In this document: in pieces, positions 1 through 29,194 of the stretch
Layout of the letters: each line of letters begins with the position of its first letter
How positions within the stretch are numbered: position 1 is the first letter of the stretch
IMG/VR virus record: IMGVR_UViG_3300046751_000216
Span: 1 to 29,194 of that record
Length of the DNA: 29,194 bases
DNA from: a virus
Direction: 5' to 3' (one strand)
Notes under the pieces: generated by a model
The model's database searches: none
Told to the model about the DNA's origin: nothing
Seen by the model: the letters and a program-made list of their open reading frames with translations, nothing else
Position numbers and translations under genes: made by a program

Positions 1-8
1 AAAAGAAA

Positions 9-569
9 TCAAAGTCCATGCTGTATGCACTCCTTCGCTTGACCTACTGACATCTTGAACCACTCACCCCTACGTTCAGCAATCTTCTCAGCAGCCTTGT
101 GTGCAGCAGCTTCAGCCTTACGTCTGTCTGTAGTAGATACTGAGTACATAAGCTTGTAGTTACGGAAGGGACTACTAGTCTGATAACCATTCAGCCTATC
201 CTCCGCATCAAGAGCCATGCCAATCTTTACCCACTCAGGCCATGCTGAGTTAGTAATGATGTAAACATATCCCTCTGTTACAGAGTTAATAAGATTATGA
301 CTATGCACATCGTCCCAAGATTTATACCTACCTGCTTTATGTAGTGGATGTTTCTTGGAAACCTCTTTACCATTAACATACATTCTATTAGCATCACGCT
401 TACGTACTGCCTCTGGATTATCCTTATAGAAAAAAGGTTTACCTGTCTTTGGATTAATGGGTGTCTGCCCAGTTACTTCCGTACTTGTATTCGCTGTCAA
501 GCTTACATCTGAACTTGAAGTGTCGCTCGACTTCTTCCATACATAGCTGAATAAGTTTTCCTGTTTCAT
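9..569 (-). CDS. GIY-YIG (T5orf172-type) nuclease, overlaps DNA polymerase 3' end
   Basis: A 186-aa protein whose C-terminal half is a GIY-YIG nuclease domain of the T5orf172/MUG113 kind. It shows GYVYI at residues 100-104, VKIG at 114-117, a conserved Arg (R125), and a later E153/H157 helix. Residues 38-80 (INPKTGKPFFYKD onward) look like the short 'PKTGKPF' preamble common in phage T5orf172 proteins. The ATG at 569 has AAAGG eight bases upstream, both inside the DNA polymerase gene, so the first ~38 residues are read from a second frame of the polymerase 3' end. A later start at 383 (Met63) would avoid most of the overlap but has no visible ribosome site and would cut the preamble. It probably nicks or cuts DNA, either as a homing-type mobile nuclease or as a phage nuclease. 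The family call is secure; the role is inferred. Confidence 0.8.
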   Translation of the reverse strand: MKQENLFSYVWKKSSDTSSSDVSLTANTSTEVTGQTPINPKTGKPFFYKDNPEAVRKRDANRMYVNGKEVSKKHPLHKAGRYKSWDDVHSHNLINSVTEGYVYIITNSAWPEWVKIGMALDAEDRLNGYQTSSPFRNYKLMYSVSTTDRRKAEAAAHKAAEKIAERRGEWFKMSVGQAKECIQHGL

Positions 570-2160
570 CTTCCTGACCTTTCTTTACTACTAACTGTAC
601 TTCATCATGGATGAACGCTACAATCTGTGCGTCCAAGTTTGCTTTCTTGATAGCACGTGCAATGAACACGTACCATGTCTTACAGATTATTGCGCCACAC
701 GACTGAAGTAAAGTGTTCAGTGAAGCATGACTGTGACGAACTGGTATGGCTCTGCCATCCAATCCTTTGACCCATCCTCTGTCATCTGCTGCTTTAGCTA
801 CAGCATCCTTCAGATATTTTAGGGCTGGTAGTTTCTTCAGAAACTTATTCTTGATAGTCTTACCTTCCTTACTACCCTTGTTAATTATCTTACCAATCTT
901 CTCATCACCTGCACCATATAAAAATCCATAGATGAATGTCTTGGCATTGGAACGTGAGGGTAGACCAGCAGCTTCTTGGTTGATGGTATGTACGTCACCA
1001 TTAACTACTTCGTAAGCATAAGAACCATCATCGTAAGCAGCCATGTAATGAGCAAGGCATCTAAGTTCCAGCCCACTAGCATCAGCACCCAAAAGACTGT
1101 AGCCATCAGGAGCATGAAACAAGCTGCGACATTCCTTGCCGAACTCTGCACCCACACTTGGCACTTGCGCCATGTTAGGGTTGCTATGCGTACAACGTGA
1201 AGTGACAGCACCCATGTGATTAACTCTACCATGTAACTTACCATCCTTCTCCATCTTCAACCAAGCTTGTTTGCCTGTGGCTAACTGACCTACTCTCTTG
1301 TTGAGTAGTAAGTACTCAGTCAACAGCTTTGCCTCAGGCATATCAATCTTAGATAAGACTTCTTCATCTACCTTTGGGTCACCATTGTTAGTGAAAGCTT
1401 TAGGCTTCCATCCTTTCTTCATCAACCTGTCTGCTATCTGTTGACGTGATGCAGGGTTGAATGGAATGGTCTTGGTCTTGGTCTTCATCTCAATTACAGT
1501 AGGCTCGAACACCTGCTGTAACTCCTTTTCTATAGTTTCCTTACGCTCTGCTATGTCAGAGTACAGAGACTGTGCAGCCTTGACATCAAAGTCAAAGCCT
1601 CGTTCCTGTTGCTCTATCAGTAGAGTGTGTATCTCAGTCTCAAGGTCTAGTGCCTCTTTGCTAAAATTTTTTTGCATAATTTTGAGATAGAGTTTGTGAT
1701 TGACCATTGTGTCTTGGACGCAGTAGTCAAGCATCTCTTGTGAGAAAGCTCCAAAGCTCTCAATATCGCTACCGAAATCACCTTTTAATTCTCCTAGTCT
1801 GTAGCCCCAAGCTTTCAAACTCTGCCTACCTATCAAGGCTAGTGGCATCTTATCTTGCTTGTGTAGTTTGATATCAACCTCACGTATGTCAGGCCATATT
1901 GTTCTAGAGTATACCAACGTATCAAGAGTTTGTCCAGTGTACTTGTATCCATGTAACTTATCTAACACACGTAGGTCATACTCAATAATGTTATGGCCTA
2001 TCAGCATGTCTGCTTTGTCAAGTAACCTGATGCCCTCTTCTATATTGTCGGGGTCAAAGGTGTGTACCTCGTTAGTGTCTACATCCCTCGCTACAATGCA
2101 CCACACCTGTGTTACATCATCCAAGAGATTGTCTGCTTCTATATCAAATATTAGTTTCAT
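454..2160 (-). CDS. T7-like family A DNA polymerase with 3'-5' exonuclease
   Basis: A 568-aa replicative polymerase homologous to T7 gp5. The exonuclease shows DIEAD (D6, E8), the ExoII region HNIIEYD (D62) and YCVQD (D150). The polymerase shows motif A with D360 (GADASGLELR), motif B RSNAKTFIYGFLYGAG (R403, K407, Y411) and motif C HDE (518-520). The end, GSNWADTH, aligns with the T7 C-terminus, so the protein is complete. It is about 136 residues shorter than T7 gp5 (704 aa). Most of the loss lies between the exonuclease and NPASRQQI, where T7 carries its thioredoxin-binding insertion. The start ATG at 2160 has GGAGA upstream, just after the primase-helicase gene. It acts with the neighbouring SSB and primase-helicase at the fork. 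Confidence 0.95.
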   Translation of the reverse strand: MKLIFDIEADNLLDDVTQVWCIVARDVDTNEVHTFDPDNIEEGIRLLDKADMLIGHNIIEYDLRVLDKLHGYKYTGQTLDTLVYSRTIWPDIREVDIKLHKQDKMPLALIGRQSLKAWGYRLGELKGDFGSDIESFGAFSQEMLDYCVQDTMVNHKLYLKIMQKNFSKEALDLETEIHTLLIEQQERGFDFDVKAAQSLYSDIAERKETIEKELQQVFEPTVIEMKTKTKTIPFNPASRQQIADRLMKKGWKPKAFTNNGDPKVDEEVLSKIDMPEAKLLTEYLLLNKRVGQLATGKQAWLKMEKDGKLHGRVNHMGAVTSRCTHSNPNMAQVPSVGAEFGKECRSLFHAPDGYSLLGADASGLELRCLAHYMAAYDDGSYAYEVVNGDVHTINQEAAGLPSRSNAKTFIYGFLYGAGDEKIGKIINKGSKEGKTIKNKFLKKLPALKYLKDAVAKAADDRGWVKGLDGRAIPVRHSHASLNTLLQSCGAIICKTWYVFIARAIKKANLDAQIVAFIHDEVQLVVKKGQEDETGKLIQLCMEEVERHFKFRCKLDSEYKYGSNWADTH

Positions 2161-2182
2161 GCTCTGTCTCCGCAGTAGCTAG

Positions 2183-3790
2183 TTAAAATTCTATGTCATC
2201 CTTATCTTCATCAAAGATTGTCTCAGTCATACGTCCTGTATCTGTATCGTATAACAGTGAACAACATAGTCCTGTCTCGCCTGACCACCTGTTCTTCAGA
2301 ACTCTGACGTGGCTGACGTGAGGATTGTCTTTGTCTTGTTGGTCTCGCTCTAATCCAATCACCATATCACTAAGCTGACCGATTGCTGCTGAACCACGTA
2401 GCTGAGAGAGTGAAGTCTGTGCGCCATCCTCATGTCCTCTGTCACCAGAGGGACGCTTCAAGTGTGACACTAGTATCAGTCCACAGTTTAACTCCTCAAC
2501 CAACGCACGTAAACGTGTCATTGTGTTATCAATAAGTCTCCTCTCATCTCCACCTTCTAGTCCACTGACTACGATACTGATGTGGTCAAGGATAATGTAG
2601 TCACACCCACAACCATGCACTAAGTATCTTATCTTGTCAAGTAGATTATCACTATCAGTAGAACCCCAATGGTCATAAAGGTATACTCTACCAGTTCCAA
2701 GTGTAGCATCGAAAGCATGTTTCAACTCCTCTTCTGGCACACTATTGTTATGTAAGTGCAGGGGCTTGTTCATCTCAAGAGACATCAAGCCTAAGGCAGT
2801 ACGCTTTATACTTTCTTCTAGAGCAATGTACCCTAGTGTCCTACCATTCCTGATTAGGTTATGTGCAAACTCACGTGCAAGCTGCGACTTCCCTATACCA
2901 GAACCAGCAGTCACTGTGGTTATCTCACCTCTGCGACAGCCCCCTGTTTTCTCTTGCATACCTATGTATGGATAAGGTACTGAGTCTTTACTGTCATCCT
3001 CAGTTACAATGTCCCACACATCTGTACCTGCTACGATACCATCAGGTCTGAATGTCTTAGCTTCCCATACAGCATCGACTAGTTCCTTGACCCTACCTGC
3101 TTGTAACATTTCGTTAGCATCCTTCAATGGAAGGGTAGCTATCTTACATTTGTTAGGTGGTAGTACTGAGGCACAATCCTTTGCTGCCTTCTGACCTACC
3201 TCATCCATGTCAAACATAAGTACTACGTACTCATACTTGGACAACCACTCAATAGATTTACCCAACGCTTTCTTAGCAGAGGTACACCCTGAGGGTAGAG
3301 ATACTACAGGCCACTTGTTATCCATCACCTGTGATAGGGACATAGCATCTAGCTCACCCTCACATATAGTAATGAACTTACCACCCTTACCATCTCTCCA
3401 TAGATGCTCACCATACAGGCCAACATCTTTAATGTTACCAACAACAGAGAAGTCCTTGTTGGCAAACCTAATCTTTTGTGCTGCTAAATCTCCAGCCCTG
3501 CTGCGATAGTTAGCAACCTGTACCTTCTGTCCCTTGTAATCAGAAACACCATAGCCCCAGAACTGGCAAGTCTTTTGAGAGATACCACGCTTAAGTAAAT
3601 CCCTGTACTCTATGTCCAAGAAGGCAGTGTCATGTGTCTCAAACTTTGCCATAGCTTCCTCATTGTTAGCTGGTGTTAGTGTCTGGCAAGAGAAGCAGTA
3701 GTGTTTACCATTGCTATACAAAGCGTTGGCATCACTACTGCCACAGTGAGGACAGGCTACGTGCCTGATAAACTCACCATCCTCAACCAT
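2183..3790 (-). CDS. T7-like bifunctional primase-helicase
   Basis: A T7 gp4-like protein of 535 aa from the ATG at 3790. A TTG at 3808 would add six residues; both starts overlap the upstream gene. In order it has a zinc-binding primase finger (CPHC and CFSC, cysteines near 13, 16, 32, 35) and a TOPRIM primase core (CEGELDA, Glu near 144; FDMDE, Asp near 194 and 196). A RecA-type hexameric helicase follows, with Walker A AGSGIGKS (295-302), Walker B YIILDH (Asp near 402) and VSHLKRP. The C-terminus is acidic and ends in Phe (DEDKDDIEF). In T7 gp4 such a tail docks on DNA polymerase. It unwinds DNA and makes primers. It lies directly upstream of the polymerase gene, as in T7. Confidence 0.95.
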   Translation of the reverse strand: MVEDGEFIRHVACPHCGSSDANALYSNGKHYCFSCQTLTPANNEEAMAKFETHDTAFLDIEYRDLLKRGISQKTCQFWGYGVSDYKGQKVQVANYRSRAGDLAAQKIRFANKDFSVVGNIKDVGLYGEHLWRDGKGGKFITICEGELDAMSLSQVMDNKWPVVSLPSGCTSAKKALGKSIEWLSKYEYVVLMFDMDEVGQKAAKDCASVLPPNKCKIATLPLKDANEMLQAGRVKELVDAVWEAKTFRPDGIVAGTDVWDIVTEDDSKDSVPYPYIGMQEKTGGCRRGEITTVTAGSGIGKSQLAREFAHNLIRNGRTLGYIALEESIKRTALGLMSLEMNKPLHLHNNSVPEEELKHAFDATLGTGRVYLYDHWGSTDSDNLLDKIRYLVHGCGCDYIILDHISIVVSGLEGGDERRLIDNTMTRLRALVEELNCGLILVSHLKRPSGDRGHEDGAQTSLSQLRGSAAIGQLSDMVIGLERDQQDKDNPHVSHVRVLKNRWSGETGLCCSLLYDTDTGRMTETIFDEDKDDIEF

Positions 3791-4031
3791 CTTCTTGTGC
3801 GTCCTCAAGTATGTCTACCATACGTGCTAGACCCCTACGAATTTTGTCTAGTACCTCAGGTGGATACTTATCCTCATCCTGTACCATCAGGTATGCCATG
3901 TCACTGTAATCAACATGCTCATATATCTCAGCCTCATCTACATAGACAGAGATAGCTATACCATCCTTGTTGAACTCAGCTTGGACATCAATCTCAGATA
4001 CAATCTCTTCTGTAATATCTACAATACTCAT
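3783..4031 (-). CDS. Small acidic protein of unknown function
   Basis: An 82-aa, strongly acidic protein that I do not recognise. It has no Cys, no membrane segment and no obvious motif; the C-terminal half could be helical (VLDKIRRGLARMVDILEDA). The start at 4031 forms an ATGA overlap with the stop of the 62-aa gene, and its 3' end overlaps the primase-helicase start, so it is embedded in a translationally coupled replication operon. Tight packing is the main reason to believe it. The acidity could suggest DNA mimicry or a partner of a basic protein, but nothing in the sequence shows this. Confidence 0.7.
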   Translation of the reverse strand: MSIVDITEEIVSEIDVQAEFNKDGIAISVYVDEAEIYEHVDYSDMAYLMVQDEDKYPPEVLDKIRRGLARMVDILEDAQEDG

Positions 4032-4216
4032 GGGTATGCCTCGCTTTTCTCATCCTGTTCATCTTGAAGTGCGTTAGTAATGTCGTACCAAAGACTATCT
4101 AATTGCTCATCGTTAATTAATGATAGTAATTCAAATACTACTGCTTCTATATCCCACTGCTGAACCATAGTGGTTCTAACTATATCTTCCTTAAAAGAAC
4201 GCTCTTCACTATCCAT
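4028..4216 (-). CDS. Small hypothetical protein in replication operon
   Basis: A 62-aa acidic protein that I cannot assign. It appears mostly helical (QQWDIEAVVFELLSLINDEQ) and has no Cys or membrane segment. The start at 4216 overlaps the endonuclease I stop, and its own stop forms ATGA with the next gene. T7 encodes its amidase-lysozyme gene 3.5 between endonuclease I and the primase. This protein and the 82-aa one occupy that place but show no amidase features, and the phage has a different lysozyme in its late region. Confidence 0.65.
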   Translation of the reverse strand: MDSEERSFKEDIVRTTMVQQWDIEAVVFELLSLINDEQLDSLWYDITNALQDEQDEKSEAYP

Positions 4217-4574
4217 CTAACCACTCCTCAGGTATAGTTCCCTCACTCCAGACAAAACCATTACGGTCTGCCCACTCAGCGCAGGTCATCTTAGACCCAT
4301 CCTTCCTTTTCTTTGCACCCTGTATAGTAGCACTGGCTTTCTGGAATACAAACCTGATGTCCAACTCTGGATGCTGTGCCTTTACAGCCTTCATCTTTCG
4401 TTGTGCATCCTGTCTGAAGTATCCCTTCAACTCTACATACATAGTGCCAAGCTTTAAGTCAGGTACGTAGTGACGCTCCACATAGTAGGCCAACTTCTCT
4501 GGCTCATACATATATGGAACATCACGTACGTTCAGGTCATCAATGACCCTCTCCTCAAAAGTCCCCTTCGGCAT
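4209..4574 (-). CDS. Endonuclease I (Holliday junction resolvase), T7 gp3-like
   Basis: A 121-aa homologue of T7 endonuclease I (149 aa), which cleaves branched DNA and helps break down host DNA. The PD-(D/E)XK core is visible as PDLKLGTMYVELKGYF (D39, E48, K50), with an N-terminal Glu pair at 7-8 (FEERV) matching the T7 catalytic Glu. The QHPELDIRFVF segment matches T7 QHPELDIRIVF, and IPEEWL matches IPAEWI near the end. The open frame reaches 4688, but homology begins at MPKGTFEERV. The ATG at 4574 has GGTGG eight bases upstream; the ATG at 4580 is possible but badly spaced. The start lies inside the 3' end of the SSB gene. Confidence 0.9.
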   Translation of the reverse strand: MPKGTFEERVIDDLNVRDVPYMYEPEKLAYYVERHYVPDLKLGTMYVELKGYFRQDAQRKMKAVKAQHPELDIRFVFQKASATIQGAKKRKDGSKMTCAEWADRNGFVWSEGTIPEEWLDG

Positions 4575-5163
4575 CGGCATCGCCACCAAAGACATCAAGT
4601 GCGTCATCCTTCTGCACAGCAGCAGTAACAAACCCATCCTCTTCCTCAAAGATAGAGGCAGCATTGTTACCATACTCCACAATGTCAATGACTTGTACAG
4701 CTTTCAATCGTAGTGTGACACCCACTGTCTTAGTGGCTGGCATCATGTAAGGGAAAGGCTCGACTGCAACCTTAACAACAGAACCGTTGCCAATGAGGGT
4801 AGACCCATCAAGCGGTGTCTTCTTAGCATCCACAACCATAGGCTTCTGCTCGTACACCTTACCATCCTTTGACTTAACACGTGCCTTCATCTTTGCTTTG
4901 AATACAATGTCACCAGTAGGTGTACCAGCTTCATCAGTATCCATCTCAAAGGGCTGATGTGTGGACAGGACGTTTGTTAACTTAGGGTTATCCTTGACAG
5001 CTTCAGCACGTTTAGCTTCTATCATACTGTTGAACTGCTCACACACTTCTGTTGCTTCTGCCTCAGGTACAACCACCTGAACAGAGTACTCACCCTCTGG
5101 AACATAACGAGTATCTGCTTCAAATACTTTTGCCCATCGAGCGTTGCCTTTAATAATTTCCAA
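4555..5163 (-). CDS. Single-stranded DNA-binding protein, T7 gp2.5-like (TTG start)
   Basis: A 202-aa protein in the T7 gene 2.5 position, between RNA polymerase and endonuclease I. It has an OB-fold-like pattern of alternating beta segments (YSVQVVVPEAEA, FKAKMKARVKSKDG, STLIGNGSVVKVAVEPF, GVTLRLKAVQVIDI) and an acidic C-terminal tail ending ...DADAEGDF. An acidic tail with a terminal Phe is a hallmark of T7 gp2.5, where it contacts DNA polymerase and helicase. The start is unusual: no ATG fits, and a TTG at 5163 has AGGAG eight bases upstream (5172-5176). A probable phage promoter lies just upstream. Confidence 0.85.
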   Translation of the reverse strand: MEIIKGNARWAKVFEADTRYVPEGEYSVQVVVPEAEATEVCEQFNSMIEAKRAEAVKDNPKLTNVLSTHQPFEMDTDEAGTPTGDIVFKAKMKARVKSKDGKVYEQKPMVVDAKKTPLDGSTLIGNGSVVKVAVEPFPYMMPATKTVGVTLRLKAVQVIDIVEYGNNAASIFEEEDGFVTAAVQKDDALDVFGGDADAEGDF

Positions 5164-5186
5164 TTTGTAATCTCCTATAATTATGA

Positions 5187-5211
5187 TTAGGCTATGATGT
5201 AACTTTAGGAT
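5187..5211 (-). promoter_or_regulatory. Candidate phage RNA polymerase promoter (copy A, before SSB)
   Basis: The minus strand reads CCTAAAGTTACATCAT at 5194-5209, just after the RNA polymerase stop and about 30 nt before the SSB start. The 25-bp stretch here differs from the one at 21054-21078 at only three positions. A T7 promoter (phi2.5) occupies the same place in T7. Identity as a promoter is inferred from repetition and position. Confidence 0.6.
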
Positions 5212-6861
5212 TTATGCAAAGAAGTACTGTGACTTTAGAACCTCACGTAAATCTAAGTTACCTTTACTTGGTGGAACAGGAACATCCTGTGTACCAAGCA
5301 CTGTTATAGCATGGTCTCTCAACTCAGTCAAGACATCATGCTGTTCGTACATATTAACAAACTCCTCACGTAGTACCTCAGATAGCATAGGCATGTTGGT
5401 TGAGTGTGTACCATAGCTGTCGTGTACCATTGCGTAGTCCTCAATACCAAGCTTGGTTGCTCTGTTAATAGTCTTGGTCATAGCTGCTGCATCCATAGAG
5501 TGTATGAAGTTAGGGCTACTACCCAAGCCTGTACGCTTACGATGCACTGCGTTGTCTCTATCCTTAGGAAAGGACAGCGATACAGTGTTACCGTTGATGT
5601 GTGTCTTAATCCTTTTACTGTCTGTTTCGTTGTAGTTCTGTAGCACTAGCCAGCCTGTAGGTGTGACCCATTCCATGTGCTTGTTGTGGTCTGAGTACAC
5701 ATCTGCTACATCCTTGATGTATGTCATCACCTCTCTTGCTGATACAATCACATCTGATATAGCATCCCATACATACTTTGACAAGTAGGTAGATGCCTCA
5801 AACAAATCATCACCGAATGGATTAGCTTCTCCCTTGTTTATCTTGTCTTGCATTGCTTCCTCAATGTACTGCCTACATGCGTGACGTGTACCTGAGTAGG
5901 GTACTATCATAACAGGACGCTTGGCTATCTTCCTGTCTATACCAAACTCTAAACACTTACGTGCTAGTTCTGTGTCATCCTCTCGTACCTGACGTATAGC
6001 TTCTTGTGCTACCTGTGTGTAGATATCTTGAGGTAGTTCAGATGCTGTGAGGTTGGTAGCCCTACCCCCTTGCTCATCCCTCAGTATAGCTGACAGGTGC
6101 TGTAGTCCATTGCATGACCCATCTGCTGCACAGGGTAGACGTGTCTCAAATCCCCAGCCCTGTCTGACTAGGGCTGACATCTCATAGCACCACGAAAGAA
6201 ACTGGAAGGGTTTGTCTGCTTCTAACCATATCGTGTAATCATATGGGTTAGCCACTACCCTATGAGCATCAGTCTCTGCAAACTCCCATGCCCATCTCTC
6301 TCGCTCGTCCAAGGATACCTTGTCGTTACCAAACAGGTTAGCACCGTGAATACACAACCATCGTGCGTCATCCCAACTGTTGATGGTCACAGGGTAGCTA
6401 AACTCTAGCAGTGCCTTGCTCCAATCTGCTGACTGAGTAGAGAGAAACGTGCTGGATGCGTACTTGCGTGAACGAAAGTCGTTCTGCCATACATAGTAGA
6501 ACCTATCATACTTGCTGTACTGTTCTGCTATCTTTAGTGTACGCTCCACCTGCACACGCTTGCTCATGCTGCGATTGTTTAAGGAGTAGATTTGATTACG
6601 CTTGCGTGACCACGTGCGAAACACATCCCTCTCTTGCTCAGTCATCTCTTCAGGTTCTTTATCAAATGGGTATGGTGGTAGAGGTAAGTCCTCTTTAGCT
6701 GGTAGGTTACCCACCTGATGTCCATTGTCCCACAAGTTACGTGTGACTTCCAGTACCTGCTTGTTAATACGCCACTCAGTACGCTGTAGTGTGTTAAGAC
6801 AGGCATACTCTTGTGTCAAGTCTTGCTTACGCAATCTATTTAAGTGTGTCTTTAAACTCAT
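5212..6861 (-). CDS. T7-like RNA polymerase, C-terminal catalytic part (split gene)
   Basis: A 549-aa protein matching T7 RNA polymerase from about residue 302 to the end, finishing with the characteristic FFA (T7 FAFA). Catalytic residues are present: D247 in CAADGSCNGLQH (T7 D537), K314 and Y322 in AKRPVMIVPYSG (T7 K631, Y639), and D481 in MVHDSYG (T7 D812). The specificity loop (about 405-435) differs from T7 at the key positions: K419 sits where T7 has N748, and Leu where T7 has Q758, so promoter recognition should differ from T7. The start ATG at 6861 overlaps the stop of the N-terminal ORF as ATGA. GAGG five bases upstream gives it a ribosome site. Together the two parts total 814 aa, against 883 in T7. 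Confidence 0.93.
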   Translation of the reverse strand: MSLKTHLNRLRKQDLTQEYACLNTLQRTEWRINKQVLEVTRNLWDNGHQVGNLPAKEDLPLPPYPFDKEPEEMTEQERDVFRTWSRKRNQIYSLNNRSMSKRVQVERTLKIAEQYSKYDRFYYVWQNDFRSRKYASSTFLSTQSADWSKALLEFSYPVTINSWDDARWLCIHGANLFGNDKVSLDERERWAWEFAETDAHRVVANPYDYTIWLEADKPFQFLSWCYEMSALVRQGWGFETRLPCAADGSCNGLQHLSAILRDEQGGRATNLTASELPQDIYTQVAQEAIRQVREDDTELARKCLEFGIDRKIAKRPVMIVPYSGTRHACRQYIEEAMQDKINKGEANPFGDDLFEASTYLSKYVWDAISDVIVSAREVMTYIKDVADVYSDHNKHMEWVTPTGWLVLQNYNETDSKRIKTHINGNTVSLSFPKDRDNAVHRKRTGLGSSPNFIHSMDAAAMTKTINRATKLGIEDYAMVHDSYGTHSTNMPMLSEVLREEFVNMYEQHDVLTELRDHAITVLGTQDVPVPPSKGNLDLREVLKSQYFFA

Positions 6862-7655
6862 CTACGCCTCACTATAGGTAGCTTGTTAATGTCGTGACCA
6901 TGATAACCACCACCTGTTACATCTGTCCAATCCTTAGGGATGATAACACATGGTAGTAGTCTAGGTCTGTGTGTCTCAGCAAAACTATTGAACGCATCAA
7001 TCCATTCTACTGTGTCTGTCTCAGGTACTACATAGGTGGTCTTGCTTGTACGTTTAACCTGCTGTGTGTTCAGCTTTATAATACCTGTACTCTGGATGAT
7101 AAGGTCTACCATCTTGAAGCCTACATGTACACGCTCTGACTGTTGCCATGTGTTCTCCTTGTATCCATCCTTATTCATCTTGTTAGTCAAGCCGTAGCGT
7201 CTAGCACCATAGGCTTTCTTCATAGCTTGCTTGATTGTGTTACGTGCTATGTCACCCTCGTCTGCTATCCACCTGTCCAGCCTGTCTTGTATCTCAATGG
7301 CTGACCCAATGCTTCTAGCTATGTACATCAGTGTGTTCTTTCTACTGATGCTATCAACCAGTGTGACTAGACTGAGGTATGCCAACTGTTCTGGATGTAC
7401 ACCCTTCACTCTCTTCCACGCTATGTCTCGTGATGTATTGCTTGGATTGTCCAACCATTCTCGTATAGCTACGGTCATGTCATCCACTAGCCTAGCTATG
7501 ATAGCCCTGCCGTGCAGAGTGTGGCTCTCTTTACCACGTTCTATTGCTGCATCACGTTCCTTTCTAAATCTTTCTATGCCACCTGTCATCATCTCAGTTT
7601 CTAACTGTAGCTGGTGGTCAATAAGGTCTTGGTCTGTTTCTAAAGTTACATCCAT
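6858..7655 (-). CDS. T7-like RNA polymerase, N-terminal part (split gene)
   Basis: A 265-aa protein matching T7 RNA polymerase residues ~30-300, the N-terminal domain that handles promoter AT-rich recognition and RNA exit. Shared landmarks include EQLAYLSLVTLVD (T7 PEAVAYITIKTTL), RSIGSAIEIQDR (T7 SAIGRAIEDEAR), RVHVGFKMVDLIIQSTG (T7 IHVGVRCIEMLIESTG) and PKDWTDVTGGGYHG (T7 PKPWTGITGGGYWA). It ends at IVRRR where T7 continues LVRTH. The TGA overlaps the ATG of the catalytic ORF by ATGA, and no homologous residues are missing at the join. A single added base would fuse the two frames, so the split is either genuine or a one-base indel or sequence error. The start ATG at 7655 has a GGGGG site seven bases upstream. 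Confidence 0.92.
   Translation of the reverse strand: MDVTLETDQDLIDHQLQLETEMMTGGIERFRKERDAAIERGKESHTLHGRAIIARLVDDMTVAIREWLDNPSNTSRDIAWKRVKGVHPEQLAYLSLVTLVDSISRKNTLMYIARSIGSAIEIQDRLDRWIADEGDIARNTIKQAMKKAYGARRYGLTNKMNKDGYKENTWQQSERVHVGFKMVDLIIQSTGIIKLNTQQVKRTSKTTYVVPETDTVEWIDAFNSFAETHRPRLLPCVIIPKDWTDVTGGGYHGHDINKLPIVRRR
6860..6882 (+). promoter_or_regulatory. T7 consensus promoter look-alike at the RNA polymerase split, antisense
   Basis: The plus strand reads TACGCCTCACTATAGG at 6863-6878. Aligned to the 23-bp T7 class III consensus it matches 17 positions, including all of CTCACTATAGG. It would fire rightward, antisense to the N-terminal polymerase ORF. It overlaps codons for the conserved segment ending IVRRR. 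The phage polymerase specificity loop differs from T7, so function is doubtful. Confidence 0.25.
7639..7653 (+). promoter_or_regulatory. Inverted copy (D) of the candidate phage promoter, inside RNA polymerase start
   Basis: The plus strand reads TCTAAAGTTACATCC, matching copy B at the terminase end over all 15 bases and copies A and C over 13. It is the only copy pointing rightward and lies within the first codons (MDVTLE) of the RNA polymerase N-terminal ORF. If active, it would oppose transcription of the early block. It could also be a coincidence of coding sequence. Confidence 0.35.
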
Positions 7656-7675
7656 AAGGAGACCCCCTGTTTTAC

Positions 7676-7704
7676 ATTATACTATAGTATGTATTACATG
7701 TTAT
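7676..7704 (-). promoter_or_regulatory. Candidate sigma70 promoter before RNA polymerase
   Basis: The minus strand has ATAACA, 17 bases, then a perfect TATAAT (7676-7681), about 20 nt before the RNA polymerase start. The -10 is consensus and the -35 matches 4 of 6. The spacer holds the 12-bp palindrome ATACTATAGTAT, and the -35 lies within a 16-bp palindrome. A host-read promoter here would let the RNA polymerase be made early. Confidence 0.45.
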
Positions 7705-7711
7705 AACATGT
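7696..7711. promoter_or_regulatory. 16-bp perfect palindrome over the -35 box (operator candidate)
   Basis: ACATGTTATAACATGT is perfectly self-complementary. It fits the pattern ACATNNTATANNATGT shared with the two elements at 11609-11624 and 11628-11643. It overlaps the -35 of the promoter before RNA polymerase and the stop codon of the 52-aa gene. A dimeric repressor site is one reading. Confidence 0.35.
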
Positions 7712-7859
7712 TTAACATACCTGCTACACCAATCAGTAGTACACCAGCTAACATAGTTATAAACTGTAGTCCTACTACACCCTCTTCGTTGTTAGTAAGA
7801 GAACCACACATAACTATCAACCACATGGCTACTATCCAACCTACTATCAATATAGTCAT
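7701..7859 (-). CDS. 52-aa membrane protein, two transmembrane segments
   Basis: A small ORF, ATG at 7859 in an ATGA overlap with the previous gene, with GAGG just upstream. The protein has an N-terminal hydrophobic stretch (TILIVGWIVAMWLIVMCG), a short polar turn with NNEEG, and a second hydrophobic stretch (FITMLAGVLLIGVAGML). This predicts a two-helix hairpin in the host inner membrane. It is the last early gene before RNA polymerase. Its function is unknown; small early membrane proteins in phages often interfere with host processes, but nothing here specifies a target. Confidence 0.65.
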   Translation of the reverse strand: MTILIVGWIVAMWLIVMCGSLTNNEEGVVGLQFITMLAGVLLIGVAGMLNML

Positions 7860-8038
7860 ACTACCTCACCATAATTACGTAACATAAATGTTTCATATGC
7901 TGTATCTTGTACCACATCTGGTTCTTCTGACCATTGCATACCACACTCATGGCAGTAGTACTCAATCATACCATCCACTGCATGTAAAGCTTCTGCTTCT
8001 CCACTACATGCCATGCAATCCTTAAATCCCATGCTCAT
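7856..8038 (-). CDS. Small CxxC/CxxC zinc-ribbon-like protein
   Basis: A 60-aa protein with CMAC near residues 8-11 and YYCHECG near residues 28-33, the paired CxxC arrangement of a small zinc ribbon. The rest is acidic with an aromatic tail. The start ATG at 8038 has AAGGAG seven bases upstream, lies inside the 3' end of the preceding gene, and the stop forms ATGA with the 52-aa membrane protein gene. It may bind nucleic acid or a host protein; no family name can be given. Confidence 0.7.
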   Translation of the reverse strand: MSMGFKDCMACSGEAEALHAVDGMIEYYCHECGMQWSEEPDVVQDTAYETFMLRNYGEVV

Positions 8039-8201
8039 CCCACTGCTCCTTGTTCTTCATCTCATTACCTGCCTCGTACCCATGCTTGTACTTTACATTG
8101 TACTGTGGCTGTTTCTTTTTATCATACTGGTTGTCGTATGTCAACCCATGATATCCATTGTGGTAGCCCATAACGTAGGCATCATCGTACTTGTTTCTCA
8201 T
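8022..8201 (-). CDS. Tyr/Gly-rich small protein
   Basis: A 59-aa protein with a repeated aromatic-glycine pattern: DDAYVMGYHNGYHG, then Y-D-N-Q-Y, then YKHGYEAGNE. Proteins of the 'YxxGYxxG...NPY...YxxGYxxG' kind are common in phages and resemble ribosome modulation factor in outline, but function is not established. The start at 8201 has AAGGAG five bases upstream and forms ATGA with the stop of the 162-aa gene. An upstream in-frame start at 8219 is less well placed. Confidence 0.65.
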   Translation of the reverse strand: MRNKYDDAYVMGYHNGYHGLTYDNQYDKKKQPQYNVKYKHGYEAGNEMKNKEQWDEHGI

Positions 8202-8686
8202 ACTGTCTCCTTCCACCACACAGGTGTGTCGCTGTAGTTCCAGACTGCAAAGCTAGACTTGTCACCCATGTAGTACGCACGATACGCAGCTACTGAACAG
8301 TCAGTCTTGTATTGGTCAGGCATACACTGTGGTGGTTGTATGTAGCCTTCGTCTGGTATGTTCTCTGGTAGTACTGCAAGACTATCAAGCAGTCGTTGTG
8401 TCTTGTGTATCTTGTGATACCTGAGTGTATAGTTCTTGCACAAGTAGAACAATAAGTCAAGCGTCCACTTGTAATGACTAGCACTAGCACGTACCCATAC
8501 AGTAGATGGATGGTTGATGTGCGTACACTTATACAAGTCTACATAGTCTGCCCACTCGTCACCATCTAGTACCCTGTGTGCAGTACTAAGTAACTGTGCT
8601 GTCTCTAGTATCATCTTGACTACATGCTTATCGCAGTGCATCTCTGCTGCTTCCTCTGGTATTCTACTTAGATAAAAGATATTCAT
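8198..8686 (-). CDS. Conserved phage protein of unknown function (MHCDKHVVKM family)
   Basis: A 162-aa protein of a family I recognise from many unrelated phages, marked by MHCDKHVVKMILETAQLL then STAHRVLDG near the start, HINHPSTVWVRAS in the middle, and a C-terminal MPDQYK...AYRAYY...FAVWNYSDTPVWW. Invariant-looking His, Cys, Asp and Lys residues in the first motif and the His-Pro pair suggest an enzyme, but I know of no demonstrated activity. The start at 8686 has GGGGA six bases upstream. It belongs to the early block before RNA polymerase, where host-takeover and nucleotide-metabolism genes usually sit. Confidence 0.85.
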   Translation of the reverse strand: MNIFYLSRIPEEAAEMHCDKHVVKMILETAQLLSTAHRVLDGDEWADYVDLYKCTHINHPSTVWVRASASHYKWTLDLLFYLCKNYTLRYHKIHKTQRLLDSLAVLPENIPDEGYIQPPQCMPDQYKTDCSVAAYRAYYMGDKSSFAVWNYSDTPVWWKETV

Positions 8687-8706
8687 AGCCAGTCCCCTTA
8701 TCCCTT

Positions 8707-9021
8707 CTAGTCGTTGTCGTTATCTACTACTAACTCTAGTTGTGGTTCGTCATACATCTCTAGTTCTATCTCATATTGGTTCGTAAAGTATGACCAATCC
8801 TCTTGGTTAATAACAGTATACAGTATGTCGTGCGCTTCTGTCAAGTCATAAACTTGTATTGGCTCACCAATAAAAACAAGTTGTCTCTTGTTGTCAGTAT
8901 CCAGCAAGGCTATCTCATAGGTGGTATAGCTATCCCCTGCCCCATTCCTATGCTGTAACTCGCTGAAGGATAGGCAAGCATTATGCCCCTTCAATGGTAT
9001 CTTAAAGTTTCTAATGCTCAT
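8707..9021 (-). CDS. Hypothetical early protein, acidic C-terminus
   Basis: A 104-aa protein that I do not recognise. The N-terminal part is basic and beta-like (RNFKIPLKGHNACLSF), the middle alternates charged and hydrophobic residues, and the last ~30 residues are very acidic (YEIELEMYDEPQLELVV then DNDND). No membrane segment or metal motif is seen. Its start at 9021 forms ATGA with the previous gene, supporting expression as part of the early operon. Confidence 0.65.
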   Translation of the reverse strand: MSIRNFKIPLKGHNACLSFSELQHRNGAGDSYTTYEIALLDTDNKRQLVFIGEPIQVYDLTEAHDILYTVINQEDWSYFTNQYEIELEMYDEPQLELVVDNDND

Positions 9022-9254
9022 CTTACTGCCCCATGATTTGCCATGTCTAACCCTAGTATCATACCGTCAAGATAGTTTAGCATCTGCTTTGGTGGTAGTC
9101 TGTGCTGTATGATAGTACTACCCTTGTTAGCTGTCAACTGCCAGCCACCGTAGCAAGGTGCATTGTTTAAACTGTAGTGTGAAGCCTCGCTTGTGTGTAG
9201 TGTCCTGTTGATACGTCCCAAGCGTACCTCTAGCATGTGTTTAGTTACTCGCAT
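9018..9254 (-). CDS. Hypothetical early protein, 78 aa
   Basis: A 78-aa protein with a basic N-terminus (MRVTKHMLEVRLGRINR), a central NNAPCYGGWQL segment and a helical end (PPKQMLNYLDGMILGLDMA). This resembles a small family of unknown function that I have seen in other phages. The ATG at 9254 has AAGGAG eight bases upstream and overlaps the end of the previous gene; its stop forms ATGA with the next. No catalytic motif is visible. Confidence 0.7.
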   Translation of the reverse strand: MRVTKHMLEVRLGRINRTLHTSEASHYSLNNAPCYGGWQLTANKGSTIIQHRLPPKQMLNYLDGMILGLDMANHGAVR

Positions 9255-9463
9255 TGTCTATACTCCTTATCAATCTCTTTCTGCCAAATTTTGACCTGTT
9301 CCCCCCAATCACTAAACTGGAAGCTGGCTTGGTCTTTCTTCATCTCCAGTTCATCAATTAATTCTGATAGTAATACACTCTGACCTGCCCAATAATCGCG
9401 CATCTTCAAGGCATTAATTAACCTCTCTGTATTCTCTGTGGACTTATTTAAATTTGCAGCCAT
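9245..9463 (-). CDS. Hypothetical early protein, 72 aa
   Basis: A 72-aa, mainly helical protein (NTERLINALKMRDYWAGQSVLLSELIDELEMKK is in a helical pattern; the longest hydrophobic face is LLSELIDEL). No known domain is recognised. The start ATG at 9463 has AAGGAG seven bases upstream and lies just inside the stop of the 54-aa membrane protein gene. An in-frame start at 9499 is possible but lacks a ribosome site. Confidence 0.6.
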   Translation of the reverse strand: MAANLNKSTENTERLINALKMRDYWAGQSVLLSELIDELEMKKDQASFQFSDWGEQVKIWQKEIDKEYRQCE

Positions 9464-9467
9464 TACT

Positions 9468-9632
9468 CTACTCCTTAATGATTGACCTGATACCTGCACC
9501 TAGTACTAGCACAGATGCTGTATAGATTGCTGGCATACCTAGTCCATTGTAATAAACTAACTCTGCCCCTGATAGGTACATCATAACAGACCCACCTGAG
9601 ATTGTCAAGATTGTTAAAGCTTTTTCTAACAT
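9468..9632 (-). CDS. 54-aa membrane protein, two hydrophobic segments
   Basis: A small ORF with ATG at 9632 and AAAGG seven bases upstream, overlapping the end of the HNH gene by seven bases. The first hydrophobic part is ALTILTISGGSVMMYLSGAE, then YYNGLGMP, then AIYTASVLVLGAGI and a polar end RSIIKE. Two short transmembrane helices are likely. Its stop sits just before the next gene start. Function is unknown. Confidence 0.6.
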   Translation of the reverse strand: MLEKALTILTISGGSVMMYLSGAELVYYNGLGMPAIYTASVLVLGAGIRSIIKE

Positions 9633-9922
9633 GTCTTTACCTTTCTTAGTTCTTCTGTTGCTGATTTAATACCATGACAATTACGGCACATCACTTGACA
9701 CTTTCTTATTTCTTGCATAAGCTTTTTTAGTGTCCATAAGAACATCCTTGATGGTGATTGTATCTTACTACTTGCATCCACATGGTCTAAGTCTAGTGCA
9801 TATGGACTATGATTGTACCCACAAGATACGCATCCCTTACTAGTCTTATAAAGATTAATCCAATGCTTGCGCCTTGCTCTCTTGTACTTGTTACGCTCTA
9901 GTTTTTTAACTGGTGTTTTCAT
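9626..9922 (-). CDS. Free-standing HNH endonuclease
   Basis: A 98-aa, very basic HNH nuclease. The zinc knuckles are CVSC (31-34) and CRNC (79-82); the HNH core is LDLDHVD (D46, H47) and NCHGIK (N81, H83). This layout is typical of small phage HNH proteins that nick DNA and spread as homing elements or assist packaging. It begins four bases after the stop of the 199-aa gene, with a weak AGGA site. Its place among early genes, away from the terminase, favours a mobile or homing role over packaging. Confidence 0.88.
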   Translation of the reverse strand: MKTPVKKLERNKYKRARRKHWINLYKTSKGCVSCGYNHSPYALDLDHVDASSKIQSPSRMFLWTLKKLMQEIRKCQVMCRNCHGIKSATEELRKVKTC

Positions 9923-9926
9923 TATC

Positions 9927-10526
9927 TTATCCTATGCCATGTATTCTGCGCCATGCTACCCACGTGATAGCTTGCATCTCAAAGGCTTTTAATGCTCTAC
10001 CATTGAGCCTAACTTTCTTACCTGCTGCTACATACTCAGCTTGCAGTGTTGCATACTCTTTTTTACCTATGCTTATGCTACCTGTCAAGCCTTCTCTTAC
10101 ATTGTAAGCTATGTTCCTAGCATGTCCATCTATGGTGCATGTATCATAGCCCATTATGTTCTGAAAGAAACTAGTAATCTTTTGCCCATTGAGGATAGCT
10201 ATCACCTCTGCCTCTGTTTCTGGCATTGCCTCTAGTATACTCCAAGCCTTCTGTTTCATAGCATGGTACGTGCTTACCTTGAAGCTATCTATACTATCAC
10301 CAGTAACATAGGCTTGCACCATGTCACTTGTATTGATGATGTTACGCTCCCACCTATTGTTAGGTGATAGTGCTGCGCATACTCCTACCACTATATGCAA
10401 TGGTACTTCATAATCTAGCGCAATGCGATTACACTCTGCTAGTGCTGTTGCATACCACACTACACCATCACGCTTTTCCTCAGGTGTAGCTAGCCTGTAT
10501 ATGGCTACAATGTTTTCTACTGTCAT
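9927..10526 (-). CDS. Conserved phage protein, ALSPNNxWExN / TIDGHA family
   Basis: A 199-aa protein of a family seen in diverse phages. Marks are VVGVCAALSPNNRWERNI (residues ~46-63), STYHAMKQKAWSIL, GQKITSFFQNIMGYDTCTIDGHARN (~113-137) and a C-terminal QAITWVAWRR. The ordered Asp-Gly-His after the helical region recalls the catalytic Asp zone of HhH-type DNA glycosylases, but this is only a resemblance. The start at 10526 has AGGAG eight bases upstream within a leader shared with the 67-aa gene upstream. It is among the first genes made if transcription starts at 11.0-11.5 kb. Confidence 0.8.
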   Translation of the reverse strand: MTVENIVAIYRLATPEEKRDGVVWYATALAECNRIALDYEVPLHIVVGVCAALSPNNRWERNIINTSDMVQAYVTGDSIDSFKVSTYHAMKQKAWSILEAMPETEAEVIAILNGQKITSFFQNIMGYDTCTIDGHARNIAYNVREGLTGSISIGKKEYATLQAEYVAAGKKVRLNGRALKAFEMQAITWVAWRRIHGIG

Positions 10527-10536
10527 AGTATCTACT

Positions 10537-10553
10537 CCTAGCTGTTACAAGGT
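10537..10553. repeat. 17-bp inverted repeat arm and leader of the 199-aa gene
   Basis: CCTAGCTGTTACAAGGT on the plus strand; its exact reverse complement is at 10826-10842, flanking the 67-aa gene. On the minus strand it carries part of the AGGAG site of the 199-aa gene. A degenerate direct copy is at 10801-10817 before the 67-aa gene, so both genes have related leaders. Confidence 0.6.
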
Positions 10554-10554
10554 A

Positions 10555-10575
10555 CAACGATACAGTATATCGTTG
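10555..10575. other. Perfect 8-bp hairpin between two early genes
   Basis: CAACGATA and TATCGTTG with a 5-base loop lie between the 67-aa gene stop and the 199-aa gene start. No T-run follows on the minus strand, so it is more likely an RNA processing or protective structure, or an operator, than a terminator. Confidence 0.5.
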
Positions 10576-10586
10576 CCCTACTAGTG

Positions 10587-10790
10587 TCAAGTGATATTTA
10601 CAATGTCTTGCACTCCTCCAAACTTGCGCTTGGCTAGTGCTGGCACTGATAGATAGTGGCTAGTCTTGCCCATATGCAAGCCCATAAATGTAGAGCCTCG
10701 CTTCATACCGAAACGGTTTTCCACAAAACGCTTGCGCTGTCCATATGTTGCCACTGTCTTGCCAAATAGTTTAATAGTTGTTGTTTTCAT
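10587..10790 (-). CDS. First early gene: small basic protein, 67 aa
   Basis: A 67-aa basic protein, MKTTTIKLFGKTVATYGQRK onward, with 13 or so Lys/Arg and almost no acidic residues. I do not recognise it. The ATG at 10790 has AGGAG eight bases upstream; the open frame extends to 10868 but lacks a ribosome site there. It is the gene nearest the early promoters, separated from P1 by a leader of about 215 nt, and is bracketed by a 17-bp inverted repeat. A nucleic-acid-binding or host-takeover role would fit a first early gene, but only charge and position support it. Confidence 0.65.
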   Translation of the reverse strand: MKTTTIKLFGKTVATYGQRKRFVENRFGMKRGSTFMGLHMGKTSHYLSVPALAKRKFGGVQDIVNIT

Positions 10791-10800
10791 TGCTACTACT

Positions 10801-10842
10801 CCTAGCGTTATAGGTACACCATTGCACCTTGTAACAGCTAGG
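10801..10842 (-). promoter_or_regulatory. Imperfect leader hairpin reaching the ribosome site
   Basis: On the minus strand CCTAGCTGTTACAAGGT (10842-10826) can pair with ACCTATAACGCTAGG (10815-10801) around a 10-base loop. The AGG at the foot of the stem belongs to the AGGAG of the 67-aa gene. Translation of the first early gene may therefore be folded shut, or bound by a protein. Confidence 0.45.
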
Positions 10843-11011
10843 CTTCTGTCCTTGCTATCGGACTCCACCTAGCTTGGCTAAAGCACTCTTGGTAGCTCTA
10901 GGGTCTAACGCCGCACTACTCTATAGCCAGACCTTGCACTGACATGGTACTAGAAGCTTCACTTTGTGCGCTATGTGCGCTATCCGCCTCGATGTGTCTT
11001 TCTATTCTTCT

Positions 11012-11040
11012 ACTCTAGTCTTGTTGTCTTGTCTTGTCAA
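11012..11040 (-). promoter_or_regulatory. Sigma70-type early promoter P1
   Basis: The minus strand reads a perfect TTGACA (11035-11040), 17 bases, then TAGAGT (4 of 6). Transcription would start near 11005 and run into the 67-aa gene through a ~215-nt leader. Confidence 0.5.
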
Positions 11041-11063
11041 TAACTTTTTTAACTTTGTTTTGC

Positions 11064-11107
11064 GTTAGTTTAGAAAGTAGGACATTAAACCGTTTATCTA
11101 AACTAAC
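11064..11107. repeat. 11-bp perfect inverted repeat between P1 and P2
   Basis: GTTAGTTTAGA at 11064-11074 and TCTAAACTAAC at 11097-11107, spacer 22 bases. Inside the spacer, TAAACCGTTTA (11086-11096) is another palindrome touching the right arm. There is no U-run after it on the minus strand, so it is not an obvious terminator. It could be an operator or an RNase III-type stem in the P2 transcript. Confidence 0.5.
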
Positions 11108-11175
11108 TAAGCGCGACCTGTCATTATTACTTTTCTTTTATGGTGTATGCTTAACACCTGTCTTGCTATGATTAC

Positions 11176-11204
11176 ATTAAACAACACTATTCAAACATTG
11201 TCAA
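11176..11204 (-). promoter_or_regulatory. Sigma70-type early promoter P2
   Basis: The minus strand reads a perfect TTGACA (11199-11204), 17 bases, then TTTAAT (5 of 6), preceded by an A/T-run region like an UP element. This is the strongest host-type promoter in the window by match. Confidence 0.6.
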
Positions 11205-11293
11205 ATAAAAAAACAAATAAAATGTAAATAATTTATAAAAAGTTTGGACATTATATAGTAAAGGTAAAAAATAGATAAAGAGAGACAGACAGA

Positions 11294-11503
11294 TGTTGCA
11301 AAAATGTCACACAATGCAGCACAATGTGGCACATTTGTCACAGGGCGATGGCATGTGTTATATTTATAGCACAGGTGTTGCAAATTTATCACACACGCTT
11401 GCAGGGGGTCATGCCTTTCTAAAATTATTATATACCCTCTCAGATTTTTTTAACAATTTTAGACCGTGTTACACCTAATACACCCTGTCACATTTATGTC
11501 ACA
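11294..11503. repeat. Five 18-bp TGTG...ACA elements in helical phase
   Basis: Copies at 11294-11311, 11325-11342, 11356-11373, 11376-11393 and 11486-11503. On the minus strand all begin TGTG and end ACA, e.g. TGTGACATTTTTGCAACA and TGTGATAAATTTGCAACA. Centre spacings are 31, 31, 20 and 110 bp, near whole turns of 10.5 bp, so the sites face the same side of the helix. The last gap encloses promoter P3. This suggests a cooperative operator array or an iteron-like origin. Confidence 0.6.
11427..11456 (-). promoter_or_regulatory. Sigma70-type early promoter P3
   Basis: The minus strand reads TTGTTA (4 of 6), 18 bases, then a perfect TATAAT at 11427-11432. It lies between the fourth and fifth 18-bp elements. 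Another TATAAT at 11250-11255 has only a weak -35. Confidence 0.4.
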
Positions 11504-11608
11504 CATATCTAACCGTCACATAAGCATTGTTTAACATACTATACCTACTATGTAGTATTCCCTTTACTTATTACTACGAGTAGTGTATAGTATGTACAAC
11601 AATGTACT

Positions 11609-11643
11609 ACATACTATACTATGTTCTACATACTATACTATGT
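11609..11643. repeat. Two tandem 16-bp ACATNNTATANNATGT elements
   Basis: ACATACTATACTATGT occurs at 11609-11624 and again at 11628-11643 inside an 18-bp direct repeat of period 19. Half-matching forms are at 11534-11553 (with extra bases) and, inverted, near 11583-11596. The same pattern is the perfect palindrome at 7696-7711 before RNA polymerase. It is probably a protein-binding site family. Confidence 0.5.
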
Positions 11644-11664
11644 AATAGTTTAATCTTTCCCCTT

Positions 11665-11680
11665 AGGATGTAACTTTAGA
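11665..11680 (-). promoter_or_regulatory. Candidate phage RNA polymerase promoter (copy B, end of terminase)
   Basis: The minus strand reads TCTAAAGTTACATCCT, 14 of 16 bases equal to copies A and C; its TAA is the terminase stop codon. T7 has promoter phiOR at this place after gene 19. Confidence 0.5.
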
Positions 11681-13361
11681 TTTGTATCCATCCAGAAGGG
11701 TCTGTTGAACTAGTGCCAAAGTTAAGGTTTGACATGAACTTATCTAGTTCTGCATCTAGTAGTTCTTCTTTACGTACCTGTATCTCACTGTCAGCATCTG
11801 CTGCCATCTGGTCAACCCAGTACTGTACAGCCATAGCTAGTACATCAAGTCTATCATCGTGAGCCAATGCTCCACGTACTTTCGTGATACGTGTCATCTG
11901 ATAGGTAAGCATATACTTAATACCCTTATCAGGTGGCATGTGTTGCACACTGTCATAGTCCTTTTGTATAACCTTAGGGTCTAGTATTAGCCTATGTTGG
12001 TTCATAACAGGCTCTAGCGTGTCGATGATACGACTTTCTTTCTGTGTATTATGTCTAACCTCTTCCATCGTGCATGGGTATGTCTTAGTCATGTACGGCT
12101 TGAGTAGCTCAGTAAACATACCGTCACCAAAGTTACTCTCAACGAGTACCATGTTAACACTGTGTATTTTTGCTAGGTCTGTAAGATGCTGTAAAGTAGT
12201 GTCAGAGTATCCACCCTCAACCCCACCAGCGTCTACAACATACAGAAAACCGTTTAACATCTTTACAACTGCGTAGGCAGTTTCATCAGAACCTCTACCA
12301 GAAGGGTCAATAGCAAGTACTGAGCCTGTATACTTAGCTCTACCTACTGTATCCTCTGGTGCGTAGAACTTATCACCACTAAGACCTACGTTAGGCACGT
12401 CTGACACAGGCTTCATAATGCCATACACCATCTTCTCAGGTGCTGTATCCTTATCACATGAGTATACTATCAAGTCTGATAGCTTGAGAGGGTACTTGTT
12501 AGCATCAGATAATGACGTGTCCAACATAAACTGCAAAGCAAAACCACTACGTCCATAACTTAGCTCTCTTTCTAGTAGGTCTTCGTCATCAAACCGTTTA
12601 GGGTCTGTAGGAAGGTCATACATAGCTGAACCCTTGTCTTGAAGGGTAGCATACAGCGAGGGTGCAAGACGGCCACCATACGCCTTCTCAGAGCGTTCTA
12701 GGCTAGGATAACGAGCAGGCCACACTCTCATCTCGTATCCACGTGCTAGTAGTACGTTATAGAGTGACATCTCGTTCTGAGGTGTACCAAGGTAGATAAT
12801 CTTACCGTCAGGCTTTAGAACAGCGTCAAACTCTTTAACAGTTTCCCCTAGCTTCTCTCGCATCATGTGCGTCATGGAGTTATTAGGTACTTCTACGTCA
12901 TCAGCAATGATAATGTCTGCACGACTACCTGTAAGCTGTCCAGTAACACCCACACTCTTTACAGAGGGGCTACCAGATGCTTTAGCTGGTGCGACATCAA
13001 AGGCTATCTTAGACCAGCGTTGCCCATCTTTAGCAATTAAGTGCTGACATATTGGTAGCTCAGTAATAATACGCTGCGTAAAGGTAGAGAAATCATCAGC
13101 ACGTGCTTTAGACGCTGAGACAACCATAAACTTTAGCTGTGGGTCTAGCAATAGCTGATGTACCACATAGGCAGCAGTAATGTATGACTTACCTACACCC
13201 CGAAACGCCTCAATGATGCTACGCTTGGGACTTGTCTGCAAGTAATGTGCAATATCGTACTGCACTGGTGTAGGCTCTGGTAGTCCAAGGTGTTGCCACA
13301 CTAGGTACGTAAAGTTCCTAAAGTCTTTTAAAGGCTCAGGGATTGCGTTCTGTTGTTGCAT
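11676..13361 (-). CDS. Terminase large subunit, T7 gp19-like
   Basis: A 561-aa DNA packaging motor and nuclease. The ATPase Walker A is FRGVGKS (53-59), as in T7 gp19. Walker B and the catalytic acid are IIIADDVE (D154, D155, E157), and the coupling segment is YLGTPQNE (~190-197). The RNase H-like nuclease carries D352 (LAIDPSGRG), E408 (VLVESNFGDG) and D502/D503 (HDDRLDVLAMA). Length is close to T7 gp19 (586 aa). It works with the small terminase at the portal. The start at 13361 is preceded by a 77-nt gap with hairpins, the widest gap inside the late block. Confidence 0.95.
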   Translation of the reverse strand: MQQQNAIPEPLKDFRNFTYLVWQHLGLPEPTPVQYDIAHYLQTSPKRSIIEAFRGVGKSYITAAYVVHQLLLDPQLKFMVVSASKARADDFSTFTQRIITELPICQHLIAKDGQRWSKIAFDVAPAKASGSPSVKSVGVTGQLTGSRADIIIADDVEVPNNSMTHMMREKLGETVKEFDAVLKPDGKIIYLGTPQNEMSLYNVLLARGYEMRVWPARYPSLERSEKAYGGRLAPSLYATLQDKGSAMYDLPTDPKRFDDEDLLERELSYGRSGFALQFMLDTSLSDANKYPLKLSDLIVYSCDKDTAPEKMVYGIMKPVSDVPNVGLSGDKFYAPEDTVGRAKYTGSVLAIDPSGRGSDETAYAVVKMLNGFLYVVDAGGVEGGYSDTTLQHLTDLAKIHSVNMVLVESNFGDGMFTELLKPYMTKTYPCTMEEVRHNTQKESRIIDTLEPVMNQHRLILDPKVIQKDYDSVQHMPPDKGIKYMLTYQMTRITKVRGALAHDDRLDVLAMAVQYWVDQMAADADSEIQVRKEELLDAELDKFMSNLNFGTSSTDPSGWIQI

Positions 13362-13389
13362 AGTGGGTATGTACCTCTCAGGTATAAGA

Positions 13390-13437
13390 CCCCTACTCAG
13401 AGGGGCTTAAATCGCCATTAAAAGCTATATAATAGCT
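13390..13437 (-). terminator. Two small hairpins between the 103-aa gene and terminase
   Basis: Right after the stop of the 103-aa gene the minus strand has AGCTAT-TAT-ATAGCT followed by TTTAA, a weak terminator shape. Then comes CCCCT-CTGAGT-AGGGG just before the terminase ribosome site region. Either may attenuate or process the transcript so that terminase is made at a different level. Confidence 0.3.
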
Positions 13438-13438
13438 G

Positions 13439-13750
13439 TTAGTCATCATATACTACTTCGATGTCGTGAGCATGTGTGTCATTTACTTTAGCCCATACAG
13501 CGTTGATAGGAGCTACAGAGAACTCCCACGTAGCCGCTAGGTCACCAGCTTGTGCTGAACCAGCTAGGTTCATACCAGTAGTAGGGGCTGTGTTGTTATC
13601 ACTAAATCCAATAGTAATGTAATGGTTGTCGTGGTCATTCTGTATTACTAAGTACATACGACTAGGGTTATCGTCTAGTATTTTTACCCAAGATTGGTCA
13701 GCAGGTAGCGTGACATTCTTAGATGCTAGACTTGCGTTATGCCCTCTCAT
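13439..13750 (-). CDS. Small beta-rich virion-type protein
   Basis: A 103-aa, beta-rich protein: NVTLPADQSWVKIL, then SRMYLVIQNDHDNHYITIGFSD, a Gly/Ala loop, and WEFSVAPINAVWAKVND. The 'PSR-x-YL-x-IQN ... W' pattern resembles small decoration or structural proteins of marine phages, and is echoed in the 111-aa protein at 19426-19761. It lies between small and large terminase, with an ATGA overlap at its start. A structural or packaging accessory role is inferred. Confidence 0.7.
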   Translation of the reverse strand: MRGHNASLASKNVTLPADQSWVKILDDNPSRMYLVIQNDHDNHYITIGFSDNNTAPTTGMNLAGSAQAGDLAATWEFSVAPINAVWAKVNDTHAHDIEVVYDD

Positions 13751-13962
13751 TGTACTTGTTCAGCTATGTCAAAGGGTAACTCATTTAGTAAGTTAGCCAT
13801 AGGGTTGCTCTCAGTAATAACATCAAGGGTTGCTCCGTTGTCCTTTAGAAACTTGACAGCTACTGACAGTTCTGATGCAGTGGCTTCCCCACTACGTACA
13901 CGTAAGAGTAACTCTTGTGTTACTGCATCGTGCAAACTATCCATCTGTTGTTTTTCACTCAT
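13747..13962 (-). CDS. Probable terminase small subunit (DNA maturase A)
   Basis: A 71-aa, mostly helical protein: LHDAVTQELLLRVRSGEATA, then SELSVAVKFLKDNGATLDVI, then NLLNELPFDIAEQ. This 'L..AV...LL.....G.ATA.....A.KFLKDN' pattern is typical of small terminase-like proteins in T7-like marine phages, and the place just before the terminase module agrees. It is shorter than T7 gp18 (89 aa). The ATG at 13962 has AGGAG seven bases upstream and forms ATGA with the lysozyme stop; the in-frame GTG at 13968 is too close to the ribosome site. Confidence 0.65.
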   Translation of the reverse strand: MSEKQQMDSLHDAVTQELLLRVRSGEATASELSVAVKFLKDNGATLDVITESNPMANLLNELPFDIAEQVQ

Positions 13963-14372
13963 TGCCACTCTCCTGTACGTATCTGCTCAGTGACTTCTAC
14001 TGCACGTTGGCCTACTTGTTTAGCCCACCTACTCTGTAGAAACTCGTCTGCTGCCATATCGTACTTTCCGTCCTTTAGCAGAGCCATTGCGTTTACGAAC
14101 TTTGTTACTGTCCCTATCCCTACGTTGAAGGTGAAGTTGATAAGGGCTGCGAAACGTACCTCGTCTAGGTCTTTCGTCCACGCAAACCTGCGTGTCAGTT
14201 GTGTCACTGCCTCTTGTATGTCGTGTTCCAGAAGCATCTCTGCTTCTTTCTCTGTTATACCAACATCGTCTAAGTTTCTTCCAACACCGATAGTACATTT
14301 GCCCTGCGTACAAAAATAAGGTTTAAGTTTGACACCCTCGTGCCGCTTCAACTGCTCTATTAGCTTTGTCAT
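13959..14372 (-). CDS. T4-type lysozyme (GH24 muramidase), endolysin
   Basis: A 137-aa endolysin cutting the glycan backbone of peptidoglycan. The catalytic Glu is E12 in KRHEGVKLKPY; T27 in GKCTIGVGRNL matches T4 T26. The position of T4 D20 is C21 (PYFCTQG). In T4 lysozyme a Cys at that place is known to stay active, so the enzyme is probably functional, and a second Cys at 26 is close by. It has no signal peptide, so release needs a holin; candidates are upstream. Its start overlaps the stop of the 49-aa gene by ATGA. T7 instead uses an amidase (gp3.5) in the replication block, absent here. Confidence 0.92.
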   Translation of the reverse strand: MTKLIEQLKRHEGVKLKPYFCTQGKCTIGVGRNLDDVGITEKEAEMLLEHDIQEAVTQLTRRFAWTKDLDEVRFAALINFTFNVGIGTVTKFVNAMALLKDGKYDMAADEFLQSRWAKQVGQRAVEVTEQIRTGEWQ

Positions 14373-14518
14373 GCTTTCTTCTTGTATTTACTTGTGTTTT
14401 TCTTTTTAGGAAATCCAGCTTTCATGTTTGCATACGCTTTGTCAGAGATGGTTGACTTACTCTTAGGACGGCTTGTACCAGCTTTTTTACGCTTGTTAAT
14501 GTTCTCATAAAGGCTCAT
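14369..14518 (-). CDS. 49-aa highly basic conserved protein
   Basis: MSLYENINKRKKAGTSRPKS followed by an A-Y-A-N-M-K-A-G segment and a Lys-rich tail. I recognise this as a very common companion of the lysozyme in marine T7-like phages, function unknown. About one third of residues are Lys or Arg, so binding to DNA, RNA or membrane phosphates is possible. The start at 14518 forms an ATGA overlap with the 33-aa ORF and its stop forms ATGA with lysozyme; AGGAT lies upstream. Confidence 0.75.
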   Translation of the reverse strand: MSLYENINKRKKAGTSRPKSKSTISDKAYANMKAGFPKKKNTSKYKKKA

Positions 14519-14616
14519 TTTGAATTTATCCTATGTACTATGTTGATTGCTGTATTTATCCATACACCTGTCAGGACGAGCAGATGTATAATAAGTTCTA
14601 CGTATGTTATATCCAC
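14515..14616 (-). CDS. 33-aa single-pass membrane peptide (GTG start)
   Basis: A tiny ORF between the holin candidate and the basic protein. The GTG at 14616 directly follows the TAA of the holin gene in the same frame, and its TGA overlaps the next ATG as ATGA. The peptide is DITYVELIIHLLVLTGVW, then NTAINIVHR, an obvious transmembrane helix. The exact fill between two genes supports it; no clear ribosome site is seen except AAGGA ten bases upstream. It could modulate lysis, or be made by readthrough as an extension of the holin. Confidence 0.45.
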   Translation of the reverse strand: MDITYVELIIHLLVLTGVWINTAINIVHRINSK

Positions 14617-14976
14617 TTACTTCTTTTCCTTAATAGAAGCTGCCAAACCCCCACCAAAGTAAAAGCCTACAATTACTAACATTATCTCGCCAATCCAAAA
14701 CTCATTAAGGACACCTTTCACAGCTTCAGTATCACCCTTACCAGCTAATGTCATACCCATTGTAATAGAAAAGCATACTAGGAAAGTAACTGTAAACATC
14801 AATGCTAGGTAACGCTGTGCTAGTTTGTAGGGAGCATAGGCTGCTAGTAGCTCTGTTTTAGCTTTAGACTTAGCAACTACTTCTTCTTCTGTAGAGGTAT
14901 GAATGTCATCTATTAGCTTGATACCTTGTTGAATAACATCCTTACTTCCAAACAATTTCATTAACACTGGTATCAT
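14617..14976 (-). CDS. Holin candidate (GTA-type 3-TM holin family)
   Basis: A 119-aa membrane protein. A soluble helical N-terminus (residues 1-50) is followed by RYLALMFTVTFLVCFSITMGM (with Q before it), then FWIGEIMLVIVGFYFGGGLAASIKEKK. The RYLAL...FYFGG pattern is that of the phage/GTA holin superfamily with a C-terminal membrane region; two strong hydrophobic helices are clear here, and a third would need the stretch near 40-55. It lies in the lysis block two genes before lysozyme. The start forms ATGA with the previous gene. Confidence 0.7.
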   Translation of the reverse strand: MIPVLMKLFGSKDVIQQGIKLIDDIHTSTEEEVVAKSKAKTELLAAYAPYKLAQRYLALMFTVTFLVCFSITMGMTLAGKGDTEAVKGVLNEFWIGEIMLVIVGFYFGGGLAASIKEKK

Positions 14977-15170
14977 GTCATCGTCCCCATCTTCTCACAC
15001 TTAGCACCCACTATTTCGTACTCAGGTATGACAAACTTAACACTGTTAATCATTTCTGTTATACGTGTCTCACACTGTACCTTAGTAGGTTTAAGACCTA
15101 AGGTGTCATCTAATTGTAAACATTCTTCAGGTGACTGTATCATACAGGCAAATACGATAGCTTTAAACAT
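14973..15170 (-). CDS. Small four-Cys protein of lysis block
   Basis: A 65-aa protein, MFKAIVFACMIQSPEECLQL at the start, with cysteines at about 9, 17, 33 and 58. I recall close relatives beside lysis and structural genes in marine phages, with no known role. The N-terminal hydrophobic stretch is too short for a confident signal peptide. AGGA lies six bases before the ATG, and the stop forms ATGA with the holin gene. A periplasmic or spanin-like role is possible but unsupported. Confidence 0.65.
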   Translation of the reverse strand: MFKAIVFACMIQSPEECLQLDDTLGLKPTKVQCETRITEMINSVKFVIPEYEIVGAKCEKMGTMT

Positions 15171-15173
15171 ATC

Positions 15174-15632
15174 TTATCCTCTCGTTGCTAAATAGTAGAC
15201 GAAAGCAAAGTAGACTACTAACGCTCCCCCAAGTATAGTAAGGGCTGCTATGGTTAGTATCTCCATTAGTTGCTTACGCTTCCTTAGTCTTTCTTCTTGT
15301 TCTAATTGTCTGCGTTTTCTTGCTTCAGCTTGAAACTTAATCCAATCTTGCCAAAGGCCAGCACGTCCATAAAGCTGCATAGCTTCACGTAGTTGGTCTT
15401 CTTGTTTACGGACTTTCTCAAGTGCCATAAACTCTTCTAAGTCTTCACCAGCACTACCGCCTACTTTAGTCCAGAACGAGTTTTTCTTTTTATGCGCTTT
15501 CTTCTGAAGAGTATCCTTCGCTGTAACAAAGTCTGAGATAGCTCTCCCACAGTCTGCTAGTTCGCGTCCGTTGGCTAGAGTTTGTTTTATTACAGCAAAG
15601 GCGGCATTACAGGCTGCTAATTCAGCCAGCAT
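15174..15632 (-). CDS. C-tail-anchored coiled-coil membrane protein
   Basis: A 152-aa protein: an N-terminal segment with Cys-containing helices (LAELAACNAAFAVIKQTLAN), a basic linker (KKAHKKKNSFWTKVGG), then a long charged helix (about 66-125, rich in Arg, Glu, Gln) and a C-terminal transmembrane helix (EILTIAALTILGGALVVYFA). Relatives exist in marine podophages without known function. The topology is opposite to that of T7 Rz (gp18.5, N-terminal anchor), so it is not a plain i-spanin, although its place in the lysis block would fit. AGGAGA precedes the ATG. Confidence 0.7.
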   Translation of the reverse strand: MLAELAACNAAFAVIKQTLANGRELADCGRAISDFVTAKDTLQKKAHKKKNSFWTKVGGSAGEDLEEFMALEKVRKQEDQLREAMQLYGRAGLWQDWIKFQAEARKRRQLEQEERLRKRKQLMEILTIAALTILGGALVVYFAFVYYLATRG

Positions 15633-15640
15633 ACCTTCTC

Positions 15641-15820
15641 CTAGTTAGTTCGTCTGATGTTTTGCATTGGTTGTCGGTTAGGGGATGTAGTTCCAGAGCG
15701 TGTTCCGCTACGTTTAACTTTCTTTTTCTTAATCCCTAACATACTTAGAATACCACCCTTGACGTTGGCGTAAGCTTCACCAAACCCCATAGGCTTTGTT
15801 TGTATCTTATAGTTTGCCAT
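15641..15820 (-). CDS. 59-aa basic protein in late block
   Basis: MANYKIQTKPMGFGEAYANV, then KGGILSMLGIKKKKVKRSG and an Arg/Asn-rich tail. It is strongly basic, has no membrane segment, and is similar in kind to small 'KPMGFGEA' proteins seen next to lysis genes in marine phages. The start ATG at 15820 overlaps the stop of the 49-aa membrane protein as TAATG, with AAGGAT upstream. Function is unknown. Confidence 0.65.
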   Translation of the reverse strand: MANYKIQTKPMGFGEAYANVKGGILSMLGIKKKKVKRSGTRSGTTSPNRQPMQNIRRTN

Positions 15821-15969
15821 TACTTATCCTTCCACATTTGGTATATCTTAAAGGCAAGATACGTTATAGACATTACCCCCACTACCAAAGCTACCCATTC
15901 GTTTAGAGCAGGTAACCACAGAGGTGCAGATAAACCACCAGCAGCTATAGCTAAATCGTTCTGGTTCAC
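15820..15969 (-). CDS. 49-aa single-pass membrane protein, holin-like (GTG start)
   Basis: The GTG at 15969 overlaps the previous stop (GTGA), with GGAG eight bases upstream. The protein has an Ala/Gly/Pro-rich N-terminus (AIAAGGLSAPLWLPALNEW), a transmembrane helix (VALVVGVMSITYLAFKIY) and a short basic end (QMWKDK). Size, place and topology fit a pinholin or antiholin of the T7 gp17.5 class, alongside the larger holin candidate at 14617. It is the first gene of the lysis block after the fibre genes. Confidence 0.6.
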   Translation of the reverse strand: MNQNDLAIAAGGLSAPLWLPALNEWVALVVGVMSITYLAFKIYQMWKDK

Positions 15970-16451
15970 CCTGCAATCTCCGTAATACTTAAAATGCTAG
16001 GATTGCTGTTGTTCTGTGCAGTCAAACTTGTAGAAGAACTTTTGAACGCTCTAACTGTGTAGGTTGTTGAACTTGTGCTAGGTGCATCAATATAAGCGTG
16101 AATAGGCATCCTAGTAGAATACGCTTCGTTGTTGTCACCATTGAAATAATACCCGCCACCATTGTCAGTATATATAATTGATGAGCCATCATATATTTCA
16201 AGACTGAAATTGGGGTCTGCGGAATATCCTGTTCCAAAATGTACAGTGCCTGTTAATAACAATTTGTTGCTAGTTGACGCAGGAATAATTGTTGCAGTCA
16301 GACCAGTGGATGTGCCGCTACCTTTTGTATTAGATGTAATGCTTGTGCTGGTACTAAAACTGTTAGAAACTACCTGCAACACAGTACCACTAGGCAACCC
16401 TGCGCTAGTAACAGCAGACAAAGACTGATTGTTTAGTTTAATAAGTGCCAT
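15966..16451 (-). CDS. Small fibre or receptor-binding protein, Ser/Thr-rich
   Basis: A 161-aa protein, MALIKLNNQSLSAVTSAGLP then a beta-rich Ser/Thr body with repeats of short strands (SNKLLLTGTVHFG; SSIIYTDNGGGYYFN; TTYTVRAFKSS). The 'LNNQSLSAVTSAGLPSGTV' opening is common in small tail-fibre proteins of marine phages. The body resembles a jelly-roll. It is the last gene of the fibre cluster and follows the C1q-like fibre, with AGGAGACTGAC before the ATG, a leader shared with the 331-aa fibre gene. Confidence 0.7.
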   Translation of the reverse strand: MALIKLNNQSLSAVTSAGLPSGTVLQVVSNSFSTSTSITSNTKGSGTSTGLTATIIPASTSNKLLLTGTVHFGTGYSADPNFSLEIYDGSSIIYTDNGGGYYFNGDNNEAYSTRMPIHAYIDAPSTSSTTYTVRAFKSSSTSLTAQNNSNPSILSITEIAG

Positions 16452-16460
16452 GTCAGTCTC

Positions 16461-17333
16461 CTATCCTATTAAGTAGCCTTGAAAGTGTGGCGTACCTTCG
16501 TCTGCGGTTGCATATTGGTACAAATACAAATTAGATACATTTACCCTAATGTAATCATTAGCTGTCATTTCTGTTATAAACGATGTGTGAGCAGGTAAAT
16601 ACGAAGTAATATTAGTGTAAGCGTAATATTCTCTAGCTATATCCCAAGTTGAAGCATCTGAACTGGTTTCAAAATCTACTATTATTGTTCCTGTTGTTGT
16701 GCCGCCATTAGAACTACAAGCAAAAGCATTTAACATAAAACAATAAAGTCCAGTTACAGGTGCTTTAAAATAATGATTGGTTGTATCGTAATAGTTTCCA
16801 GTATTAAATATTGTACTGTTAAATTGTATTACACCATTAATACCCCCTGCCGTACCTATTCTTCTCATACTAAAAGCTGGTCTAGCTGGTGTAAGAATAC
16901 GACCAGTGCTATCAATAGTCATGGCAGTGTTAGTGCCAGCCGCATCACGAATAGTACCGACATCAAGATTGCCAGACACCGCTATGTTAGTGTCCAGCTT
17001 GGCAGATGTCACAGCACCGTTACCAATCTTGTTAGTCGTAATAGCCCCATCAGTAACCGTCTTAACAGCCAGCACATCACCCAGCGCAACAACAAAGTCG
17101 ATGCTGTCTGAGCCTGTCAGTGGGTCATCAAACACTAGGTCAGAACCTGACACTGTGAAGCTGTCCTGTGGTGCTTGAATAACACCGTTCAGAGATACTA
17201 GCAGTTGGTTAGCACTCTCTGGGTAGTATGCCGCAGAACCTAGCGTCAAAGCGTAGGTGTCTGTAGCAGAAGCAGTAAGGTTGTCTAGCTTATGGAAGCC
17301 ACCGCCTACTGGATTTTTACCTATGTATGGCAT
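16461..17333 (-). CDS. Tail fibre protein with C1q/TNF-like C-terminal domain
   Basis: A 290-aa protein. Residues 1-95 form an N-terminal adaptor (MPYIGKNPVGGGFHKL ... LLVSLNGVIQAP), and residues ~95-150 carry the fibre repeat GAVTSAKLDTNIAVSGNL. Residues ~150-290 look like a C1q-type jelly-roll (FNTGNYYD, YFKAPVTGLYCFML, HFQGYLIG). The adaptor and repeat are shared with the 300-aa protein at 18512-19414, but the C-terminal domains differ, so the two look like duplicated, diversified adhesins. Its start overlaps the stop of the 56-aa gene as TAATG. Confidence 0.75.
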   Translation of the reverse strand: MPYIGKNPVGGGFHKLDNLTASATDTYALTLGSAAYYPESANQLLVSLNGVIQAPQDSFTVSGSDLVFDDPLTGSDSIDFVVALGDVLAVKTVTDGAITTNKIGNGAVTSAKLDTNIAVSGNLDVGTIRDAAGTNTAMTIDSTGRILTPARPAFSMRRIGTAGGINGVIQFNSTIFNTGNYYDTTNHYFKAPVTGLYCFMLNAFACSSNGGTTTGTIIVDFETSSDASTWDIAREYYAYTNITSYLPAHTSFITEMTANDYIRVNVSNLYLYQYATADEGTPHFQGYLIG

Positions 17334-17503
17334 TAGTCTGCATCCTGTATTGTGTTGCCGTCAGCTACCCATTCTAGGATAGCCGCATAGTGGCGGTTGG
17401 CTGTGTCAAGTGGAACGAACATCTCTGTGCCGTCAATGGTGGCCTTTACGCCAGATTGATTGCCGTCAGGGTCATTGTAATATTGTGCATTTGTAATGTT
17501 CAT
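17333..17503 (-). CDS. 56-aa conserved tail-region protein
   Basis: A short ORF: MNITNAQYYNDPDGNQSG, then VKATIDGTEMFVPLDTANRH and YAAILEWVADGNTIQDAD. The 'IDG....VPLD..NRHY..IL.WV..GN.I.' pattern is a familiar small protein placed among fibre genes in many phages. The C-terminal half is where tail-fibre assembly proteins of similar size show conservation. GGAG is eight bases before the ATG, and its stop overlaps the next start (TAATG). It may be a fibre assembly factor or a small virion part. Confidence 0.75.
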   Translation of the reverse strand: MNITNAQYYNDPDGNQSGVKATIDGTEMFVPLDTANRHYAAILEWVADGNTIQDAD

Positions 17504-17505
17504 TT

Positions 17506-18501
17506 TTATAACTCCGCATCCAGCGTTGCGTTCATATTGCCAGAAGAATTCCCAGTTCCAGTTCCATATCCGTATACTGGGTAACTTCCTGTATTTCCAA
17601 GCTGAGAATTAACCCCAAAGGTAGTTGAAAAAGTGTCACCCAAACTGGTGGTTGCTGGTGTTGTCCTCATATTTACTTCATGCCCAGATACAAAAGTACC
17701 GTCACTTCTCGTTATAAACGACTCATGAAACGCCTGATAATACCTCTGACACCTAGCCAACTCATCGCCATAGCTACGATGCTCAAACGGTGTGGCCTCG
17801 CCTAGTTCTAGCTGTACGCCTGTGATGTAAAACTCAGGTGATGTGCTTTCTAACCAGCCCGTTGTGTCATAGACACGGGTGTTGTTCACATTAGCCGCCC
17901 AAGATGTACCAAATGTGCCGCCTGTCCAATCTGTTCCAGCATCTAACCAAAAAGTTAAATCAAGGCTTCTAGCGTTATCATTATCTAGTGCGCCTGTCGT
18001 ATCACCAGCAAAAGTTACTGTTTTCTTTTCCCAAGTGTTTGTTGCAGATACTATATAGCTTGCAGAAATAACCCTAGTGTTGTCACTGTCATACAGATTG
18101 ATACTGTATGTACTAGCAACACTAGACTTTACCCAAAAGGATAAGGTCAATGACTTTGCAGATGATGTACCTTTTGCTAGTTGTTGTAAGTCTTGGCCTT
18201 CAAATCTTTGTGCAATATTAACTTGGTCAGCCGCATCAAGTGATGCTTCTGATGCGTCCATGCTTATTTTTTGTGAGTAAGCAAATCCCTGCCCAGACGG
18301 TACATCTGTTGACCTATCTACATCTATGTTTCCATCAGTACCAGAATGAGCGATGCGCCAACGGTCACAGAAATAGTTACCGCTAGTGATTGTGTCAATC
18401 GTAGTGCCTCTTTGCCACACCTGCATCGCACCATTGATGATAAGATTTCTTGCCCCTGCATATTGCTCTTGAGAGGCTGGTAGTATTTTTGATAATGACA
18501 T
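17506..18501 (-). CDS. Receptor-binding or tail fibre protein with carbohydrate-binding-like domain
   Basis: A 331-aa protein starting MSLSKILPASQEQYAGARNL. The segment NLIINGAMQVWQRGTT...CDRW is a widespread phage structural motif. It is followed by a beta-sandwich-like region (SLTLSFWVKSSVASTY, KKTVTFAGDTTG, LDLTFWLDAG, FYITGVQLELGEATPFEHR) like that of carbohydrate-binding modules, then LARCQRYYQAF and a Gly/Ser/Thr tip. The ATG at 18501 has GGGAGACTGAC before it; an in-frame start at 18522 lacks a site. It probably contacts host surface glycans. Confidence 0.75.
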   Translation of the reverse strand: MSLSKILPASQEQYAGARNLIINGAMQVWQRGTTIDTITSGNYFCDRWRIAHSGTDGNIDVDRSTDVPSGQGFAYSQKISMDASEASLDAADQVNIAQRFEGQDLQQLAKGTSSAKSLTLSFWVKSSVASTYSINLYDSDNTRVISASYIVSATNTWEKKTVTFAGDTTGALDNDNARSLDLTFWLDAGTDWTGGTFGTSWAANVNNTRVYDTTGWLESTSPEFYITGVQLELGEATPFEHRSYGDELARCQRYYQAFHESFITRSDGTFVSGHEVNMRTTPATTSLGDTFSTTFGVNSQLGNTGSYPVYGYGTGTGNSSGNMNATLDAEL

Positions 18502-18511
18502 GTCAGTCTCC

Positions 18512-19414
18512 CTATGCGTCATCTGTCAAATAGGTCATAGACCATATTGACTGGCTGTTTAAATTAGAGTGTGAGGATGATACAACATTGGTAACTCCAA
18601 GAGCATAAGGGTAGTTACAATGAACTTGCTTTGTATTATAAACTCCAATCCCTTGAAAGGGATACCCATATCCGCTACCGTCCCAGCCATTTAATGCAGC
18701 AAAATATCCGCAATTCGCAATCGGATAGTAGCCTGTTAAGTTAGCTACTGTAAAAGGAAGCCCAGAAAAACTAAGTTGCCCAGTACCACTTGAGCCATTA
18801 GTGTAAGAAAAAGAACTAGCTGGGGTTTGGTAATGCCACTGAACATTAACTACATTACCAACTCTTTGATACCATCCAAGTTGAACTGCTGGTGTTCCTG
18901 TATGAATAGTAGCGTTTGTATCAGTAGCTGATTGGTCTGATAAAATTGGTGTCCATGTACCAGTTCTATAAAAAGCGTTGCTATTTAAATCAGTCATCTT
19001 AAAGTTACTGCTAGAAACATCTAGCGTACTATTAACATCTAATGTGCCAGATGTCGTTAATGTCCCAGTAACAGCAATGTTTGTGTCTAACTTTGCACTT
19101 GTAACAGCACCACTAGCCAACTTTGCGCTAGTAACAGAACCATCAGGCGGCACTACAGTCTGCAATGCCAGAGAGTTATACACCACATAGATATCGTCAG
19201 AAGCAACTACATCGCCTGTTAGCGTTACAGCTGTATCAGCCACAGTGTACGCAGTAGTAGGCTCTTGTTTTACATTGTTGATATAGAGGTCAATATCTTC
19301 TTCTTTGCTAACAGCATGAGTAAGCGTAAGAGTATCGCCAGTTGCCCCTGTCAAGTCTTGCTTGGTAGGACGCTGGACAAAGCCCTCTGCTTGTTGATTA
19401 CCAATGTAACCCAT
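18512..19414 (-). CDS. Tail fibre protein, adaptor plus variable tip
   Basis: A 300-aa protein. The adaptor (MGYIGNQQAEGFVQRPTKQD ... DIDLYINNVKQEP) is followed by two copies of the short repeat (VTSAKLASGAVTSAKLDTNI), a TLTTSGTLDVNSTLDVSS stalk and a beta-rich tip from ~150 to 300 (GTWTPILSD ... GWYQRVGNVVNVQWHY). The tip pattern 'GTWTP ... G.Y...G..V.....' is typical of phage receptor-binding tips. It is paralogous to the 290-aa fibre in the first half only. AGGGAGG precedes the ATG. Confidence 0.75.
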   Translation of the reverse strand: MGYIGNQQAEGFVQRPTKQDLTGATGDTLTLTHAVSKEEDIDLYINNVKQEPTTAYTVADTAVTLTGDVVASDDIYVVYNSLALQTVVPPDGSVTSAKLASGAVTSAKLDTNIAVTGTLTTSGTLDVNSTLDVSSSNFKMTDLNSNAFYRTGTWTPILSDQSATDTNATIHTGTPAVQLGWYQRVGNVVNVQWHYQTPASSFSYTNGSSGTGQLSFSGLPFTVANLTGYYPIANCGYFAALNGWDGSGYGYPFQGIGVYNTKQVHCNYPYALGVTNVVSSSHSNLNSQSIWSMTYLTDDA

Positions 19415-19425
19415 AGTCAGCCTCC

Positions 19426-19761
19426 CTAGATAGAAATGTCATCAACAGCAGATACCCAAACATCTAGTGAGCTTGCAGTGTCTGATTTTACCCAGAGCCT
19501 GTCACCTGATTGGACTACTACTTTTGCACCACCATCAAGTACCTGTAGCGCACCGCCAGCGGCAATAGGCGCACCCTTGATTAGATAGATGTCGTTAGTG
19601 CCATCATTGATGTAGCAGTCTACATTGATAGCGTTGCTTGTTATGTTAGTCATGTGGATACCTACAATCGTATCGTAGCTATCAAAGTCAGCCCCATCAG
19701 GAATATCTGCGGCTGATGTGCCTACAGCGTTGAGGCTGTAACGTCTAAAATTCTGTGCCAT
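19426..19761 (-). CDS. Small beta-rich virion protein in fibre cluster
   Basis: A 111-aa protein: NFRRYSLNAVGTSAADIP, DSYDTIVGIHMTNITSNAIN, a short loop, and GDRLWVKSDTASSLDVWVSA. This pattern is known to me from many phages as a small structural protein that often sits near fibres. Similarity in style to the 103-aa protein at 13439-13750 is limited to the beta-strand and Trp pattern. AAGGAT lies before the ATG. It may be an adaptor that joins the fibre anchor to the adhesins. Confidence 0.7.
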   Translation of the reverse strand: MAQNFRRYSLNAVGTSAADIPDGADFDSYDTIVGIHMTNITSNAINVDCYINDGTNDIYLIKGAPIAAGGALQVLDGGAKVVVQSGDRLWVKSDTASSLDVWVSAVDDISI

Positions 19762-19770
19762 AATATATCC

Positions 19771-21036
19771 TTATAAAGCGATTGACATAGCGATTGCAAA
19801 ACCAGAAGTAGTACCAGCTTCAATAGCTGTCCATTGTACGTCTGTTGTATTATAAACTTTTAATTTTTTTGCGGATGTATCGTAAAACAACGCACCATCT
19901 ATTAACGGATTACCGTCATTGTCTAGTGAAGGCTCTGCTGATTTGTGGCCTAAATACGTGTCATCGAAACTGTCTAAAGTACTAGATGCTTGTTCTGCAT
20001 AATACTTTGCAGAATGAAATGTGCCATCAACAGTATTGCTACCACTTACATAGCTAGCCCAATCTTTAGCAGAACCACCACCAGATAAACCACGTCTTTG
20101 TGTACCAATAGCATACTCTTTAGCAGAGTACTCAGTACCATCTACTGTAGCTGTAGTCTTAGTAGACCACTCTTCTGATGCACCTGCACCTGATTGGTTA
20201 GTAACACCTGTACCACCTGTAGCCCATGCCTTAGATGAGTAGCCTGTACTGTCTACAATACCATTAGTCTTCTCTGCCCAATCTTCTGCAAGTGTCTCAG
20301 ACGTTGCTGCATTAGTTGCAGAGGTAGCAGCATTAGTTTCGCTAGTAGCCGCATTAGTAGCAGAAGTAGAGGCGTTACCTGCCTGTGTCGTAGCTGTAGT
20401 TGCGCTTGTGGCTGCACTAGTTGCAGAGTTAGACGCATTGGTAGCCTGTGTGGTAGCTGTTGAAGCACTGTTAGATGCACTCGTAGCTGACGTTGCAGCA
20501 TTGCTCTCGCTAGTGGCGGCATTAGAAGCAGATGTGGCAGCAGCAGATGCTGAGTTAGCAGCAGCCGTTGCACTTGCAGCAGCAGCACTTGCTGAACCTG
20601 CTACATTGTCTACGTATGCCTTAGTTGCACCATCGGTACTAGCTGTAGGCGTACCTACGTTTTTAATAATCTTACTCTGTGCATCCCACTTATCGTCAGC
20701 ATCTAGAGTAATACCATCGTTAGCTTTGTCTACAGCTTCCTGTGCAGCATGGAAGGTCTGGATGTTAGAGTTATCCAAATCTTCCTCAGTTAGTACTGAG
20801 CCAGATGCAAAGTCTACTGAACGTGCTGTAAGGTCTGTGGTTCTCCGCACCTGCACAAGCGTACCTGAAGCAGGGGCAGAGGTTAATTGAACACTAGCAG
20901 CAGAAGGAAAAGTTAGGCCAGATTCAGCCACACCGTCTACTGTTACACTAATCTCAGACTGAGCAGTGTAGTCAAAGGGAATAGCGAAAGTGTCAGTCGC
21001 ATTATCCCCTGTATAGTTTTGATATGAAAAAGCCAT
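19771..21036 (-). CDS. Tail fibre anchor protein, T7 gp17 N-terminal type
   Basis: A 421-aa protein. Residues 1-145 are the T7 gp17 N-terminal tail-attachment domain (YTGDNATDTFAIPFDY, ISVTVDG, LTSAPASGTLVQVRRTTDL, VLTEEDLDNSNIQTFHAAQE, KIIKNVGTP). Residues ~146-252 are an Ala/Ser/Thr/Asn low-complexity stalk with repeats such as SATNAATSETNAA. The remainder carries three 'W...YS.AK.YA' repeats and a final LFYDTSAKKLKVYN segment common at fibre ends. It lacks a large C-terminal receptor-binding domain, so the adhesins made downstream probably supply binding. A candidate phage promoter lies just upstream. Confidence 0.85.
   Translation of the reverse strand: MAFSYQNYTGDNATDTFAIPFDYTAQSEISVTVDGVAESGLTFPSAASVQLTSAPASGTLVQVRRTTDLTARSVDFASGSVLTEEDLDNSNIQTFHAAQEAVDKANDGITLDADDKWDAQSKIIKNVGTPTASTDGATKAYVDNVAGSASAAAASATAAANSASAAATSASNAATSESNAATSATSASNSASTATTQATNASNSATSAATSATTATTQAGNASTSATNAATSETNAATSATNAATSETLAEDWAEKTNGIVDSTGYSSKAWATGGTGVTNQSGAGASEEWSTKTTATVDGTEYSAKEYAIGTQRRGLSGGGSAKDWASYVSGSNTVDGTFHSAKYYAEQASSTLDSFDDTYLGHKSAEPSLDNDGNPLIDGALFYDTSAKKLKVYNTTDVQWTAIEAGTTSGFAIAMSIAL
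20280..20600 (-). repeat. Ala/Ser/Thr codon repeat of the fibre stalk
   Basis: About 320 bp of degenerate GCN/ACN/TCN repeats inside the fibre gene, giving the SATNAAT-type stalk. The shared base pattern keeps long open frames on the plus strand and in the other minus frame; these are shadows. Repeats like this recombine and can change stalk length. Confidence 0.75.
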
Positions 21037-21053
21037 TGCTTATCCTTCTGTGT

Positions 21054-21078
21054 TTAGTCAATGATGTAACTTTAGGTT
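21054..21078 (-). promoter_or_regulatory. Candidate phage RNA polymerase promoter (copy C, before tail fibre)
   Basis: The minus strand reads CCTAAAGTTACATCAT at 21061-21076, right after the stop of the gp16-like gene and 25 nt before the fibre start; 22 of 25 bases equal copy A. T7 promoter phi17 occupies the same place. Confidence 0.6.
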
Positions 21079-24000
21079 AGTCTGCTCCATACTTAGCAGA
21101 TAAGTAATTTAAGCTTTGATTGATACCATAAAATTTAGCCATAGGTATAGCGTTCTTAAATGTTCTCAGTTCTGTTTCAGAAAATTTACCATCTGAAATA
21201 TCATCACCTAGTCCTAAAAAAGCCTGAAAAATGTTATAAGCTGGTGGTGTAAAGCCATTACTTGTTCCTGTAGCAGTTCCTGTTACCATTTGAAAAGCTA
21301 GTGCAAATATAGATGCAGCACCTACTTGACTTATAGCACCCATAGTAAACCTGTCCCAAGCCATCTGTCTCTTAATATATTCGTCAGCATCACTACGTCC
21401 AGCAGCATTTAACTGTACTCTAGTAGTGTATAGTAAACTACCCCATAGCATAGAAGCAGTCATTAACTTTGTTATGGCTACAGCTTCTCCTGTCATAGCT
21501 CTTCTTCCTAGACGTGCTGTCTGTTGTTCAAGAGCAGCTAAAGGAAACGAAAGAAACTGTCCAAATATCTGACCAACAGTGGAACGTAACACATAGTTCA
21601 TAGAGCCTATATTTACTTCCTGTACATTCTGAGTAGTTTCTCTTAACAAAGACATAGACCAAGCTTCAGCAGCTTCTTTGTCTGTCCACTGGTCTACATT
21701 CATATAGTCTAATTCACCATCTGGACGTAGCTTTGCTCCTGTTTGTGGGTCATTTATAGCATTAAATATACGTCTTTGCATAACAGGGTTTATGCCCTGT
21801 TGTAGCATCTTAGTTTCACTGAAAGGTGCTTTACCTTTCCTAGCTGAATCAAACCATTGTTGAGTATAGTTAAACATTGTTAAGCGTCTATTAAATGCTG
21901 TAACAGGCAGAAGACCACTACCTAATGATACTGCTTTTGAAATTTTGCCTAATGTTTCATCTACTTTAGTAGTTCTAAAAATACTAGGTTCTAAGGCAGA
22001 CTCAGCGTCAAAACGAGTAGCACGATTAACAGAAGCTGTAAGGATTTCTTCTCCTTTACCACCTGTAATAAACACTAACTCTCGCATAGCTTTAGAATCT
22101 AGTTGACCGTCTGATGCTCTTTTGTAAAACTCTCTTAGTCTTGACATGCTTTTAAAGTTAGTCTTAAGTGAGTATTCTAATAAAGAGTTTGTTACTTCCA
22201 TCAAAGCGGATAGACCAGCCATTGGCATCATTGCAGCATAAGTAAACTGTTTAGCTCTTCGTACTGCTAATTTTACTGATTCAGGTGAAGTATCTTTAGC
22301 ACCTAATCTACCTGTCATACCATCATACATAAACTGCATGGCTTTTAATTCTTCAGTAGTATTTGTGTAACCTTTTTCAGCAGCATGGTCTGTGACTTTT
22401 TTAACTACATCATCCCAAGAAGAGCCTACAACATTTGTGTCAATACCTACTTTTGCTAGTCCGTAAGCTCCAGCCATTTGAAAATTGTAAGCGTTTTGTA
22501 TAGTTTGAATATTGTTTTCTAGTAGGTCAGTAAACCGTAATGTTTGAATATTGCCGTTTACATCTACTGCATCAATAGTAGCCATCTCATTTAGAATAAC
22601 ACGAGGCTGTGTACGTTTGTGCTTTCTTACTGTAGCATCTTTACTTAAGAAATATACAGCATCGTTAATTTGGTCACTATTAATGCCAGCAGTAAGCATG
22701 GCTTGTTCTAACTCTTCAACATCAAAGGGTCTGCTAAGTACCACACCACCTGAAGCGTAAGGTCTACTTAAAACAGTCTTAGTATAACCTGAAGCCATAG
22801 CGTCAATGTAGTTTTTAACATCTTCTGGTGAAGCTTCTTTACCTGTTCTTTTAAGTATGCTCTCTGCTATCTCTGTAGCTATGTCAGGTTGTGCCTCTAT
22901 TATAGCTTTTCTAACTAAAGAAGATACTATAGTAAGACTTTCTTCCATACCAAACCTACGTCTAACTGCATCAATACCTTCATCAGAAAACAAACGAGCC
23001 AGATAAGTACTTGGGTCAATCCTTCCTTTTGTCAATAGTTCTTCAGTAAAGCCAGCAGCATTAGCCTTAATGTTGTCTTCTAAGAAACGTCTATTAGCTG
23101 TAATAATTTTATCAGCTACTTCTCGTACCTCAGGCGCAACAGTTCTATCGTTTGCTCTGATAGCCATAGTTACAGCTTCATCAAAGTCTTCTTGCTTTCC
23201 ACCTGTTCTTTTTTTCCAAGCTGCAAATGGTTTCTGATAAGCTGTTTCAAACTCTAAAATACCCTGTCCCTCTCGTTGCATCTTATACTCAGTAGCAGCA
23301 GGGGCAACAGGGGGAACAACACCTGTTTCAGGGTCAGGTGAATGTCCTCTACTAGTTAATCCTAGTTTATCTGTAAAGTACCTAGTAAAGGCATTGTCTG
23401 ATTTCATACCTTTTGATTGAGAAGAAAACCAACTACGTACAGCAGTAAACATGTCATCTTGTTGAGGAGCAGCAGCCGCAGCTTGAGCTTCAGTTACGTT
23501 AGTAATAGGAGAGTTTAAATCTATATCATCAGATAACATTCGAGAAGCTTCTGCCTCTTCTAACGCTCTCTGTGCTGTTACAGGACTGTCCACACTATCT
23601 AAAAAAGCTAACTCATTAGATGTTAAAGGTGTACCTGATTCGTACTGTTTAAGTAGGTTCTGGTACTCTTTCTTTTTACGCATTGCTGTAGACACACTAC
23701 TAATACTACCACTAAGAATAGTAGAGGCAGCCATAGCAATGGCTACATCTCCACCTGTGATGTCATACTTATCTGTAGCTCTAATACCTTCAAAGATACC
23801 AGCTTCAGCAGCACCTACACCAGCACCTATCTTAAATGCTCTACTTACGTTATAAGCTTTTTTACCCAAAGCTATACCGCCAACCTGAGGTGCTATAGTA
23901 GTGGTAACACCAATAGCAGCAAGCTCTGGTAAATCTGTCAAAGCTGCCACAACTGTAGCAAAAGTACCTTTACCGCCAGCACTAGCAAGAAGTTCTCTAT

Positions 24001-24397
24001 TTGATTGAGTTTTTTTATAATCTTCTGCTAGTGCTTGGGCGTTTGAAAGGCTACTATTTATGGCTGTGTCTGTTACTTCTTGTATTGCTCTTGTGTCAGT
24101 TAAACCTTCTGTAAGGCTCTCCATTAACTCAGGTGTCATCTCTTTAACTGGTTCGTATGAATTATTTGTCATACGATTAGCTATAGATGCTACACTATTT
24201 AGTATGCTGTTTTCTTTAGCAGCAACACCGTACAAGAAGTTAAAGCTGTGGTCAGGAGCATTACGCTCTCTAGCAAGCTCTAGTTCTCTAAGTTCATCTC
24301 CTGTTATGTATTCTACAACAGGTCTAGGAACTTCTGTAGATATGTCAAAGCTGTCAAACAACTTATCCATAGGGTTTAGAACTTCATTCTCAGCCAT
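21077..24397 (-). CDS. Internal virion protein D, T7 gp16-like
   Basis: An 1106-aa protein in the gp16 position. The N-terminal part has Gly/Ala-rich hydrophobic helices (IGVTTTIAPQVGGIALG; DVAIAMAASTILSGSI). The C-terminal third shows the pattern typical of gp16 relatives: REFYKRASDGQL, TQNVQEVNIGSMNYVLRS, QIFGQFLSFPLAALEQQ and PPAYNIFQAFLGLGDD. T7 gp16 is ejected at infection and forms the channel for DNA entry; it also starts with a lytic transglycosylase domain of about 150 residues. I see no such domain here, and the protein is about 210 aa shorter than T7 gp16. GAGGAAACTT precedes the ATG. Confidence 0.85.
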   Translation of the reverse strand: MAENEVLNPMDKLFDSFDISTEVPRPVVEYITGDELRELELARERNAPDHSFNFLYGVAAKENSILNSVASIANRMTNNSYEPVKEMTPELMESLTEGLTDTRAIQEVTDTAINSSLSNAQALAEDYKKTQSNRELLASAGGKGTFATVVAALTDLPELAAIGVTTTIAPQVGGIALGKKAYNVSRAFKIGAGVGAAEAGIFEGIRATDKYDITGGDVAIAMAASTILSGSISSVSTAMRKKKEYQNLLKQYESGTPLTSNELAFLDSVDSPVTAQRALEEAEASRMLSDDIDLNSPITNVTEAQAAAAAPQQDDMFTAVRSWFSSQSKGMKSDNAFTRYFTDKLGLTSRGHSPDPETGVVPPVAPAATEYKMQREGQGILEFETAYQKPFAAWKKRTGGKQEDFDEAVTMAIRANDRTVAPEVREVADKIITANRRFLEDNIKANAAGFTEELLTKGRIDPSTYLARLFSDEGIDAVRRRFGMEESLTIVSSLVRKAIIEAQPDIATEIAESILKRTGKEASPEDVKNYIDAMASGYTKTVLSRPYASGGVVLSRPFDVEELEQAMLTAGINSDQINDAVYFLSKDATVRKHKRTQPRVILNEMATIDAVDVNGNIQTLRFTDLLENNIQTIQNAYNFQMAGAYGLAKVGIDTNVVGSSWDDVVKKVTDHAAEKGYTNTTEELKAMQFMYDGMTGRLGAKDTSPESVKLAVRRAKQFTYAAMMPMAGLSALMEVTNSLLEYSLKTNFKSMSRLREFYKRASDGQLDSKAMRELVFITGGKGEEILTASVNRATRFDAESALEPSIFRTTKVDETLGKISKAVSLGSGLLPVTAFNRRLTMFNYTQQWFDSARKGKAPFSETKMLQQGINPVMQRRIFNAINDPQTGAKLRPDGELDYMNVDQWTDKEAAEAWSMSLLRETTQNVQEVNIGSMNYVLRSTVGQIFGQFLSFPLAALEQQTARLGRRAMTGEAVAITKLMTASMLWGSLLYTTRVQLNAAGRSDADEYIKRQMAWDRFTMGAISQVGAASIFALAFQMVTGTATGTSNGFTPPAYNIFQAFLGLGDDISDGKFSETELRTFKNAIPMAKFYGINQSLNYLSAKYGAD

Positions 24398-24409
24398 AAG
24401 TTTCCTCGT

Positions 24410-27400
24410 TTATTTGGTTTCTTTTACTATTTGTAACAATGCAAGAACAGCGTGAGCTATCTCACCTTGCTCATTAACAGTAATACCTCTTTCAGTTAGT
24501 TTCTTACTGTATAGTCCAGCTTCCTCAAGTCCTAGTTGTTTAGCCACGTTAGGGTCTAAATCTTTAAGAGCTTTAGTTGCTTTGCTAATAGCTTTCTTAT
24601 CAGAAAGGACTTTTCTTTGTTCAGATACTAACTCATCAAACCTGTCAGGTGATACTTTATCTTCTATAAATCTAGTAACATCAATAAAATCAGTCACACC
24701 CATAGCTTCTAAAGCTTCCCTAACAACAGGTATCTGTACATCTTCTCTGATAGCAGAAGCCTCAGGTGGTAGGGACGCAAGATAAGCTTCTCTATCTGCT
24801 ATAGCTTGTGCCTCTTGTTCCTGTCTTCTTCTCTCACCTTGTTCTTTAGCTTGTTGGAAACGTGCCAAACTTTCTGTGCTAGATATATCTATAAACACTC
24901 CCTGACCAGCAGCTAACGCTTGAGCTTGTTGCAACACTAGCTTCTCTTCAGGTGTAACACCAGCAGCAAAAGATAACTTATCCTGTGTTTCTGTTAAGAT
25001 ACGTGCCTTAACTGTCTCAAGAGGTAAAGTCAATAGCTCAGAATAAGAAAAACTTAGGATAGGATTTCTGTCACCGTTCTCGTTAGTAATAACTAACTGT
25101 GCCATGTTTGCATTTGAAGGGTGGCCTAGTACTACTAAGTCAGCGTCTTCACCTGCAATTTCTGTCATGTAGTCTGGAAAACCTTGTATGTCGTGAATAG
25201 CTGTTAGTAAGCTAGACATACGTGCAGGTGCGTCAGCTAACCTACGAGTATCGGTGTTTCTTTTAAATATAGCGGTCTTAGTACCGTTATACCCTTCAGC
25301 TATATAGAAGTCATTAACAGCATGTTCAATCACACTAGGAAGTGCTTGTTCCTTAGTTTTACCTAGTACCTCTACTTCTGTTTTTAACAAAGCTTCCATG
25401 TATAAACGTAAATCAGGCGTGTTCATAACATCTTCAAAAGCTGTTTGGTTAGGTAGTATTGCCCTTTTTAAAGTGACAGCCTCTGTTATATCTTCATCTG
25501 CAAGAGAAATACCTGCACTAGAGTACAGAGGCTTTTGTAAAAGCTTTACTGCTTTAGCTAGTGGCATATCCATATCTCTGACTAAAGTAGATAAATGACC
25601 TAACCTAATGTTCATGTCACTAGTAGGAGAAAAAGCTACATTAGTATAACCAGCACTATAGTCGTTCATAGTTTCATACATAGTAAGTGCTTGCTGTACT
25701 AACTGTAAGTCATCTTCATCTAGTTCTTCACCAGCAGTAGATGTTAAAGCTTGTGTTACTACAGTGTTAGTAAGTACTCTTTCTACCTCTGCTGGTAGTA
25801 CCTGACGAGATAGATAAAAATCTTTTATCTTTCTATCAGCGTGAGTTTTTACAGTCTCTGCAATAGCAGCAGTTCTCTTTTGTTCTACATCTTCTTCAAG
25901 ACCTTCAGGAATATCACCAACTACATCTAATACATCGTCATACTCTTTATTAACACGTTCTAATTGTACAGCTAGTTCTTGTTTAGCTTGTGCTTCAAAT
26001 GCAGCTTGTATTTCTGGTTCAGATATAGAATAGCTTTTACCTGATTCAGGGTCAACATAATTAAGGTCTGTTAATAGTGTAGCATCTCTAAACCCAGTAT
26101 TTCTAAATTTAGTTAGTCTTTCGTTTAGAAAAGCTTTCTTATTAATCTCAATGTTCTGAGCAGCAAACTGTTTGTTATGTTTTTCTAACTCGTCTACTAT
26201 CTTCTGAGTTTCGTCAGTGTACTGTGATTTGTTTAACGCTCCAGTTTCTTTTAACCACTCATAAAATGGTGTATTAGTACCGTACAACTCTGTTAGTTCT
26301 ATCTGCTGTCTAAAAGCTTCTTCTGTTACTTCAGCTTCTGTAAGGCCAGAGTTAGCAACCATATCGTCTAGTAAAGCTACACCATTAGCAATACGTTCTT
26401 GTTCAGAAACTGCTGTGTTGAATAGACCACGATTAAGAACATTAGTCATATTAGTATCAAGAGTATCAGTTCTGTTTTGTTTCATTACCTCTGGTAATAC
26501 TTCTTTAGTAGAAAACGATTGAGCCGAAATGCTAAACTCATTTACACCTTGAGCAACAATAGGACTATTTTTACCATACTGTTTTTCTAAAGTTTGCTTA
26601 AACTCTTCCCTAAGTTTTTCAATTTCTTGTTGCCATTTTGAAGGATTAGCTAAGTAAGTAGGTGTGTTACCTTTCCACATAGCTGTCAGCATGTCTATTT
26701 GACTAGTAACACCAGAAGATATAAAAGCATCTTGTCTTGCAACAGTAGCTTGTTTAACAGCAAGCTCTTTGTTTGCTTGAGATTGTTCAATAGCGTCCCA
26801 AGCTTTAATGTTTTTCTTTACAGTGTGTCTCTTGTTTTCAACCAACCATTCAGAACGCCAAGATTTACCATTTATAATACCATTATCGTCAGTAGAAGTA
26901 GCCCAAGCTAGTTCTTGTGCAAGAATAAGGTCATTAATTTTATCTTTAGGAATATTAGGATATAAATCCATAAAGGCTTGTACAAGAAATTTACCTTCTT
27001 GAAAAGAATTAGGAGTAGGATTTTCAGCCAACATATTAAGTTGAGGTGCTAAATCATTATTAATAGTTTCTGATACATCGTAGTCAAATTTTTCAGGTAT
27101 GTACACCTCGCTAAAAAACTTGTACTCTACCGCTTCCATATCCTTTTTAATAAGATTAATAACAGCAGGGTTAGTACCGCTTTTCTGTAATTCTTCATAA
27201 TATGAAGCGTAGTTAGCCTGTCTATGTTGAGAAACAGCTTCCTTCCCCATTTTTAAATAATCATCAGAATGTTTTAAATAGTCATCTTGACCTAACAATC
27301 TTAAATTATTCACAGCAGTTCTAGCTTGAAAAGCTTGTTTATCTATTACACCATTTACTACTGCTTCTGCTAGTGCATTATTTCTAGCTTGTTCTTCTTT

Positions 27401-27568
27401 TACTTTAGATTCTATAAAAGGGTTAATAGCATCTACAAAAGATTCTAAAGGAGAAGGAGTATCTAACTCAGAAGGCGGTCTAACATACGTTTCTACTACA
27501 GACGCTACAGGTCTTACAGCAGAAACTGAGGTATCTAAATCAGCTACCTGTACTCTTTTTCTAGCCAT
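24410..27568 (-). CDS. Internal virion protein C, T7 gp15-like
   Basis: A 1052-aa, largely helical, charged protein (T7 gp15 is 747 aa) placed between the gp14- and gp16-like genes, which is the main basis for the name. Long amphipathic helices are frequent (DDYLKMGKEAVSQHRQANYA; EKLREEFKQTLEKQYG; QAKEQGERRRQEQEAQAIAD). No membrane span and no peptidoglycan-hydrolase motif is seen. In T7, gp14, gp15 and gp16 form the inner core and leave the head first to build the DNA conduit. AAGGAT lies upstream of the ATG. Confidence 0.8.
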   Translation of the reverse strand: MARKRVQVADLDTSVSAVRPVASVVETYVRPPSELDTPSPLESFVDAINPFIESKVKEEQARNNALAEAVVNGVIDKQAFQARTAVNNLRLLGQDDYLKHSDDYLKMGKEAVSQHRQANYASYYEELQKSGTNPAVINLIKKDMEAVEYKFFSEVYIPEKFDYDVSETINNDLAPQLNMLAENPTPNSFQEGKFLVQAFMDLYPNIPKDKINDLILAQELAWATSTDDNGIINGKSWRSEWLVENKRHTVKKNIKAWDAIEQSQANKELAVKQATVARQDAFISSGVTSQIDMLTAMWKGNTPTYLANPSKWQQEIEKLREEFKQTLEKQYGKNSPIVAQGVNEFSISAQSFSTKEVLPEVMKQNRTDTLDTNMTNVLNRGLFNTAVSEQERIANGVALLDDMVANSGLTEAEVTEEAFRQQIELTELYGTNTPFYEWLKETGALNKSQYTDETQKIVDELEKHNKQFAAQNIEINKKAFLNERLTKFRNTGFRDATLLTDLNYVDPESGKSYSISEPEIQAAFEAQAKQELAVQLERVNKEYDDVLDVVGDIPEGLEEDVEQKRTAAIAETVKTHADRKIKDFYLSRQVLPAEVERVLTNTVVTQALTSTAGEELDEDDLQLVQQALTMYETMNDYSAGYTNVAFSPTSDMNIRLGHLSTLVRDMDMPLAKAVKLLQKPLYSSAGISLADEDITEAVTLKRAILPNQTAFEDVMNTPDLRLYMEALLKTEVEVLGKTKEQALPSVIEHAVNDFYIAEGYNGTKTAIFKRNTDTRRLADAPARMSSLLTAIHDIQGFPDYMTEIAGEDADLVVLGHPSNANMAQLVITNENGDRNPILSFSYSELLTLPLETVKARILTETQDKLSFAAGVTPEEKLVLQQAQALAAGQGVFIDISSTESLARFQQAKEQGERRRQEQEAQAIADREAYLASLPPEASAIREDVQIPVVREALEAMGVTDFIDVTRFIEDKVSPDRFDELVSEQRKVLSDKKAISKATKALKDLDPNVAKQLGLEEAGLYSKKLTERGITVNEQGEIAHAVLALLQIVKETK

Positions 27569-27577
27569 GTTAAATCC

Positions 27578-28198
27578 TTATCTAAAAATGTCGGTAATAG
27601 AAGACCAAGCACTAGGTGCTGGCATTGCTCCTACAAAATTTTCTGCTTCAATAAGAGCAGTAGCTTCCCTCTGCACTTCTAATTGTTGGGTAGCTATTTC
27701 TTTTGCAGAAGGTTGTTTTGCAGCCATGCCAGATAGTGCTGCTTTTCCAGCATACATTAAAAAGTTAGGCTGTTGTCCCTGAGGTACAGAGTTTATTCTA
27801 TCTTCTGTTTCTTTAGTAACGCCAATCTTTTCTAGCTCTATCTGTTTCATTATGCTTTTTTCTTGTGCATTTAACTTAGTAAAGGCTCTAAGCTTTTTAG
27901 TCATAGGCTCTTTAATAAAGTTATCAATACTGCCACCAGAAAATCCTGTCTCTCCCCCTACAACAGCACGTGTCTCTTGATTCTGTAAAGTTTGAATAGC
28001 TAGTTCTGTTTTCTGGTCAGCTATGTATTCAGATTCTTGAATAGCTCTCCTATTTAACTGAGCAATTTTTAGATTCTGAGCATCTGCTGCTCTAATTCTG
28101 TTTATAGCATGTCTATAATCTTGTCTATCTGCATCTTGTTTGGCACTAATATAGTCAAGAGCTACGCCCCCTATTTGTGCTGCCATCTGCCAACTCAT
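27578..28198 (-). CDS. Internal virion protein B, T7 gp14-like
   Basis: A 206-aa protein (T7 gp14 is 196 aa). A hydrophobic N-terminus (MSWQMAAQIGGVALDYISAK) is followed by long helices (NRIRAADAQNLKIAQLNRRA; QKTELAIQTLQNQETRA) and a Gly-rich turn GGETGFSGGS, the usual pattern of gp14 relatives, then a C-terminal MYAGKAALSGMAA segment. In T7, gp14 inserts in the outer membrane as the first part of the ejection channel. The start forms an ATGA overlap with the gp13-like gene. Confidence 0.85.
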   Translation of the reverse strand: MSWQMAAQIGGVALDYISAKQDADRQDYRHAINRIRAADAQNLKIAQLNRRAIQESEYIADQKTELAIQTLQNQETRAVVGGETGFSGGSIDNFIKEPMTKKLRAFTKLNAQEKSIMKQIELEKIGVTKETEDRINSVPQGQQPNFLMYAGKAALSGMAAKQPSAKEIATQQLEVQREATALIEAENFVGAMPAPSAWSSITDIFR

Positions 28199-28644
28199 AT
28201 CTGTATCCTCACAAATTCTAAAAAGGGTTTATTACCTACACCCCATGTCTCATGTCGTTTAATAAATGTGAAGCCGACAAAGCGTAGCCAATCAATAGCT
28301 ACCTGATAGTCTGCATCAACAGCGTTAGTTAGTAGGGGGTACTTCTTGTTTATATCTCTTACCCACTTACGTGAACCACGTAGGAAAGGTATCTGTATCT
28401 TTGTAATAGGTGGGGCAGTAAGAAGCCATACAACTCCTTCACCACCCACACCATACATACCTGCAATCTCGTTGGTATCTTCTACAAGAAAAGTCCAACA
28501 CTCATCTGATTCGTCAAACCCTAGTTGTAGTGCTACTTCAGGGCTACCATGTGAGGCTATCACTTCTGCTTTGTCTTCTGGTCTTAGGTTATCCTTTAAC
28601 CAATCAACGTCAGCTTGGATACTTTTCCTCACATGAGCCTTCAT
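28195..28644 (-). CDS. T7 gp13-like protein with GNAT acetyltransferase-like fold
   Basis: A 149-aa protein in the gp13 position. It resembles GNAT-like gp13 proteins: KAHVRKSIQADVDWLKDNL, then ECWTFLVEDTNEIAGMYGVG, VVWLLTAPPITK, RKWVRDINKKYP, and the end AIDWLRFVGFTFIKRHET with 'WL...GF.F.....'. In T7 gp13 is needed for infectious particles. The ATG at 28644 overlaps the TAA of the tail tube gene by one base, with AAGGAG six bases upstream; the longer open frame up to 28683 is not favoured. Confidence 0.8.
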   Translation of the reverse strand: MKAHVRKSIQADVDWLKDNLRPEDKAEVIASHGSPEVALQLGFDESDECWTFLVEDTNEIAGMYGVGGEGVVWLLTAPPITKIQIPFLRGSRKWVRDINKKYPLLTNAVDADYQVAIDWLRFVGFTFIKRHETWGVGNKPFLEFVRIQI

Positions 28645-29194
28645 TACATTCTCCTTGAACGTAGTACGTAGAAACCTTCCCACTCTGCGCTTTGAAAAGC
28701 AGCAGGTAGGTGACTATCACTTTCTATAACAATCTCTGTGTCTGAGTTACCTACTACACCAAACTGGTATGTACCACTATCAATAGCAGCCTTGTTTAGT
28801 ATGTTAGCAGCACCACCCACAATACGCCCTGTAAAGGTACGTGTATAGGTAGTACGTCTAGCAGGTGTAGTCTTGACAGTAAAGAAGCCTGTATTGTTAT
28901 ACACCACAGACCAGTTACGAATACGCAGGTCTGCTGTAGTTACAGGGTTGTTATTAATCTTAGGAACAGGCTCAGAGAACTGGTACTTAAATGTAAAAGG
29001 TATACCAGCATACACTTTTTCACCAGCAGACAGTTTACCTGCAACTGCTGATAGTGCTATTATACCACCATCCTGTGCTATGTAAGTAGTATTACTATCA
29101 GTATAGGGTACAGTTGTCAAGCCTGATGTTTCCAATGTTACACGTCTGTCTAGGTGTATAGAGAAAGCACCATCAGTATACTCAGTAGCCTCAT
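28644..29194 (-). CDS. Tail tubular protein B, T7 gp12-like (C-terminal part, cut by window edge)
   Basis: The frame is open to the window edge, so only the last 182 residues or so are visible. The end, HLPAAFQSAEWEGFYVLRSR, is the standard C-terminus of T7 gp12-like nozzle proteins, and the preceding beta-rich text (AGIPFTFKYQFSEP, RNWSVVYNNTGFFTVKTTPA, TYTRTFTGRIVGG) agrees. The protein forms the hexameric tail nozzle with the gp11-like adaptor. A TTG at 29135 could look like a start, but homology continues upstream of it. Confidence 0.85.
   Translation of the reverse strand, partial: EATEYTDGAFSIHLDRRVTLETSGLTTVPYTDSNTTYIAQDGGIIALSAVAGKLSAGEKVYAGIPFTFKYQFSEPVPKINNNPVTTADLRIRNWSVVYNNTGFFTVKTTPARRTTYTRTFTGRIVGGAANILNKAAIDSGTYQFGVVGNSDTEIVIESDSHLPAAFQSAEWEGFYVLRSRRM

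Follow-up and report, generated by a model that had tools for sequence, protein, structure and literature searches.

In the Klebsiella KP32-like, G7C and K1-5/SP6-like phages, a T4gp10-like domain of the first receptor-binding protein (RBP), or an adaptor protein with such a domain, holds the other RBPs (PMC6872550). One RBP is anchored in these anchor-branch systems, and the others have short conserved N-terminal peptides, there down to seven residues, and exchangeable receptor-binding parts. The locus described here is alike in that it encodes an anchored first RBP and further RBPs with exchangeable specificity parts, given that the tips presumably bind receptors. It differs in that a peptide at the C-terminus of the anchored fibre, the plug, pairs with a separate protein of 111 aa, p111; a T4gp10-like branching domain was found on the fibre neither in the Pfam scan nor among the best 25 of 37 PHROG rows. 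A fibre-like protein that lacks a tip and is thought to carry an overlooked further protein at its end is also described for Dhillonvirus, Traversvirus and Littlefixvirus, although there the proteins are central spikes on non-contractile tails (PMC12309495). What is new here is a likely connector, p111. Literature searches returned no paper for the tag strings, and no connector of the plug/p111 type is described in the titles or abstract openings listed.

The window, the whole stretch of DNA that was analysed, comprises 29,194 nt of a marine virus (IMG/VR record IMGVR_UViG_3300046751_000216, positions 1-29,194) and is a contig of a T7-like podovirus. To our knowledge, little has been established about the way in which phages that infect SAR11, SAR116 and other abundant marine bacteria carry and exchange their receptor-binding parts. 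The genes of the cassette all lie on the minus strand, in the order gp17-like fibre, p111, p300, p331, p56, p290 and p161, and an earlier sequence-only reading of the same DNA had named the fibre and listed the six proteins after it by length. An ORF finder places the start of p331 7 codons earlier (338 aa), and an NCBIfam scan gave no family for the cassette proteins of the window, save one meaningless gp17 match. The pelagiphages HTVC035P, HTVC100P, HTVC203P and HTVC019P and the SAR116 phage HMO-2011 encode a plug fibre, p111 and adhesins with the N-terminal YIG motif in the same order, and relatives of p331 and p56 are also found in HTVC100P, HMO-2011 and Melnitz-2. These isolates carry different tips, and the records that were read call the proteins hypothetical, structural or tail proteins and name none of them as a connector.

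Features of the receptor-binding cassette and its upstream neighbour, in window coordinates
Feature	Positions	Strand	Remark
gp16-like internal virion protein	21077-24397		gp17-like fibre gene comes after it
gp17-like proximal (anchor) fibre, 421 aa	19771-21036	-	PF03906 and position after gp16-like protein
Plug peptide GFAIAMSIAL, fibre C-terminus	19774-19803	-	paired with p111
p111, 111 aa, small jelly-roll-like protein, proposed connector (socket)	19426-19761	-	
p300 adhesin, 300 aa: adaptor AdA (about residues 1-135) and exchangeable tip	18512-19414	-	
MGYIGN, N-terminal motif of p300	19397-19414	-	
Leader GGAGACTGAC preceding p331	18502-18511	-	
p331, 331 aa, tail-fibre-like, C-terminus DAEL, optional module with p56	17506-18501	-	
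p56, 56 aa, small partner of p331	17333-17503	-	
p290 adhesin, 290 aa: adaptor AdB (about residues 1-143) and C1q-like tip	16461-17333	-	
MPYIGK, N-terminal motif of p290	17316-17333	-	
C1q-like match PF00386 in p290	16719-16877	-	E 6.8e-6
Leader GGAGACTGAC preceding p161	16452-16461	-	
p161, 161 aa, final cassette gene	15966-16451	-	

Like T7 gp17, the fibre has the N-terminal attachment domain PF03906 (residues 3-143, E 2.3e-31, 109.1 bits against a cut-off of 25.2) and its gene follows that of a gp16-like internal virion protein. Unlike T7 gp17, it ends after its stalk: PF03906 is the only domain that Pfam gives, and no receptor-binding tip was recognised, in agreement with the sequence-only reading, which had described an attachment domain and stalk without a tip. 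Past PF03906, the chain consists of the stalk, a short conserved module and then, at the very C-terminus, the plug. Large hydrophobic and small residues alternate in the plug, as in a β-strand. Given that synonymous codons vary freely across the entire plug, it is selected as a peptide, and an RNA or translation signal at the conserved fibre end was ruled out.

The plug was compared with the gene that follows it in related phages, with counts throughout being of sequences rather than of independent lineages; a copy of the window (L004) was present among the loci, and the window was entered once in the context counts and in the N-terminal clustering described below. When p111 genes were retrieved by means other than the motif, 102 of 103 contexts with an upstream ORF (every p111 match at E < 1e-15) had p111 directly after a protein ending in the plug, the plug consensus being derived from part of these same loci. 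The 103 comprise 98 regex matches, 4 proteins ending in IPFAIALG and HTVC100P, the sole exception, in which the fibre ends in GFSIAMAVAL and a gene for endonuclease VII lies between it and p111. A first, strict regex had recovered 79 of 94 upstream proteins, and the misses, HTVC100P (L001) apart, carry variant tags. The pairing recurred in a later check of further phage records (7/7, two of them weak matches) and of genome contigs with upstream DNA (2/2, a third being cut at p111). If motif-retrieved contexts are included, p111 follows a plug in 277 of 280 cases at E <= 1e-15, after removal of contexts without an upstream ORF (6/310) and with E > 1e-15 (24/304). In the reverse direction, motif-only degenerate DNA scans of viral contigs were used: among the listed matches that could be tested, p111 was the next gene in 96 of 99 and in 80 of 92. 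The motif in reverse order matched 21 stretches, of which not one lay within a 100-aa ORF or ahead of p111. Across many otherwise dissimilar phage proteins, the plug is nearly always followed directly by p111, and the bare association of the two is almost certain.

The exceptions fall on both sides of the pair. Just 9 of the 24 weak p111-like matches (E 8e-15 to 1e-4) come after a plug, and two strong ones (L349 and L378) are preceded by another p111-like gene, with no plug. For the plug, p111 is absent as the next gene in 15 of the 191 testable matches among those listed, and the peptide may therefore have other partners. The 14 such cases inspected lie before a gp13-like neck gene (6), a second β-rich family (5) or other genes (3); the second partner family (MKKRITTYTFD... 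proteins) was rejected as a p111 homologue, since hhalign gave no homology. Among the 5411 remaining long ORFs of these loci, 46 had ends that matched a second regex. The next gene is p111 for 21 of them, and 11 are located at the end of a contig; the other 14 are the HTVC100P fibre, L349, in which another p111-like gene intervenes, and 12 that had already been counted as lacking p111.

The gene after p111 usually begins M-x-[YF]-[ILV]-G. A loose version of this motif occurs in the first ORF after p111 in 90/97 and 119/135 cases, compared with 9/804 controls; where it is missing (7/97 and 16/135), several sequences are near variants. Since 184 of 200 proteins with the motif fall in one cluster, most with the shared adaptor, the motif may just be the start of the adaptor domain.

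These patterns suggest a multi-part receptor-binding apparatus that would be held together by short terminal tags. By homology, the 421-aa gp17-like protein would attach to the tail via PF03906 and end without a tip. p111 would then receive the plug, and thereby cap or extend the fibre, and would present the distal M-x-Y-[ILV]-G adhesins, here p300 and p290, a step that we propose with less confidence. A tip could be replaced with the anchor untouched, since the parts that must be conserved would be just the short tags and the adaptor. On the pairing evidence, we judge it probable that the plug and p111 are physically linked and that p111 serves as a connector. The sequence-only reading had imagined adhesins branched on one fibre. 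That idea becomes concrete because p111, which it had not singled out, pairs with both the C-terminal peptide of the fibre and the N-terminal motif of the adhesins; it stands as to pairing but not as to physical contact.

The adhesins that p111 would present consist of related adaptors and exchangeable tips. As had been noted from the sequence, p300 and p290 share an N-terminal adaptor (34.9% identity over 149 columns, E 1.7e-16) and the repeat GAVTSAKLDTNIAV, present in both translations, and the tip of p290 is C1q-like. The PF00386 match (residues 153-205) scores 26.7 bits, above the curated cut-off of 23.7, and covers positions 1-55 of the 127 in the profile. Among relatives whose adaptors are at least 80% identical, the tips have no detectable similarity in 1316 of 1482 AdB pairs and 108 of 120 AdA pairs, and GC3 within p290 falls from 42.8% in the adaptor to 20.0% in the tip. 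Judged by these comparisons, the cassette is a modular set in which the adaptor is retained while tips are exchanged. The earlier proposal of a swappable set is borne out for these tips but not for p161. The C-terminal parts of p161 in 56 relatives form one single-linkage family, and p161 was rejected as a likely exchanged tip.

Rather than branching from p111, p300 and p290 might dock on the tail hub themselves, with adaptors that are diverged gp17 attachment domains. Pfam PF03906 matches neither protein. The gp17N profile, in turn, matches the adaptors of HMO-2011 (7e-10), Melnitz-2 (1e-7) and S-RIP2 (0.0024), and hhalign against gp17N gives E 2.7e-5 (probability 74%) for AdA but a weak E 0.024 for AdB. 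Adaptors of this type therefore appear to be remote relatives of the gp17 attachment domain, a kinship that would make direct docking possible, and Melnitz-2 (Kyanoviridae, described as T4-type) has the same order p111-AdA-p331-p56-AdB. Against direct docking, in five of five cyanopodoviruses examined gp17N, the gp17C module and the adaptor are fused in one chain, with matches that end before reaching either tag, and the adaptor is located well down the chain rather than at a tail-binding N-terminus. Tandem adaptors in Melnitz-2 likewise suggest a structural repeat. Docking on the hub, which is compatible with the step from plug to p111, is unlikely.

Fibre chaperones are often encoded directly behind the fibre gene, as p111 is, and the plug forms the extreme C-terminal end of the fibre. 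p111 might thus be a transient assembly chaperone that caps the C-terminal peptide during trimerisation and then leaves, while the adhesins attach elsewhere. For the fibres of Alteromonas phages, such caps have been proposed (PMC10579305). The annotations argue otherwise: p111 relatives are named structural or virion structural protein in entries from pelagiphages, cyanophages, rhizobial phages and Microcystis phages, including HTVC019P and HTVC010P, in which the surrounding genes are called hypothetical, though the origin of these names was not seen. We regard a departing chaperone as quite unlikely, and favour p111 as a connector. A profile search for a solved relative of p111 gave one chance-level match (E 0.071). 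AlphaFold2 models of p111 relatives have eight or nine strands, and most p111 blocks have pLDDT > 85. Docking of the plug as a donor strand was modelled twice with AlphaFold2, with plug, natural spacer and p111 as single chains and stop codons read as Q. In both tests p111 folded and the plug formed a low-confidence helix (block pLDDT 48-66) rather than a docked strand. As phage fibres are normally trimeric and the models are monomeric, this is weak counter-evidence, yet no support; docking is retained as a putative step.

Because the genes are adjacent, co-inheritance is expected, and the plug might be no more than the final strand of a shared fibre end, travelling with p111 without binding it. 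The gp17C profile, which itself contains the plug, does match 78 of 94 upstream proteins, but the other 16, apart from the inserted gene of HTVC100P, still end in the plug or a variant. The peptide is moreover common to proteins that are otherwise dissimilar, since 217 whole plug-bearing proteins form 28 N-terminal clusters with no detectable similarity between groups. N-terminal clustering was used in place of an earlier clustering of whole bodies, which put 254 of 258 plug proteins in one cluster, probably because of their repetitive stalks. Strict plug patterns in 17 whole phage records (1.56 Mb) gave nine occurrences in nine records, each directly upstream of p111; the remaining records carry variant plugs, and a backward control in the same records had no match. 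The five fused cyanopodovirus fibres lack the plug, and their phages gave no match to a p111 query that matched 17/17 whole phage records. A merely neighbouring plug is very improbable. Least credible of all is that p111 decorates the capsid as a cement protein and lies in the fibre operon by chance. In structural comparison p111 matches the trimeric cement protein of phage KHP40 best (7dou_4, Z 10.0, rmsd 3.1 over 107 residues), and a distant p111-like gene sits elsewhere in HMO-2011, CRP-13, 023Pt and S-TIM5, but unrelated rows of like fold score nearly as well (Z 8 to 9.8) and the position of p111 between fibre and adhesin genes is retained in both podoviruses and myoviruses.

A more general reading extends the pairing of plug and p111 to a plug-and-socket code, in which a hydrophobic C-terminal peptide and p111 would let unrelated tailed phages add, chain and exchange receptor-binding modules, with the YIG tag receiving the next module. 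Melnitz-2 has a 211-aa protein with both the N-terminal motif and the plug, located between two p111 genes, and such doubly tagged proteins would be extension pieces. We consider this code an even bet. It would span T7-like and HMO-2011-like podoviruses and T4-related and giant myoviruses, with the plug on almost any virion protein. In the long tail fibre of T4, a dedicated hinge piece (gp35/gp36) joins the proximal part to the distal one. PhiW-14 gp63, annotated as a gp36 hinge connector, has a plug-like C-terminal peptide before its p111, a likeness to the T4 hinge that we note with no claim of homology for p111. A ten-residue tag that mostly predicts its partner gene could be used to find anchors and adhesins annotated as hypothetical, and could offer a physical reason for the movement of tips between phages of different tail types.

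p331 matches phrog_4492 (tail fiber, E 6.7e-62), and all 22 complete relatives end in EL. Across 44 loci, p331 and p56 are both present in 11, both missing in 33 and never found singly; they are adjacent in 18 of 22 cases. The two are an optional pair that is swapped as one unit, with p56 probably aiding the folding or assembly of p331. The homologue in Melnitz-2 is annotated as a tail assembly chaperone, and scans of p56 gave no Pfam or NCBIfam match worth naming and weak PHROG matches of unknown function. p56 is perhaps an assembly factor for p331; the suggestion in the sequence-only reading that it is an assembly partner holds as far as this linkage and no further.

p161 is a constant last member, and comes last in 38 of 44 loci. 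It has a conserved N-terminal leader peptide, MALIKLNNQSL, and a fast-evolving C-terminal part. The DNA leader GGAGACTGAC, already noted as common to p331 and p161, has only two copies in the window, directly before these genes, and p300 is preceded by the similar GGAGGCTGACT. In 116 loci, GGAGACTGAC lies exactly before the start of 19/69 p161, 5/18 p331, 0/165 YIG and 0/82 p111 genes. It precedes 24 of 1161 first-ATG ORFs of at least 100 aa, and its placement is more than chance would give.

The minus-strand cassette runs from a gp17-like fibre through p111, p300, p331, p56, p290 and p161. The sequence-only reading took it for a modular set of adhesins, which is right in outline, with tips exchanged on kept adaptors; the pairing of the fibre end with p111, the proposed connector, is the surprising part beyond that. 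The fibre ends in the peptide GFAIAMSIAL, here called the plug, and the pattern GF[AS]IAM[AS][IV]AL ends 25 of 25 aligned gp17-like C-termini, despite a differing preceding module. Fibres whose N-termini are unrelated bear the same terminal peptide in HMO-2011 and, with one change, in Hodr; in phages OspM_OC and S-TIM5 the variant ALSIALG ends the proteins encoded directly before p111. The motif was defined from the first 25 ends; reciprocal scans and seven later records are better tests. Among loci that were not fetched by the motif, the upstream protein bears a plug in 102 of 103 p111 contexts (98 by regular expression, four as IPFAIALG), the sole exception being HTVC100P, whose plug-bearing fibre gene is separated from p111 by an endonuclease VII gene. 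When motif-fetched loci are added, the plug is found in 277 of 280 contexts with p111 at E <= 1e-15, and in the two remaining exceptions, L349 and L378, a further p111-like gene intervenes. Because only 9 of 24 weaker p111-like matches follow a plug, the pairing belongs to p111 proper, not to every distant relative.

The association also holds from the motif to p111. Two degenerate DNA scans gave at least 119 and at least 120 stretches, of which 99 and 92 lie in long ORFs followed by sufficient DNA for the test, and among the matches listed p111 is next in 96/99 and 80/92. A control pattern of reversed order matched 21 stretches; no long ORF contained any of these, and p111 followed none. Strict plug patterns occur nine times, in nine of 17 whole phage records and each time right before p111, and the remaining records have variant plugs. 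The later phage records have a plug-like end in seven of seven cases, weaker in S-SRM01 and PhiW-14. These plug and p111 counts are of sequences rather than independent lineages; 217 whole plug-bearing proteins form 28 clusters by N-terminus, and codons within the plug vary freely. At the sequence level the association is strong, and we infer from it that p111 binds the plug, that the apparatus is branched and that these proteins are present in virions.

p111 is predicted to fold as a beta sandwich with eight or nine strands. Among solved structures the trimeric cement protein of phage KHP40 matches best (Z 10.0); many proteins of similar fold come after it, including the C-terminal domain of the Agrobacterium phage 7-7-1 tail fibres (Z 7.7), and Z values of this size are common for this fold. 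Of the predicted viral proteins that carry a name, the closest come from uncultured and cyanobacterial phages and are called virion structural proteins, and p111 relatives are matched by PHROG families 26609 and 1276, with function unassigned there. In two single-chain models of docking on p111 the plug remains a low-confidence helix, which counts mildly against simple docking on a p111 monomer, the state that these models represent.

Several loci depart from the common arrangement. A plug-bearing fibre-like protein without an adjoining p111 is found in L304, L312, L328, L330, L334 and L396, where the next gene resembles that of the T4-type neck protein gp13. In L183, L224, L227, L308 and L389 the plug is followed by another beta-rich family (MKKRITTYTFD.../MAKRQIRDYVFSPG...), which has no detectable homology to p111 and is possibly a second kind of plug partner. 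An insertion of about 100 residues interrupts p111 in L107, L113, L135, L178 and L195, giving a 224-aa protein, and the plug-bearing neighbour is retained in the first three. Four phages hold a second p111-like gene far from the fibre genes (see table). In the Delftia phage PhiW-14 (L464), a protein annotated as gp36, the long-tail-fibre hinge connector, has a plug-like end and directly precedes a p111 homologue. A p111 gene with a plug-bearing neighbour (L453) also lies on a 275-kb contig from the single-cell genome SAG-MED28 (SAR11) and may represent a provirus or a co-amplified phage.

Coordinates of second p111-like genes and of features in the window
Feature	Record	Positions	Strand
Second distant p111-like gene	HMO-2011	49067-49375	
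Second distant p111-like gene	CRP-13	49601-49903	
Second distant p111-like gene	023Pt_psg01	48743-49063	
Second distant p111-like gene	S-TIM5	3686-3964	
Terminal [AS]EL of p331-type protein	window	17509-17517	
Phage RNA polymerase ORF	window	5212-6861	minus
Phage RNA polymerase ORF	window	6858-7655	minus

A second tag, the N-terminal YIG motif, follows p111. In its loose form, M-x(1-4)-[YFH]-[ILVG]-G, it opens the first ORF after p111 in 90/97 loci that the plug motif had not fetched and 119/135 that it had, compared with 9/804 control ORFs upstream of the plug protein; the strict form, M-x(1-3)-Y-[IL]-G, gives 53/97 and 90/135 versus 4/804. Where the downstream DNA extends for 5 kb or more (77 loci), ORFs with the motif number two in 44, one in 17, three in 1 and none in 15, and 73 of the 77 are without one upstream. 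Near the start of the gene after p111, [YFH][IL]G is found in 22 of 24 phage records (in HTVC010P only from an earlier start, in 023Pt at residue 10), the two others being CRP-143 (YTG) and S-SRM01 (none), and the motif follows p111 in two of three genome contigs. It is weaker evidence than the plug, because most of the proteins have a common adaptor (one cluster takes in 184 of 200). In Melnitz-2 p111 occurs twice, and both tags are found on the 211-aa protein encoded before the second copy, a rare combination (two candidates in 242).

The five cyanopodoviruses examined out of eight listed (P-GSP1, P-SSP3, S-RIP2, SS120-1 and NATL1A-7) each have a single long fibre with the gp17 N-domain, the short gp17C module without the plug positions and an adaptor without the YIG positions. 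Searching these five for p111 gave nothing at E 0.1; the same query matched all 17 of the whole phage records. The simplest reading of these sequences is that p111 and its two tags serve the function that a peptide bond has in these cyanopodovirus fibres. Short N-terminal peptides also hold extra receptor-binding proteins in Klebsiella phages, G7C and K1-5 (PMC6872550), the counterpart here being the YIG motif, and tail spikes without their own tip that probably carry an overlooked tip protein have been described (PMC12309495). Among the titles and abstract openings listed from open-access papers, none describes an anchor fibre whose C-terminal peptide pairs with a small connector encoded separately, the combination sought being such a pairing common to podo- and myoviruses.

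Tip exchange was followed in viral contigs with p111 (at least 589 relatives, of which 80 loci were kept) and in those with p290 (187, of which 80 were kept). Joined by three phage loci and the window itself, they gave 116 loci after forward-strand overlaps were dropped; among these L004 is the window again in reverse orientation and contributes nothing. As had been proposed, p300 and p290 have a common N-terminal part (about the first 140 residues, 34.9%, E 1.7e-16). Tips of 43 proteins with the p300 adaptor fall into 17 clusters, and those of 62 with the p290 adaptor into 16. Of pairs at least 80% identical in the adaptor, 108/120 and 1316/1482, respectively, have no detectable tip similarity, and GC3 in the window's p290 drops from 42.8% across the adaptor to 20.0% across the tip. 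The exchange of tips does not seem to extend to p161: unlike the exchanged tips, its C-terminal parts in 56 relatives are a single family.

The order p111, p300 adaptor, p290 adaptor, p161 is kept in 38 of the 44 loci having all four. In these 44, p331 and p56 occur together in 11, are missing together in 33 and in no case occur singly; EL ends 22/22 complete p331 relatives (mostly DAEL), and p56 is the next gene in 18 of the 22. They therefore look like one exchangeable unit. The terminal [AS]EL, seen likewise in proteins of HMO-2011, Melnitz-2 and RHph_Y65, may be a further tag, perhaps for a p56-type partner. The leader GGAGACTGAC, noted earlier before p331 and p161, occurs in the window only there; across the 116 loci it stands in exact form before 19/69 p161 and 5/18 p331 starts, compared with 24 occurrences in all among 1161 first-ATG ORFs of at least 100 aa, so the common leader is real.

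The window, 29,194 bases long, is a single virus record of IMG/VR, with T7-like podovirus genes, all on the minus strand, for DNA polymerase, primase/helicase, RNA polymerase, terminase, endolysin and internal virion proteins. A search of the phage collection with the first 24,999 bases gave no near relative, and pelagiphages HTVC100P, HTVC203P and HTVC035P top the list in a distant DNA search with the cassette. The cassette genes named by the sequence-only reading are present at the lengths given, except that an upstream ATG extends the 331-aa gene to 338 aa, and PF03906 bears out the gp17-like identity of the fibre. The phage RNA polymerase lies in two ORFs that overlap by ATGA and cover phrog_414 positions 2-266 and 271-816, either a genuine split or an assembly frameshift.
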